This document shows, in pieces, positions 1 through 64,000 of a stretch of 64,000 nucleotides of DNA (the stretch's first letter is position 1; each line of letters opens with the position of its first letter). This stretch comes from an uncultured Schlesneria sp. (GTDB taxonomy: Bacteria > Planctomycetota > Planctomycetia > Planctomycetales > Planctomycetaceae). The stretch covers positions 18,181-82,180 of the forward strand of contig CAIOKO010000003.1 of the NCBI GenBank assembly GCA_903858935.1, read 5' to 3'. Under the pieces are notes generated by a model. The model worked only from the letters and a program-made list of their open reading frames with translations. It did not search any database and was not told the DNA's origin. The translations under genes were made by a program, and so were the position numbers.

Positions 1-1
1 C

Positions 2-1270
2 CGGAATAACGGCGACGGAACCTTCAGTGATGTGACATCGAATTCCGGCGTAGCGGGTAACGAATGGACCACGAGCAGCGTTTTTGCCGACTTCAGCGGA
101 GATGGACTGCCAGACCTTTACGTGGCGAATTATTCGCTCATGGAAGAGACCGCAAAAAAGGAATGCAAACATAATACGGGTGAGCCGATGGCGTGTACGC
201 CCGATGTATTGACGGCCGAGTTTCACCGCCTGTATTTGAATGAAGGGGATGGGCGATTTCGCGATATCACCAGCGAATCAGGAATGCGAATTCCCAATGG
301 CCGAGGTTTAGGGTTGGTTGCGTGGGACTTCGGTGGTGACGGTCGTTTAGGGCTGTTTGTGGCTAATGACACAAGCCCGAATTTCTTGTTTATTAATTTG
401 GGAACCGGCGAAGACGGGGTCCCGAAATTTCGAGAAGAAGGAGCCGTCCGTGGGGTGGCCTATGATGCTGATGGTAACGCCCAGGCTTGCATGGGGGTCG
501 CCGCTGGTGACGCGAACGGTGATGGACAGCTTGACATGTATATCACCAATTTCTTCGGAGAATCAGACACGCTGTATATGCAAAAAGCGGATGGTTTTTT
601 TGACGATCGGACACGACCATTTACTTTGCGGGATGCCGGCTTCTGGACGCTCGGATTTGGGTGTCAATTTGCGGATCTGGATGGCGATGGATGGGATGAT
701 TTAATCGCAACGAATGGTCACGTCGATCAACGCTCGTCTCGTGGCGACGAAGATCGAATGCCCCCTCAAGTATTCCGAAACCTTCAGGGAAAGCGATTTG
801 AAGAAATTCCTGGAACAAAATTGGGGCCGTTCTTTCAACGGCGTTACCTTGGACGTGGTCTGGCCACTCTTGACTGGAATCGCGATGGGAAAACTGATGT
901 TGCGATTTCACATTTGCATTCCCCTTTTGCTCTCGTGACAAATCAGACGAAGCCAAATGGAACTCCTTTAGTCATTAAGCTGGTGGGGCGAACCGGGGCT
1001 CGCGAACCCACCGGTGCGATTGTTCGAGTTCAAACAGACTCGCGCGTTATGTTCCGGCTACTGACGGCAGGCAATGGTTACTTGTCCACTAATGAGCGCC
1101 GTCTAGTGTTCGCAATTCCCAAGGGTGAACAAGTGAGGCAACTAGACGTTAAATGGCCGTGTGGCACAATGCAACACTGGGGGGTTATCAAGGCGGGTCA
1201 AGAGATTTTACTGATCGAAGGGGATGAAGCTCCGATTTTTCTTTTTCAATTTTACGATGAGCATCAGTAA
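2..1270 (+). CDS. FG-GAP/VCBS repeat protein with C-terminal ASPIC/UnbV domain (CRTAC1-like), 5' truncated by window edge
   Basis: Frame 2 is open to the window edge (RNNGDGTFSDVTSNSG). DxDGDGxxD-type repeats; C-terminal GAIVRVQTDSR...LLTAGNGYLSTNERRLVFAI...VKWPCG is typical of ASPIC/UnbV. Confidence 0.85.
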   Translation, partial: RNNGDGTFSDVTSNSGVAGNEWTTSSVFADFSGDGLPDLYVANYSLMEETAKKECKHNTGEPMACTPDVLTAEFHRLYLNEGDGRFRDITSESGMRIPNGRGLGLVAWDFGGDGRLGLFVANDTSPNFLFINLGTGEDGVPKFREEGAVRGVAYDADGNAQACMGVAAGDANGDGQLDMYITNFFGESDTLYMQKADGFFDDRTRPFTLRDAGFWTLGFGCQFADLDGDGWDDLIATNGHVDQRSSRGDEDRMPPQVFRNLQGKRFEEIPGTKLGPFFQRRYLGRGLATLDWNRDGKTDVAISHLHSPFALVTNQTKPNGTPLVIKLVGRTGAREPTGAIVRVQTDSRVMFRLLTAGNGYLSTNERRLVFAIPKGEQVRQLDVKWPCGTMQHWGVIKAGQEILLIEGDEAPIFLFQFYDEHQ

Positions 1271-1518
1271 ACATACTCTCACTTTCGTAAACCTTTAAAA
1301 TCTCGAATCAAAACTTATTTGACTATTGCATTCAAGGCTTTCTTTGCCGATAATTAATTGATCTTAATATTCTGTGACGGCGATTCTGCATCGTATCGGT
1401 TGACTTTTCTCTGGTAATTTTTGCTCGGTCATGAGCATGTTCAATTCTGCTGTCTTGCACTTTTGTGCGTAGTTAATGTGGTTTGGATATTTCTTCGTTT
1501 ACTTTTAGGAGATTTTTC

Positions 1519-2529
1519 ATGCGTCGACGTGGTTTCACTTTGATTGAATTGCTGGTGGTGATTGCGATCATCGCCGTCCTCATCGCGTTGCTGTTGCCTG
1601 CTGTTCAGCAGGCGCGAGAAGCAGCGCGGCGAACGCAGTGCAAAAATAACCTCAAACAAATGGGGTTAGCGATGCACAATTATCATGATACTTATAACGG
1701 TTTTCCAAACGGAAATATTGCTTCTTCACAGGGTGGTTGGGGAATTTCCTGGTACATTCGGATTCTGCCTTACGTCGATCAGGCACCCGTATACAACAAG
1801 ATTAACTTTTCGGGGACTCATCCTGGTTGGAGTTGCTGCGGTGACGCCGTTGGGCAGGCGAATGGCGACGTGATTCGCGGAATTCGTTTTGCCTTTACGG
1901 TTTGTCCTTCCAGTCCACTGAATGACCTGCGGGATTCAGGTGGCGGTGCTACTGAACATCCACAATACTACGGAATCATGGGTTCAACGGATGGGGATGG
2001 ATTTACGAATCCAGCAAGCCGTAAAGCAGTTTGCTGTGGCTGCTGCGGTAACCAGGCTGCGACCGGTCTGATCAGCAGCGGTGGCATGCTGGTTCCTCTC
2101 GACAGCAAGAAGATCAGGGATGTCGCAGACGGAACGTCCAATCAGTTGCTTGTTGGCGAATCTTCGATGTTCGTCCTCGACGTACCGAATGGAAGTCGGA
2201 CGGTTGACGTGCAAGGTGTGCATGGGATGCTGATGGGCGGCCCAAACCTTACTTCGATTGATACGTGCAATGGCTGTAATTTTGAACGACAGTTCAACCT
2301 GACGACTGTTCGGTATGCTCCAAACGCTCCCGCTGTTAACAACAACGCCTCATGGCCGGGTGTTGACGACAATTTTGGTATTAACAAGCCATTAAACTCC
2401 GCACACACTGGTGGCGTGCATGTTTTACTTTGTGATGGAACCGTCCGTTTCATCAGCAATAACATTGACATGCAGACTTTGCGAAGACTGAGTACCCGAG
2501 ACGACGGTCAGCCAATCGGTGATTTCTAA
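1519..2529 (+). CDS. DUF1559 domain-containing type II secretion-like pseudopilin
   Basis: N-terminus [62 protein letters not shown] at 1519 preceded by TAGGAGA. The track's 1483 start is an upstream alternative. Confidence 0.92.
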
Positions 2530-2631
2530 TTAAAATGTCGGATCTGTTTTTTAATCCGTGGGATCTCTCAATGGGGTCCTGCGGTATTTCGTTTATTTCA
2601 TTCGTTTGATTTTTGAATAAGAGAGTCGTTT

Positions 2632-3132
2632 ATGGACATGGAGAACGGTCGGCGGCATCGTGTGGAAGCTATTCTTTTGATTTTCTGCGCAGAAGTGATT
2701 TTCAGCGGATGTGGTCCAGCGGCCAAAGTCCCCGATGCGTCGAAACAGGCACAAATTTCGGGAAAGGTTACGCTGGACGGGTCGAAGCCCGTTCCGTTAG
2801 ACAGCACAATCGTGTTTTTTAACACCGAAAAGAGTGCAACAGTTGCAGGCAAAGTGGATGCTTTAGGAAACTATTCGCTACGGCCTGCAGATAAGAGCGT
2901 TGGTATCCCCGCAGGGCGGTTTCAGGTGATGGTTCGTCCTCCCGATCCACCGATGGTCTCGATGGGGCAAAACACTGACTACACAAAAATGATGTCAGCA
3001 CCTGCGACGATGAAGAAAGAGCCATCTAAGACTGAAATTCCGGTTAAGTTCCACGCCTTCGACACGAGCAAAATTATCCTCGAAATCCAGCCGGGTCCCA
3101 ACAAGATCGAACTCGATCTGTCCAAGCTTTGA
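2632..3132 (+). CDS. Planctomycete lipoprotein-like protein with carboxypeptidase-regulatory-like fold, downstream partner of DUF1559
   Basis: Hydrophobic N-terminus ending in SGCGPA, then SGKVTLDGSKPVPLDSTIVFFN...GKVDALGNYSLRPA...GIPAGRFQVMV; typical partner of DUF1559 genes. Confidence 0.75.
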   Translation: MDMENGRRHRVEAILLIFCAEVIFSGCGPAAKVPDASKQAQISGKVTLDGSKPVPLDSTIVFFNTEKSATVAGKVDALGNYSLRPADKSVGIPAGRFQVMVRPPDPPMVSMGQNTDYTKMMSAPATMKKEPSKTEIPVKFHAFDTSKIILEIQPGPNKIELDLSKL

Positions 3133-3177
3133 TTTCGAAAGCGGTTGCCGCGTTTCGTCTTGGTATTGAATCATCAG

Positions 3178-3223
3178 ACATCCTGGTAAACGAAGTCTTC
3201 GTTTCGCCAGGATGTGTTTTTGT
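3178..3223 (+). terminator. Rho-independent terminator-like hairpin after the DUF1559/lipoprotein pair
   Basis: ACATCCTGG taAACGAAGtCTTCGTTTcg CCAGGATGT followed by GTTTTTGTT. Confidence 0.7.
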
Positions 3224-3468
3224 TGGTGCCCATGAATGCCGTCAGATCGTGGTTGCCGTCTGGATTTCAGCACGTAAGCACAATGTTCTTGATTTCGCAA
3301 AACCGGCTGATTTCGAAATCGCAAAAGCTGCTGGATATGGTCCTTTTGATAATGATACACGGGTTAATTCCTGCTCGTTCTGAAGGCCCAAAAGACAAGC
3401 AGTTCCGCCACAGTTGAAAACGGCACGAGCTTCGCCCGCAACATGAGTTAAGAGGAAGAGTAGAATCG

Positions 3469-3592
3469 CGAAACACACGAAACAAATACGGCAGACTGAG
3501 AAGTCGGTTGACTCATATGTTACAGTCCAATTTTTCAGTTTTTACAAATTAAATATCCTGTGTTTTTACTGATTCTTGTTTCGTGTGTTTCG
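3469..3592. repeat. 17-bp perfect inverted repeat made of CGTGTGTTTCGTGG-type intergenic repeat units
   Basis: CGAAACACACGAAACAA (3469-3485) and its exact reverse complement TTGTTTCGTGTGTTTCG (3576-3592). Confidence 0.75.
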
Positions 3593-3882
3593 TGGTTAAA
3601 AATCTTTCGTCTTACTAAAACTGTTCAGAACGTAAAACGCATTCAAAAATGAGGTCAGGCACTTCTGCGGGTGGAATCTTCGTGCTTCTTGCACAGAATT
3701 TGGTGATAAAAATTACGAATTTACACAGATCAAGGAAAAAAGAGGAATAGAATTGCATTCGTATTGTTCCTGCGATTTCTTCCTGTTTATCTGTGTGGTT
3801 CTATGTGCATCTGTGGCTGAATTCTTTTGTATTTTATCATTTGGAGTGTCGCAATCAGCGACGGACAGTCGACGTTTGGTTG

Positions 3883-6800
3883 TCACTTTTTCGACGAATC
3901 TGTTCCCAGCAATCGTTGCTTGGCGCGGATTGCGTTCACATCATTCGGATCGATTTCAACAGCTTTGGTAAATTGCTGGATGGCCTCATCCCGCCGACTA
4001 AGTTTTTCAAGTGCCAGCCCCATCTGATAGTGGATTTTTGCGCTATAGGGTTCTACCGCATCCGCCTCGCGAAAGTGTTCCAGAGCCACTTCGAATTGAC
4101 CATCCAGATACGCAAGCCAACCGAGCATTCCGGGAGCATACGGATCATCCGGGTCGGATGCCGCAGCAGCTTTAAGCGATTCGAACGCAAGTTGTTTCTT
4201 GCCCACAACCGCGTAGTTCGTACCGAGTTTGCCCAGGGCCATCACATGAGCAGGCTTCGCAACTAACACTCGCTGAAATGCTTCAATGGCTTGTTCGTAA
4301 CGACGATTTCGCTCGTGCCAAAGTCCGTCCTGCAAGTCGGTATCGATTCCCGTTTGGGTTTTGATCATCTGTTCCAGTTTCACCTTCATATCGAGGTCAG
4401 GTGCAAATCGCAGGGATTCACGGCAGGCGTTGATGGCTGCGAGGTATCGGGATTGGCGGTGAAGATTTTCAGATTCCTTGCGCCAGTATTCACCGAGCCA
4501 TTTCGACAGCCGAGCGACCTCTTCACGGTTTTGGGGTTCGGATTGAGATCGATGCCATTCCAGAAGTACTTCACTTTTTGCAGCAGGATAGACTGCGATC
4601 CGGTGCTCAAAACGTTTGACCGGTGCCACGTAGTTGTCAGTTTCCGTTCTGAAGAAAACCTGGATCTTTCGCCCTTCCGGCATGTGGCAACCGACGCAGT
4701 TGTGTTGCACCTCGGTCGGAATCTGATTTCTGTCGGTGCAATCTTTGTCCGCGTGACATTTCTTGCACGACGCGGAACCGGCGTTCGTCGCTGACCGGGG
4801 TTGGTGTGGGTTATGGCATGTGACACAGGTCAGCGAATCACTTTGTTGAAAGCACCGGCTTTGACGCAGGTATGTCGTCTGATTGGCAACATGGTCTTCC
4901 TCGGGATGTTTTGGTTTCAGCGTCACATAAGATTCGTCCAACGGTTGTCCCGGTCGATAGCTGAAGGCCGGTCCACGATGCTTCAGTGCATTACTGTGGC
5001 ACTGGGCACAGAGGTCCATTCGTTGTTCTCGCGTCATTCGGGTCGGACGAGCGACGGCGTATGCCTCGCGAATCTCTCGGTTGTTACGGTGAAATGTTAC
5101 GTGGTCCTGCCCGGGCCCATGACAGACTTCGCACGTTACGCCCAGAATAAAATTGTCGTGACCATAACGGTTTCTGGTGCCAGCGAAATGTTCGAACCAG
5201 GTGTTATGACATTCCACACACCGGATCGTCATCTCCCGCGAGAAATCACCAGATCCGTGTCGATCGAAAAGACTCGATCCCCATTCCTTGTTCGGGTCAA
5301 GCCAGGCAACGGGTAACTCGTATAAACGGTCTTCACGCCAGGCGAAATAGATTTCGTCGTTACCCCCTGCCGAACCGTAACAGAAGGCGATTTTCGACGA
5401 GGTCGCCTGGTTGCCTTTCGCAGTCTGCTGAATCGCGGTCGCCAGAAACCCATGGGGCGATTCTGTCATCTCGAAATGCAGCGAGTGCTCTGGAACTTGG
5501 TACGTCCTCTTCCCTTGCGAGAACCCCTCGGGCATTTTGCCCGACTGTGGTGTCTGATTCGCCAGAAAATGTCGAGTCGTCCGGAACTCGGCAACACGAT
5601 CGGCGTGACATTCAATGCAGGACTCTGGGCCCTGGTACCCGGGATTCAAGGGAGTCAATTCGGCGATGTGATTTGTTGAGTTTTCGCCATCGGGTGACGT
5701 TGAGTCGAGACGAACTGCGGTTTGTGCCTTCTCATGTTGCGGGTTAATCGCGAGTGCCGCGCGCAGCCACATCTTTGAAAGTTCACGCTTTCCGAGTTGT
5801 CCGGCCAATTCCCCCAATCGAAAGCGGACATCGGCGTCGAGTGGCTTCAGCATGGCCGTTTCATGCAGGTCCGTGAATTCTCGTTCCCGTGATTTTATTT
5901 CGTTCGACCGCTGCAGTTCTTTGTCGGCCTGCTCGGATTGTCCCAACTGCCTGAAGGCTTGGGACAACTGCAGGTGGGTGACTCGGTTAAAAGGATCAAG
6001 TCGCACGGCGTCTTTGAAAAACATTAACGCTTTATCCGCCTCACCGGCGTCCAGCAAGAGCTTCCCTTTGGTTAACCTGGCGGGAACGTACTTGGGATCG
6101 AGCTCCATTGCCTGATTCAGCAGGTTATGGGCTTTTGCGGATTCTCCCAGAGAATATTGGCAGTCGGCTTCGAGCGTTAGCACACTGGCTGAACGTTGAC
6201 AGTCTTTTAAAACGCTCAATGCATCTTCAAACAGGTTCTGCTTGATCAGAGAGTCGGCCAATTCATTATGGATTTTCTCGCGATCAGGTTGTTTCGGATC
6301 TCGGTGGAGCGATTCGCGGTAATGGCCAATCGCTTTGAGGTATTGTTCGCTGTCTTTGGCGATCAGGCCCAGCAGTCGATCCGGACGAGGGTCATCTGTT
6401 GCCTCGCGCGAAATCTGTTCGAGTTCGACAACCGCATGTCCAACAGCACCCAGATCGTAGTAGGCCGCTGCCAACCACCGCCTCGCATCAATGGTGCCCG
6501 GATCTCTCGCCAATGCGGAGTGTGCCGCTTCAATCGCATTAAGATACTGTCCCAGCTGATAGAAGCATTTGGCCGCGTTCGCACTCGCTTCGACAACGGT
6601 TGTGTCGGCATTTGCTTGTTTCAGTTGCGTCAGGGCTTCGGTCAACTTTCCTTTGCGGACCAGCAACAGTCCTCGAAGCAATTTTGAATGTGATTCGAAT
6701 CCTGTCTTCTGACTCAGATTTTCCGCTTCCTGAAGGACGACATCATCGTCACCCGCTTGCAATGCCTCGCGCGCTCGCTGGTAATGGCTTTCTGGCAGAT

Positions 6801-6930
6801 TGTATTGCCATTGCCGCCATGCAAAGGCCACTCCAAGAACGAGAATCAATCCAATAATCGGCCACGTACCACGCATGATCTTCTTGAGAGGCGATTGATT
6901 TTCAGGGGAGGGTGGCGAAGAGTCCGTCAT
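3883..6930 (-). CDS. TPR protein with embedded multiheme cytochrome c domain (7 CXXCH motifs)
   Basis: CIECH, CVECH, CEVCH, CAQCH, CVTCH, CKKCH and CVGCH in the central part, flanked by TPRs; N-terminal TM (IIGLILVLGVAFAW). Start placed at ATG 6930 (MTDSSPPSPE) rather than 7065. Confidence 0.88.
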   Translation of the reverse strand: MTDSSPPSPENQSPLKKIMRGTWPIIGLILVLGVAFAWRQWQYNLPESHYQRAREALQAGDDDVVLQEAENLSQKTGFESHSKLLRGLLLVRKGKLTEALTQLKQANADTTVVEASANAAKCFYQLGQYLNAIEAAHSALARDPGTIDARRWLAAAYYDLGAVGHAVVELEQISREATDDPRPDRLLGLIAKDSEQYLKAIGHYRESLHRDPKQPDREKIHNELADSLIKQNLFEDALSVLKDCQRSASVLTLEADCQYSLGESAKAHNLLNQAMELDPKYVPARLTKGKLLLDAGEADKALMFFKDAVRLDPFNRVTHLQLSQAFRQLGQSEQADKELQRSNEIKSREREFTDLHETAMLKPLDADVRFRLGELAGQLGKRELSKMWLRAALAINPQHEKAQTAVRLDSTSPDGENSTNHIAELTPLNPGYQGPESCIECHADRVAEFRTTRHFLANQTPQSGKMPEGFSQGKRTYQVPEHSLHFEMTESPHGFLATAIQQTAKGNQATSSKIAFCYGSAGGNDEIYFAWREDRLYELPVAWLDPNKEWGSSLFDRHGSGDFSREMTIRCVECHNTWFEHFAGTRNRYGHDNFILGVTCEVCHGPGQDHVTFHRNNREIREAYAVARPTRMTREQRMDLCAQCHSNALKHRGPAFSYRPGQPLDESYVTLKPKHPEEDHVANQTTYLRQSRCFQQSDSLTCVTCHNPHQPRSATNAGSASCKKCHADKDCTDRNQIPTEVQHNCVGCHMPEGRKIQVFFRTETDNYVAPVKRFEHRIAVYPAAKSEVLLEWHRSQSEPQNREEVARLSKWLGEYWRKESENLHRQSRYLAAINACRESLRFAPDLDMKVKLEQMIKTQTGIDTDLQDGLWHERNRRYEQAIEAFQRVLVAKPAHVMALGKLGTNYAVVGKKQLAFESLKAAAASDPDDPYAPGMLGWLAYLDGQFEVALEHFREADAVEPYSAKIHYQMGLALEKLSRRDEAIQQFTKAVEIDPNDVNAIRAKQRLLGTDSSKK

Positions 6931-7005
6931 GAATGTTTTTCTGTGTCGCTCACACAAACAAGTCTTCTGATTTGGAAAACTGGGACGAATCCAGGTGAAT
7001 TGTGC

Positions 7006-7035
7006 CACTGCATGACCGTACTCGGTCAAGCAGTG
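7006..7035. repeat. Inverted repeat (13-nt arms, 1 mismatch)
   Basis: CACTGCATGACCG tact CGGTCAAGCAGTG. Confidence 0.7.
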
Positions 7036-7055
7036 CTTTTCGATGACGAGGCAAA

Positions 7056-7089
7056 GCCACTGCATCGGAGAAGACTCCGATGCAGTGGC
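7056..7089. repeat. Perfect 15-bp stem / 4-nt loop hairpin
   Basis: GCCACTGCATCGGAG AAGA CTCCGATGCAGTGGC. Confidence 0.8.
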
Positions 7090-7145
7090 ACCTTAGCTCG
7101 ATACCTTGCGATAACATCTTTCACCGCGTCGTAAAAAAAGTGTCG

Positions 7146-8912
7146 TTACTGATTTACCGGTTCGACGACAATATGCCGCTGATCGACGGCGAAGTCCACT
7201 AACGATTGAATGACACCAGACGGCCATCGGATTTCGATGCTCTGAATCTTATCAGCCTGTGCCAGACCGAAATGCAGCCAGTCCGATCCGGTTGAACCGT
7301 AGCTGGAACCACCCTTGATCTGTCGCGACTGGCTTCCCAGTTCGGTTTGAACCGTGACATGCGCGCCTTGTGAGTCTCGGCTGCTGACAGTACCGACAAG
7401 CCGAAGCTGCAACCAGTGGTTTTGTGTGACCGTTTCGTTGATCAGAATCGCCGCCGGTTCGTTCATACAGGAAACTACGAGATCCAGATCGCCGTCGTGA
7501 TCGAGATCGCCGGCGGCACATCCTCGACCCGCATGAGGCGATGCCATCCAACTTCCAGCATTGGGGGCGACATCCTGAAATCGTTTTCCGAGAAGGTTCT
7601 CAAACAGCAACGGGTGTTGCCGCACGGGAGCCGCTTCTGGAAAGTGCACCACGTGGCCATTCGAGACAAAGACATCTTCGTCGCCGTCACAGTCGACATC
7701 AAAAGAGACTGTTCCCCAACCTACGAATTGACCCCCGACTGCGGTCACGCCGGTCGCCTGACTGACATGGAGAAAGTTCTTTCCCCCAAAATTTCGGTAA
7801 ACGGCGAAGCTTTCCCGCTCATAATTGGACACCCATAGATCGGGCAGTCCATCCAGGTTGAAATCACCGACATCAACACCCATGCTGCCGTCGGGCAGTC
7901 CTCGGTCATTGACCGATGCTCCACTCGATTCCGAAATATCCTCCAATCGCCCTTTTCCCATGTTGTGGTAAAGGAAATTCGGCACGGTATCGTTGGCCAC
8001 GTAAATATCCTGGTGCCCATCCAGGTCGAGATCGGCGATCAGCACTCCAAGTCCCTTGCCCAACGTGGAAAGCCCTGCCTCGCGTGAACCGTCTTGAAAC
8101 GTGCCATCTCCGACCCCGAAATACATCACATCGGGCAATGGGTCAAACTGCTTTGGAGGGCAGACGTCGCGGCGATTCCCCGCGACGCTTGCGCAGACGG
8201 GATTGTTCGCGGGAGACCAGTTGACGTAATGCGCGATGTACAGGTCGATAATCCCATCTTCGTTCAGGTCACCCCATGCCGCACTGCTGCTCCAAAGACG
8301 ATCGTCGAGGCCGCAACTGACGGCGCACTCTGAGAACGTCCCATCTCCCTGATTTCTAAAGAACTGCAGGCCGCCGTATCCGGTGACAAGCAAATCCGGA
8401 AATCCATCATTATCCGCATCAGCTCTGGCGACACCGTGCGTGTACCGGGTTTGATTGTCGATGCCCGCTTGCAACGTCACCGTCGAAAACCTGCCGCGCT
8501 CTTCTTGTCGATAGAGTGCGCCGGCATGGCCGGTTGGCTGACCATCCGTCGAAAATGAGCCACCACCAGGAAAGAACAAATCGAGATCGCCGTCCTGGTC
8601 ATAGTCGACAAGCGCAACGCCGCCGCCAAGCGACTCTAAAATCGAGAATTGCTCGGCCTCTTCGCCATTGCGATAGACGAATTTGATGCCCGCTTCGTCA
8701 GTACGATTAGAAAATCGAACGTCAAGTCGGCCGGACTTGGCCGACAGTGTGACTGCCGACGACCGAGGGCTGACTTCTGGGGTGCTCGCTGAATAACTGG
8801 TGTCTTCAGGAGCATGTTTCGCAGAAGCCGGCTTCGTTTCTGGACGAGATCCGCAACCGATGATGCAGTCGAGAACCAGAATTGGAATCAACATCGCGCG
8901 TGCGAATCGCAT
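7146..8912 (-). CDS. FG-GAP repeat / ASPIC-UnbV (CRTAC1-like) lipoprotein
   Basis: MRFARAMLIPILVLDCIIGCGSRPET lipoprotein signal; repeated DxDxDGxxDL; C-terminal GAHVTVQTELGSQSRQIKGGSSYGSTGSDWLHFGL...IRWPSGVIQ. Confidence 0.87.
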   Translation of the reverse strand: MRFARAMLIPILVLDCIIGCGSRPETKPASAKHAPEDTSYSASTPEVSPRSSAVTLSAKSGRLDVRFSNRTDEAGIKFVYRNGEEAEQFSILESLGGGVALVDYDQDGDLDLFFPGGGSFSTDGQPTGHAGALYRQEERGRFSTVTLQAGIDNQTRYTHGVARADADNDGFPDLLVTGYGGLQFFRNQGDGTFSECAVSCGLDDRLWSSSAAWGDLNEDGIIDLYIAHYVNWSPANNPVCASVAGNRRDVCPPKQFDPLPDVMYFGVGDGTFQDGSREAGLSTLGKGLGVLIADLDLDGHQDIYVANDTVPNFLYHNMGKGRLEDISESSGASVNDRGLPDGSMGVDVGDFNLDGLPDLWVSNYERESFAVYRNFGGKNFLHVSQATGVTAVGGQFVGWGTVSFDVDCDGDEDVFVSNGHVVHFPEAAPVRQHPLLFENLLGKRFQDVAPNAGSWMASPHAGRGCAAGDLDHDGDLDLVVSCMNEPAAILINETVTQNHWLQLRLVGTVSSRDSQGAHVTVQTELGSQSRQIKGGSSYGSTGSDWLHFGLAQADKIQSIEIRWPSGVIQSLVDFAVDQRHIVVEPVNQ

Positions 8913-9233
8913 CCCAGCTCGCTTTAAAGTGTCGAAATAAATCGGATCAATCGGAAAAATCAGCCAATTCCGCTCACTTATTACACCGGCAACCGAACTG
9001 TTTTGAGAGGCCCCCGCATACAAACAGGCACGTCGGTAGGTTGTGATCCAAGATAACCAGAGTGCGTTCTAAACGTGAGCTGAAAGTGATGGATGGGATT
9101 AGTCTGATACTATCAGTCCAAGTGAAGTTGTCAACCACTTGGTTCTTTGTAATCGTCATCAGCAGAAATCACTTCTTTACGGATTTTCCGTAGTAGTCAT
9201 TCTCGCAAACGACATCAAAAGGACCTCAGACAG

Positions 9234-12233
9234 TCAGGGCGAGCTAACCGCCGATAATAGTGGGAGCCTATGCTCGATCAGGATCCACTCGCGGTTGAGT
9301 TCCATGTGCTGAAATTTCTGCTGCGTCCCTGAAGGCCAGAAGACTTCCACACTGTCCGCTGTCTGGTGGACTCCCAACCCGAAAACAAGTCGACGTTCGT
9401 TGGAGGCGTGAAATCCGTCGCCCGCCGTTAACTGCTGCGTCCATGTGTTGTTGCCGATCGAAATCCGGACGGTTGCTCCGATGGCATCGCGTGCCGAGTT
9501 TACGCAGACCAGTCGCAATCCCAGATAGTGGCCTGCGTGTTCGGTCCGATTCGTGAGCAGCGCCACTGGCTGATTAAGGTGTAAGATGCACACGTCGTCT
9601 CGGCCGTCGCGGTTCCAGTCCAGCCGGACAAGGGAACGTCCAGACCGTTTCGGTTGGAAAAATTCGCCAAGAATTTCGCTGGATACTTCGGCGAACGACC
9701 CGTCGCCTCGATTGCGGAAGAATTGTGCTGGCATGTCATATGGAACCGCGGGATCGATGGGGTCGTGGACGTGTCCATTCGTCACGATTAAATCGAGATG
9801 ACCATCCAGGTCGGCGTCGAGAAACTGGGTTCCCCATCCCAGTTGCAGGAAGCTCGGGTCGAACAGTCGTGCTTCTCGAGATCGATCGAGGAATGTTCCG
9901 TCCTTCTGCTGGGTGTAGAGATCATTCGATTGTCGATAAAAATTCGTGACAAACAGGTCGAGCCGGCCATCGTTGTTGTAATCCCCTGCCCCGATCCCCA
10001 TACAGGCTTTGGCCTGCCCCAGATGATCGAGCGCCAAACCCGAAAGCAGCGCCTGTTCATTAAATCTCGGATCATCGGGGGTCGTTGTTTGATTGAGAAA
10101 GAAGAAATTCGCAGACATATCATTGGCCACGAACAGGCTCAATCGGTGAGAACCATCGAAGTCGGCGGCCACAACTCCCAGTCCGCGTCCTTCGGCCGCA
10201 GCAAGTCCGTGGCTTTCACTCAGATCTCGAAAATGACCGTCTCCCAGATTCAAATAAAACCGGTCGGGCTCCGCCGGATAGTCGAGAGGGCTGCATCGAA
10301 CGGGGGCACGTTTGCTGCAGGGGATAAGCGGCGTTTCACCACCAAGGTATGTCACCACGTAAAGATCAGGCAAGCCGTCCTGATTAAAGTCGGCTAAAAC
10401 GCTACTGGATGTCCAGCCTCCGGCCGCTGTCTGTGCTGTTGCCGTGATGTCGGTGAACGTGCCGTCGCCGTTATTGTGATAAAACTGATTGCGTCCGATA
10501 TTTCCTATATACAGGTCGGGAAATCCATCGTTATCAAAATCGCCGGCAGTGACCCCCTGCCCGTAACCAAGATCTCGAAGCCCCGCCCGGTCGGTGACAT
10601 CTTCGAAATGTTCGTCGGAGATCGCGGTAGAATTGTCTCTAATCGTATTTCGAAATAGTCTGTCCGTCCGGGACGCATCAAACGGAGCCGGCGGCAGGTT
10701 ACCCCCTTGTGTGAAATACAGGTCTGGCAACAGGTCGCCGTCATAATCCAGGACAGCGATTCCGCCTCCATTCATTTCCGCCATCGATTCCATGTCTCCT
10801 GATCGGGCACCGTTCTGGTAGGTAAATTTGAGACCAGTGCGATCAGCATCATTTTGGAATGCGACATAATGGAGCGGTTCTTCCGTCGACAGTGGATTCC
10901 CCTTCGGACTGACAGGCCCGTTCAACGTCGGCAACGGGAAATGTGAAAGATCGATCCGGCGAGAAGGATCTTTGGCTGGAACGGTAAAATGAGTGGACGC
11001 CAATAGTCGTGGATAAAGTCGCTGAAGTGTTTCCCTCGGCCAGGCTGGATGCGGGCTTTGTTCCTTGAGCCTGAGGTGGCACCAGCCCGCGGCTTCCCAA
11101 TCGCGTCCCAGATCTTCCAGTCGACCGACAATTGATGGCAATTTTTTCGAATCGATTCCTCCCAACATCGATGTCAATTCAAAACCGAGCTCGGTTAAAC
11201 GTTGTGCACGGTCTGCAAACGGTCGCGCGAGATCAGGCTTTCCCAGTGTCACGAGGGCCTGGGAGAGTCGATAATTGGCGATCGCCAAATTGGGTTCCAG
11301 CCTGACCGCCTCCCAATAACAACGAGCTGCGGCTTCTCTCTGACCCTCTTTTTCGGCCACGACTCCCTGAGCCAGCCAGATCTCGGGATGAGTTGCTGCT
11401 GACGCTGGAATTCGACCAATTGCCTGCACAAATTCTTCGGAGGTTCCCGTTTCGGCGATGACTTGAATCAGAACCGCATGGGCCTCCAGCAAGTCTGGAT
11501 ACCTTTTCAGCACAGGCTCGAGATGCGATCTCGCGACCTGCGGCTGGTTATCTTTCCAGGCCTGTTTTGCCAGGATCAACTTTGGCAAGGGGTCGTCTGG
11601 GACCATTGCGATGCAGTGTTTGGCAAATTTCAATGCACCGTCCAGGTTCGGATGAAAGATTCCTGTGATCAACAGATAATTCGGCGTCACGATTCCGGAT
11701 CGCAGTCGTTCGAGAATGAGGCCTCGAACTTCCCAAGTCCGGCCTTCAAGCGTCATGAGATAGATCAACTGATCCAAAGCTGTCGGGTCCTGCGACGCAA
11801 TTTCCAAAGACTGCCGCAACAGACTTTCTGCCTCGGAAGCGTGTCCCGCGTCCAGTGCAATCCGCGCCAAATCTCGCAATGCCAGACTCTTGAGTTGAGG
11901 ATATCGTGTCGATACGCGCAGCAAGTATGAACTTGCCATCGCAGGATTTCTCAAGGCCACTGAGGCGGACCCTGCGACGGCCAGGGCACGGTCAGAATTT
12001 GAATTTGTTCGTAATTCATGAACTGCAAGCGTCAACGCTTGTCGGTAATCGCGTTGGCCGAGTGCCTGCTCAGCTTGAGCGACCCGAGAACTGGAAACGA
12101 CATACCAATAAAAAAGCGGTGCCAAGGCCAGAAGGCAACAAACGGAAGCACGCAGTAGGGATTTTACTCGAAATGTCGGAAATTTCATTGTAGCTGCGTG
12201 ATTCGTTACCGATCCGCGACGCCGGTCGGTCAT
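9234..12233 (-). CDS. TPR + FG-GAP repeat + ASPIC/UnbV (CRTAC1-like) protein
   Basis: N-terminal TM and TPRs, then FG-GAP repeats and C-terminal GATVRISIGNNTWTQQLTAGDGFHASNERRLVFGLG...VFWPSGTQQ. Start at ATG 12233 (MTDRRRGSV) overlaps the upstream stop as ATGA. Confidence 0.87.
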   Translation of the reverse strand: MTDRRRGSVTNHAATMKFPTFRVKSLLRASVCCLLALAPLFYWYVVSSSRVAQAEQALGQRDYRQALTLAVHELRTNSNSDRALAVAGSASVALRNPAMASSYLLRVSTRYPQLKSLALRDLARIALDAGHASEAESLLRQSLEIASQDPTALDQLIYLMTLEGRTWEVRGLILERLRSGIVTPNYLLITGIFHPNLDGALKFAKHCIAMVPDDPLPKLILAKQAWKDNQPQVARSHLEPVLKRYPDLLEAHAVLIQVIAETGTSEEFVQAIGRIPASAATHPEIWLAQGVVAEKEGQREAAARCYWEAVRLEPNLAIANYRLSQALVTLGKPDLARPFADRAQRLTELGFELTSMLGGIDSKKLPSIVGRLEDLGRDWEAAGWCHLRLKEQSPHPAWPRETLQRLYPRLLASTHFTVPAKDPSRRIDLSHFPLPTLNGPVSPKGNPLSTEEPLHYVAFQNDADRTGLKFTYQNGARSGDMESMAEMNGGGIAVLDYDGDLLPDLYFTQGGNLPPAPFDASRTDRLFRNTIRDNSTAISDEHFEDVTDRAGLRDLGYGQGVTAGDFDNDGFPDLYIGNIGRNQFYHNNGDGTFTDITATAQTAAGGWTSSSVLADFNQDGLPDLYVVTYLGGETPLIPCSKRAPVRCSPLDYPAEPDRFYLNLGDGHFRDLSESHGLAAAEGRGLGVVAADFDGSHRLSLFVANDMSANFFFLNQTTTPDDPRFNEQALLSGLALDHLGQAKACMGIGAGDYNNDGRLDLFVTNFYRQSNDLYTQQKDGTFLDRSREARLFDPSFLQLGWGTQFLDADLDGHLDLIVTNGHVHDPIDPAVPYDMPAQFFRNRGDGSFAEVSSEILGEFFQPKRSGRSLVRLDWNRDGRDDVCILHLNQPVALLTNRTEHAGHYLGLRLVCVNSARDAIGATVRISIGNNTWTQQLTAGDGFHASNERRLVFGLGVHQTADSVEVFWPSGTQQKFQHMELNREWILIEHRLPLLSAVSSP

Positions 12234-12424
12234 GATTTTTGATCGCGAAACAAACTGACTAATAGAAAGGCGATTCCGGTCACGATCGACACCGCTGCGA
12301 ACGGAAGTAGTATTGACTGCGCGAAGGCCTGATGGGGAAACCCGATCAACAACGAATGCGAAAACGCTTGTTCGCTCGAAAGGACCAAGACAGCTCCGGT
12401 TAACCCTCGCGTTCCCGAATTCAC
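12230..12424 (-). CDS. Small (64 aa) putative membrane protein, translationally coupled to the TPR/FG-GAP gene
   Basis: GTG at 12424 preceded by AAAGGAGGAAGAC (strong SD); MNSGTRGLTGAVLVLSSEQAFSHSLLIGFPHQAFAQSILLPFAAVSIVTGIAFLLVSLFRDQKS; stop overlaps downstream ATG (ATGA, 12230-12233). Confidence 0.65.
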   Translation of the reverse strand: MNSGTRGLTGAVLVLSSEQAFSHSLLIGFPHQAFAQSILLPFAAVSIVTGIAFLLVSLFRDQKS

Positions 12425-12850
12425 GTCTTCCTCCTTTAAGTAAAGGCACATGCAGATCAAACGAATTCCGGCCACGATACGGTTTCGCAATACGTTAATC
12501 AATGGCGATGGACAGGCATGCACGACGGCTCGGAATTTCCGGAAGAGATGTGATCGAGACATTTACGAACACGGAAATCCTGTTAGATGGATCGACGTTA
12601 CCCTCTTGAGGAATTTGACATTGTAAGTTTCATCGAAGTTCCTTGTGGCCGTAAAGCGGAAGCCTTTGGCGAACCGCCTGCGGTGGCTCTCGACCTCATT
12701 CAAAGTTTCGTCACACGACGATTGCGGAAGTGTCCCGATTCGACCGTCGTTGATTGGTGGCGTCAGGCCGAGGTATCGGTAAGATAGTCATGTCGTTCAG
12801 GTTCGAGTCGATTGCAAGGAATGGCTGTTTTACAAAGGAGTGCCTGACAC

Positions 12851-15286
12851 GTGAGTTTTTCCGATGATTTGACGCCGTCTCAACGAGCGGCAGTGGAGCA
12901 CTTTGAGGGTCCGTTGCTTGTTGTCGCGGGGCCAGGTTCGGGAAAGACCCGTGTGATCACGCGCAGGATCGCTCGACTGATTTCGCGTGGCGTTCACCCA
13001 CGTGAAATTCTCGCGATCACTTTTACCAATAAAGCCGCTCGGGTCATGAGCGAGAGAGTGCAGGCGTTACTGCCACGTTCTTTCGTCTGGGTCAGTACAT
13101 TTCATCGGTTCTGTGCAAAGCTGCTTAGAGAGCACGCCGCCGTTGCAGGCTTGTCGTCAAATTATTCGATCTTTGACGTCAGCGATCAATTGACGGTTTT
13201 GAAAAGTGTCCTGCAAGACCTCGATTTCGACGCCACGCATTTTCCCGCGTCTAAGCTACTTGGGAGAATCAGCAAGGCAAAAAATGATCTGATTACGGCA
13301 GAACAGTATCAGGCTCGTCATGCCAAATCTGTGGGGACACATATCGACGCCGTGGTCTCCCGCGTCTACCCTGCCTATCAGAAGCGGTTGCTCGAATCGA
13401 ATGCTGTCGATTTTGACGATTTGCTGATGCATGTCGCCCGGATGTTGACCGAAAACGAAGAATTGAGGTTGTCACTCGACGAACGTTTTCGATTCATTCT
13501 GGTCGATGAATACCAGGATACGAACCGCGCCCAGTACCAGATTGTCGCGGCGCTGTCTCAGCGCGAGCCCAATCTTTGTGTGACTGGCGATCCTGATCAG
13601 TCGGTATATGGCTGGCGCGGTGCCCAGATTGAAAACATCCTGCGATTTGAACGCGACTTCCCTCGAGTCGAACTGATTCGGCTGGAAGAGAATTTCCGCA
13701 GCACGCCGGAAATATTGGCTGCGGCCGACGAATTGATTCGGCACAACGAAAAACGTAAGCCGAAACGCTTGATCGCCACGCGGCCCAGCGGTCGACCCGT
13801 TGAATTACGCCGGTATCTCGACGGCCAGGATGAAGCAATGTCGATTTCGACAGAAATTCATTCGCTGGTGAAATCGGGCGATCGAAACTGGTCAGACTTT
13901 GCGATTTTCTATCGAGTGAATTCGTTGTCACGGTCAATCGAAACGGCCCTCTCACGCTGGAAGATACCGTATCAGGTCGCTGGAGGTCTCGCATTTTACG
14001 AACGGGCCGAAATCAAGGATGTGCTGGGCTATCTGCGGTTGATCGACAACCCGCGAGACAGAATCGCGTTTCTGAGAGTCGTCAACGCACCTGCGCGGGG
14101 AGTGGGAAAAAGTTCACTCGATCGTTTTGTGCAATGGGCGGATGCAGCGGGTATTGAATTGCTGGCGGCCGCAAGAAATTCTGAGCGAGTTCCCAATCTT
14201 TCCAAGAAAGCAGCCGTGGGACTTCGAGCGTTTGCCTCGCTGATCGACGAATTTGCCGAACTGGCAGCGAATCCATTCGGAGACGAAGCAGGTTCCACAG
14301 ATTTTCAGTTTGGCGACGAACCAACCGAGTCTGATGACAAACCCGCATCGATCGGGCCCGTGTCAACGCTGTTGAAGACTGTGCTGGAACGAACCGGCTA
14401 TTACCGACAATACGAGGGATCGTTGGAGGAAGACGAAATCCAGCGGAAGTCAAACGTCGACGAACTGATCAGTTCAGCAATGCTGTACGATCGCCAGCTT
14501 GCGGAAAAGGAAGACGTCGCAACGCTGGGAGGTTTTTTAGAGACAGCCAGCCTGACTCAAGACGTCGATTCATTGGAGGAAGATGTCGGTGCCGTGACAT
14601 TGATGACTTTGCACGCGGCCAAGGGACTGGAATTCCCGCACGTGTATGTCATCGGTGTCGAGCAGAATCTCATTCCGCACGAGAGATCGCTTCGTGAAAA
14701 CGACCCCTCGCAACTTGAAGAGGAGCGGCGACTCTTGTTCGTCGGAATCACTCGCGCGAAGGATCAGCTGGTCCTCACTCATACACAGCGCAGGGAAATC
14801 CACGGTCGAACCCTGTCAACAATTCCCAGCGATTTTCTGCAGGAACTGCGCGTCGAACGACGGGATTGCACTGCGGGTGACAACTACGGTGATGAGACTT
14901 CCGGCGACTCATTTGCCGTCGATTCCTACTCCGACAGTCTTGATGATTTCCTGGCGGACGAAATGACCACCAGCGGTCGAAGTTTGAAACGCAAGTCGGG
15001 GTTGAAGCGAGGGAAATCGCCGGCCTCTGAAAAACGTAAGGCGAAAGGGTTACCGCATCTCACAACGGCGGCGGCCTTGCAGTCTGGTTCTAATCAAGGC
15101 GTTGCACTTCCGATTGGATTCGCGATTGGCATGCAGGTCCGGCACCCGAGATATGGTCTGGGTACGGTGGTTGACGTCAGTGGTTTTTCACTAAGACGAA
15201 CCGTAACGGTCGACTTTACCGTCGATAACCGACGCGAAAGCTTTATCGCAGCCAAGTGCCCCCTTCAGCCGGTGGGATTGAGCTAA
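12851..15286 (+). CDS. uvrD: ATP-dependent DNA helicase UvrD/PcrA family (SF1)
   Basis: LTPSQRAAVEHFEGPLLVVAGPGSGKTRVITRRIA, DEYQDTNRAQYQ, GDPDQSVYGWRGA, TLHAAKGLEFPHVYVIGVEQNLIPHERS; PcrA-like C-terminal RHPRYGLGTVV. Confidence 0.93.
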   Translation: MSFSDDLTPSQRAAVEHFEGPLLVVAGPGSGKTRVITRRIARLISRGVHPREILAITFTNKAARVMSERVQALLPRSFVWVSTFHRFCAKLLREHAAVAGLSSNYSIFDVSDQLTVLKSVLQDLDFDATHFPASKLLGRISKAKNDLITAEQYQARHAKSVGTHIDAVVSRVYPAYQKRLLESNAVDFDDLLMHVARMLTENEELRLSLDERFRFILVDEYQDTNRAQYQIVAALSQREPNLCVTGDPDQSVYGWRGAQIENILRFERDFPRVELIRLEENFRSTPEILAAADELIRHNEKRKPKRLIATRPSGRPVELRRYLDGQDEAMSISTEIHSLVKSGDRNWSDFAIFYRVNSLSRSIETALSRWKIPYQVAGGLAFYERAEIKDVLGYLRLIDNPRDRIAFLRVVNAPARGVGKSSLDRFVQWADAAGIELLAAARNSERVPNLSKKAAVGLRAFASLIDEFAELAANPFGDEAGSTDFQFGDEPTESDDKPASIGPVSTLLKTVLERTGYYRQYEGSLEEDEIQRKSNVDELISSAMLYDRQLAEKEDVATLGGFLETASLTQDVDSLEEDVGAVTLMTLHAAKGLEFPHVYVIGVEQNLIPHERSLRENDPSQLEEERRLLFVGITRAKDQLVLTHTQRREIHGRTLSTIPSDFLQELRVERRDCTAGDNYGDETSGDSFAVDSYSDSLDDFLADEMTTSGRSLKRKSGLKRGKSPASEKRKAKGLPHLTTAAALQSGSNQGVALPIGFAIGMQVRHPRYGLGTVVDVSGFSLRRTVTVDFTVDNRRESFIAAKCPLQPVGLS

Positions 15287-17130
15287 TGGATATGATTGGA
15301 AGACAGATGACCTCGGAATTAGCTCAGTTGGAACTGCTGGCAAACGTCGATGATCTCGTCGCTCGTCTGGGCGCATGGTCCGTCGAATCATCGGCGTGGG
15401 AACCGGTTCAGCAAAGCCAGGCGCTGATCAAACGACTTTTAACCAGGCTTGAGCCATTGCGGGCACGAGTCGAAGCACCATTAGTCGTGGCGACGTTTGG
15501 TGGGACCGGCGTTGGCAAAAGCTCACTGGTCAACGGGCTGGTCGGAAAAGAGGTCACCTCAGCAGGACGCCAGCGGCCCACGACAACGCTTCCCATCGTA
15601 CTGGCACATCCGCAGACCGATCTCGATGTCTATGACTTACCTGCCAACGCGGATGACGCCGAGGTCCAAATCGTTCGCGTTGATACTCCTCTGCTGCGAG
15701 ATATTGTCATTATCGATTGCCCCGATCCTGATACCTCAGAGGCCGAAACAGCGACCAGTAATCTTGCGCGACTTCATCGGTTGTTGCCATATTGTGACGT
15801 CTTGCTCTATGTCGGAACGCAGCAGAAGTATCGGTCGGCCAAAGTCAGTGATGAACTTTTACAGGCAGCCAGCGGTTGTCGGCTGGTCTTCATTCAGTCA
15901 CATGCCGATCTTGATTCTGACATTCGTGACGATTGGCGGGCACACCTCAGTCCAAGGTTTCAAATTGCCGAGATGTTCTTCGTCAACTCGAAGCAGGCGT
16001 TTTTGGAACAGCAATCGGGCATCCGCCCGACGGGTGAGTTTGGTCGGCTTCTTGACTTGTTAATGCAAGAACTTTCGGCCACACAGCGCGTTCGAATCCG
16101 TCGCAGCAACCTGATGGGGCTGGTTCACGAAGTTCTCTCGCATGCCCGCGACGTACTGAATAAGCACGCTCCGCTCGTTCAGCGATTAGAGAAGGCTCTG
16201 GACGATCAGTGGCACCGCGCGACGGAACGAATGGCGAGTCGATTGCAAGACGAACTGCTCGTCAGTCGTGGTCTTTGGGAGCGGCGATTACTCGGACAGG
16301 TGACGCAGATGTGGGGCTACAGCCCCTTCGCTTCAGTCTTGAAGTTGTGGCACAGTCAGGCCAGTCTGCTCGCTTCCTTCTCATTAATGAGGTCGCAGAC
16401 AACCGCCCAGATGGCATTGGTCGGTCTCGTACATGGGACCCGCTGGTTAACGTCACAACAACAGGAGCACGACGCCGAGAAGCGTCTTGATTCATTGTCG
16501 TCACTCGGCTTGACCGATTCGGAATTGCGTGAAGCCCAGATGGTGATTACGGGCCACGTGCATTCGGCAAAGCTGGACCGGGCACCTCAAGAAACAGGCT
16601 CGTTTGATCATCTGCGTCATTCGGCAGCTGATGTGCAGCTGGAGTTTCTTACGGATGCCGCCCGACGCATTGATGATTTAATTCTGGATGCCGCCAAGAG
16701 AAACTCGCACTGGTTCACGCGATTTTGTTACGAAGCCTTTTTCACGTTGCTGCCCGGATTTCTATTATATCGGGTTGGTCGCAATTTCTTTTATGACTCG
16801 TTCTGGCTGGAAAAGCCTCTGCTGGACACCAACTTTTACATTCCGGCAGCCCTGTTTCTGGCCTGTTGGGCGGGGATGTTCGTAATGAGCTACACATGGC
16901 GTTTGCGTCGTGGCCTGACCCGCCGGATTGAGACCATGGCTCGCGAGCTTGCCAGTGCAAAGGCCGGGGCAGGATTATTCCCCGAACTTGAACAGCGCTG
17001 CGCCGAATATGCTCGTCACCGTGACCGCCTCGACCAGTTCTCGGCGAGTCTCGATTCCATCCGCCAAAGTTACTCTGCCGTGAACCTGGACGACCGATTA
17101 AGTCTAGTCCAAGAAGATTACAAATCTTAA
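15286..17130 (+). CDS. Membrane-associated P-loop GTPase (MMR_HSR1/dynamin-like)
   Basis: VVATFGGTGVGKSSLVNGLVG (Walker A), IVIIDCPDPDTSE (G3-like), C-terminal hydrophobic pair; ATG overlaps the uvrD stop (TAATG). Confidence 0.78.
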   Translation: MDMIGRQMTSELAQLELLANVDDLVARLGAWSVESSAWEPVQQSQALIKRLLTRLEPLRARVEAPLVVATFGGTGVGKSSLVNGLVGKEVTSAGRQRPTTTLPIVLAHPQTDLDVYDLPANADDAEVQIVRVDTPLLRDIVIIDCPDPDTSEAETATSNLARLHRLLPYCDVLLYVGTQQKYRSAKVSDELLQAASGCRLVFIQSHADLDSDIRDDWRAHLSPRFQIAEMFFVNSKQAFLEQQSGIRPTGEFGRLLDLLMQELSATQRVRIRRSNLMGLVHEVLSHARDVLNKHAPLVQRLEKALDDQWHRATERMASRLQDELLVSRGLWERRLLGQVTQMWGYSPFASVLKLWHSQASLLASFSLMRSQTTAQMALVGLVHGTRWLTSQQQEHDAEKRLDSLSSLGLTDSELREAQMVITGHVHSAKLDRAPQETGSFDHLRHSAADVQLEFLTDAARRIDDLILDAAKRNSHWFTRFCYEAFFTLLPGFLLYRVGRNFFYDSFWLEKPLLDTNFYIPAALFLACWAGMFVMSYTWRLRRGLTRRIETMARELASAKAGAGLFPELEQRCAEYARHRDRLDQFSASLDSIRQSYSAVNLDDRLSLVQEDYKS

Positions 17131-18731
17131 GCATCTGCAATGAATGAGGTGCGGGCGGAAGCCGGGAATCGACATGAAACTTCGAAAAACTCCAAGCTGC
17201 ATGATCGCCGCCGTACCAATTGAGAGTAAGATGACGAATGTTGCGCAGGCAGCTTTTTCTCGATGTGCGTCGCTTTCCGATCGATAAAAAACATCAGCTG
17301 AATCAGGTAGACTCCAATCCAAGCTTGATCCATCCATTAAAAAAACTATCTGGAGAAGTCGGTACAAGCCTGGCTGAAATTAGTAAAAATGTCCTGCGGG
17401 AATCCGGAATTCCAAGCTTACCGTATCCGGTTCACAGGTCTCCAAGGATGCCTAAAAGCGTGATTATATTAATACTTGAGTAAAACACGAATTGGCGAGA
17501 AAACGCAATGTGCCGTGTCGCCCGGCAGATGAACACTGCTGGCAGGCTGAGAATCCAGTTTGACACGGGAACCGGTCAGGAATTAGTCCACAAAATGTCC
17601 AAAGACATCTGCAAAGCAACGGCGACAGAGATCGATGAAACCGATGTTTTTGAAATCTCTCCTGCCGGCCAACAAATGCGTTGCAATAAGCTCACGAAAC
17701 ATGTCATTACAAACGCGAACGGCAGATACCATAGGTGAATCGTCAGCCCCACCGTAAACATCGAGCAGGAGCTGTTTGCGAAAAATGACTGAGATCGAAT
17801 GTAAGATCTGGCTGTGGGTTTGACACCGTCAATAAGACACCAAAACACGCATGGGATTAACAATTGCTTGGCGGGGTTTGTGACGGTCACAAGAAACGGG
17901 ATCAGTTTGTCCCGTCGCAAATGCCAAGCCGGCTGACAGGGCGATCAATGCCGGAACCCGCGTATCCGAATGCTGTACCCGAGGCGACGGCGTAATGTAA
18001 TACAATTGTGATATATGAAATGCAACTTAATAATTCGAGTGAGGTCCGTCGGTGTGAATCATTTAGAGTCAGGTTCAATAAGTGAGGAGTACGATGTTAG
18101 TAACGACGTAAAAGGTGTTATGTCATGAAGTGTATTGTGGTTAAGTATGCAAAATACGTGTTATTAATATCATGTAGAAATATGTGACAAGGCCGGGGAA
18201 GTGGGAGCGATTGTTGACTCATTTCCATTCATTTAAGTTTAACAGACTACGGCGAGCGTCTTATACAGTGTGGGGCATGATCAACCACGGAGTTCCTGTT
18301 TAAAATCAAGTGCGCTCCCCATATTCAGGATTCACGGAACTTCAAAAAGGCCAGCGAAACTGCCGCTACAAATCAGAGAACATCCGGGGGCGAGTCGTGG
18401 TCAAGCCCATTCAGAGGCTCCCGTAATGTCGGAATCGCCCAAGTCGCCATTCTTGACTGGCTTTCTTGAGTTTGGAGTCCGATTTGTCGAAAAGCCTGAA
18501 CTTACGCCCCGCAGTGTGGGCGGGCGGATGCCGACTCGTTTGATACCAGTGGTGGCTTTCAATCGGCAAAGGATTTTTCTGGGACGGCGACCAGTCTGTG
18601 TTCAAGCCGACAAACGATGCCGTGAGGCAGGATAACGATCGCTTGTGGTCATGACATGATGCAAGAGAAAAGTCAGTCGTGACTTTTCTGCTTTAATGAT
18701 GTCGAGGTGAATATCAAGCTCGAATTGAAAA

Positions 18732-19610
18732 TCAAATCCGTTGGATCCAGAGGCTACCGCCGGGGTTCTTAAGGGCCAGTGGCATGCTCTTTTCCACTCT
18801 CTCAGGAAAATGCTTGCCGAGAAATTGATTCCATATACGAACTGTAAATGCCGAATTATATTGCAAGAACGCCCGCAGGATATAGGCCTCGTTCCAAAAC
18901 CACTGCCGCTTCAAAATCCATTCGGTATGGTATTCGAAGGGGTAATGGATGTCGTGAAAGTGAACGAATACACCTTTGGAAAGTCGCGGGATTATCTCGA
19001 ACAAAATGTGGTTAAGGTCACTACCGACTTTGGACACATGCGATGAGTCGACAAATAGAATATCACCGTCACCGAGTTCGCTGAATCGTTCCAAATCGAC
19101 ATCTTGAACCCGCTTCGGGATGAGATTAACGGTTTTTAAATCGTTGTCCGTCAGACGCGATTGAAGTCGTTCCGGGTAAGGGTCAATAAACGTCATTTGT
19201 ATCGAATTGTCAAAAAAACGCTCGCTTGTATCGAGCATCACGAAACTGGAATAGCCAGATCCGATTTCAATAATCCGTTTGGGTTTGGCGTAACGAATCA
19301 TGCTGTATAAAAGCAGGGCGTCTGAGTACGAAAAGTAGCCGTTGTCGAAAAAATATCGGGCTCCCGCCGTTGGTTTTTCGGTAAACGGCTGTTGTCCGTA
19401 GAACTGCCCAAGTTCTTCAAGAAGTTCAAGCTGTTCTTCCTGTCTTAGTTCAATCCCGCCAAGTTGACGTAGCGATCTGTCAAATATCCGCTCTTCGTCG
19501 CGACGAACTTCTTTCAGTGACGGGATTGGTGAGTAAAACGAACCGCCAGGGTTCTCACCAAAACCAGCCAGCCGATCGATCAATGTCCGCAATCGTGATA
19601 TTCCGTACAA
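18732..19610 (-). CDS. Class I SAM-dependent methyltransferase (Methyltransf_24-like)
   Basis: KRIIEIGSGYSSFVML...MTFIDPYPERL...DILFVDSSHVSKVGSDLNHILFEIIPRLSKGVFVHFHDIHYPFEYH. Confidence 0.8.
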   Translation of the reverse strand: MYGISRLRTLIDRLAGFGENPGGSFYSPIPSLKEVRRDEERIFDRSLRQLGGIELRQEEQLELLEELGQFYGQQPFTEKPTAGARYFFDNGYFSYSDALLLYSMIRYAKPKRIIEIGSGYSSFVMLDTSERFFDNSIQMTFIDPYPERLQSRLTDNDLKTVNLIPKRVQDVDLERFSELGDGDILFVDSSHVSKVGSDLNHILFEIIPRLSKGVFVHFHDIHYPFEYHTEWILKRQWFWNEAYILRAFLQYNSAFTVRIWNQFLGKHFPERVEKSMPLALKNPGGSLWIQRI

Positions 19611-20262
19611 AATATCCCCCTTTCTTCGCCGCTGTTGTTCAAGTCGTCTTTCGAAACGTCAGAAATCAGCAATTGGACAGCGATACTTTCGATTCTTGAC
19701 GTATTGAAAGACAGAAATACAGACAGACAGATAGATGTTATTGCCAGAGGAGTTTCGGTCTGCTAACTGTCGTTGAAATTCATGCCACGGAGATGTGTAT
19801 TGATTTCAGTCAATCAACAATGGCATTCATTTTACAGTTGAAACTTTAGCCTCCAGAATCGGATTCGCGTACTCAGGCAAAAACGATAGACGAAACAGGC
19901 CTCGACACAACTCTAGTACTGAATTTCGTCCGGAGTTGTACGAATGCCCGCTAGTATCATATTACGATGTTCTGCGCCGATTTCAACTCGCTGTCAATTC
20001 TTAGGTCTCGACGTTTGTGAAAAAGCTGCAATGATCTCGGTAGACTGACGTTTTTCGATCATATGAAAAGGGTTTGCCACGAACCCAATTCAATTTCGTA
20101 ATGTGTCTGATCGCCGTCGAATTCGTCTGGTGAGATGGCAAGTTGCTAGTAATGTTCCCGGGTGACACTTCGGCCGTTTGGAAGTCATGGTCGGAGCAGG
20201 CGACTTGCAAGTCATTCGAGTGCTGCACTTCCGTTGTTGAAATCCTTTTCAGATTCTCAGAT

Positions 20263-21324
20263 TCAGAAGGCGTTTTGTGTCTCAGTGGCTTGTGCCACGC
20301 TGCGGATCTGCGCTCGCGATGTCAAGTAATAGGCAACTCCGATGGCCGCGATAATCACAACAGTCAGTCGATTGACTAAAGCGGTGAGGACTCCGTTCGA
20401 AAAAGCGGTCGCGATTTGTTCTTCCGTGCTGTCAGGAGCAACGCTCTTCTGATGTTGCTCGTAGAACCAGGCGACCGTTCCCTCGAGCACGCCGATGCCG
20501 CCAGGAGTTGGTACAACGGCGCTCACGGTGATAGGGAGAGGAAGCCCGACAAGGTGGTCAATGTAATCAGGCGTTGTTTGTCCACCGTGGATCGCCTTTG
20601 CGCAATAGTAAAACGACGTCAGAAATAAAACATGGCCCACAATTCCTAAACCAGCGGCCACAACAAGGACAAAAGGCTTTCCCTGATAAAGCTGAACGGA
20701 TTCCATTAGCTCTTTGACGATGTGGCCTACGAACTTCCAGCTTGACAGCCAATGCATCAATGAGGAGTGAGTGAATGCCGGGACAAGCATCAATCCAATG
20801 CCGACCAGCCCTGCGAACGCACCACACCAAAGCACCATAATGGCCCAATACATGTCGGTCCCAACATGGGCACGGACGGGTATCAGCGATGCGATCGCCC
20901 CCAGGATAAACAGAGCCCACATCCCCAGCACACGATCGAGAAACACCGTTGCCGAGGCGGAGGCTCTTCGGGTGGGATGGTCCTTCGCGAGCAAAGCTGC
21001 TTTGATCAGATCGCCTCCCACGGCGCCGGGACCCATCACATTGACGGCTTCACCGAGCATCCCCAGGCGGAAATTCTCAACCATCGAAAATGGTAAGCCG
21101 ATCCCCTGAACCAGAAGTCTCCAACGTGTGAATGAGATTAACAGTGCGAGGAATCGGACTCCCAGAGCAACGCCAAATGCTTGCCATGCGAACTGTCGAT
21201 TTTGTAGTTTTGCGAGGCTTTCACGGCTCATCCACCACAACGCCGTCATCATTGCAATGGCCAGCAACCATTTAATCGTCAGAATCATCCGTTGGTGATT
21301 CAAATTCGTTAATAAAAACTTCAA
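20263..21324 (-). CDS. Lysylphosphatidylglycerol synthase transmembrane / UPF0104 (AglD-like) family protein
   Basis: Multi-TM protein with SFTRWRLLVQGIGLPFSMVENFRLGMLGEAVNVMGPGAVGGDLIKAALLAKDHPTRRASASATVFLDRVLGM and VVPTPGGIGVLEGTVAWFY. Confidence 0.85.
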   Translation of the reverse strand: MKFLLTNLNHQRMILTIKWLLAIAMMTALWWMSRESLAKLQNRQFAWQAFGVALGVRFLALLISFTRWRLLVQGIGLPFSMVENFRLGMLGEAVNVMGPGAVGGDLIKAALLAKDHPTRRASASATVFLDRVLGMWALFILGAIASLIPVRAHVGTDMYWAIMVLWCGAFAGLVGIGLMLVPAFTHSSLMHWLSSWKFVGHIVKELMESVQLYQGKPFVLVVAAGLGIVGHVLFLTSFYYCAKAIHGGQTTPDYIDHLVGLPLPITVSAVVPTPGGIGVLEGTVAWFYEQHQKSVAPDSTEEQIATAFSNGVLTALVNRLTVVIIAAIGVAYYLTSRAQIRSVAQATETQNAF

Positions 21325-21598
21325 ACAAAGGCTCGCTTGAGGTTGATTGAGGAGCGGTTAATCGATTTTTTCTTTATAACAAGAAATTAAAGATTGGAAT
21401 TAACTAAAAATTAACAGTCGAGGAGTGCCGTTAAAGGCGTTTTTTAAGTTTCTCAACAGAACTAAATTGTTGATGCTGGTTTTCACCTGTGGCACAGCAA
21501 CGCGCGCAATTTCAGATGCTCAGAATTCCATAGTATAAAGAACTGTTGGACGCGAATTCAAGCGTGCATGTACATCAGGGATGGAAGGTTCTGAGTCA

Positions 21599-21653
21599 GG
21601 GCAATCGCATCTTACTTTCTTGGTGAAGCTGAGATATTGAGGTGCGATTGCCC
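21599..21653. repeat. 11-bp perfect inverted repeat in intergenic DNA
   Basis: GGGCAATCGCA ... TGCGATTGCCC with 33-nt spacer. Confidence 0.6.
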
Positions 21654-22396
21654 CAGCGATTACCCGGGTTCCGTTGACTAAAGAAGGCTCCGTGCAGCGG
21701 CACCTGGACGTTAACAAAGACTAATGTTGTAAATCGGATGGGAACCGACCATCGGTCCGAGAACTGGATTGGCGACGGCGGTGGAGTATTGTCGAAATTC
21801 GCTTTTGGGTGTTTGAAAAAGAAGGTTAGTCGAATATGGCTGCGTAGAAAATCCGTAAATACTTATTCTGTCGTGGTTTAAGCGTATTTGCGAGGGACTG
21901 TGGCTCTGGCGTCTGGCGTGCGTTCAAGGTCGCAAGGCGACAGGCCCGCGACCGCGCGGATCGACGCTCGAGTCAGTCAGGTTATTTCAAAGCTTTGGCG
22001 AAGCAGGTCGTGCTGGATATTCGTTTCGTAATTCCGCAATCGAAGTGTGTGGTACGGAAATTTCGGCAGTTCATCTCGGCGATGATTCGACTTGGGACTG
22101 AATCGATTCAAAAGACAGAAAGTGTGGGAAAATTAAACGTTTGTTGATTAATTCCTTGGAGGCTAATCCCCCGATTTCGGGGACGAATCTCGTCTCTCTT
22201 TTTTGCAAGGCGGACTCCTCTGAAATCGATTGCTGATGTCTGTCTCAGCTTTTGTCCGAAGTCGATTCGATTCCATTTTCAATTGCGATTTCCACTGCTA
22301 CAATTGGAGCGTTCGATTTAATTATCAGGTACTCCGATTCATACTCGCGAACTTGTGTGGCGCGAATCAACGCTCGAGGTCTTTAGGTTTTGTGAC

Positions 22397-23530
22397 ATGC
22401 AGTCCGAAAAATTCGGGGCAGTGGTAATCGGAGGAGGATTCTACGGTTGTGAGGTCGCCCGCGAATTGAAGCAATATTTTGAGAACGTTCTGCTTCTTGA
22501 AAGCGAGAGCGACCTCATGCAGCGGGCGTCTTATCGGAATCAAGCTCGAGTTCACCAAGGATACCATTATCCTCGCAGTCTCTTAACCTCGTTGCGTTCG
22601 CGCGTGAATTTTTCACGATTTATTAACGAATACAAAGGCTGCGTTTACTCGGAATTCGAAAAAGTTTACGCAATCGCCAGGTCATTCTCCAAGACTTCGG
22701 CCGCACAGTTTAAGGGATTTTGTGATCGGATCGGTGCCCCTATTGGGCCCGCTGCTGACGAGTTGAGGGCACTTCTCAATCCGCATCATGTCGAAGACGT
22801 ATTTTCTGTTCTGGAATATGTATTCGACTCCGCAAAACTCAAAGACATCGTGAAGGTGCGGTTGGCCGAAGCAGCCGTTGAGTATGAACTGAATGCAATG
22901 GTTGAGCGGCTCCGTTATGTGGGTGATCAATGCAGGGTTGAATTCCGACATCGTGGCGAGATTCGTGAAGTCGAGGCAAGGTACGTTTTCATCTGCGCGT
23001 ATTCGCATATCAACGGCGTTTTGTGGCGGTCTGATCTCCCCCTCATTCCGATGAAACACGAGTTTGCGGAAATGGCTCTGATTGACGTTCCCGAAGAGTT
23101 AAAGAACAAGGGGATTACGATCATGGATGGGCCGTTCTTTGCCGTGATGCCGTTTCCAGACCGTGGATTACACACTTTGCACCACGTTCGATACACACCG
23201 CACCACTGGTGGACAGACACGCCCGGAGAGGGTTATCTCGACGCTCACAAGCATTTCGAGAGTGCTCCTCGTGAAACCCAATATGAGCATATGATTCGAG
23301 ATGCAACGCGTTTTATTCCAAGCATTTCGCGTTCGAAATATGTGGAAAGTCTTTGGGAAGTGAAGACAATCCTTCCGCGGAGCGAAGTCGATGACAGTCG
23401 TCCGATCTTGTTTCGACCAGTTGATAAAGTTCCGAATGTGATTTGCGTCCTCGGCGGGAAGATCGATAATGTTTTTGATGTCATAGACTACATCCGTGAG
23501 TTTGTTGAATCGAATGGCGTGAAGATTTAG
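22397..23530 (+). CDS. FAD-dependent oxidoreductase (DAO-like fold)
   Basis: MQSEKFGAVVIGGGFYGCEVARELKQYFENVLLLESESDLMQRASYRNQARVHQGYHYPRS; GxGxxG-type dinucleotide-binding motif. Confidence 0.82.
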   Translation: MQSEKFGAVVIGGGFYGCEVARELKQYFENVLLLESESDLMQRASYRNQARVHQGYHYPRSLLTSLRSRVNFSRFINEYKGCVYSEFEKVYAIARSFSKTSAAQFKGFCDRIGAPIGPAADELRALLNPHHVEDVFSVLEYVFDSAKLKDIVKVRLAEAAVEYELNAMVERLRYVGDQCRVEFRHRGEIREVEARYVFICAYSHINGVLWRSDLPLIPMKHEFAEMALIDVPEELKNKGITIMDGPFFAVMPFPDRGLHTLHHVRYTPHHWWTDTPGEGYLDAHKHFESAPRETQYEHMIRDATRFIPSISRSKYVESLWEVKTILPRSEVDDSRPILFRPVDKVPNVICVLGGKIDNVFDVIDYIREFVESNGVKI

Positions 23531-23575
23531 ATCCGCACGAGTCAGCGTTCAAGGCGCGAAATAACACTTGTAAAT

Positions 23576-24631
23576 ATGTGGATCTCCATGGATACAAAAA
23601 TCGACTGCTTTGTTTCGGTCATCGTGCCGGTATACGAAGACGCGGACATTATTGAGGCCTTTATTCACAATACGATTCACGTTCTGGAACAGAACTTCAC
23701 GAACCACGAATTGTTGATTATTGATGACGGTTCTACGGGTCAAACCGTGCCAAAAATCCAGGCGCTGCTGAGCCGATATCGGGGAATTCGCCTCATTCAG
23801 TTATCTCGACGATTCGGGACTGAGGTCGCGATCTCGGCCGGGATGGAGTCGGTCATCGGTGATTTTGTTGTCGTGATGTTGCCATACATGGATCCGCCAG
23901 AATTGATTCGCCCGCTGGTCGAGAGGGCTCGGTCGGGGGTTGACGTCGTCTTCGGAGTTCGTGAGAACGCGGGTAACGTCGGCTGGTTTTACCAATGCGG
24001 TTCGGAACTGTTTCATTGGTACGTTCGGCGTTACCTTGGGATTAAGCTTCCACAGTATGCAACTCAACTTCGCTGCCTGAGTCGCAAGGCACTTAATTCG
24101 TTAACACAGATCAAAGACTACCATCGTTATTTGCGGCTTTACAGTACTTACGTTGGGTATGCCCAGCAGGAGTTTTCCTATACTCCCCTCGAGTTAGGTA
24201 GTGGGAAGCATCGTCGCAATTTTATGAGCGCGGTGAATACCTGTATTGACTTGATTATTGAAAATTCCAAGCATCCTCTCCGTATGGTCACATGGGCTTG
24301 CGTTGGTGCGGCGTTATTAAATTGTGCTTACCTTTTATTGATTGTTGCGATCTATTTTTTCAAACCGGACGTGACGCCTGGTTGGACTTCGCTCTCATTT
24401 CAAAACGCTTTCCAGTTTTTGTTGATCTCGCTGATGCTTACGATTTTGAGCGAGTACACGGGACGAATACTTGAGCGTTTAGGAGATCGTCCGTTTTACT
24501 ACGTAACAAATGAACAAACGAGTTCCGTGTTATTATCCGAAAAGGAAAAATATAATATCGTGACTGATTCGCCTGAAGTTGCCATAGTTCCGGAATTGAA
24601 TATTCCGTCAATAAAGGGTGCGCAACGCTAA
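23576..24631 (+). CDS. Glycosyltransferase family 2 with C-terminal TM helices (polyprenyl-phosphate type)
   Basis: VSVIVPVYEDADIIEAFIHNTIHVLEQNFTNHELLIIDDGSTGQT...RLIQLSRRFGTEVAISAGME; C-terminal TM segments. Confidence 0.85.
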   Translation: MWISMDTKIDCFVSVIVPVYEDADIIEAFIHNTIHVLEQNFTNHELLIIDDGSTGQTVPKIQALLSRYRGIRLIQLSRRFGTEVAISAGMESVIGDFVVVMLPYMDPPELIRPLVERARSGVDVVFGVRENAGNVGWFYQCGSELFHWYVRRYLGIKLPQYATQLRCLSRKALNSLTQIKDYHRYLRLYSTYVGYAQQEFSYTPLELGSGKHRRNFMSAVNTCIDLIIENSKHPLRMVTWACVGAALLNCAYLLLIVAIYFFKPDVTPGWTSLSFQNAFQFLLISLMLTILSEYTGRILERLGDRPFYYVTNEQTSSVLLSEKEKYNIVTDSPEVAIVPELNIPSIKGAQR

Positions 24632-24775
24632 AAAATTGCAAATTGAAGGGGTTTGGCCAGTCACGTTTTTGGTGTTTGCGGGATGCTTCGCGAAGATCTT
24701 CCCGTCGGTCAATACTTAAACAAGGAGGTGGCTGCCAAGGTCGTTCGAGAAATTTAAGTTTGAGGAATCTCGGGG

Positions 24776-25564
24776 GTGGTCGTGGTCGGTCAAAGTGCAC
24801 TTGTCGGTTATACGGGTTTCGTCGGAGGGAATCTGCATCATCAGAATCGTTTTGACTTTCTTTACAACTCCAAAAACGTGGGTGAAATTGAAGGGAGGGA
24901 ATTCGATCTGCTGGTCCTTTCTGCAACTCAGGCGCAGCGATGGTGGGCGAACCTCCATCCCCAGGAAGATCGTCAAGGAATTGAGCGTCTACTTGCCGCT
25001 TTGAATGACGTGAAATCTCAGCAGGTGGTGCTGATTTCGACGATTGATGTTCTTCCCCTTGTGCCAGGAGCTGACGAGGATTTTGATGCGCACAGTCAGA
25101 ACACGCACCCGTATGGCTCAAATCGACTGTATCTCGAAGACGAAATCACGAAGCGTTTTTCGAACGTTTGTATCGTCAGATTGCCTTCTCTTTTCGGGCG
25201 AGGGCTGAAGAAGAACGTCATTTACGACCTGTTGAATTTGAATCAGGTCGAGAAGATAAATCCTGCCAGTAGTTTTCAATATTATGATCTCAGCAGCCTC
25301 TGGCAGGATATCAGTCTTGCGTTACGCGAAAGCCTTTGCAAAATTCATCTCTTTCCAGAGCCGGTAACCAGCTTAGAGATCATCGATTGTTTCTTTCCCG
25401 ACGTTGAGGTGGGGGGCAATCGTGGGCCTGCCTCTCATTACGCCTTTCAAACGAAATACGCCAAGCTCTTTGGTGGCTCTGGCGGCTACCTCTACTCGCG
25501 AGAGGACGTCATTCGGCGAATTGGCCAATTTGTTGACGGCTACCGACGCGGGGAAATTCGATGA
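24776..25564 (+). CDS. NAD-dependent epimerase/dehydratase-like (SDR) protein
   Basis: ALVGYTGFVGGNL, VVLISTIDVLP, YGSNRLYLEDEITKRFSNVCIVRLPSLFGRGLKKN. Confidence 0.78.
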   Translation: MVVVGQSALVGYTGFVGGNLHHQNRFDFLYNSKNVGEIEGREFDLLVLSATQAQRWWANLHPQEDRQGIERLLAALNDVKSQQVVLISTIDVLPLVPGADEDFDAHSQNTHPYGSNRLYLEDEITKRFSNVCIVRLPSLFGRGLKKNVIYDLLNLNQVEKINPASSFQYYDLSSLWQDISLALRESLCKIHLFPEPVTSLEIIDCFFPDVEVGGNRGPASHYAFQTKYAKLFGGSGGYLYSREDVIRRIGQFVDGYRRGEIR

Positions 25565-26373
25565 AAATTGCTGTCTCCAATATCGCCTGGGATATCGAGG
25601 AACATGAGGCGGTTCTGTCCCTTTTGCGCGAACGGGGTGTCAGGGGGATTGAAATTGCTCCCACAAAACTTTGGCCAGATTGGAGGGGGGCGGACGCAAC
25701 GTCTGCAGCTCATTGGCGGCAGATTTATGCCGCCGCCCAGTTCGACTTGCCGTCAATGCAGGCAATTCTTTTCGGAAAGCCTGATTTGCGGGTGTTCGGC
25801 AATGATTTGGAGCAGGAGCAGACGCTAAATCATATTGCTCTTGTGGCAGAGTTGGCTGCCGCGTTAGGAGTTCAGCCGCTTGTGTTTGGCTCGCCAGCCA
25901 ATCGAAAGCGAGGTGAGCTTTCTGCTGATGAAGCCTTCAGCCTGGCGATTCCATTTTTTCGCGAGGCTGGAAGAAGGTGTGCTGTTCACGGTGTCTGGCT
26001 TTGTCTCGAGCCACTTCCCGAAGCTTATGGCAGTAATTTTATTACGAATTGGCGAGAGGCTGTCGATCTGGTTGTTGCCGTGGACACCCCGGGCTTCGGA
26101 CTTCATCTGGACACCGGTTGTATCTACCTGGCTGGGGACGACCCGGTTGAGGCGGTTCGCGCTTGCAAGGGGATCACACGTCACTTCCATGTCAGTGAGC
26201 CGCATCTTGTCGATCTTAGTAAGCCGATGGTCGATCATCGCTCCGTTGGAAGCGCACTTTGTCAAACGGGCTACACAGGTTGGGTCTCGATCGAAATGCG
26301 CAAGGCAAGCCATCCGCTGCAGAGTATTGCCCAAGCAGTGAATCTCGTCAACGAATGTTATCATAACCTTTAA
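25561..26373 (+). CDS. Sugar phosphate isomerase/epimerase (xylose isomerase-like TIM barrel)
   Basis: MKIAVSNIAWDIEEHEAVLSLLRERGVRGIEIAPTKLW...VWLCLEPLPEAYGSNF...GFGLHLDTGCIYLAGDD; ATGA overlap with the preceding gene. Confidence 0.85.
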   Translation: MKIAVSNIAWDIEEHEAVLSLLRERGVRGIEIAPTKLWPDWRGADATSAAHWRQIYAAAQFDLPSMQAILFGKPDLRVFGNDLEQEQTLNHIALVAELAAALGVQPLVFGSPANRKRGELSADEAFSLAIPFFREAGRRCAVHGVWLCLEPLPEAYGSNFITNWREAVDLVVAVDTPGFGLHLDTGCIYLAGDDPVEAVRACKGITRHFHVSEPHLVDLSKPMVDHRSVGSALCQTGYTGWVSIEMRKASHPLQSIAQAVNLVNECYHNL

Positions 26374-26414
26374 TTCTCTTGTTAATTATTCATTACTCAG
26401 AACCCCATATATTC

Positions 26415-27146
26415 ATGCTCTCAGTAATCATCCCCGCCTACAACGAAGAGCTGACGCTTGATGCGTCAATTAAGTCCTTTTCCGAGGCACTAACTTCCGC
26501 GGGTCTGGATTTTGAGCTTCTTGTCATCGATGACGGAAGTTCTGACGGCACAAAGCAAAAATTGATTGAATTGGAAAAGATTTTTCCATCGTTGCGGCAT
26601 ATTACCAACGAGGGAAAGCATGGTTTTGGGCATGCCGTAAGGTGTGGCCTTGCAAATTATCGGGGTGATGCGGTGTCAGTCGTCATGGCAGACAGTTCTG
26701 ACAGTCCTCAGGATCTGATTGCCTATTACGAAAAAATTCGTGAGGGCTATCAGTGCGCGTTCGGTTCACGTTTCATCAAGGGTGCTCAAGTCGAGGACTA
26801 TCCGCAGTTTAAGCGGATGTTGAATCGCATGGGGAACTGGCTGATCGCAATCATGTTTGGGCAGCGCTATTACGATTTTACGAATCCATTCAAGTGCTAC
26901 CGACGTGAAATCATTGATGGAATGCAACCGCTGGTTTCGGGGCAGTTTGGTCTTTCAATTGAAATGTCGATTAAGGCGATTGCTCAGGGCGCAAAATTTG
27001 CTGTCGTCCCCAACTCGTGGAGAAACCGAGATGGGGGAGAGTCGAAATTCAAGGTGTTTTCGCAGGCCAGGCTGTATCTCATGACATTGATCTACTGCCG
27101 GGTTGTCACTTTGCTTGTTCCCATTCTTGATCGATCGGCACGATGA
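26415..27146 (+). CDS. Glycosyltransferase family 2
   Basis: MLSVIIPAYNEELTLDASIKSFSEAL...ELLVIDDGSSDGTKQKL...GFGHAVRCGLANYRGDAVSVVMADSSDSPQDL. Confidence 0.87.
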   Translation: MLSVIIPAYNEELTLDASIKSFSEALTSAGLDFELLVIDDGSSDGTKQKLIELEKIFPSLRHITNEGKHGFGHAVRCGLANYRGDAVSVVMADSSDSPQDLIAYYEKIREGYQCAFGSRFIKGAQVEDYPQFKRMLNRMGNWLIAIMFGQRYYDFTNPFKCYRREIIDGMQPLVSGQFGLSIEMSIKAIAQGAKFAVVPNSWRNRDGGESKFKVFSQARLYLMTLIYCRVVTLLVPILDRSAR

Positions 27147-27217
27147 GAGATTCGATTGTTAATTACTAGTATTGTCGATTATGAAAATGCGAAGAAAACA
27201 AGCAGGTATCGAGTAAA

Positions 27218-28918
27218 ATGATTTTGAAAGATAGTAGCGAGGCATTGGAACGACCCGACTCAATGCCGGTGTCTCCGCTAATACTCCAGGCCGGAGTTGT
27301 GTTGGTTTCTTTCATTCTTTATATGAGTACATTATCAAAACACTTTAGTGAAGGGGAGGATAGCGCCTGGTATGTGCAAGATGTCACGGCTCCTTCTTCA
27401 GTCGTCGAACTCTTTCATCCTAATCATCTTTTGTACAATGCTGTAAACCATCTTATTTATAAATTATGCCAGTTTGTCGGGTATCAAGGTAACGCGTGCT
27501 TGCCGATGCAGGTTACGAATGCCGCAGCAGGCGCGTTAGCGTTGGGCTTAATGTTAAGGATTTTAGGTCGGCTGAACGTTGAAAGCCGTCTTGCCCTGGC
27601 CTGGGTGGGGGTGACTGGGGTCTGCTACGGGTTCTGGTCTTACAGCGTGCAGCCCGAAGCCTATCTCATGCCGCTTCCTCCACTTCTGATCTGCATTGAT
27701 CAGCTTATCAAATTGTCGGACGGTCGATTTTCCTACAAAACTTTTGCCCTGATTGGTTTCTTCGGAGCCATTGCGACGTTGTTGCATCAACAGCACGTGC
27801 TTGCTCTCGTCGCGTTTACGATCGCGGCTGCGGTGATCGGCTTCAGTTGTCGGTCAGAAGATTCAATTGGCCGAGTTCTCATTGGGATGGTCATCTTGTG
27901 CTTGACTGCGGCGGTGCTCGTGGGGGTTCCCTACCTTACGGTAGCGATCGGAGTTAACGGTCTGCGGGATGTCGAAGCAATTGCGTCGTGGTCTAAGGGG
28001 CACGGACGGAACGGGATGTGGGTGCCTTGGTCAAATCGTAATTTTCTGAAATCGTTCGTGGGGTTTGGTCGCACAGTGGTGGGCGGACATTTTCTTTTTG
28101 GCGTTTCTGCATTCAATCAGTTTGTTTCCCGTGTCTTTCCGAAAAACTTGATGATCGAAGAACGCTTCATTGGGCAGCATCTTCCTGTTGCCACTCTGGT
28201 CTGTTGTCTTATTGCTTCGTTAACAGCGTTTCTATCGACGCTGGCGGTGATTGGATCGATGTTGTTTCCCGTTCAGACGGAAAGTAAGTCCCCGCGTCGA
28301 TCACAGTCGGCGTTCATCGTCATTTCATTGTTGATTGTGGAGTATTATCTCTTCAATACAATGTGGGAGCCGATGAACATTGAGTATTGGATTGTGCTGA
28401 TTCCTGTCGTGGGGATCGCGATTGCGTTGCTTCAGTCGCATCGTCCAGGGGCGAGGCGAATGTGGTTTGCCGTCGCCATCCTGATGTTGTCGTTGTTCGT
28501 TGCCAATGGCCTGGGAAGTATTCTGCCGCAGACGAGGCGTGATATGGATTACTGGTATCAGGCAAATCGGTATCTCATCGAGAATGCTAAGCCTGGCGAC
28601 ATTGTCATCACCGATGATGGGTGGATCTGTCGCCAGTATTTGAAGATGTTTTCGGATGCTGACGTGATCGGTGTCCGGACAAACGCAAACGATCGAGTTC
28701 CGCAAGTTCTTGAAGACCGAAGTGGGTTGCACCGTGTCTGGATCTCGTCGTGGGCTCTTGAAATGCGACGCAACTTTGAAAGCCCTCTCAGTAAGAAAAT
28801 GAGCTCCACTGAAGAGAAAGAGTTAAGTGCATTGCTTGATTCTGTTGCTGGCCGAATGGTTTTACGAGACGACGGTCCGTTTCAGGCAATCTGGGAGCTG
28901 CTGCCAGAGGCAGAGTGA
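27218..28918 (+). CDS. Multi-TM membrane protein, possibly glycosyltransferase 39/DUF2723-like
   Basis: N-terminal TM then SEGEDSAWYVQDVTAPSSVVELFHPNHLLYNAVNHLIY; many TM helices. Confidence 0.7.
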   Translation: MILKDSSEALERPDSMPVSPLILQAGVVLVSFILYMSTLSKHFSEGEDSAWYVQDVTAPSSVVELFHPNHLLYNAVNHLIYKLCQFVGYQGNACLPMQVTNAAAGALALGLMLRILGRLNVESRLALAWVGVTGVCYGFWSYSVQPEAYLMPLPPLLICIDQLIKLSDGRFSYKTFALIGFFGAIATLLHQQHVLALVAFTIAAAVIGFSCRSEDSIGRVLIGMVILCLTAAVLVGVPYLTVAIGVNGLRDVEAIASWSKGHGRNGMWVPWSNRNFLKSFVGFGRTVVGGHFLFGVSAFNQFVSRVFPKNLMIEERFIGQHLPVATLVCCLIASLTAFLSTLAVIGSMLFPVQTESKSPRRSQSAFIVISLLIVEYYLFNTMWEPMNIEYWIVLIPVVGIAIALLQSHRPGARRMWFAVAILMLSLFVANGLGSILPQTRRDMDYWYQANRYLIENAKPGDIVITDDGWICRQYLKMFSDADVIGVRTNANDRVPQVLEDRSGLHRVWISSWALEMRRNFESPLSKKMSSTEEKELSALLDSVAGRMVLRDDGPFQAIWELLPEAE

Positions 28919-30340
28919 CGCGATGAGGATGGCAGTTGAGTCGCGGAATGTTGTGCCTGGTGACGCATCGCCTGCTGCGAAATGCCTGCTAAGCTTCATC
29001 GGTCGGTGGCGGAAATGTGGATCTGCTATCCGTTTCATCGGCGTGTTGTCGCGGCAAACTCATCGTGATTCGAGTTTCCCCAAAATCCAAATTGAGCTCT
29101 GTTTTCAATCCAGAAGTGATTCTGCGTGATCGGTGCTGCTCCAGTGTCGATGGTCGCATTAACGGTTGAACGTACGAATCAGGCAGTAGATGATTTCGTG
29201 GGTGATTAGAGTTTTAGCGTTGGGGTACGATCAAGTCGAGTTTTTTTGATGTTTCACGCGTATTGTTAATCGTTTATGGGTTTGATGAATGTTTGTGGTA
29301 CTTGGGTTCAGGGGCATTGGCGGCGATTGTATTGGCGGTGACGATTCTGGGGTGATCGCCAAATCGCGTGCTGGGACCACTGTCGGCGTCTTGAGGGTTG
29401 TATTGTTAACACAGGCAGGTATTCCCTGGCTCGTCTTACAATATTCTGGGGGCTGAGCTTTCGAATCTTTCATTCAACGGCCCGTCCGCTAATTCATTTG
29501 TGGTCATCGATCCCTTTTGGTCTGCTTCTGTGTTTGGTTGATCCGGTTGCAGCGTTTGTTCCACAGGTTTAGCGAGCGGAAGACGAATTCCTATTAGTTT
29601 TCAGTGATGATTTAAGAAGAATTATTCTTAACAAAAAGACTGTTCTAAGATGACGCGATCTGCTTGCTCGTTTCTGAGACAGGTTCTGGTGCGGAGTGGA
29701 GTCATAGCGATCGTTTACGCTCGGTAATTGCCCTCAGTTTTAGCTGCAGTTACCCGGCGAGCGAGGCTTTCGGTCTCTTTTAGAATTTGATATGCTTCCG
29801 GGTGCAGTTTGCCTGTTAGGTTGTCAGTGTTGGTGGGCGGATGGTTGCGTTTCACTGTAGGGATTAATCTGAATTTGGGGCTTAGCTGCAGAGGTGATCA
29901 ATAGGCTGTCTGCTCAAGCGATTGCATAGCGGACTGTTGTTGCGTTGTGAAACATTGGATTTCGTGTTCGAAAGTTGTCGGAATCGTTAAGAGCTGTGAA
30001 GGTTATGCTGTGTGCGGTATGCCACATGAATTTGTTTGCTGCTGACGTGTGTAGCGAATTTACATACTTAAAACGAATTGCTGATTAGTTGTTTCTCTCA
30101 AGATCGTTGCTGTAAGTGAGGCGGGGCGTTGGCTCCGAGTGTGGTTGGTCGACTGTGCCTGCTCAGTTTTCAGTATTTGTCGCGGCTGCCAATGTGACGT
30201 TGCTTTTATGTCGCTGAGAGTGTCGCCACTGGTCAGTGTTTGGGTTCGAACTCAAGCGGACAGTTTGAGCGGGCCATTTGTAGTTAACGAATCGAAAAAG
30301 AAAGTTCGTTTCATCAGCTGGCAGTCATTAAGAATTTTAA

Positions 30341-31858
30341 ATGAACCCTATTTCAGACGTTCCATTAATCGAGGCTCCAGATTGCCATCTGGATTCTCCC
30401 GTAAAGGAAGGCGACTCGGATTCTTGTCGGGCCCCGTTGTTCGTAGATCTGGATGGTACATTAATTGCCACTGATCTTCTCTATGAGGGGATCGCAGCCA
30501 TTGCGGCTCGGCGGCCTCTTGAGCTCTTAAAGTTGCCGTATTGGATCTCGCAAGGGCGTGCACAATTCAAGCAGAAGGTTGCGAGCGAGGGGGGGGCTGA
30601 CGCGGATTATTTGCCTTATCGTAGTCAGGTTGTTGACTTTTTGACCGAGCAGCGGAAAGCGGGGGTCTCCCTGGTTTTGGCGACAGCAAGTCCTCAAGAA
30701 TTGGCGGAATCCGTATCAGAGCACTTGCAGTTGTTTGACGCAGTTCTCGCTTCTGATGGCGAACGGAATTTAAAAGCAGAACAAAAGTGCGAAGCGATTC
30801 AAAGTTATTGTCGTGAGCGTGGATTTTCAAAATTCGCATATCTAGGTGACTCACGAGCAGATTTAGAAGTCTGGAAACACGCGTCAAAGTGTTACATTGT
30901 TGGATCAGCATCTCCGTCTCTCATCAGGCAATTGCGCACGATGAACGCCGAGACGGAAGTCATCGGTAGTCGCTCGCAGACGATTGGCGCCGTTTGGAGG
31001 GTTCTGCGCCCGCATCAATGGATCAAAAATATTCTGTTGTTCGTGCCAATTATTGTCAGCATTCCGCAAAACTGGTCGCTTGTTTATCTGGGGTTTGCCG
31101 CTTTCGTCGCCTTCAGTTTGTGCGCATCGTCGGTCTATGTGTTTAATGACATGATCGACATCCGTGCGGACAGAAGGCATCGTAGAAAACGGCGACGACC
31201 ATTTGCCTCTGGCGAATTACCACTCGAATACGGACCGGTTATCGGCCTGTGCGCATTCCTTTCCGGCTTTGCCGTCGCACTGTTGTTTCTCAATCAGATT
31301 TTCCTGCTGCTCTTAATGGTCTATTTCGCATCGACAACGCTCTATTCCATCTGGTGGAAGCGTAAGATGCTGGTTGATGTCTTTGTCCTGTCGGGGCTGT
31401 ATACGATTCGACTGTTTGCGGGGGGGGTCGCGGTCGGTATTCCCGTTTCAGAATGGCTGCTGACGTTTTCAGTATTCCTTTTTTCGTCATTGGCGTTTCT
31501 GAAAAGATATGCTGAGTTGCTTCATCACTTTACTTCCAAGGTGACACACCAGGAGCGCCGACGTGGATATCTGCCAGGGGATCTAACCCTTGTTGAGAGT
31601 ATGGGAGTGACTTCGGGGTATTTGTCGGTGCTCGTACTGGCACTCTACATTCATAGTCCTGAAATTCGACCACTCTATTCACGCAGCTGGCCAATGTGGA
31701 TTGTTTGCGGGATCTTACTTTACTGGATCAGTCGAATGTGGATGAAAGCTCGTCGAGGGTCTCTAACAGATGATCCGATCGTTTTTGCAGTTAAAGATCG
31801 GATAAGCCTAATTGCAGGTGGGGTTGTTGGTGTGCTGTTGATGATTGCAAAGCTGTAA
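30341..31858 (+). CDS. HAD-family hydrolase fused to UbiA prenyltransferase (DPPR synthase-like)
   Basis: N-terminal LFVDLDGTLIATDLLYEG...YLGDSRADLEVWKHA (HAD); C-terminal RPHQWIKNILLFVPI, VYVFNDMIDIRADRRHRRKRRRPFASGELP, TTLYSIWWKRKMLVDVFVLSGLYTIRLFAGG. Confidence 0.9.
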   Translation: MNPISDVPLIEAPDCHLDSPVKEGDSDSCRAPLFVDLDGTLIATDLLYEGIAAIAARRPLELLKLPYWISQGRAQFKQKVASEGGADADYLPYRSQVVDFLTEQRKAGVSLVLATASPQELAESVSEHLQLFDAVLASDGERNLKAEQKCEAIQSYCRERGFSKFAYLGDSRADLEVWKHASKCYIVGSASPSLIRQLRTMNAETEVIGSRSQTIGAVWRVLRPHQWIKNILLFVPIIVSIPQNWSLVYLGFAAFVAFSLCASSVYVFNDMIDIRADRRHRRKRRRPFASGELPLEYGPVIGLCAFLSGFAVALLFLNQIFLLLLMVYFASTTLYSIWWKRKMLVDVFVLSGLYTIRLFAGGVAVGIPVSEWLLTFSVFLFSSLAFLKRYAELLHHFTSKVTHQERRRGYLPGDLTLVESMGVTSGYLSVLVLALYIHSPEIRPLYSRSWPMWIVCGILLYWISRMWMKARRGSLTDDPIVFAVKDRISLIAGGVVGVLLMIAKL

Positions 31859-31918
31859 AGCGACGAAAACCACTCTTGTTTATCGCGTCTAAAAAGTTGT
31901 GGTTGGAGAGTTCGACCA

Positions 31919-33052
31919 ATGATTCCGAGCAGTGCATCAGGCCGTCCACCGTCGTCGGCCGTGTATTATTCATTAGCGATTCGTCAATTCTTGTTCATTG
32001 TGAGCGGGATTGTGTTTGCCGCACTATGGCTCTTCGAGGCCGACACGGAGAATGCGTTGCCTGAGGTGCCTCCGTTCAATTCTGTCGTCGGCATCACTCG
32101 GGCAACGGGGTACGCACCGTTTACTTACCGGCGGTTAGTGTTTGATCTTGCCGACATTATAACTCGCGCGACCCCTGAATCTTTCTGGCAGTTAATCGAC
32201 TGGGTGTTCACGGAATCGAGTTTAGGTAAACGTATCGCGATGGCGAGGCCGTTTCGTTCCTGGCCACGCGCGGAGATCCCATTATTGTGCACGGTAAGTG
32301 TGCTTATTTGTGCTTCTTACTGTGGGTTCATATATACATGCAGATATTTGTTTGAGTTGTTCTACATCAGCCCGGTGTGGTTTAAAGACGTGGGAAGCGT
32401 CGCGTTGGGGTTCTTAGCGCTTGGGTCAATGGGTGGGTATTATTTTAGCTATCCCTACGATATCCCTCAGATGTTTGTTTTCACCTTGTGCTGTTCGATG
32501 ATTTTCGCGAATTCGTTGTGGTTTTTTCCCTTGTTTATTGCCGCGGCCTATTCCAAGGAAACGTCATTTCTTCTGATTCCACTCTACTGGTTGTGCCAGC
32601 GAAATCGGTACAGCGTAGCGGCATTGCTGAAGTGTTTCTTGCTGCTGGTGGTGTACTTTGCCATTCACTGGTATGTCGTCAAAACTTATCCCGGCCTTCC
32701 TTACAATTTTGTCGCACTTAAGCGGAATTTATGGAAACTTGGCACTTTTGCGATCTTTTACTCGTGGAGCATTGCTACTTTGTTTGTTGTCGTGTTGTTG
32801 TCGATAAAAGAGTGGCATCGATTTCCGAAGCCGTTGCGAAATTGGGTACGGCTTTTTCCGATTGTCTGGATTTTGGCCCTTTATCAGGGTTGGATCGAAG
32901 AACGACGCATGTATCTCGAGTTTGTTGCGCCATTTGGTTTTCTCGGACTGCAGGTTGTTACTAAACTTGCAGGGTGCGAAAGCGTGATGAGGCCGAAACT
33001 GGATTTCGTAGAGTGTGACACGGGCGCCAGTGCGTTAGGCTCAGAGAAATAG
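31919..33052 (+). CDS. Multi-TM membrane protein of unknown function
   Basis: Long ORF with several hydrophobic segments, directly after the HAD-UbiA gene. Confidence 0.65.
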   Translation: MIPSSASGRPPSSAVYYSLAIRQFLFIVSGIVFAALWLFEADTENALPEVPPFNSVVGITRATGYAPFTYRRLVFDLADIITRATPESFWQLIDWVFTESSLGKRIAMARPFRSWPRAEIPLLCTVSVLICASYCGFIYTCRYLFELFYISPVWFKDVGSVALGFLALGSMGGYYFSYPYDIPQMFVFTLCCSMIFANSLWFFPLFIAAAYSKETSFLLIPLYWLCQRNRYSVAALLKCFLLLVVYFAIHWYVVKTYPGLPYNFVALKRNLWKLGTFAIFYSWSIATLFVVVLLSIKEWHRFPKPLRNWVRLFPIVWILALYQGWIEERRMYLEFVAPFGFLGLQVVTKLAGCESVMRPKLDFVECDTGASALGSEK

Positions 33053-33166
33053 AGGTAGGCATCAATGTTGCGTTATTGAAGCCGATAACTTGCGAAGGTG
33101 TCAGTGCTGATGCGGGAGAGTGTTCGCCGACCTTGGGCATCGCCAAATCGATTTGACCTGTCATTT

Positions 33167-33189
33167 CACACACACACACACACACACAC
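33167..33189. repeat. (CA)11 dinucleotide microsatellite
   Basis: CACACACACACACACACACACAC immediately downstream of the HAD-IIA gene stop. Confidence 0.95.
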
Positions 33190-33201
33190 GTTTCGGTCTC
33201 T

Positions 33202-34107
33202 TCATGCGTCGCTTGCTTCGAAGAGCTTGCGAAGTTCTACCAGGTCCGTGGCGATGATATGGGGCGGTTTGATTGCCGTTTCGAAATCGTGGCGGGAACT
33301 GACGCCAGTTAAGACGCCTGTCGTAGCCAGGCCCATTCCTAAAGCGCCTGAAATATCGGTATCGTAGCGATCGCCGACCATCATTGCTTCATGTGGTTGG
33401 ACCCCGATTCGTCGAATTGCCTGATCATACATCCCTCGGTTTGGCTTGCCGATTACGATCGGTTCAACGCCGGTGGCTGTCTGCAGCAATGAGAGGATAC
33501 TGCCGGCACCGGGTAACAAGCCGCGTTCGCTGGGGTAGCTCGGATCAGAGTTCGTGCCGAGGAAGCGGGCGCCGTTTCGGATTGCGAGGGCAACTCGTGC
33601 CAGTTCTTCGTAGGTCAATTCAAAATTGATCCCGGCAATTGCGTATGTCGCTTCTGTTGAATCTGTCGTCAGTTCGAATCCATGCTGCTTAAGGGCCGCT
33701 CGCAAGCCGTCCTGGCCAACGATGATAATCTTCCCTTTTGGCCAGCCGTGGTCCCGAATTTGTTCGGCGAGCCAACCGGCTGTTGCTTCGGCACTCCCCA
33801 GAATCTGTTCCGGCCTGGCTCGAACGCCCATCCCTGTCAGTTTTTCGACAAACTGTGCCGGAGTCCTGCTGGCGTTGTTGGTGACGCATAGCCATTTCCG
33901 GCCGGTTTGCTCGAGATAGTCGAACATGGCTTGAACACCAGGTAGCAGTTGGGTGCCGACATAGATTACTCCATCCATATCGAACAGAATTCCACGGACG
34001 CGCCGCAGGTCGACCGAAGTTGAATTCGTCACACAAAACTCCTCATGAAAGCATTCTTCTGTTCCCAAGTTTGATGGAAAGGTAGCGAAGACCTCGAAGG
34101 AATGCAC
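33202..34107 (-). CDS. HAD-IIA family hydrolase (NagD/phosphoglycolate phosphatase-like)
   Basis: [50 protein letters not shown]...[34 protein letters not shown]. The true start may be internal, about 34031. Confidence 0.9.
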
Positions 34108-34445
34108 CTCCGGAGAGCGGAACTGATGATTCGTAAATCAGTTGTGGCACGAGAGCTGTTCAATACACCCGCTTAAAACATCGAGATTGGAATCGTCAGT
34201 TTTCAGAATCCTGGTACGCAGGGCATCTATCCAAAAGTCAACTGTGACCCGAGCAAATGCTCAATTCGGATTCGTACCTGAATTATTTCTGAATTCTGCG
34301 AAACATCTGCCGTATTTCGGGGTTTATCGTACTATCGGCAAAACTTTTCTCGTGAATCTTCGGGAACCGTTTGGTAGAAATGCCGAAACAAACTAGTGAT
34401 CGTCCGAAGAATTGATCTTTTTTGGCGCGAAACAGGAACCATGTG

Positions 34446-36395
34446 ATGATCAGGCCAGGTATCCACGTTGCGTTCGTCTTTCTTCAAATCGCAGCTTTTG
34501 CTGTTTTTTCGGTCGCAGAAGAAAAGCCGCAATCGAAAAGCGTTTCTTCCAAAGATGTTGCATCGGAAGTTGATCGTCAGATCCTGGCCGAACTGCAAAA
34601 AGCTGGCGTCACGGTTGCCGCACGGTGCAGTGATGAAGACTTTCTGCGGCGGGTTTCGCTGGATATCACGGGACAGCTGCCTTCTCCCAGTGACGTGATC
34701 GCGTTTCGCCAGAATAATGATCCGGACAAACGGGCTGCGCTGATTGACAAATTGGCTGATTCTTCGGAATTCGGTTTGAATTGGGCTCGATACTGGCGGG
34801 ATGTCATTTACTTCCGGGCGACAGAGCAGCGTTCCCGATTCAATCAGGAAGAATTCACCGACTGGATGGCCGAGCAATGGAATAAAGGGACGGGTTGGAA
34901 TTCGACAGTTACTGCGATGCTAACCGCTTCCGGGAATGTTGAAGAGCACCCTGAAACAGCATTGATTTTTGCTCAAGGTGCGATTGCGGAAGAAGTTGCG
35001 GCCGAGGCGTGTCGAGTGTTTTTGGGTATCCAGCTTCAATGCGCCAACTGTCACGATCACCCGTCGGATATTTGGAAACGTGAGCAATTCCATCAGTTGA
35101 CTGCTTACTTCCCCCGGATGGCTGAGCGGCGAATGAATGCCGGGATGCCGGAATACGAGATCGTTTCGGTGAACACCGAGAGTAAGCAAGGGGACTTCAT
35201 GCGTGAGAACCCTGAGATGTTCATTCGTGCATTTGACCGCGATAACGATCTGAAGCTTTCCAAAAAGGAGCTTGAAGCCGGGCCAAAACGACTCGGAAGG
35301 CGGATTGCTGCGACAATGAAAGAGGGAAAGAACGATGAGATGCAGAATGAAGGCATGAAGGACGAAAAGATAGGTGCAGGAAGACTTCCTGCCAAAGCAA
35401 TCGAAAGGCTTTTTGCATTCGGTGATACAAACAAGGACGACCTGCTGACGGTTGAAGAGATTAAGGCGGCGCAACCACCCGTCAATCGACGTCGAGGATC
35501 GACAGAACACCATATGGTCGATCTCAAGAACCCTAATTCCCTTGGTGCCATCGTTGATCCGAAATTTTTCGTCAGTGGGGAAACGTTACCTCGCGGGCAG
35601 ACTGACGAAGAGCGCCGAATGGCAGTTGCCAAGTCGTTTACGTCTTCTGAAAATCCCTGGTTTGCTCGAGCAATCGTCAATCGCGTCTGGGCAGAGATGC
35701 TGGGAGAAGGTTTCTATATGCCGGTCGACGATATTGGCCCAACGCGAGAAGCGCGATATCCCGCCGTGCTTGACTTGATTTGTCAGAACTTTATTGCGAA
35801 CGGGCTGAATCCGAAGTGGCTGGTTCGAACGATTGCTAACACCGAGGCTTATCAACGGAAGATTCAGTCCAGACCCGCATCTGAAAATGAACTCCCCTTT
35901 GCGTCGGCAACGCCGGTTCCGCTTCGTTCAGATGTCGTCTTCAATTCGTTGGCACAAGTGTTCGGCGTGACTGAAGATGAAATGAGTGGTCGTACTGTTA
36001 GGGCGGCTGACAAAAAGGAAAAGAAAGACAAGCCTCGCGCGTTTCTACAAAGTCCGCGGTTCTTGTTCGACGCTTTGTTCGGGATTGATCCGTCAGTCCC
36101 CAAGGACGATGTGATGGGTAACATCCCCCAATCACTGATGATGATGAATTCTCGCGTTTTTCGGGCGAGAATGTCGGCCGGAAGAAACACGCAGCTTTCG
36201 AAGATTCTTGGTGAACATCGAGACAACCGAGATGCCCTGCGGGAACTCTATTTGCTCGTGCTGGCGCGTGAGCCGTCGACCGAAGAAGTGAAAATCTGTT
36301 CGGACTACATTGCTGAAGTGAAGGATCGCCCGGAAGCGTTTGAAGACATGATGTGGAGTTTGCTGAACTCAAGCGAGTTCGTTTCCCGGCGCTAG
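34446..36395 (+). CDS. DUF1549/DUF1553 domain protein with two inserted EF-hand-like loops
   Basis: FLRRVSLDITGQLPSPSDV, LGIQLQCANCHDHPSD, NPWFARAIVNRVWAEMLGEGFYMPVDDIGP; EF-hand-like DRDNDLKLSKKE and DTNKDDLLTVEE. Confidence 0.9.
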   Translation: MIRPGIHVAFVFLQIAAFAVFSVAEEKPQSKSVSSKDVASEVDRQILAELQKAGVTVAARCSDEDFLRRVSLDITGQLPSPSDVIAFRQNNDPDKRAALIDKLADSSEFGLNWARYWRDVIYFRATEQRSRFNQEEFTDWMAEQWNKGTGWNSTVTAMLTASGNVEEHPETALIFAQGAIAEEVAAEACRVFLGIQLQCANCHDHPSDIWKREQFHQLTAYFPRMAERRMNAGMPEYEIVSVNTESKQGDFMRENPEMFIRAFDRDNDLKLSKKELEAGPKRLGRRIAATMKEGKNDEMQNEGMKDEKIGAGRLPAKAIERLFAFGDTNKDDLLTVEEIKAAQPPVNRRRGSTEHHMVDLKNPNSLGAIVDPKFFVSGETLPRGQTDEERRMAVAKSFTSSENPWFARAIVNRVWAEMLGEGFYMPVDDIGPTREARYPAVLDLICQNFIANGLNPKWLVRTIANTEAYQRKIQSRPASENELPFASATPVPLRSDVVFNSLAQVFGVTEDEMSGRTVRAADKKEKKDKPRAFLQSPRFLFDALFGIDPSVPKDDVMGNIPQSLMMMNSRVFRARMSAGRNTQLSKILGEHRDNRDALRELYLLVLAREPSTEEVKICSDYIAEVKDRPEAFEDMMWSLLNSSEFVSRR

Positions 36396-36478
36396 GGCTT
36401 CAACTGTTTCGCCCACACGACTTTCGTCTTTCGCTCACACTTTGAAAATTCAAACAACTCTCGTATCGGAGATTCGTC

Positions 36479-37777
36479 ATGACTGAATTCAGCTGGCACG
36501 AAAACGTTGCACTCAATCGTCAGTCAGTTTCACGAAGAAGGTTCTTGTACGGCGCTTCGGCGATCGCGGCTGCGGGGGCTGTGAATTTTCGGGATGTGAT
36601 GTCGGTCCAGGCCGATGAGCTGCGAAAACAGGGGCGAGCGATGATCCTGCTGTTTATGCAGGGTGGTCCATCTCAGTTCGAAACCTTTGACCCGAAGCCG
36701 GGTACGGAAAATGGCGGTCCGACGACAGCGATCAGCACCGCTGCATCCGGTATCCAGATTGCCGAGGGGTGGGAGAAAACCGCTCAGCAGATGAAGGACA
36801 TCGCGATCATTCGCTCGATGACCACCAAAGAAGGGGAGCACCTGCGGGCCGCCTATCAAATGCATACCGGCTATATCCCCTCGGGTTCGGTGAAGCATCC
36901 GTCATTAGGTTCGTGTATCGCGAAGGAACTGGCGGTCACAGATCGCGAATTGCCGTCGGTCGTGACAATTGGTGATCGCGGGGCTAATGGGTCGGGCGCC
37001 GGTTTCCTGGGGGTCGATTACGAACCATTTCAAATTTCCGGCCGTAACGTGGGGACAGTGCCCGACAATGTCGGACCGATCGTCGGCGAAAAGCGATTTA
37101 CGCGGCGACAAGGACTGCTCGACAAGCTCGAAGGGGAGTTCGCCGCACGAGGGGGCGAGACCGTTGTGAATAACCATCGTCGAATCTACGACAAGTCGGC
37201 GAAGCTTGTCCTGTCGCCGATGACAAAGACGTTTGACTTGAGTCTCGAAACCGCCGAGACGAAAGAGCGTTACGGCAATTCAGAATTTGGCAAAGGATGC
37301 CTGCTCGCCCGTCGGCTAGTTGAAGCAGGCGTCACGTTTGTTGAAGTCAGACTTAACGGTTGGGACTCGCATAAAGATGTGTTCGATGGTGTTAAGGGAC
37401 TCGCGAGCAAATGCGATCCAGCATTGTCGGCATTGATTACTGACCTCAAAGATCGCGGTCTTTTCGATAAGACGCTGATCATGTGGACGGGCGAATTTGG
37501 ACGGACGCCAAAAATCAATCCGAATACCGGTCGCGATCACTGGCCTCGCAATTTCAATACATTGCTCGCTGGTGGCGGAATTCAAGGGGGCCAGGTGATC
37601 GGCGAAACGGCCAAAGACGGCATGGGGATCGTTAATGATCCTGTGAACATTCCTGATTTGTTCAGCACGATCTGCACGTCGCTTGAAGTCAATCCCGCCA
37701 AGGAAAACATGAGTCCGATCGGCAGGCCGCTCAAGATTGTCGACGGCGGACAACCGGTCGCCAAGCTGTTCAGTTAG
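36479..37777 (+). CDS. DUF1501 domain-containing protein (Tat-type signal)
   Basis: SRRRFLYGASAIAAAGAVNF signal; ILLFMQGGPSQFETFDPKPG...LMWTGEFGRTPKINPNTGRDHWPRNFNTLLAGGGI. Confidence 0.92.
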   Translation: MTEFSWHENVALNRQSVSRRRFLYGASAIAAAGAVNFRDVMSVQADELRKQGRAMILLFMQGGPSQFETFDPKPGTENGGPTTAISTAASGIQIAEGWEKTAQQMKDIAIIRSMTTKEGEHLRAAYQMHTGYIPSGSVKHPSLGSCIAKELAVTDRELPSVVTIGDRGANGSGAGFLGVDYEPFQISGRNVGTVPDNVGPIVGEKRFTRRQGLLDKLEGEFAARGGETVVNNHRRIYDKSAKLVLSPMTKTFDLSLETAETKERYGNSEFGKGCLLARRLVEAGVTFVEVRLNGWDSHKDVFDGVKGLASKCDPALSALITDLKDRGLFDKTLIMWTGEFGRTPKINPNTGRDHWPRNFNTLLAGGGIQGGQVIGETAKDGMGIVNDPVNIPDLFSTICTSLEVNPAKENMSPIGRPLKIVDGGQPVAKLFS

Positions 37778-37790
37778 CGCAAAGTGATTC

Positions 37791-39392
37791 TCATCGGGGC
37801 GATTCGAGCAGCAGGTAAAGGACATTGTCGGTAAATGCCGGGTCTTTTGTCAGACCCAAATGGTCAGTGAACAGAAATGTTACGCTGTTCCATTTGATCG
37901 GGCTCTGAAGGCGCGGAGCCCAGTTCGCTCGATCGGCAAGACGCTCGTCCATCAGTGCGCTATGTCGCGTCACGAGCCCGTCGCCAGCGACTCGCGCGGT
38001 CGGGGTGAGCGTGCCACGGCCGTCGATCATGTATTGAAACAACGTCGGGTGGGCATCACTGGCGATCAGATGGATCGATGTTCCGTCTGGCGGATTGACC
38101 TTAGTATCGATCGCCGCGTGAAACTGCTCTGCTCGACGCAAACATTTCGACAGATGTTCGTAAGCGATTTCCAGCCGACGTTGAGGGTCTGGTTCGTCCG
38201 GAAGCAATAGACGCAGAACTTCTGCTTGAGTGGGGTTAAAGAATCCCCAATGAGCCTGTGCCCAGACTTTGGGATCATAAAGATCGACTGCGACACGCTT
38301 GGGGCCAGAAACCACCGGGCGATGCCGAGTTCGGGGAAGCAGTTGGTAAACGGACGGCATCGTTCCCAGCAGAGCTGGTTCGTATTTCGAAAAGAAGCGT
38401 GAGAATTGCACCCCTTTTGTCAGATATTCGACCGCCTGCAATGATCCCGCGTTGGGAGGTGCGACCATCACCAGTCGATCAACGTATTTCGCACCCGCCC
38501 AGGTGACTTCAGGCGGTGAATCATCATCAGGAAGTGGGGCATTCCCGTATTGCAGGTAATACCGCGCCATAACGCCCCCCATGGAGTGGGCGACGATGTC
38601 GAAACGAACCGGCTGAGCATTGTCGCCATATCGTTTGCGGCGTTCCTCTTCGACATAAGCTTTTTTTTCGAGAATGAATTCGTGAAGCAGTGCTGCGGTT
38701 TCGACGTTATCGCGTCGCCAGTCGTAGGCGAATTGAAAGCAGTTTGCGGGTTGTGATCCCGGTTCGACGCTCGCGGCCGTCGAAGCCGTGTCACGATATC
38801 CGCCAATACCGAGCGCCGTGACGATGTCCCGGTAAGCCGCAATCTGAAACAGCACGCCGAAGACGCGGACATTCAGTGTGTCGAGCGGACCAGCAACTTT
38901 GTTTGTATCAGTCAATTCATCTAGAGGTTGCCCGTCTTCGATTGGTAACGCCAGTAGTCTTGCGCCTTCAGGAGTGGAAGGGTCGATTCCATTTCCACCA
39001 AATTCCCCCCAGACGACTCGCCGTTCGGTGTCGTCAACAAGCCTCGAGCCGAGAATACCAGGAATGACAATAATGGGATTTCGCTGCAATTCGTCAGATT
39101 GAGAAGTTCGGCTGTAAATGCTGCCCAGATCCGGGCGGCCCCAGGCGGTCCGAGATTCATTCGTCGCCGTCGGTATCACTTCGCCCGTCTCATCTTCCGA
39201 CGAATCTGACGTTTGTTGAATCTTTAAATCGGGCGGACAAGATTTCCAAATGCCGACGGGTGAAGAGGTTGCGACGTCTCGATTCGCCTCGCGGTCGTTC
39301 AGGACCGTAGCGCGTCCGGCTGGAGCAAACGAGCGGCAACCCGCCAACGTCGCCCAGATACAGACCGCGAACCAGACTGATTTCCGATACAT
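37791..39392 (-). CDS. Lecithin:cholesterol acyltransferase (LCAT)-like alpha/beta-hydrolase lipoprotein
   Basis: MYRKSVWFAVCIWATLAGCRS lipoprotein signal; PIIVIPGILGSRLVD; FDIVAHSMGGVMARYYLQ (GxSxG); FAYDWRRDN. Confidence 0.82.
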   Translation of the reverse strand: MYRKSVWFAVCIWATLAGCRSFAPAGRATVLNDREANRDVATSSPVGIWKSCPPDLKIQQTSDSSEDETGEVIPTATNESRTAWGRPDLGSIYSRTSQSDELQRNPIIVIPGILGSRLVDDTERRVVWGEFGGNGIDPSTPEGARLLALPIEDGQPLDELTDTNKVAGPLDTLNVRVFGVLFQIAAYRDIVTALGIGGYRDTASTAASVEPGSQPANCFQFAYDWRRDNVETAALLHEFILEKKAYVEEERRKRYGDNAQPVRFDIVAHSMGGVMARYYLQYGNAPLPDDDSPPEVTWAGAKYVDRLVMVAPPNAGSLQAVEYLTKGVQFSRFFSKYEPALLGTMPSVYQLLPRTRHRPVVSGPKRVAVDLYDPKVWAQAHWGFFNPTQAEVLRLLLPDEPDPQRRLEIAYEHLSKCLRRAEQFHAAIDTKVNPPDGTSIHLIASDAHPTLFQYMIDGRGTLTPTARVAGDGLVTRHSALMDERLADRANWAPRLQSPIKWNSVTFLFTDHLGLTKDPAFTDNVLYLLLESPR

Positions 39393-39470
39393 GACCCGCC
39401 CCGTCCATGGAGCCATTTTGAAGAGGGCCTGATCCTAATCTAAATCTCCAAACCGGGACAGAGGATTTTC

Positions 39471-39851
39471 CTACCGATGTTTTATCTCTCGAAACTTCGG
39501 TGGATATTCCAGCGTGAAGACAACAACCTCTTCACCGGTCGATGTGCTGATGTCGTGATGCAGGCTCACCACGCGAACTCCGGTGGCTTCTTCGACCATG
39601 GCTTCCATCAGCGGTCGCGCCAATTCGATCAATTGGGTTCGAACTTGTTTGAGCAAGTCTCGCCCCTTTTCGGGGTGCAGGGTCTTCACCAGTTGTTGTT
39701 CCGCTGCGGTCAACACGCCGTAAAGTCGGACCACCAACAGATCGCCGATCAAGTGGGTCTGGATGTCCTTGGGGCCGCGCCCCATGTACTCCTGTTCGAA
39801 GCGCGAGATTCCCTGGCTGATCGCCGCTTCGATTTCGCCTTGTGACTTCAT
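39471..39851 (-). CDS. DUF2294-like protein
   Basis: MKSQGEIEAAISQGISRFEQEYMGRGPKDIQTHLIGDLLVVRLYGVLTAAEQQLVKTLHPEKGRDLLKQVRTQL...VVSLHHDISTSTGEEVVVFTL. Confidence 0.72.
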   Translation of the reverse strand: MKSQGEIEAAISQGISRFEQEYMGRGPKDIQTHLIGDLLVVRLYGVLTAAEQQLVKTLHPEKGRDLLKQVRTQLIELARPLMEAMVEEATGVRVVSLHHDISTSTGEEVVVFTLEYPPKFREIKHR

Positions 39852-40043
39852 CGCGATTCCTGCTTTCACTGACGACCCTGGCATTTATCGCTTATCGAGG
39901 AGGCCTGCCAGCAAGATCGTATCGAAACGGACGGCATTCTTAACGCGATTCACATTTTTGTCGCGTGGAGTTTATCAATGTTATTATGAAATAAACAGTA
40001 CAATTGCATTGCAAAATCTTCAAAGGCACGTAAAATGGACAAC

Positions 40044-40077
40044 GTTGAAAGAAAGTAATTATAAATTTTCTTTCAAC
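40044..40077. repeat. 11-bp perfect inverted repeat (hairpin)
   Basis: GTTGAAAGAAA ... TTTCTTTCAAC. Confidence 0.65.
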
Positions 40078-40080
40078 ATC

Positions 40081-40190
40081 GATCGGAAAACTAATTAAAA
40101 AGCAGCTCGGCCGGTGCCGGGAGGCTCGTTATGAAGTAAGCCGACGCGATGGAATACCTCAAGGTGTTCTGCCGCGTCGGCTTTTTTTTT
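40081..40190 (+). ncRNA. Putative structured RNA element A ending in a Rho-independent-like terminator
   Basis: GATCGGAAAAC ... GTAAGCCGACGCG-atg-GAATACCT-ca-AGGTGTTC-tgc-CGCGTCGGCTTTTTTTTT; related to element B at 53229. Confidence 0.5.
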
Positions 40191-40295
40191 GACCTGTGCT
40201 TCCCTCTCCCCTCCCTGCTTTGCCTTTGATCCGGAATTCACGAGTGGAATGTCTGCTCAATCATCTTTTGGATCTCTTCGATGGAGTTGGTCGCG

Positions 40296-40499
40296 ATGCG
40301 TCGCTTTATGACTGGTGGTGACTGGAATGTGCGGCCCAATGACGTCGATTTTCTGCAACCCGTCTTTCGACGTATCTCGATCGCGCTTGCCATTGCGGGA
40401 ATCTTGTGTCTGAGCATGGCTTTTGGCAATGAGCCCGTCGCGAACAAGGATCCGAGTCGCTGTTCCGGGTTCGAATACACGAAAACGCGAACACTTTAG
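40296..40499 (+). CDS. Small hypothetical protein with one hydrophobic segment
   Basis: MRRFMTGGDWNVRPNDVDFLQPVFRRISIALAIAGILCLSMAFGNEPV; ORF only. Confidence 0.35.
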   Translation: MRRFMTGGDWNVRPNDVDFLQPVFRRISIALAIAGILCLSMAFGNEPVANKDPSRCSGFEYTKTRTL

Positions 40500-40511
40500 C
40501 AGGAACTGATT

Positions 40512-40892
40512 ATGCGACGTCGATTTTACTTAGCGCTCATGGCTTTCAGTCTTATTTCCACGATCCCGTCGGCGAATAAAGCGCATGGCTACGGTCCTGG
40601 CGTGCGAATATCAATCGGACCTCGTGGATACAACAACGGATACGGCCAGGGATCGTACGGCGGATATGGACAGGGAAATCATGCGAACGGTCCGGGGTTT
40701 AGCGGTGGATATGGAAATGGAAATGGAAGCTATGGGTACTCGGGTTATGGAAACGGTCCCTATGGATACGGCGATACCGAAGCAGGCTATTACGATCGAT
40801 CTGGGGCCTACGGATATTACGGACCGGCTTATTCACCTGTTTTTAGCCCATACGGATTCGGAATTTATAGCTCGTTCACGAACGGTTGGTAA
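40512..40892 (+). CDS. Exported Gly/Tyr-rich low-complexity protein
   Basis: MRRRFYLALMAFSLISTIPSANKAHG signal, then GYGQGSYGGYGQGN...GYSGYGNGPYGYG; AGGAACTG before ATG. Confidence 0.6.
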   Translation: MRRRFYLALMAFSLISTIPSANKAHGYGPGVRISIGPRGYNNGYGQGSYGGYGQGNHANGPGFSGGYGNGNGSYGYSGYGNGPYGYGDTEAGYYDRSGAYGYYGPAYSPVFSPYGFGIYSSFTNGW

Positions 40893-40949
40893 CGACTTAC
40901 AAAATGTTGAACGAGTGCGTAATCGAGGCAGATAATCCGGAATACCAAG

Positions 40950-41342
40950 ATGGACCGTCCAAACTTTATTATTGCACAGCGAATTGCTCAGGCAGCCAGC
41001 ACCTTGGAACAGCAACGAACTGGCCGCTTGCCGGGTTCGGTGACAGTCGTTTTGAGTGATGACTTTCTGGTTGTCACTCTCCATGAGAACATGACACTTG
41101 CCGAGAAGGCGTTGTCGAGGACGCAAGCGGGAGCGGCTCAAGTCCAGCATTTTCACAAAGAACTTTTTTCCAACTCGTCTGACCCGCTTCGGTTGGAAAT
41201 CAATCGAATTTCCGGACGGCTGGTGCGGGAAGCGGCAACGGAAATCGAGCCGAAATCTGGGTCAGTTGTCCATGCTTTTACGACCGGCACGATGGTGCAA
41301 GTGTTTTTGCTCACTGACGACGCTCCATCAAAAGAGGCGTGA
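40950..41342 (+). CDS. DUF2294-like protein (paralogue of 39471-39851)
   Basis: IAQRIAQAASTLEQQRTGRLPGSVTVVLSDDFLVVTLHENMTLAEKALSRTQAGAAQVQHFHKELF... Confidence 0.65.
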   Translation: MDRPNFIIAQRIAQAASTLEQQRTGRLPGSVTVVLSDDFLVVTLHENMTLAEKALSRTQAGAAQVQHFHKELFSNSSDPLRLEINRISGRLVREAATEIEPKSGSVVHAFTTGTMVQVFLLTDDAPSKEA

Positions 41343-41368
41343 TTAATGATGAAAAAAAGGACCCTGAT

Positions 41369-42475
41369 ATGAATCGAAAACGAATCGCACTTTGTGGAGC
41401 CGCGCTCTTTTTAGCGGGACTCGGTCAAATTGTTGCCGGGGACGATACGCCTCTGTCCGGTATCAGGCGGAATGTGACCGCAGCCGAAAAGGGGAGCGGC
41501 AAGCCCGCGACTGTGGCGGATTCAAAGCCGAACGAAAAAGAAGATCAGAAATCGATTGCCAAGGGACTCGAGTCGAAGTCGGCTGACGAAGCCGAATCTG
41601 CGAAGCGTACTCCTGACGAAGTGGCGATCCGGTTGACGGGCGAAACCTACGTCAAAGCGTTTTGCGATGCTGACGCCAAGTCGGTTGCCGCTCACTTTAC
41701 ATCAGACGCGGAATATATTGATGAAGATGGAACTGTCTATCAGGGGCGCGAGGCAATCACAGACGCGATGACGGCGTTGTTCAAGCAAAACAACGATTGC
41801 CAGATCGAAATTAACATCGACAGCATCCGGTTCATCAGCCCTGAGGTGGCGATTGAGGATGGAACAACCACTTTCACGACGTCAGGCGATGACGAAATCG
41901 ACATTGTTCTCAGCGGATACACGGCAATTCATGTGAAATCGAATGGGAAATGGCTGACCGCCAGTGTCCGTGAACATACCCCGAGGAATCGGAGGCAGCA
42001 TCGAACGAAACTTCAGCAACTCAGCTGGTTGCAGGGAGACTGGGTCGATGAAGGGGATGATACGCTGGTGTTTTTCTCATGCAAAACCGCTGATGGCGGT
42101 AACTTTCTGCTTCGTGAATTCAAAATTCACATTGCAGGACAGGAAGCCATGAGTGGGACGCAGAGAATTGGCTGGGACCCACTGACGGGTAAGCTGAAGT
42201 CCTGGGTGTTCGATTCAGAAGGCGGCTATAGCGAAGGCTTCTGGCATCGTGACGACGAGCGTTGGATCTTGAAGTCTTATGGTGTCACAGCGGACGGCGA
42301 GCCGGCTTCGAGCACCACGATCTACACGCTGGTCAATGACGACACCATGACCTGGCAATCGGTAGATCATGAAATCGGCGGAGTCGAACTTCCTGACAGC
42401 GATCCAGTGACCATCGTTCGCCGGGCACCCGCTCCATTGACGGCCGATGACACGCTCACTTTGAAGTCGGAATGA
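41369..42475 (+). CDS. Exported SnoaL-like/DUF4440 (SgcJ/EcaC-type) protein
   Basis: MNRKRIALCGAALFLAGLGQIVAG signal; KAFCDADAKSVAAHFTSDAEYIDEDGTVYQGREAITDAMTALFKQN. Confidence 0.75.
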   Translation: MNRKRIALCGAALFLAGLGQIVAGDDTPLSGIRRNVTAAEKGSGKPATVADSKPNEKEDQKSIAKGLESKSADEAESAKRTPDEVAIRLTGETYVKAFCDADAKSVAAHFTSDAEYIDEDGTVYQGREAITDAMTALFKQNNDCQIEINIDSIRFISPEVAIEDGTTTFTTSGDDEIDIVLSGYTAIHVKSNGKWLTASVREHTPRNRRQHRTKLQQLSWLQGDWVDEGDDTLVFFSCKTADGGNFLLREFKIHIAGQEAMSGTQRIGWDPLTGKLKSWVFDSEGGYSEGFWHRDDERWILKSYGVTADGEPASSTTIYTLVNDDTMTWQSVDHEIGGVELPDSDPVTIVRRAPAPLTADDTLTLKSE

Positions 42476-42533
42476 TCTGTTCGCTCGACCCCGCCGCACA
42501 AAATATTGCAATCAATCATTGGAGATCCAGGTT

Positions 42534-44303
42534 ATGAAACGCAGCTTATGGAAAACGTTAATTGTCTGCAGTCTTGCAGCCGCCCTCAGTTCATCTGATT
42601 TGCTCGCTCGTGGAGGTGGCGGTGGCGGCGGACACGGTGGCGGTGGCGGTGGAGGCCACGCGGGTGGTGGTGGTGGTGGTCATCCTGGTGGAGGTGGCGG
42701 CGGAGGTGGTCATCCTGGAGGTGGCGGCTTTAGCGGAGGTGGCGGTGGACGGCCAAGTGGTGGTCCTGGCGGCGGCGGAGGGGGGGCAGTGCACGGTGCT
42801 TCTGCTGGAATGCGAGCTTCTCCAGGTGGCGGAAACGCCGGTGGACTACGTTCGGCGGGTGCGGCTCGCTCGCCATCGTTCAGTCAACCTCATAGTTCGG
42901 GTCAACTTCGCTCATCGCAGGGAGCTGGCCATATTGGATCGGCTGGACACAATGGATCAGCGGGACAAATTCGATCGGGTGGTGCGCAAGGTGCTACGGG
43001 GGCTCGAGCGAACGCGGGTATTGGCAACCAATCACGAAATGTGAATACCGTCAATCATCAGACGTTTAACAACATCAACAATAATTCCAACGTCAATAAT
43101 CACTCGCTTTATCACGGGAACTGGAACGGAAATTACGCTGGTCGTGGAGGGTACGGTGGTTACCGCGGCTATGGAGGCTACGGTGGGTATGGTGGTTTTG
43201 GCGGAGGTTTGGGGACCGGTCTGGGTTTGGGGCTGGGTTTAGGCCTTGGATACGGATTGCTGGGGGGATATGGAGGATATGGTTGGGGCGGAGGCAACGG
43301 TGGCTACGGATTGGGTTATGGTGGCTATGGAATGGGTTACGGCGGTTACGGTAGCTACATGGGCTACAACAGCGGATATGTCGGCTATAGTAATCCCTAT
43401 TACAACAACAGTTACGGTTCGTATGGCAACTACAGTTACTCGCAACCGATACCCGTGGCAAATCCCGCTGTGGTCGTTTCTGGCAGTGTGTCGTCTTGCG
43501 ATCAGAGTTTGGACAGCGCGGCTGAAGCGTTCAAGCAGAATAATTACGATGCGGCTCTCGACACGATCAATAAAGGGATCGTTCAGTGTCCCACAGACGC
43601 CGTGCTGCATGAGTTTCGCGCTTTAGTTCTGTTTGCAAAAGGGGATTATCAGCAGGCTGCCGCGACGATTCACTCGGTTTTAGCCGTCGGGTCTGGATGG
43701 AACTGGACCACGTTGAGTGGCCTTTACAGCGGCGTGCCGGTTTATACCGGTCAACTTCGAGCGCTCGAAGCATTCAGCCGTGCGAATCCACAGGATGCCG
43801 CAGCACATTTCCTGCTGGCCTATCACTACATGGTTGACGGTTACCCCGAAGCTGCTTCGAGGCAGTTGAAACAGGTCCCTAATGATCGTGTTGCTGCAGA
43901 TGTTTTGGCTCTGATTTCGAAACCGGCACCGGGACAATCGGCTGCAATCGCTGATCAACCGTTGCCGCAACCCCCTCTCGACGGAGCGCCGACCGCTACA
44001 GCGGCCGCAGTGATACCGATCGATGCTTCAATGATTCCAGGAACCTGGAAGGCGGCTCGTGACGACGGATCACAATTTGAACTGACGTTGTCAAAAGACT
44101 CGACCTTCAATTGGAAGTTCAGTTTGAAGGGAAAAGTTGAAGAATTCGGCGGCAAGTATAAGTTCGAAAACAACGCCCTGGCCCTCGAGCGAAAAGATGG
44201 CGGGATATTAATCGCTGGTCTGGTCGCGGACGGGACGCAGAAATTCAACTTTAAATTATTGGGTGCTCCCAAAGAGGACCCCGGTCTCGATTTCAGCAAA
44301 TGA
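42534..44303 (+). CDS. Exported Gly-rich protein with C-terminal TPR-like region
   Basis: Signal peptide; poly-Gly/His and GYGGYG tracts; then AAEAFKQNNYDAALDTINKGIVQCPTDAVLHEFRALVLFAKGDYQQAA. Confidence 0.75.
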   Translation: MKRSLWKTLIVCSLAAALSSSDLLARGGGGGGGHGGGGGGGHAGGGGGGHPGGGGGGGGHPGGGGFSGGGGGRPSGGPGGGGGGAVHGASAGMRASPGGGNAGGLRSAGAARSPSFSQPHSSGQLRSSQGAGHIGSAGHNGSAGQIRSGGAQGATGARANAGIGNQSRNVNTVNHQTFNNINNNSNVNNHSLYHGNWNGNYAGRGGYGGYRGYGGYGGYGGFGGGLGTGLGLGLGLGLGYGLLGGYGGYGWGGGNGGYGLGYGGYGMGYGGYGSYMGYNSGYVGYSNPYYNNSYGSYGNYSYSQPIPVANPAVVVSGSVSSCDQSLDSAAEAFKQNNYDAALDTINKGIVQCPTDAVLHEFRALVLFAKGDYQQAAATIHSVLAVGSGWNWTTLSGLYSGVPVYTGQLRALEAFSRANPQDAAAHFLLAYHYMVDGYPEAASRQLKQVPNDRVAADVLALISKPAPGQSAAIADQPLPQPPLDGAPTATAAAVIPIDASMIPGTWKAARDDGSQFELTLSKDSTFNWKFSLKGKVEEFGGKYKFENNALALERKDGGILIAGLVADGTQKFNFKLLGAPKEDPGLDFSK

Positions 44304-44350
44304 AGTCTGTCTGACAACAAGTACGTATTTTCTTCGAAGGAGCATGAATC

Positions 44351-44689
44351 ATGAAGTTCGTCATGAATTGGGACCAAATCAAGAGCGGCTGGAATCGGAT
44401 TACGAATCAAGTTCAAGGTAACTGGCGCAAGTTGACCGACGATGAGCTGACCATTATCGCGTTAAAGCGGGATCAATTGATCAGTTTCCTTCAAGAGAGC
44501 TATGGCTACGAAAAGGAACAGGCCGAACGTGAACTCGATCAGCTCACCCAGGGGCGCGCTTCTCATGCCGCCGCAACGAAGAGTGCTCAACGATCAACCA
44601 TGACACCTTCGGCCACAAGCTGGGCTTTTCCGCATAACGAGTCGTCGGTCAGTTTTGCCAGTCGGGTGACGGAAACGCGAATTTTTTAG
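44351..44689 (+). CDS. CsbD family protein with C-terminal extension
   Basis: MNWDQIKSGWNRITNQVQGNWRKLTDDELTIIALKRDQLISFLQESYGYEKEQAERELDQL. Confidence 0.82.
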   Translation: MKFVMNWDQIKSGWNRITNQVQGNWRKLTDDELTIIALKRDQLISFLQESYGYEKEQAERELDQLTQGRASHAAATKSAQRSTMTPSATSWAFPHNESSVSFASRVTETRIF

Positions 44690-44699
44690 GAAGTAAGAA

Positions 44700-45200
44700 A
44701 TGCAAGATACGACACACGTCCGTCACGACCGCCAGGAGGTCACACGAGACGAGTTGGTGGAGTTCCTGAACGAGGACCTTGCCGGTGAATACCAGGCAAT
44801 CATTTCCTACGTGATCTACTCGCAGGTCATTAAAGGGGCACAGTTCATGAACATTGCGGCGGAACTGGAACTGCACGCGGCGGAAGAACTTTCACACGCC
44901 CTGATCATCGCTGGTCAGATCGACTACCTGGGTGGTATGCCGTCGGCGGTACCCAAGCCGGTAAAAACCTCAGCCAATGCCGAAGAAATGCTGAGGTTCG
45001 ATCTTGAGAACGAAAACACGACGATCGCACGCTATCGGCAACGCGTCCGTCAGTGCGAGGCGCTGGGTGAGTATGCCGTCGCCGAGCAAATTCGAAATAT
45101 CCTGGTTCAAGAGCAAGATCACCAGATTGCGCTGGCAACGGCGCTCGGTCTGCCGGTTCCGAATGTGACAGAGCTCCAGAATTCCGCCGCCGTTTACTGA
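44700..45200 (+). CDS. Ferritin-like / bacterioferritin-like protein
   Basis: LVEFLNEDLAGEYQAIISYVIYSQVIKG...AAELELHAAEELSHALIIAGQIDYLGGMP...LVQEQDHQIALATALG. Confidence 0.85.
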   Translation: MQDTTHVRHDRQEVTRDELVEFLNEDLAGEYQAIISYVIYSQVIKGAQFMNIAAELELHAAEELSHALIIAGQIDYLGGMPSAVPKPVKTSANAEEMLRFDLENENTTIARYRQRVRQCEALGEYAVAEQIRNILVQEQDHQIALATALGLPVPNVTELQNSAAVY

Positions 45201-45290
45201 GTGACTAAAAGAATCTTCCTCAGGTTTTGGGCCTGCTTCTTGTGGAAGCCAGCGTCACGGACCCTCACGTCTTAATGAAAGTCATTTGCA

Positions 45291-45479
45291 ATGAAACGCA
45301 TGATTACAGCAATTCTGATCGCAGGATTAACGTCGGTCAGCTTGATTGGGTGTACCGAGACAAAAAAGTCGTCGGCCAAACAAGAAACGAAAATCACGAC
45401 GCCAGGTGGCTCGACGACGATTACGACTGAAAAGGACGTGAAGACGACCGGGGACAAACCCCCATCCACGACTCCTTGA
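45291..45479 (+). CDS. Small lipoprotein
   Basis: MKRMITAILIAGLTSVSLIGCTETKKSS (lipobox LIGC). Confidence 0.65.
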   Translation: MKRMITAILIAGLTSVSLIGCTETKKSSAKQETKITTPGGSTTITTEKDVKTTGDKPPSTTP

Positions 45480-45502
45480 AAATCAAAGCAACTTGCAAAC
45501 GC

Positions 45503-45982
45503 ATGTCGCGTTCGCCGGTTGAACACTTCAAATCTCTCAACAGAATGAATTTCAGAATGTCGAATGCAACAATGATGTCGGGCCCGGAAAAGAAAGAATG
45601 GGATCAGGCCGTGGGTAAAGCCAAAGAGGCCGCTACTTCCGCAGGAGAAGTGGCTTGCCACGCGACATCGGCCGTCGGTGCCATGGCCAGTCGCGCGGTG
45701 TGCGACATTGGCAAAGAGGCAGATCAGCTCACCGCCAATGCCGGGACCTGTATCGAGGGGCTTGGTGACAGGCTCAGTAAGAACGCTCCCCATTCTGGTA
45801 TTCTTGGAAACACATCCCAGGCAGTTGCCGGGGCGGTCAAGGAGAGTGGCGAATACCTGCAGGGAGCCAAGCTGAGCGGAATGACCGAAGACGTGGCTCA
45901 CCTGGTTCGTCGGAATCCGATCCCCGCCGTACTGATTGCGATCGGTTTAGGTTGGTTCATCGCTCGCAATCTGAAAACTTGA
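45503..45982 (+). CDS. DUF883/YqjD-like membrane-anchored protein
   Basis: Ala-rich helical body with C-terminal single TM VRRNPIPAVLIAIGLGWFIARNLKT, like the DUF883 tail anchor; followed by a YqjE-like gene. Confidence 0.55.
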   Translation: MSRSPVEHFKSLNRMNFRMSNATMMSGPEKKEWDQAVGKAKEAATSAGEVACHATSAVGAMASRAVCDIGKEADQLTANAGTCIEGLGDRLSKNAPHSGILGNTSQAVAGAVKESGEYLQGAKLSGMTEDVAHLVRRNPIPAVLIAIGLGWFIARNLKT

Positions 45983-46073
45983 GGATGTTCTACACAGGCG
46001 ACAGGGAATGGAGAGGTCCGTGTGAGCGGAAACTTCTTCCGTGATCTGCTGTTGAAATTTAGGGACGAAAGCC

Positions 46074-46487
46074 ATGCCGACTGTCGTCGAAGACCCCGCA
46101 GAAGTATCCACCGTTTCATTGGTGGGTGGTATCCTTGTCGATCTTCGGCAACTCGTCGAACAGCAATTGCAATTGACGCGACGAGAGATCGAAGGGGAAC
46201 TTCGCCGGCAATCGACAGCGGCCATGATTGTTGTCCTCGGATTGGCGGTTCTCTTTCTCGCGGCACTCATGCTCAGTCTGGCCTCGGCTCAATTACTGCA
46301 CTGGATGATATCTCCGGCCGGAACCGATCCTGCGGGGATGCCGATGTGGGTTTGTCAGGCCCTTGTGAGCACGGTGCTGATCGTTATCGGCGGAATCCTG
46401 GCCTGTTATGGCCATTTCAAGTTCAGATCGGTTCATCCACTTCAGGACCAGGCCACGAGGAACTTGCAGGAACACAAACATGGATGA
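46074..46487 (+). CDS. Phage-holin superfamily III-like (PF07332; YqjE-like) membrane protein
   Basis: LVGGILVDLRQLVEQQLQLTRREIEGELRRQSTAAMIVVLGLAVLFLAALMLSLASAQLL ... LVSTVLIVIGGILACYGHFKF. Confidence 0.7.
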   Translation: MPTVVEDPAEVSTVSLVGGILVDLRQLVEQQLQLTRREIEGELRRQSTAAMIVVLGLAVLFLAALMLSLASAQLLHWMISPAGTDPAGMPMWVCQALVSTVLIVIGGILACYGHFKFRSVHPLQDQATRNLQEHKHG

Positions 46488-47157
46488 CACACCTGAAACA
46501 ATCCGGCAGCAGATGGAAGAGACCAGGTTACAGCTCAATGAAAAGCTGGAAACTCTGGAACTTCAAGTGACAGAAACCATGCAGTCCACAGGGACCGCCC
46601 TGAACGCCACGGTCGAGGCGGTCCAGGAGACCGTTGAGTCCGTGTCTGACGCGGTTCAAGATGCGGTCCATTCGGTCGGCAACGCATTCGATCTCGGGCT
46701 TCAGATCGAGCGACATCCACTGATCGTCCTGGGCGGAGCGGTCGTTCTGGGTTATCTTGCCTCAGATTTCTTTGCAGAGACTGCGAAGAAGTCAGAGTCA
46801 TTGCGAGAGCCCCTGCCCGCTCTTTCTTCATTTTCAAACAGCGAAATTGGAAGTACTGAAGCACCTGCTTCCCGTAATGTGGCCACAGTGGCCACAGCCT
46901 ATGAATCGGGGCGAGCAACGTCCACCTGGAATCAACTGAGAGATGTTGCGCTCGGAGTACTGATCGGTGTGGTCCAGGACATCACCATTCGTTCCGTGCC
47001 GAGAATCGTCGACTACCTGACTGGCGACAATGGTGGAGCTGGCCCGATCAAGATCGACGAACAAACCATGTTCTCGGACGGTGCGAAGTCCTTTGACGAT
47101 GGCCATCAATTTCGAATTGCCTCTTCCGGCAGTGCACGCATCCGAAAACCGTTCTAA
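46480..47157 (+). CDS. DUF3618-like protein
   Basis: MDDTPETIRQQMEETRLQLNEKLETLELQVTETMQ... with TM LIVLGGAVVLGYLASDFF; ATG overlaps the previous stop (ATGGATGA). Confidence 0.7.
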   Translation: MDDTPETIRQQMEETRLQLNEKLETLELQVTETMQSTGTALNATVEAVQETVESVSDAVQDAVHSVGNAFDLGLQIERHPLIVLGGAVVLGYLASDFFAETAKKSESLREPLPALSSFSNSEIGSTEAPASRNVATVATAYESGRATSTWNQLRDVALGVLIGVVQDITIRSVPRIVDYLTGDNGGAGPIKIDEQTMFSDGAKSFDDGHQFRIASSGSARIRKPF

Positions 47158-47172
47158 CAGAAAGTCTCGACG

Positions 47173-47358
47173 ATGAAACCTTATTCGATGCAGGACAAGT
47201 CGAACGAATGGACCGAAAAGGTTCAGCTGAATCGGAACGACTTCAGCGAACGTGAATTAACTGTAATCAGTTGGAAGAGCAACCGAGTTTTGATCCCCAT
47301 TCAGACCGGCGACGGGCAAAAGCGCGAGATTAAAGCCATCGATCGGCTTGATCAATAG
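47173..47358 (+). CDS. Small hypothetical protein
   Basis: 61-aa ORF directly following the DUF3618-like gene, same strand. Confidence 0.45.
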   Translation: MKPYSMQDKSNEWTEKVQLNRNDFSERELTVISWKSNRVLIPIQTGDGQKREIKAIDRLDQ

Positions 47359-47471
47359 TTGACGCGGCAGGCTTGTAAGGCCTGGCGCTGATGAAGGTCC
47401 ACGAGATCGATGCCGGGTTCGTAAATCGCGAAGTCGTCTTGATCACAATCTTTCGCAAAAGGTGATGACAA

Positions 47472-48218
47472 ATGAAACGGCTTTTTACAGGTTTTACAAT
47501 GGTCACGCTGGCGGTCCTGAGCGGTTGCTCGCAAGGAACACCAGGGGGACCGGGAACGACTGACACGAACGGCAAAAAGCCCGCCTACGGGCAGGCCGAT
47601 GACACGTTCAATTTGAGCGTCCCCGTGATGTCGTCTTCCCTGCAGCAGGGTTCAATGTCGGAATCGACGATCGGCATTAAAAGGGCCAGGAACTTCGACG
47701 AAGACGTCGCATTGACATTTGCCGACGTCCCTAAGGGGATCACAATTGATCCAGCCAGTCCTGTGATCAAGCATGGCGACACCGATGTGAAGGTCACGTT
47801 CCACGCCGCGAACGAATCGCCAGTCGGCGAGTTCAAGATCAAGATCACAGGACACCCGGCAAAGGGAGGCGACGCCAAAGTCGACTTCAAACTCGATATT
47901 TCCGCGAAAGATACTTTTACGCTGAGCACGCCACGTCTCTCGACATCGCTCAAGCAGGGCGAGACGAAAATGGTCTCGATCAGTATCAGCCGAGACAAGA
48001 CTTTCGATCAGGATGTGGCTTTGTCTTTCGGCGAAATGCCCACCGGCGTGACACTCGAACCAGCCGCTCCGGTGATCAAGCAAGGTGAAGCAAACACCGA
48101 AATCACACTGACAAGTGCAGACGATGCGGCACTGGGAACATTTGCGATCAAGCTGACCGGCCATCCTGCGATCGGTGCCGACGCCTCGAATGAATTGAAG
48201 CTTACCGTCATCAAGTAG
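47472..48218 (+). CDS. Lipoprotein with two tandem Ig-like/beta-sandwich-like repeats
   Basis: LAVLSGCSQG lipobox; repeats FNLSVPVMSSSLQQGSMSESTIGIKRARNFDEDVALTF... and FTLSTPRLSTSLKQGETKMVSISISRDKTFDQDVALSF.... Confidence 0.72.
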   Translation: MKRLFTGFTMVTLAVLSGCSQGTPGGPGTTDTNGKKPAYGQADDTFNLSVPVMSSSLQQGSMSESTIGIKRARNFDEDVALTFADVPKGITIDPASPVIKHGDTDVKVTFHAANESPVGEFKIKITGHPAKGGDAKVDFKLDISAKDTFTLSTPRLSTSLKQGETKMVSISISRDKTFDQDVALSFGEMPTGVTLEPAAPVIKQGEANTEITLTSADDAALGTFAIKLTGHPAIGADASNELKLTVIK

Positions 48219-48248
48219 TGAACTTATATCTTTAAAGGAGACTCGATC

Positions 48249-48464
48249 ATGAATTGGGATCAAATTCAAGGCGACTGGAAGCAAATGACCGGCCAAGTCA
48301 AAGAAAAGTGGGGCAAGCTGACTGACAGTGACCTGACGGTTATTGCGGGAAAGCGAGACCAGCTCGCTGGCCTGCTTCAGCAACGGTACGGCTATGCTAA
48401 AGAGAAGGCCGAAAAGGAACTGGACGACTTTCTCAGCGCGTTAAAGCCTGCCTCAACCAAATAA
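48249..48464 (+). CDS. CsbD family protein
   Basis: MNWDQIQGDWKQMTGQVKEKWGKLTDSDLTVIAGKRDQLAGLLQQRYGYAKEKAEKELDDFL; AAAGGAG SD. Confidence 0.92.
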   Translation: MNWDQIQGDWKQMTGQVKEKWGKLTDSDLTVIAGKRDQLAGLLQQRYGYAKEKAEKELDDFLSALKPASTK

Positions 48465-48779
48465 TGTGAGAATTCGCGGGTTGCTACAGCTCGTTGCCAG
48501 CCCGCTCCCTATGGGGAGTTCGTGGTTCGATGCGTTCAATCGTGGGCGACACGAAACCACACCAGAAGCTGTTGCATCGTGCATTCTGACCAGCGTTCTC
48601 ACCTTACGTGTTTCGATCGCGTGCCGAACGAATGGAGTCTGGATCGATGACTCGATCCAGCAGCACGCAATAAGCCGCGTGGACCAAACGCTCTACCAGC
48701 CCGCAAGGGTTAGTGGAAAGCGGAAACATGTTGCTTCCGTATCAGAGTCCATGCAAATTCGCCTGGAAAGGCACATTTT

Positions 48780-49115
48780 ATGACTACGCATACACCGGAT
48801 CACAACAAGAAGCCCGAAGACAAAAAAGCGGCGATGTCGGCCGAATGCTCCACCAAGCCTGCAGCGTGTGCCAACACACATGAAGGTAAGGTTAGTAGCG
48901 TTGCCGGTAACAAGCTCCATTCGACTTGCGAACAAGGTAAATCACATTCGCACACCGTGGCTCCAGATGCCAAGGTGACTTGTGACGGAGCCACCAGTAA
49001 GACGGAAGATTTGAAGCCAGGTGACAAGATCCGGTTGACGACGAAGCCCGACGACAAGCACACGGCAACCAAGGTCGAATCACTGAAAAAGCATACGGAA
49101 TTCGCAAAGGCCTGA
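48780..49115 (+). CDS. Hypothetical protein with one copy of a repeated small domain
   Basis: THEGKVSSVAGNKLHSTCEQGKSHSHTVAPDAKVTCDGATSKTEDLKPGDKIRLTTKPDDKHTATKVESL. Confidence 0.68.
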   Translation: MTTHTPDHNKKPEDKKAAMSAECSTKPAACANTHEGKVSSVAGNKLHSTCEQGKSHSHTVAPDAKVTCDGATSKTEDLKPGDKIRLTTKPDDKHTATKVESLKKHTEFAKA

Positions 49116-49158
49116 TCAGACCAACCGTTAAGCACGGGCTGACTACGACGACAAATTC

Positions 49159-49185
49159 ATGTGCTGGTATTTCGCCAGCACATGA
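49159..49185 (+). terminator. Perfect 10-bp stem hairpin between the two domain-sharing genes (possible terminator/attenuator)
   Basis: CATGTGCTGG tatttcg CCAGCACATG followed by T-rich AGTTGTCTTCCCTTT. Confidence 0.5.
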
Positions 49186-49222
49186 GTTGTCTTCCCTTTC
49201 TCCTTTAACGAAAGCGTTCGAA

Positions 49223-49777
49223 ATGATTTACCGTAGAGGGATGATGGTCACTGTGGCTGCGACGATGCTCTCGCTTTCAATTGCGTGGGGGGCCAATGAA
49301 ACCATCGAAAGCACTCATGATGGTAAGTTCGTCAGTCTGACTGGCAACAAACTGCAGATGACGAGTTACAAGGGGAAAGAGCATACGCACTTGTTGGCAT
49401 TCGAAGCCAAAGTCACTTGCGACGGCAACGAATGCAACGCCGCTGATTTGAAGCCCGGAATGAAAATTCGCGTGACCACTTTAAACGGTGATATGAGAGT
49501 CGCGACACGCATCGAAGCACTCGATAAGAATCAAATGTTCGCCAATACGCACGACGGCAAGTTTGTCAGCCTGATGGGCACAAAACTTGAAATGACCGAT
49601 GCCAGAGGAAAAGAACATTCTCGAACGTTGGCCAGGGACGCCGCCATGACTGTCGATGGAATGGCCTGCAAGCCAGAGCACCTGAAGGCTGGGATGAAAA
49701 TCCGAGTCACCACAGAAAAGAACGATGCAAGCGTTGCAACGCGAATCGACGCGATCCACCTGGAAACCGAATTCTAG
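49223..49777 (+). CDS. Exported protein with two copies of the repeated small domain
   Basis: Signal-like MIYRRGMMVTVAATMLSLSIAWG; THDGKFVSLTGNKLQMTSYKGKEHTHLLAFEAKVTCDGNECNAADLKPGMKIRVTT... and THDGKFVSLMGTKLEMTDARGKEHSRTLARDAAMTVDGMACKPEHLKAGMKIRVTT.... Confidence 0.72.
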   Translation: MIYRRGMMVTVAATMLSLSIAWGANETIESTHDGKFVSLTGNKLQMTSYKGKEHTHLLAFEAKVTCDGNECNAADLKPGMKIRVTTLNGDMRVATRIEALDKNQMFANTHDGKFVSLMGTKLEMTDARGKEHSRTLARDAAMTVDGMACKPEHLKAGMKIRVTTEKNDASVATRIDAIHLETEF

Positions 49778-49791
49778 AAAGAATGCACTTC

Positions 49792-50325
49792 ATGTCCACG
49801 ACCACCTCTGCAATTGCAGTATTTCACACACATGAGAAGGCCGAAGCAGCGATCCGAGAACTTGAAAAAAGCGGATTCAATCTGAAAAAGCTGTCGATTA
49901 TCGGCAAGGACTACCATACGGAAGAAAACGTTGTCGGTTACTACAACACTGGCGATCGGATGTTGAGCTGGGGCCAGAACGGTGCTCTATGGGGCGGACT
50001 TTGGGGCCTGTTATTTGGTTCTGCATTTTTCTTTCTACCGGGGGTCGGTCCGGTTCTCGTTGCAGGTCCGCTTGTGGGATGGATTGTCGGAGCACTCGAA
50101 GGAGCTGCGATCGTCGGCGGGATCAGTGTCCTGGGTGGGGCTCTTGCCAGCATTGGCATTCCTGAGAACACCATTGTGCAGTACGAGTCCGAGTTGAAAA
50201 TGGGCAAGTTTCTGGTGATCGCCCATGGCACTCCCGAGGACGTTGCACGCGCCAAACACTATTTTGATTTGTCGAAATCGGCAGTCACGACGATTCATGA
50301 TGAACCAGCGGTGGCTTCCACATAA
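49792..50325 (+). CDS. General stress protein 17M-like / DUF1269-like membrane protein
   Basis: AVFHTHEKAEAAIRELEKSGFNLKKLSIIGKDYHTEENVVGYYNTGDRMLSWGQNGALWGGLWGLLFGSAFFFLPGVGPVLVAGPLVGWIVGALEGA. Confidence 0.8.
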   Translation: MSTTTSAIAVFHTHEKAEAAIRELEKSGFNLKKLSIIGKDYHTEENVVGYYNTGDRMLSWGQNGALWGGLWGLLFGSAFFFLPGVGPVLVAGPLVGWIVGALEGAAIVGGISVLGGALASIGIPENTIVQYESELKMGKFLVIAHGTPEDVARAKHYFDLSKSAVTTIHDEPAVAST

Positions 50326-50456
50326 ATCCGACCGTGGTGAGGTTTTTCCGTCAGCGATGGAAGCTGCAAACGATGCCGGTTTTTGTAACAACGTCAGTAC
50401 GTGAATCCGTACGTGAGTATCACGAATGGAAGCCTAAACATTTTTAAAAAGCGAGA

Positions 50457-50612
50457 ATGAAAATGCTCTGGACAATTTTTATGGTGCTGTTGGTTCTGTG
50501 GTTGCTGGGTGTCGTCACGTCGTACACGATGGGAGGCTTTATCCATATTCTGCTCGTGATCGCTATCGTGTCGTTACTGATTGGCATCATCCAAGGTCGG
50601 AGAGTGATTTAA
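50457..50612 (+). CDS. lmo0937-like small (51 aa) membrane protein, absent from supplied ORF track
   Basis: MKMLWTIFMVLLVLWLLGVVTSYTMGGFIHILLVIAIVSLLIGIIQGRRVI read directly from the sequence. Confidence 0.75.
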   Translation: MKMLWTIFMVLLVLWLLGVVTSYTMGGFIHILLVIAIVSLLIGIIQGRRVI

Positions 50613-50667
50613 TAATCACTCCTCAAAACCCCCTTTCGGAGTGATTTCCGACTAAGAAAGTCGCTTT

Positions 50668-51054
50668 ATGTCATTATTACCAACTCTCGATCGCGACCAG
50701 GAGATGCCCGAACTACAGGGGCATGCGATTGGTTTTGTCGACACGCAAACTGACTGTGATGCCGTCATTCTTGAATTGAATGCGGCGGGGTTTTCAGACT
50801 CTTCAATTGCCGTGTTGAATGGCGATAGCGGGATTCGCCTTCTGTCGCGCATGATGTCCGGTTCTTTATGGGGAGAGGCTGCAGAGGACTTGATGAAGCA
50901 AGGGGTGATCGAGCTGACTCATGGACATTTTGCCCTGACGATTAAGGCACGTGATCGAGATGAAGGTTTGGCTGTCGCAAATGCTGCCGCAAAACACGGC
51001 GGACATGGCTTCAGTTACTTCGGAGTATTGACTGACGAGCGGTTAACCCGATAA
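50668..51054 (+). CDS. Hypothetical protein, possible general-stress-like N-terminal fold
   Basis: GHAIGFVDTQTDCDAVILELNAAGFSDSSIAVLNGDSGIRLL resembles the AVFHTHEKAEAAIRELEKSGFNLKKLSIIG pattern of the 49792 gene. Confidence 0.6.
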   Translation: MSLLPTLDRDQEMPELQGHAIGFVDTQTDCDAVILELNAAGFSDSSIAVLNGDSGIRLLSRMMSGSLWGEAAEDLMKQGVIELTHGHFALTIKARDRDEGLAVANAAAKHGGHGFSYFGVLTDERLTR

Positions 51055-51070
51055 CAAAGTCCAAAAGATC

Positions 51071-52954
51071 GTGATCAGAACTTGCCGAACACCCCTCTGG
51101 CAGCGCGCGTTGATTGTTCTGTCGGGGACATTTGTGGGACTTGTTGTCGTCATCGGTTTGCAGTGGGGGCGTCCGGTTCTGATTCCGATCGCCCTGGCGA
51201 TTCTGTTGACGTTCCTGTTGAACCCGATTGTTCGAACGCTGGAACGACGAGGCCTTGAACGGCTGCTCGCGGTGCTGCTGGCCGTTTCGGCGGCGGGCTT
51301 TCTTCTGATGGGGCTGGGCTGGATCATGACCCGGCAGGTGGCCACGCTGCTGGCGGAGCTCCCGCGTAACACTGCGAATATAAAAGCGAAGGTCAAGACA
51401 CTGCGCGAGCTTGGTTCTGGCCCGTTTGCGGACCAGTTCACGCATATGGTTGACGAGATCAGTCAAGAACTTCAAAGACCATCACATCCAGGTTCCTCGG
51501 CTTCGGACTTGGAGTCGAATCTCGCGCCAAGATCTCCCGCCGAGGTTACACCGTTCCGAGCCGAATCGACGTTCTGGCTTCACCTGACGGGATATCTCGG
51601 CTCCGCATTTGAAGTCTTTGCCACGTTAGCATTTTCGCTTGTGTTGCTTGTGTTCTTTCTCCTCGGACGTGATGACTTTCGGGATCGCGTGGTTTTATTA
51701 GCGGGCAAGACAAGGCTTGCACTGACAAGCAAAGCCCTGGAAGACGTCACCGACCGAATCAGCCGATACGTCGTCCTCGTGGCAACGGTCAATGGCGGTT
51801 TTGGAATCTTACTCGCGACTGGTTTATTTGTTCTTCAGGTTCCTTATGCCTTATTGTGGGGTTTTCTGGCTGCCGGGCTGCGATTCGTTCCCTATATTGG
51901 CACATGGATCGGCGCGGTGTTTCCGATTCTGATGAGCCTGGCGACATTCGAAGGCTGGTGGCAGCCACTGGCAGTGATTGGTTACGTCATGGTTCTGGAA
52001 TTAACCAGTAACAATTTGATCGAACCATTTCTTTTCGGTCACAGCATCGGTGTTTCGCCGACCGCACTGTTGATCTCAGCCGCATTCTGGATGTTCCTCT
52101 GGGGGCCGATCGGCTTAGTGCTGTCTGCGCCGTTTGCCGTCTGTCTTGTTGTTCTTGGCAAGAATATCCCGCAATTGAGATTCTTGAATCTTCTGCTTGG
52201 TGATATTCCGGCTTTGGAAGCGGACGTTGGAATTTATCAACGTCTGATGCTGGGTGATGAACATCAAGCCGTCAGGCTGGTTCTTCAACGGCGAAAAGAT
52301 TGCCCGCTCGACGATGTTTACGATGACATGTTAATTCCGGCTCTCAACTATATGAAGCGAGATCTTCAACGCGACTATTTGACCGACGACGATCGGCAAA
52401 CGATCCTTAAGGGAGTCCGCGCCTCGTTGAGTGAAATCGATCAATTACTCCTCGTGACGGCGCCCGTTCCAGCCAATCTTGAGGAAGAAATACTTCACAA
52501 GTCTCACGAGATCGTTTCCGACCTCGCTGCCAGAACCGTCATATTGGGATGCCCTTCAATGGACGATACCGATACGGCCGCGCTTGAGATGCTTCGGCAA
52601 TCGATCAATCCCGCGCATGGGAACTTCCGGGCGATGGCAATCGAATTGTCGATGTCGGAATTGCTTTTCAACATCGCACAAAATCCGCCTGATATCGTCT
52701 GTATTGTGTCGCTGCCACCGGGCGGGCTGACACACGCCACGTATACCTGTAAACGTCTCAGGGAAGTGTCTGCCAAGATGCAGATCATCGTGGGACGTTG
52801 GGGGCCGAACGCTCGAAACAAGATTGAACGAGATCGGTTACAACGAGCTGGAGCCACGTTTGTCACGACCACGGTACGGGAAACATGCAAAATCCTGGAG
52901 ACAGACTATGGGCTCAAACCAGTCCTCCCGCCAGTTTCGCCTCTCTTAACATAG
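51071..52954 (+). CDS. AI-2E family transporter (PF01594) with about 250-aa C-terminal extension
   Basis: ILLTFLLNPIVRTLERRGLERLLAVLLAV ... LLWGFLAAGLRFVPYIGTWIGAVFPILMSLATF ... LELTSNNLIEPFLFGHSIGVSPTALLISAAFWMFLWGPIGLVLSAPF. Confidence 0.88.
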   Translation: MIRTCRTPLWQRALIVLSGTFVGLVVVIGLQWGRPVLIPIALAILLTFLLNPIVRTLERRGLERLLAVLLAVSAAGFLLMGLGWIMTRQVATLLAELPRNTANIKAKVKTLRELGSGPFADQFTHMVDEISQELQRPSHPGSSASDLESNLAPRSPAEVTPFRAESTFWLHLTGYLGSAFEVFATLAFSLVLLVFFLLGRDDFRDRVVLLAGKTRLALTSKALEDVTDRISRYVVLVATVNGGFGILLATGLFVLQVPYALLWGFLAAGLRFVPYIGTWIGAVFPILMSLATFEGWWQPLAVIGYVMVLELTSNNLIEPFLFGHSIGVSPTALLISAAFWMFLWGPIGLVLSAPFAVCLVVLGKNIPQLRFLNLLLGDIPALEADVGIYQRLMLGDEHQAVRLVLQRRKDCPLDDVYDDMLIPALNYMKRDLQRDYLTDDDRQTILKGVRASLSEIDQLLLVTAPVPANLEEEILHKSHEIVSDLAARTVILGCPSMDDTDTAALEMLRQSINPAHGNFRAMAIELSMSELLFNIAQNPPDIVCIVSLPPGGLTHATYTCKRLREVSAKMQIIVGRWGPNARNKIERDRLQRAGATFVTTTVRETCKILETDYGLKPVLPPVSPLLT

Positions 52955-53228
52955 CGGTTATGCCGTGCATTTCGATGCCGGCGTGATTAATGCGTGGAAT
53001 TCATTTATTAAACAGAAAAGATTCAACGTCATCGCTAAAAACCGACGATCTCGACCGGTGGTTGACACGGTAACCCGCGATGAATCGTGCCGATCGCAGC
53101 GAAGGATTGCGCAGATTTAAAAGTGGCAAGGCTGGGCGACGGCCGATTACTTCTTACTTTTGTGTCTCGAATCGTTCGATCTTTGGCGCGACGTTTGGGC
53201 TTGGAATAATTCACAGCCCTGTCGTTTT

Positions 53229-53334
53229 GATCGGAAAACAGAATAGAGAACTGCCGCTTAAAGCGCGCTCTTCATTATTACGTAAGCCGACGAGGGGAAA
53301 TGTCTTCAGACAATGGACCTTGTCGGCTTTTTCT
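53229..53334 (+). ncRNA. Putative structured RNA element B ending in a Rho-independent-like terminator (related to element A at 40081)
   Basis: GATCGGAAAAC ... GTAAGCCGACGAGG ... TGTCttcaGACA ... CCTTGTCGGCTTTTTCTTT. Confidence 0.5.
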
Positions 53335-53451
53335 TTCTGGCGGCGTATCACGGACGCCACCTTGATGCTGTAACGTCGTCCGTGAGATGTGTGGCGGGCA
53401 TTTCTCGGACGTTCCACCTCGAGGCGTCGTGAGCATTTAGCGGAGGTCGAT

Positions 53452-54768
53452 GTGCAATTTGCTGTTCCTGCCACCCCTTCGTGTCGGATTTCTTCAGCGC
53501 CAGTTCGTCTGCACGGGTTGGACGCCTTACGCGGAATTGCCGCCGTCTTTGTCGTACTCTTGCACGCCGGAATTCCTTATATGACAGCCCCCCTGTCATA
53601 TCTTGTCTGGCCCTCCCGCGATGCCCACCCCTGCCCCGTCGTTGACGGGCTGACATGGTGTACCGAGTGTTTTCTCATGCCGCTGTTCTTCGTTCTGGCT
53701 GGTTTCTTCTCTCAGGGAATTCTGATTTCGCGCGGAGAACGGAAATTCATTGAGGGACGAACACACCGCCTGATGGTGACTCAGTTCTTTGCCGGACCAT
53801 TGGTCATGCTGCCATGCCTGGGAATCTGGTCACTCGGCTGGATCGGTGATGGATTGTTCGTTCCCAAAAGTTTCATGAATTGGGGAATGCCGCGAGAACT
53901 TGAATCAGAACTCTATGGATTCGGGCACTTCTGGTTTCTCAATTATCTTTACACATATTGCCTGATTCTGTGTGGTGGCAGCTGGTTGACCAAACGTATC
54001 AGCGGGCCAAAGGTGGTCGAAGCCGACCGTCCGTCGCCTGGATTTCTGGCAATTGATCATCTGATGGTTTCCGTCTGGAAGCCGCTACTCCCCGCGATAC
54101 CCTGTGCGCTGGTCTTATTTTATGACCCGCGAATCGTGCTCGGCTTTTATCAGACATTTCTGCCCGTTCTTTCAAAGCTGGTCTATTACGCGATTTATTT
54201 CTTCGTCGGCGTCGCACTTTACCGACATCGCGCCGCGCTGCATCTGCACGCTCGATTCGGCAAGTCGTATATCGCGATTGCCAGTCTGCTTTTTGCCGTC
54301 AGCTTACCGATGATTCACGAACATCAGGTATCGCAATTGACCGGTGGCCGACTGGCGTTGATGGTGGGGTTGCTGGCCCTGTTCGCCTGGTACACCACTT
54401 TCGGTCTGCTGGCCATTTCCCTGCGAACAAAGCATGGCGAGAACTCGATCCTGCGTTATCTCGCTGAGGCTTCCTTCTGGGTCTATATCGTTCATTTGCC
54501 GTTCGTAGGATTGACGCACGTGGCAATTGCCCAGATGGCCGTTCCGACGATCGCCAAATTTCTGCTGGCGGGCTTAATCCCGTTATCGATTTCGCTGGTG
54601 AGTTATCAGATCTTCGTGCGAGAAAAATGGCTCGGACGGTTTTTAGACGGACGTGGCCAGCGAGTTAAGCCCGTTACAAACGTTTTGGCGGCAACGGACG
54701 TGCATCGTCCGGTGAAAGCACCCCATTTTGCGATTTCCGTTGCAAACAAAGCAAGAAGCGGTGTGTGA
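53452..54768 (+). CDS. Acyltransferase family 3 / OpgC-like membrane protein
   Basis: LHGLDALRGIAAVFVVLLHAGIPYM ... LVWPSRDAHPCPVVDGLTWCTECFLMPLFFVLAGFFSQ; GTG start 53452 with GGAGG upstream. Confidence 0.85.
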   Translation: MQFAVPATPSCRISSAPVRLHGLDALRGIAAVFVVLLHAGIPYMTAPLSYLVWPSRDAHPCPVVDGLTWCTECFLMPLFFVLAGFFSQGILISRGERKFIEGRTHRLMVTQFFAGPLVMLPCLGIWSLGWIGDGLFVPKSFMNWGMPRELESELYGFGHFWFLNYLYTYCLILCGGSWLTKRISGPKVVEADRPSPGFLAIDHLMVSVWKPLLPAIPCALVLFYDPRIVLGFYQTFLPVLSKLVYYAIYFFVGVALYRHRAALHLHARFGKSYIAIASLLFAVSLPMIHEHQVSQLTGGRLALMVGLLALFAWYTTFGLLAISLRTKHGENSILRYLAEASFWVYIVHLPFVGLTHVAIAQMAVPTIAKFLLAGLIPLSISLVSYQIFVREKWLGRFLDGRGQRVKPVTNVLAATDVHRPVKAPHFAISVANKARSGV

Positions 54769-54907
54769 CGCAACGTGATTTCAGCGACCAAAAACGTGGG
54801 GAGCCATTGCATGACCCTAGTCGGTCACGCTGTGCTCTTGATTCCCGTTTCGAAAATAAGAAGTCCACTGCGACAGAGAAGACTCTAGTGAGGCTTCGCC
54901 TCAGACA

Positions 54908-55076
54908 AAAGTAGCCATCATCGCTCCGCGTGATGAGCATTGTTCGAGAACCTGCCAAATTCCGATCCGCATGGTCTCAAATCAGAAATTCAAACGGAAT
55001 ATCTGTCCCGATGCGTCGGCAACGTTTGAATCGTTTCCGACGCATGCTCATCACGCGGAGCGATGATGGCTACTTT
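54908..55076. repeat. 33-bp perfect inverted repeat (169 bp total) with nested 9-bp inverted repeat
   Basis: AAAGTAGCCATCATCGCTCCGCGTGATGAGCAT (54908-54940) and exact reverse complement (55044-55076); nested ATGCGTCGG (55011-55019)/CCGACGCAT (55037-55045). Confidence 0.85.
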
Positions 55077-55087
55077 GGATGAAATCC

Positions 55088-55116
55088 TGGAACTTGACTC
55101 AATGAGTCATGTTCCA
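55088..55116. repeat. 14-nt-arm near-perfect palindrome
   Basis: TGGAACTTGACTCA a TGAGTCATGTTCCA (1 mismatch). Confidence 0.7.
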
Positions 55117-55193
55117 AACTGGAAGAAGTCCGAAGCAGTGGCACGTCAGTGTTGGCAACCATTGAGAAAACATTGCGTTGCTGATGGATCGTC

Positions 55194-58100
55194 CTACTGG
55201 CGACGTTTCTGCAGGGGATTCAGCCGACGCAGGTCGAGCGGCGAGTACTTGGCTGGTTCGATCGCCGATCTGTTCGTCGACGGCAACGACTGGTTGGGGC
55301 CCAGTTCAAATGCGGTAATCCGCAAATCGTCGATAAGAAGTTCGCCAAATCCCTGAAGCGAAATCGTCATCGTCATTTCCTGGGTTTCAGGGACGGGACG
55401 CAACAGCTCAAATCGCTGCCAGTCCTGAACGGCCTTCAGACGAACGGCTCCTGATTTTCCCAGCAGGCTGTCATAAATCAACGCGCCTTCAATATTGCCG
55501 ATAATGGGGGTGGGAATCTTTGCCCAACCGGTCACGCGGACATACTGACCAGCGTGCACACTGATTCCCGGTGAGACGACGGTGACGGGAGAATTGGAAA
55601 TGGAATTGGGGATCGGTTCACGGGCGATCGGACTTGCCGCCAGTCTGAGGCTGAATTTTCCCTGTTTTGCGACCGGATAAAGTTCGGCACTTGACTGAAC
55701 CGTCTCGAGCATTGTCTGCTGGTGTTTCCAGTGTTCGGCGACAAGCGTTCCAAGGTCTTCAAATTCGCCTGACGGAAGAAGGTTTTCCATCTCATCCAGC
55801 GAGCCAAGTTTTTCAAGACGCCGCATCAGATTCCAATGCTCTGGTAATGATTGGAATGAGACGGCCCAGGGGCTGGTTGTGGGGTTCGGAGACGTGCGAA
55901 TCGCGTGTTCCCAATGGGTTCTTTGCAGGAAGCGTCCATATTGAAGTGCCTCACTCGCGTGCTGGCGGGCGTCGTCAGTTTGTTTCGCCTGCAAGGCGGA
56001 TTCTGCTTTGTCCATGTGTTGCCTGGCTTCGCCAAGCAATTTCCAGGCGTCCGGTCGACCGACGTCCATGTTCTGAAGCACCTGGTCAACCTGTCGGATT
56101 CGATCGAGCTTTAGTTTTGCCAGTTCGACGAGAAGGTGCGCGCTTTGTTCCTGGATGCCGGCAATCTTCTGGTTCAATTCTTCGACCAGTAGTGGATCTG
56201 ATGTGATCAAGATGGCCGTTGTTTGATCGAGCCGAGGGAGTGTGATTTTGACCCCTCCCGCCGCAGTTTCCCGATCCAGATTCCGCAGTCGGCCCGTTGT
56301 TGTGATTTCCCACGCAGCGGCGGTGTCTCCTCCGCCAGGGACGATGATCGTGACATTTCGAGCGGCAAGCGGTCCTGGCACAAATTGTGAATTCTCTTCC
56401 AGCCACATCGGCAGCAGAAGCGCTCCTCGGTCTGACCCAAACATCGCAGCCTGCATTTCACGAGGCCGTTTTGCGAGGGCTGCTTTGGCGTCGCGGAATC
56501 TGGTTGATGCGTCAGTCGCTCGATTCCGGCCGGTCGATCCAGCGGAATCGGCGCGTGGAGTTTCCAGGGTGAACGAGACCAGTTCTGGCTTTCCACCGGA
56601 TGTGATCCAGGGCTTGTACAGTTCCAGCTCAAGGTTTAACTGGGTCAGTGTCAGCAATCGTTCACGTGCGGCCGGCGTGTCGTCGTCGAGAGGAGTCGTC
56701 GTCCAGAATCCAAGGCCGCGACATCCGGCAGCGAGCGCTGCGTAGACCTGCAATCGGATCTGTTCGGGTTCCAGCATCGGTCGCGACTCAAGTCCCCTCG
56801 ACAATTCTGACAAAGTTGGGACGACTTCGGTCTGGATCCACGTCCAGCAGAATGAGTCTGGCCACGCTTGATCACGTCGCTGAATCATCCAGTCGCGATA
56901 GTCTGCCAGCGAGAATGTACTGTTGATTGCATGCCGACTGATTCCCAGCAAATCAACGTGTCGCGAAATCTGTCGTTCGTTATCGATGACGTCCGCTGCA
57001 ATTGGTCGTTTGACCTTACGGTCGGCGTCTCGAATCTGATTCGTCCAACTGCTGATTCGAGGACGTCCGTCGAGCGTCATTCGAGCACCCAGCATCCAAA
57101 ACAAAACCGCGGATGTTGAGGTATTGGACTCGAAGGAAACCAGGCTGGCATCATCGGAATCGAGCGGTTCGCCGTCGATTCCTTTCGCATATGGAGGTGC
57201 GGCGGTAACCCACAGTCCCTGTCGACGGAGCAGTCCGGTGACACTGGTGTCCTCGTAATCCGAGACCCATGCCACGTTGATTCCCGCTGCAGCCAGAACC
57301 TCAGGTCGCTCTTTTTGATCTTTATGGTATGTAATGATCCTTGGAAAAAAGGGTCGGCCGCTGACTTCGAGCCGGTGGAGATTGAACTTCACCGGTATTC
57401 GCGTGCGGGAATCAATGGGGGTGTCGTCAGATGTCTGGCTGGCCTGTTGAATTGGGGTGGCGTTGGGGGTTCGATTGTTTGTTTGAAAACGGACAACAGG
57501 ACTGAGCGCCAGATCGTCCAATTGCAGGTCAGTCGTCCCTGGTGGAAGTTGTCCGTCGAGAATCACTCGGTCGACATACATCTTCTTCGGCTGACCTGAG
57601 ATCTGATTCAAAGCACGCTGTAAACGGACTTGATCGCGGATTGCCCGGTCGGTTGTGCGACATTTCAGCTGCTGCCATTGACCCGGCGTTTTGTATTGTT
57701 CGCCGACAATGAGCAACGTTCGCGGAGTGTTCGTTTCGGGATCGAGCACTTCAGGGAGATTGATTTTTAACGCGAGTGAAAAGCCTTCATGATTCGACTT
57801 GACCCACAAAGACGCTTCGAGTTCATCAAGCACGGTCGCGGCGGGTAGCGCATGCTCGAATCGGACCGCTGTATTCTCACGAATGGAATTGATCCGGATA
57901 AACTCAGCACCACCGGTTCGTCCCTTTTCTCGTCGACGCTGATGTATTGTCACTTGCGCATCCTGCGACCGCAGTCCAATTTGCCAGGAAACTTCCGGGC
58001 CATCAAATTCCGCGAGATAGTCCTCTCCCATCACGGTTGTTACCGAAACGAAGAGAACAACGATCATCGCGAAAGCGGCGGACAGCGGTTGCATTCTCAT
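55194..58100 (-). CDS. Large exported hypothetical protein (968 aa), planctomycete type
   Basis: Signal peptide MRMQPLSAAFAMIVVLFVSVTTVMG; long uninterrupted ORF; N- and C-terminal regions look carbohydrate-binding-like. Confidence 0.72.
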   Translation of the reverse strand: MRMQPLSAAFAMIVVLFVSVTTVMGEDYLAEFDGPEVSWQIGLRSQDAQVTIHQRRREKGRTGGAEFIRINSIRENTAVRFEHALPAATVLDELEASLWVKSNHEGFSLALKINLPEVLDPETNTPRTLLIVGEQYKTPGQWQQLKCRTTDRAIRDQVRLQRALNQISGQPKKMYVDRVILDGQLPPGTTDLQLDDLALSPVVRFQTNNRTPNATPIQQASQTSDDTPIDSRTRIPVKFNLHRLEVSGRPFFPRIITYHKDQKERPEVLAAAGINVAWVSDYEDTSVTGLLRRQGLWVTAAPPYAKGIDGEPLDSDDASLVSFESNTSTSAVLFWMLGARMTLDGRPRISSWTNQIRDADRKVKRPIAADVIDNERQISRHVDLLGISRHAINSTFSLADYRDWMIQRRDQAWPDSFCWTWIQTEVVPTLSELSRGLESRPMLEPEQIRLQVYAALAAGCRGLGFWTTTPLDDDTPAARERLLTLTQLNLELELYKPWITSGGKPELVSFTLETPRADSAGSTGRNRATDASTRFRDAKAALAKRPREMQAAMFGSDRGALLLPMWLEENSQFVPGPLAARNVTIIVPGGGDTAAAWEITTTGRLRNLDRETAAGGVKITLPRLDQTTAILITSDPLLVEELNQKIAGIQEQSAHLLVELAKLKLDRIRQVDQVLQNMDVGRPDAWKLLGEARQHMDKAESALQAKQTDDARQHASEALQYGRFLQRTHWEHAIRTSPNPTTSPWAVSFQSLPEHWNLMRRLEKLGSLDEMENLLPSGEFEDLGTLVAEHWKHQQTMLETVQSSAELYPVAKQGKFSLRLAASPIAREPIPNSISNSPVTVVSPGISVHAGQYVRVTGWAKIPTPIIGNIEGALIYDSLLGKSGAVRLKAVQDWQRFELLRPVPETQEMTMTISLQGFGELLIDDLRITAFELGPNQSLPSTNRSAIEPAKYSPLDLRRLNPLQKRRQ

Positions 58101-58318
58101 CTCTCATGACCGGAAAATCCTTGTACGGTCGATTTAAGTCGCGAATCCTACTGGACTTCGCAAAATTCGACTAGGCGAATTCTTACCGTCAAACCGCACC
58201 TGGCCAATCGTCACTGAATTCCCGCCGAATCAGCAGTTTTTCGTTGTGAACGGTCGGTCGGGCGATCACAATCGGTCCGTCTTGACGTGACGTCGACTGC
58301 GGTCGGAAGGATGAAATT

Positions 58319-58609
58319 GTGAGCCAGATGAATCGAATTCCAGAGTCGCTCAAAAATCAATCGAGAAATGACATTCCGAGAGAACTGGCGGAGCTTGGTC
58401 AGTTGATTGTTACACTTCCAAACGCTCAAAAGCACGAATTGGAAGTTGCGTTCCAGCGTGCGGTCGATTCCGCTCATCGACGTCGGCGAACGCTGGAGGT
58501 TGTTCAGGATGCTCTTTCCCAGCTTCGTCTCGATATCAAATACCTGATGTTTGATCTTGATGCCACACGTCGGGAACGAGACCAGCTCCGTCAAAAGATG
58601 GAAGAATGA
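58319..58609 (+). CDS. Small coiled-coil-like hypothetical protein
   Basis: GTG start with GGAAGGA upstream; LEVVQDALSQLRLDIKYLMFDLDATRRERDQLRQKMEE. Confidence 0.6.
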   Translation: MSQMNRIPESLKNQSRNDIPRELAELGQLIVTLPNAQKHELEVAFQRAVDSAHRRRRTLEVVQDALSQLRLDIKYLMFDLDATRRERDQLRQKMEE

Positions 58610-58644
58610 CTGGGATTTTGCTGTCGCATCGCAGCTGTAAGGTG

Positions 58645-58716
58645 GTTCGAGTCTTCGGGGTCTACCATTCTGGCAACTCACATTCCGGTGAATTGGTAGG
58701 CCTGGAAGACTCGAAC
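58645..58716. terminator. Inverted repeat between two + strand genes (possible terminator)
   Basis: GTTCGAGTCTTC ... CTACCA ... TGGTAG ... GAAGACTCGAAC. Confidence 0.5.
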
Positions 58717-58904
58717 TACTCTACAATTATCCGGCAGGAATCACTGCCGCTTTTTCTCTGAATAGATGCGTCATTCTTGATATGTTGCGCCTGTTCGACA
58801 CAATGGATGGAACAGGATGGAATTATTTTTATCTGGGTTATCTGAGCGCGACATTGCGGGTTGGACATCGACGTCAACACCGTGATCAAAGGACATCATT
58901 CATC

Positions 58905-61900
58905 ATGGAACAATCTATGAACTGGCGGATCGTTTGCGCCACGTTGGCTTTGTTGACGCTTACGTGCGGTGTCGTCGAGACACTGGCTGCGGACGATATT
59001 CCAAAGGTGATTGAATTCAATCGAGACATTCGTCCGATTTTGTCCGAGAATTGCTTCTTCTGTCATGGTCCGGACAAGAATAAACGGCAGGCCGATCTCA
59101 GGCTGGATACATCGGAGGGATTGACTCGTCATAGTACCGATCCTGCGAAGCCGGGTACCGTTGTTCCCGGAAAGACAGGTGAAAGCGAACTTTTCCGACG
59201 GATCAGTTCCGCAGATCCGGAAAAGGTCATGCCGCCGACCGACAGCGGCAAACGACTCTCTCCTCGCGACATCCAACTGTTGAAGCTGTGGATTGAACAA
59301 GGCGCCAATTATGAGGGGCATTGGGCCTTTCTTCCGATCAGGCGTCCGACGAATGTCAAACAAATCGAGGCAGTTCAGCCAGCCGCCGCCGCCCTGACTG
59401 CAAGCTCCCTCATTGATGCCATGGTTCGTGACGGATTGGCCAGTCAAGGGCTGAAGTCGAGTCCCGAAGCTGACCGAATCACGCTGATTCGTCGATTGAG
59501 CTTTGACTTGATTGGTTTGCCACCGACCCCCGAACAGGTTGATGCCTTTGTGCGAGATTCGTCCCCAAATGCTTACGAAAAAGTCGTTGATGGCTTACTT
59601 CAATCGCCGCACTACGGCGAACGTCTTGCGATCTGGTGGCTGGATCTTGTGCGGTACGCCGATAGCGTTGGCTATCATGGCGACCAGGACGTCAGCGTGT
59701 CACCCTTCCGGCAATACGTGATTGATTCCTTCAATAAGAATAAGCGGTTCGATCAGTTCACGATCGAACAACTTGCCGGCGATCTTCTTCCCGAACCAAG
59801 TCGAGATCAAAAAATTGCCTCGGGCTACAATCGCCTGGGGATGATGTCGGCTGAAGGGGGTGTGCAGGATAAAGAGTATCTCGCCAAGTACATCGCTGAG
59901 CGTGTCCGCAATGCAACTGGAACGTGGCTGGGAGTGACCTTAGGTTGTGCGGAATGTCACGACCATAAATACGACCCCTTCACTACTCGCGACTTCTACC
60001 GTTTCGAAGCGTTTTTTGCCGACATTCAGGAACGAGGGCTGTATTCAGGAGCGAATTCCGACGGCAATTGGGGTTCATTCATCAAGGTTCCCAATCCTGA
60101 GCAGGAGGCGTCTCTCGCCGATCTTGATCGACAAATTGTCGCAACCAAAACAGTTCTCAATACGGCGACTGCGGAGCTTGCTGAAGCTCAAGCGGCCTGG
60201 GAGAAGTCACAGATCCTCTGGACGGTGCTGAAGCCTGCGTCAATTCAATCACTTGGTGGTGCGACGCTGACGCTGAAAGAAGATGGTTCGATCCTGGCCA
60301 GTGGGACAAGCCCTGCCACAGATACTTATGTTCTCAAGATCAATGACCTGCCAAGCGGTGTCACTGCGTTTCGACTCGAAGTCTTGCCCGATGATTCGCT
60401 CCCCGCCAAGGGGCCCGGACGAGCCGGGAATGGCAACTTTGTGCTCAGCGAATTGATTGTCGAGCAAAATTCTGTCGAAGCGACCGATCGCAGGGTCAAG
60501 TTTCAGTCGGCCACTGCCAGCTATGAACAAACCGGTGCGGCAGGCGCGAACCCCTACGGAAAATGGGCTGTCGCGGCGGCTATTGATGGAGATATCAAAG
60601 GAAAAACATGGGGTTGGGCCGTCATGGAAAAGGTGGGACAACCGAACATGGCGGTCTTTGAATCGGCACGGGACGTTATCAATGAAAATGGCGTGACGAT
60701 CTCGTTGCTGCAAAATCTTGATAACCCGCAGCATACGCTGGGACGCTTTCGAATTTCAGTAACGAATGCACCTCGGCCAGTCAAAGTCGATCAGTCGCTT
60801 CGTCCACAGATCAGCACGATCCTGGCGATTGCTGTCGAGCAACGTAGCGAAGCTCAACGTAACGAACTCGCCGCTCATTATCGGAAGCTCGCGCCCATGC
60901 TTGAGTCGACGCGGCAACAGTTAGCAGGACTGGAAAAGAACCGAAAGGAACTCGACGCACGTATTCCCAGCACGCTGGTGACGACGGCTGTCCAACCGCG
61001 GATGGTTCGCATTTTGAGGCGAGGGAACTGGATGGATGACAGCGGTGAACAGGTCACACCTGCCTATCCCGCGATCTTCTCCAACGGTCCCCCCGATGAT
61101 CGTCGATTAACGCGTCTGGATCTGGCTCGGTGGATGACCGCTGGTGACAATCCATTGACCGCACGAGTGTTTGTCAACCGGATCTGGAAACTCCTTTTCG
61201 GAGCTGGTTTGTCTCGCCGAGTCGACGATCTGGGAGCGCAGGGAGACTGGCCAAGCCATCCTCTACTTGTTGATCAACTGGCAAGTCAGTTCATCGAGTC
61301 AGGCTGGGACATCAAGCAACTGATTAAGACGATTGTGATGTCACAAACGTACCGGCAGGCGTCGGTTTCCAATAGTGAAGTTCGAGAACGAGATCCGTAC
61401 AACCGCTGGCTGGCTCGCCAGGGCCGCTTCCGTCTGGATGCGGAACTAGTTCGCGACAATGCTCTCGCCATCAGTGGGTTGCTGGTGTCAAAAATCGGAG
61501 GAACCAGCGTCAAGCCATATCAACCACCGGGTTATTGGGCTCATCTCAATTTCCCCACTCGCGAATGGCAGAACGGAAACGGCGAAGACTTGTATCGGAG
61601 AGGACTGTACACGCACTGGCAGCGGCAATACCTGCATCCAAGTCTGATGGCGTTCGATGCACCCAGCCGGGAAGAATGTACTGCCGATCGGGCTCGATCG
61701 AACACCCCTTTGCAGTCGCTGGTTCTGCTCAACGACCCAAGCTACATCGAAGCCGCACGAGCGTTCGCCGAGCAAATCATTCGCCACGGAGGGGCGTCAA
61801 CAAATGAACGGTTAAAGTTCGCATTCCGCCGTGCCGTGTCGCGCGACATCACTCCCGCAGAAACCGAGATTCTCGATCGACTGCTTCAAGGTCACCTGGC

Positions 61901-62051
61901 GGAATATAAGTCCGATCCAAACGCAGCAAACGATCTGCTGTCTGTTGGAGCCAAGCCCGTTTCAGCAGAAATTGAAAAAACCGAACTCGCCGCCTGGACG
62001 AGCGTCGCACGGACGATTCTCAATCTGCATGAAACGATTACGCGAAACTAA
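58905..62051 (+). CDS. PSCyt1/DUF1549/DUF1553 (PSD1) domain protein
   Basis: FNRDIRPILSENCFFCHGPDKNKRQADLRLD; LIRRLSFDLIGLPPTPEQVDAF; LGCAECHDHKYDPFTTRDFYRFEAFFADI; NPLTARVFVNRIWKLLFGAGL; FDAPSREECTADRARSNTPLQSLVLLNDPSY. Confidence 0.95.
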   Translation: MEQSMNWRIVCATLALLTLTCGVVETLAADDIPKVIEFNRDIRPILSENCFFCHGPDKNKRQADLRLDTSEGLTRHSTDPAKPGTVVPGKTGESELFRRISSADPEKVMPPTDSGKRLSPRDIQLLKLWIEQGANYEGHWAFLPIRRPTNVKQIEAVQPAAAALTASSLIDAMVRDGLASQGLKSSPEADRITLIRRLSFDLIGLPPTPEQVDAFVRDSSPNAYEKVVDGLLQSPHYGERLAIWWLDLVRYADSVGYHGDQDVSVSPFRQYVIDSFNKNKRFDQFTIEQLAGDLLPEPSRDQKIASGYNRLGMMSAEGGVQDKEYLAKYIAERVRNATGTWLGVTLGCAECHDHKYDPFTTRDFYRFEAFFADIQERGLYSGANSDGNWGSFIKVPNPEQEASLADLDRQIVATKTVLNTATAELAEAQAAWEKSQILWTVLKPASIQSLGGATLTLKEDGSILASGTSPATDTYVLKINDLPSGVTAFRLEVLPDDSLPAKGPGRAGNGNFVLSELIVEQNSVEATDRRVKFQSATASYEQTGAAGANPYGKWAVAAAIDGDIKGKTWGWAVMEKVGQPNMAVFESARDVINENGVTISLLQNLDNPQHTLGRFRISVTNAPRPVKVDQSLRPQISTILAIAVEQRSEAQRNELAAHYRKLAPMLESTRQQLAGLEKNRKELDARIPSTLVTTAVQPRMVRILRRGNWMDDSGEQVTPAYPAIFSNGPPDDRRLTRLDLARWMTAGDNPLTARVFVNRIWKLLFGAGLSRRVDDLGAQGDWPSHPLLVDQLASQFIESGWDIKQLIKTIVMSQTYRQASVSNSEVRERDPYNRWLARQGRFRLDAELVRDNALAISGLLVSKIGGTSVKPYQPPGYWAHLNFPTREWQNGNGEDLYRRGLYTHWQRQYLHPSLMAFDAPSREECTADRARSNTPLQSLVLLNDPSYIEAARAFAEQIIRHGGASTNERLKFAFRRAVSRDITPAETEILDRLLQGHLAEYKSDPNAANDLLSVGAKPVSAEIEKTELAAWTSVARTILNLHETITRN

Positions 62052-62105
62052 ACCGGAAGTGATCGGTACAAATGTCAGTATCGGGTCACTTAAAAAGACG
62101 AAGAA

Positions 62106-62140
62106 TGTGAACCACGAAGAGCACGAAGGACACGAAGAAA
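62106..62140. repeat. CACGAAG-unit tandem intergenic repeat
   Basis: AACCACGAAGAGCACGAAGGACACGAAGAAA. Confidence 0.7.
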
Positions 62141-62359
62141 TGTCATCCAGTCGAGCCGGGCGGTGTAAGCACCCGGACTCTTTCGATCAACAGATTTTTG
62201 TCACCCACCAACGAAATTAAATGTATGTGATACGAAAAAACAACTTCGGTCATAACTCATGCAAATTCGTCAAGTAGAGCTTTCAGAAGTCTTTCTTATT
62301 AGTGCAGATTAGCTCAGATTAGTGTTCCAGTCCCGTATTTCTTGGAAATAGACTTTATT

Positions 62360-63796
62360 ATGACTATTCCGACATCAATCGCGCGGCGTTCGTTTCTGCA
62401 GACGGCAGGGGTCAGTCTTGGTTCGATCGCTTTGACTTCGCTGTTAAAGCAGGACGGCTTTTCGGCCGAAGCGAAGCGAGATGCGAATGTGCCGAAGTGG
62501 GCTGGTGCATTGAATCCGACTCATTTTGCTCCCAAAGCCAAGCGAGTGATCTGGCTGTATATGGCGGGCGGGATGACTCATATCGACACCTTCGATAACA
62601 AGCCGAAGCTGGCCGAGCTTCACGGTCAGGCGATGCCCGAATCGATTACAAAGGGGCAACAGATCGCTCAGCTTCAAGGACAGAAGCTGAACTGTTTCGC
62701 GCCGCAGCACGCGTTCAAACAGTTTGGTGCGTCAGGCCAGTCGATGGCCGAGATCTGGCCTCATCTTGGTGAGAAGTGTGCAGACGACATGTGTATCGTG
62801 CGGTCGCTTTACACAGAGGCGATTAATCATGACCCCGCTCACACATTCATGAATACCGGTTCGATGAACGCCGGACGTCCCGCGATGGGTTCGTGGCTGC
62901 TATATGGTCTCGGGGCCGAGTCAGACAGCCTGCCCGGTTTTGTCGTCATGGTTTCGACCGGAAAATTCGGACAAAAGCAGCCCATCGCTGCCCGCCAATG
63001 GCATTCTGGTTTTCTGCCCGGTCAGTTTCAGGGAGTCGAATTTCGTGGGACCGGCGACCCCGTGCTGTACGTAGGGAACCCCAAAGGGGTGAACGGCAAA
63101 CGTCAACGAGATATCGTCGATTCGGTTCAAGCATTGAATGGAATCGCAAACCAGACATTCGACGATCCTGAAATCGCCACTCGCGTCAGCCAGTACGAAC
63201 TCGCGTTTCGCATGCAGTCGAGTGTCCCCGAACTGATGGATGTGCGGAACGAACCTCAACATATTTTTGATCTGTACGGGACCAAAGGTGGCGATGGTTC
63301 GTTCGCCTCGAACTGCCTGCTGGCACGAAGATTAGCCGAACGAGGAACCCGGTTTATCCAGCTTTACCATCGTGACTGGGACCATCACGGCGCCGTCAAA
63401 GAGCATTCGGCAGGAACTGCCAAAGAAGTCGATCAGGGTATCGCAGCCCTGATTGTCGATCTTAAGCAGCGAGACATGCTGAAAGATACACTGATTGTTT
63501 TCGGTTCGGAATTCGGACGAACGCCGATGGCCCAGGGGAATGGCCGTGACCATCACCTGGCCGGGTTCACGATGTGGTTCGCAGGAGGAGGCTTCAAGCC
63601 AGGTTTTAATTACGGGTCAACCGACGAATTCGGTTATCACGCCGTCGAAAACCGAGTTTCCGTCCACGACATTCACGCGACGCTACTCCATCAACTGGGC
63701 ATCGACCACAACAAATTCAGCTACAAATTCCAGGGCCTGGACTCCCGCCTGACCGGGGTCGAGCCATGCCGTGTTGTTCATGAATTACTGACGTAG
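62360..63796 (+). CDS. DUF1501 domain-containing protein
   Basis: ARRSFLQTAGVSLGSIALTSLL signal; VIWLYMAGGMTHIDTFDNKPKLAELHG; LIVFGSEFGRTPMAQGNGRDHHLAGFTMWFAGGG. Confidence 0.95.
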   Translation: MTIPTSIARRSFLQTAGVSLGSIALTSLLKQDGFSAEAKRDANVPKWAGALNPTHFAPKAKRVIWLYMAGGMTHIDTFDNKPKLAELHGQAMPESITKGQQIAQLQGQKLNCFAPQHAFKQFGASGQSMAEIWPHLGEKCADDMCIVRSLYTEAINHDPAHTFMNTGSMNAGRPAMGSWLLYGLGAESDSLPGFVVMVSTGKFGQKQPIAARQWHSGFLPGQFQGVEFRGTGDPVLYVGNPKGVNGKRQRDIVDSVQALNGIANQTFDDPEIATRVSQYELAFRMQSSVPELMDVRNEPQHIFDLYGTKGGDGSFASNCLLARRLAERGTRFIQLYHRDWDHHGAVKEHSAGTAKEVDQGIAALIVDLKQRDMLKDTLIVFGSEFGRTPMAQGNGRDHHLAGFTMWFAGGGFKPGFNYGSTDEFGYHAVENRVSVHDIHATLLHQLGIDHNKFSYKFQGLDSRLTGVEPCRVVHELLT

Positions 63797-64000
63797 GTCC
63801 GTCCCAGCCGGTTTGTGCGCGTCGGACGACGGGTTCATAAAAGGATTGTCGTTCCGCGGGTTTACCTAGGGCTTACGCCGCACGGCTCACCTCGTCGTGT
63901 TTTAATTCCTGCCGTGATCATTTTTTATTCGGTGAATCAATGTCCGATTCGTCGAGTATAAAATGATTGACAACGGACCGACGCTGTGATGTGAAGACGC

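What the first reader, a model, noticed from the sequence alone, without database searches (positions are those of the whole stretch)
40081..40190. Structured RNA candidate A at the left edge of the stress cassette
Element A starts GATCGGAAAAC, has a GC-rich mini-hairpin region, then 57 nt downstream AAGCCGACGCG pairing with CGCGTCGGCTT plus an inner GAATACCT/AGGTGTTC stem and a T9 tract. Element B (53229) has the same start string, a 55-nt offset to AAGCCGAC, and the same GTCGGCTTTTT end with a different inner stem. Shared ends, similar spacing and different loops suggest a conserved RNA (sRNA or 5' regulatory element) and not a plain terminator.
Basis: seen in the sequence. Interest (0 to 1): 0.7.

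Follow-up and report, generated by a model that had tools for sequence, protein, structure and literature searches.

The report
Planctomycete stress-gene leader RNA switch
The two elements are copies of a previously unlisted, widespread planctomycete (and phage) leader RNA that can fold either into a transcription terminator or into a competing hairpin, and so probably switches dozens of unrelated stress and surface genes on and off together, possibly through a special relative of the RNA-binding regulator CsrA.

Summary
A covariance model from five copies finds about 18 copies in this genome, up to about 40 in sister species, and hits in 69 of 296 genomes of the class. An independent set of 79 copies shows covariation at 30 of 33 pairs. 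Nearly all copies sit just upstream of a co-directional gene (125/127; 70/78 in the independent set). In the first set the copies share a sigma70-like promoter motif, and the genes downstream fall in 57 unrelated clusters. The 5' (U)CGG can pair with the CCG(A) of the terminator arm, so a long imperfect hairpin (antiterminator) and the terminator exclude each other: a transcription attenuator. No Rfam 15 family matches. BglG/LicT-type proteins are absent from all 59 relatives; ANTAR proteins from this genome and three other high-copy ones. A CsrA paralogue with a 6-residue insertion recurs in operons under this leader, also in three large viral contigs; it is my leading, untested, candidate effector. 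A small-molecule ligand remains possible. Transcripts, read-through and ligand are not shown.

The parts
40009..40036 (+). Promoter of leader A: TTGCAA-16-TAAAAT (sigma70-like)
   Evidence: Consensus scan and the de novo motif TTGCnn-N16-gTAnnAT found upstream of the copies
40045..40076 (+). 5' hairpin of leader A (TTGAAAGAAAGT / ATTTTCTTTCAA); sequence differs between copies
   Evidence: Fold; a comparable hairpin precedes copy C
40081..40190 (+). Element A, complete conserved leader RNA including terminator and U tract
   Evidence: Model R2, 111 bits; alignments A5 and A8
40083..40086 (+). 5' antiterminator strand UCGG, pairs with 40141-40144
   Evidence: Pair counts; isolated-segment folding
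40090..40137 (+). Imperfect hairpin ACU-[3x3]-UAA-[2x2]-AGC-[2x2]-CUCGG..CCGGG
   Evidence: Covariation
40141..40144 (+). CCGA: switching strand shared by antiterminator and terminator
   Evidence: GG-CC pairing with the 5' strand in 78 or more of 79 independent copies
40138..40190 (+). Intrinsic terminator AAGCCGACGCG..CGCGTCGGCTT + T9
   Evidence: Sequence, fold, covariation
40281..40496 (+). First ORF downstream of A, 72 aa; related ORFs follow the A-like leaders in two sister genomes (cluster of 3)
   Evidence: no Pfam hit
40512..40892 (+). 126-aa ORF, no Pfam hit, second gene after A
40950..41342 (+). MpsC (DUF2294) protein downstream of A; MpsC is the commonest first gene under this leader in other families
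   Evidence: Pfam E 1e-18
53183..53210 (+). Possible promoter of leader B: TTGGCG-16-AATAAT (weak)
   Evidence: Consensus scan only
53229..53337 (+). Element B, divergent copy of the same leader RNA
   Evidence: Model R2, 59.6 bits; a copy with the same kind of downstream gene at L097:14241-14346
53389..54768 (+). Acyltransferase-3 family membrane protein, gene under leader B
   Evidence: Pfam E 6.7e-24

Best explanation
It is a 5' leader RNA that works as a transcription attenuator for a large regulon. Transcription starts at a sigma70-like promoter whose -35 element lies about 70 nt upstream. As the RNA emerges, the 5' (U)CGG can pair with the CCG(A) that follows the imperfect hairpin, giving a long antiterminator hairpin with a conserved purine-rich internal loop (GG-AWG-ACU / AGU-AAG-CC). 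If transcription goes on without help, the same CCGA is taken by the more stable GUCGGC half of the terminator and transcription stops before the gene. A signal that holds the first hairpin allows read-through; one that frees its 5' strand favours termination. Shown by comparison: the structure, the two exclusive pairings, and the leader position. Inferred: the promoter (motif, first set only), that termination is the default, and that the choice is regulated. The trans-acting factor is unknown; my leading candidate (probability about 0.4) is the insertion-type CsrA paralogue that is recurrently encoded in operons under this leader.
For: Structure: 33 pairs, 92.7% of cells paired in 127 copies, 30 pairs with two-sided changes (528 cells against 128 in shuffles); independent set of 79 copies 94.5%, 30 pairs, 371 against 81. 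Competing pairing: GG-CC forms in 78-79 of 79 independent copies; an A-U replaces G-C at one step (UCAG with CUGG) in four type III polyketide synthase leaders; the isolated segment folds this way in 119 of 127 (mean -22 kcal/mol) against -32.6 for the terminator. Leader position: first ORF same strand in 125/127 and 70/78, upstream gene 51+/71- and 37+/35-. Promoter: TTGCnn-N16-gTAnnAT, log-likelihood 476 against 104 shuffled. Downstream ORFs fall in 57 clusters that include BON/OsmY-like, MpsC, KaiC, DUF3309, lmo0937, response regulators, sensor kinases and PEP-CTERM proteins. CsrA: 12 csrA genes in 333 kb around the independent copies, all same strand and 38-671 nt downstream of an element, six more loci in the first set, and a CsrA homologue 25 nt after the element in large viral contigs; 16 of 18 linked CsrA proteins carry a 6-residue insertion absent from all unlinked ones sampled (the L310 and L274 insertions were judged by eye). 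Precedent: CsrA can stabilise an anti-terminator (PMC5338858) or promote termination (PMC7652899).
Against: No transcript, read-through or binding data. The two-sided change at the competing pairing rests on four orthologous leaders, perhaps one event; AT-rich copies in distant families keep only the GG-CC core. CsrA: GGA is lost in 13 of 130 and about 6 of 79 copies while GG-CC pairing mostly stays, GGA is not enriched in the 5' hairpin region or in the element as a whole, the site is not in a hairpin loop, CsrA number does not separate genomes with and without the element, no csrA lies within the sampled flanks in this genome, and two linked CsrA proteins are of the ordinary type.
Confidence: 0.74

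Rival explanations
1. A small-molecule riboswitch: the imperfect hairpin with its conserved AWG/AAG loop is an aptamer whose ligand (a metabolite, ion or second messenger) stabilises the antiterminator; csrA is only one of many targets.
For: Same anatomy as riboswitches whose aptamer overlaps the terminator, as described for crcB and pfl (PMC2864571); many unrelated target genes.
Against: Few conserved unpaired bases; most internal loops and the terminal loop vary freely. The csrA linkage is not explained.
Confidence: 0.3
2. Another RNA-binding protein of unknown type, or a property of RNA polymerase or NusA, controls the switch; the insertion-type CsrA is a co-regulated target or acts downstream.
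For: ANTAR is missing from G000, G001, G004 and G005 and CAT_RBD from all 59 relatives; no conserved CsrA-type GGA hairpin loop.
Against: No other candidate protein was found; CsrA is the RNA-binding protein repeatedly linked to the leader.
Confidence: 0.27
3. A free small RNA family with its own promoter and terminator.
For: Promoter motif and strong terminator around the elements; the terminated product would be a discrete RNA of about 150 nt.
Against: Co-directional with the next gene in 125/127 and 70/78 copies while the upstream gene is mixed; short spacing; a competing antiterminator is not needed by a free sRNA.
Confidence: 0.05
4. Plain terminators of upstream genes, or a mobile repeat carrying a terminator.
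For: Several near-identical copies in one genome; presence in viral contigs.
Against: Upstream genes point away in more than half of the first set; a second covarying hairpin lies upstream of the terminator; similar leaders precede the same kind of gene in several genomes.
Confidence: 0.02

Closest known systems
Antiterminator leaders of BglG/LicT/SacY-type proteins (RAT elements)
   Same: An antiterminator element overlaps and excludes an intrinsic terminator in a 5' leader (principle as summarised in PMC3369931).
   Different: Longer hairpin (from general knowledge of RAT size); the RNA-binding domain CAT_RBD is absent from all 59 genomes searched, with positive controls ringing.
ANTAR-responsive leaders (EutV, NasR, AmiR)
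   Same: Hairpin overlapping a terminator in leaders of several operons (PMC3369931).
   Different: No conserved hexanucleotide loops with A1 and G4; no ANTAR protein in G000, G001, G004 and G005, though G013 and G022, also rich in copies, have one.
CsrA/RsmA-controlled leaders (pgaA; Legionella gap and thi)
   Same: CsrA can remodel leaders and shift termination (PMC7652899, PMC5338858); here a near-invariant GG, mostly GGA, becomes single-stranded in the terminator form.
   Different: Site is UCGGAWG and not ANGGAN in a hairpin loop; one shared leader for dozens of genes; a distinct insertion-type CsrA; intrinsic rather than Rho-dependent termination.
crcB and pfl riboswitches
   Same: The conserved structure overlaps the terminator, so that binding would raise expression (PMC2864571).
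   Different: No model match; no ligand known.
Rhodopirellula-1 motif (PMC2864571, Table 1)
   Same: Candidate cis-regulatory motif listed for Planctomycetes and Proteobacteria.
   Different: Listed as ambiguous as an RNA and without an Rfam accession there; its alignment could not be read here, so identity or overlap is untested.

Membership tests
Rfam 15 families | Score above a family's gathering threshold | tested here: not met
   None in the window; only chance-level hits at the element and in seven divergent loci, apart from a tmRNA elsewhere in L156
RAT / BglG-LicT-SacY antitermination | CAT_RBD RNA-binding domain encoded in the genome | tested here: not met
   0 of 59 genomes, positive controls ring in 4
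ANTAR antitermination | ANTAR-domain protein encoded | tested here: inconclusive
   None in this genome, G001, G004 or G005; present in G013 and G022, which also carry many copies. No control genome rang in that search, but 11 of 59 relatives did.
ANTAR antitermination | Hexanucleotide terminal loops with A1 and G4 | tested here: not met
   Terminal loop of the main hairpin is not conserved in sequence or length
CsrA-bound leader | GGA motif | tested here: inconclusive
   Intact in 117 of 130 and about 73 of 79 copies, but most exceptions keep the GG-CC or a compensated pairing
CsrA-bound leader | ANGGAN loop in a short hairpin | tested here: not met
   Site is UCGGAWG, in a linker or at an internal loop
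CsrA-bound leader | Direct binding by CsrA | not testable with these tools
   Needs a binding assay; genetic linkage only
Terminator/antiterminator leader (generic attenuator) | Two mutually exclusive conserved pairings, one an intrinsic terminator | tested here: met
Terminator/antiterminator leader (generic attenuator) | Lies in the 5' leader of a co-directional gene | tested here: met
   125/127 and 70/78
Riboswitch | Direct small-molecule binding | not testable with these tools
   No biochemical data
Rhodopirellula-1 motif | Same alignment and structure | not testable with these tools
   Supplement not available; main text gives only a table row

The most novel reading that the evidence does not exclude
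A dedicated, insertion-bearing CsrA paralogue and this leader form a new two-part system: an RNA-binding protein that controls intrinsic termination at a shared leader in front of dozens of unrelated stress and surface genes across planctomycetes, and that large phages have taken over by carrying both the leader and the CsrA homologue.
Probability: 0.38. Interest if true: 0.88.

Novelty: new variant of a known kind. Interest (0 to 1): 0.76.

Why it matters
Planctomycetes have many genes of unknown control, and I found no described RNA switch matching this one. The leader defines a regulon that can be read from sequence alone, brings many uncharacterised families (MpsC, DUF3309, lmo0937-type, BON, KaiC-like, PEP-CTERM) under one likely signal, and names a testable candidate protein. 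If CsrA acts here on an intrinsic terminator shared by many genes, it would widen what that global regulator is known to do, and the viral copies would show phages using a host stress switch.

Tried and rejected
Rfam at the gathering threshold and at relaxed E-values: nothing. CAT_RBD: absent; ANTAR: absent in four high-copy genomes, present in two others. Leader peptide: the AUG in GGAUGAC is not conserved (GGAAG and GGACG are common), so rejected by inspection. CsrA sponge idea (many terminated leaders titrating CsrA): no GGA enrichment beyond the one site in the leader; the excess of AnGGA between terminator and start codon looks like Shine-Dalgarno sequence. Low-scoring opposite-strand model hits are echoes of the terminator palindrome and were removed by overlap. 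One search used a wrong Rfam accession (Rhizobiales-2) and says nothing. Plasmid records: no match to A. First fetch from genomes attempts failed on region size. The promoter motif was tested on the first set only. The ORF caller was trained on the first set of loci, so some opposite-strand calls in the independent set (8 of 78) may be artefacts.

Full report
Check of the observation. Element A with its 5' hairpin folds at -60.2 kcal/mol, z -6.8; B z -3.5. The organism is a planctomycete: PSD1, PSCyt1, PSCyt2 and DUF1501 proteins are in the window.

A multi-copy RNA family. A covariance model from A-E finds about 18 strong copies in this genome; 21 of 59 relatives have it, with up to 48 matches in one genome, about 40 by my estimate after removing antisense echoes. 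A second model from 127 copies finds it in 15 of 393 genomes spread over the phylum (few candidates scored per genome, so a lower bound) and in 69 of 296 genomes of the class, 45 of 154 genera. The distribution is patchy: some species of the same genus have none. Nothing in Rfam 15 matches.

Structure. The conserved unit reads YCGGAWGACU-n3-UAA-n2-RGC-A-n-CCCGG-loop-CCGGG-n-G-GCY-n2-UUA-n3-AGU-AA-GCCGACGYG-[variable stem]-CRCGUCGGC-U6+. On 127 copies 30 of 33 pairs change on both sides in at least one sequence (528 cells against 128 in shuffles; slid controls 37-122). On 79 copies from genomes not used for the model, except that the same families were sought with it, the result repeats (94.5% paired, 371 against 81). 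Both alignments were fitted to the model, which leans counts towards it, but shuffles and slides do not come near.

The switch. The base of the terminator (GCCGA) hardly varies although the rest of its stem varies freely with compensation. The 5' CGG can pair with the same CCG, which extends the imperfect hairpin through a 3x3 purine-rich loop (AWG/AAG). GG-CC is kept in 78-79 of 79 independent copies; in four type III polyketide synthase leaders G-C is replaced by A-U (UCAG/CUGG), probably one event. Folded alone, this segment adopts the pairing in 119 of 127 copies at a mean -22 kcal/mol; the terminator is at -32.6 and is more stable in 98%. So the first hairpin can form as the RNA emerges and the terminator can displace it later unless something holds it. 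That is an inference from energies and order of transcription, not a measurement.

Leader position. In the first set the first downstream ORF is co-directional in 125 of 127 copies (median 76 nt), upstream genes 71 minus / 51 plus; in the independent set 70 of 78 (median 51 nt), upstream 37/35. De novo motif search upstream of the first set recovers TTGCnn-N16-gTAnnAT starting about 72 nt before the element (log-likelihood 476 against 104 in shuffled sequence). Leader A has TTGCAA-16-TAAAAT at 40009-40036. A constitutive-type promoter followed by a regulated terminator fits control at elongation.

Targets. The 125 downstream ORFs fall in 57 clusters. Recurrent families: BON/OsmY-like 8, MpsC 7, KaiC 5, DUF3309 5, lmo0937/DUF5670 5, response regulators 5, PEP-CTERM 5, ice-binding-like 4, sensor kinases 4, type III polyketide synthase 4, MCRA 3. 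In other families of the class MpsC is the commonest first gene (about 23 of 79). The cassette between A and B in the window holds MpsC, CsbD-like, ferritin-like, YflT and AI-2E transporter genes, but only A and B carry the leader.

A candidate effector. Three large viral contigs (112-192 kb) carry the element 25 nt upstream of a 75-aa CsrA homologue; a fourth contig with terminase and integrase carries it upstream of MpsC. This led to a search of all flanks: six csrA genes lie downstream of elements in the first set, and twelve in the independent set, all same strand and 38-671 nt downstream, usually in the order leader-mpsC-csrA. By my estimate fewer than 0.1 would be expected from about ten csrA genes per 7 Mb. 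Of 18 linked CsrA proteins with the region readable, counting the viral one once, 16 have a 6-residue insertion between the first two strands (two of them, L310 and L274, judged by eye); none of the unlinked ones sampled has it. That comparison sample favours ordinary CsrA, because it came from the best-scoring matches. CsrA is known to stabilise an anti-terminator in Legionella (PMC5338858) and to promote termination at pgaA (PMC7652899). Against direct recognition: the GGA is lost in 13 of 130 and about 6 of 79 copies, the context is not ANGGAN in a loop, and no csrA was seen near the copies of this genome. I therefore keep the attenuator (0.74) apart from the CsrA step (about 0.4).

Classical factors. 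CAT_RBD (BglG/LicT/SacY) is absent from all 59 genomes. ANTAR is absent from this genome and from G001, G004 and G005, but G013 and G022, also rich in copies, have one ANTAR protein each, so ANTAR is ruled out as the general effector only because the other genomes lack it; the RNA also lacks the ANTAR hexaloops.

Novelty. The kind (terminator/antiterminator leader) is known; this RNA is not in Rfam 15 and I found no paper describing it in the library searched. One listed candidate, Rhodopirellula-1 (PMC2864571, Table 1), could overlap and could not be compared.

Noticed in passing
59 related genomes: Every planctomycete genome searched encodes 2-16 CsrA proteins (10 in this one).
   Followed up: partly
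L178, L182 (10172-10521), L188: Large viral contigs (112-192 kb) carry the leader 25 nt upstream of a CsrA homologue; the three element regions score identically and look like one phage lineage.
   Followed up: partly
L174:2306-2937: Viral contig with terminase and integrase carries the leader upstream of an MpsC gene.
   Followed up: partly
window 39471-39884 (-) and 40950-41342 (+): Two MpsC (DUF2294) genes lie on either side of element A in divergent orientation.
   Followed up: no
L003:825-1005 and L003:1895-2070: Two similar ~170-bp stretches with long inverted ends (GTAGCCATCATCGC..GCGATGATGGCTAC) near copies C-E; possibly a small mobile or structured repeat.
   Followed up: no
L116, L080, L098, L091, L066: KaiC-like ATPase genes follow the leader in five genomes of the genus, often with two short ORFs behind them.
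   Followed up: no
L159, L160, L166: AT-rich genomes in distant families of the phylum have variants of the element (GGAAGACU..AGUAAGCC core), in two of three cases as tandem copies.
   Followed up: partly
L156:2261-2638 (-): tmRNA gene (RF00023) close to a copy of the element.
   Followed up: no
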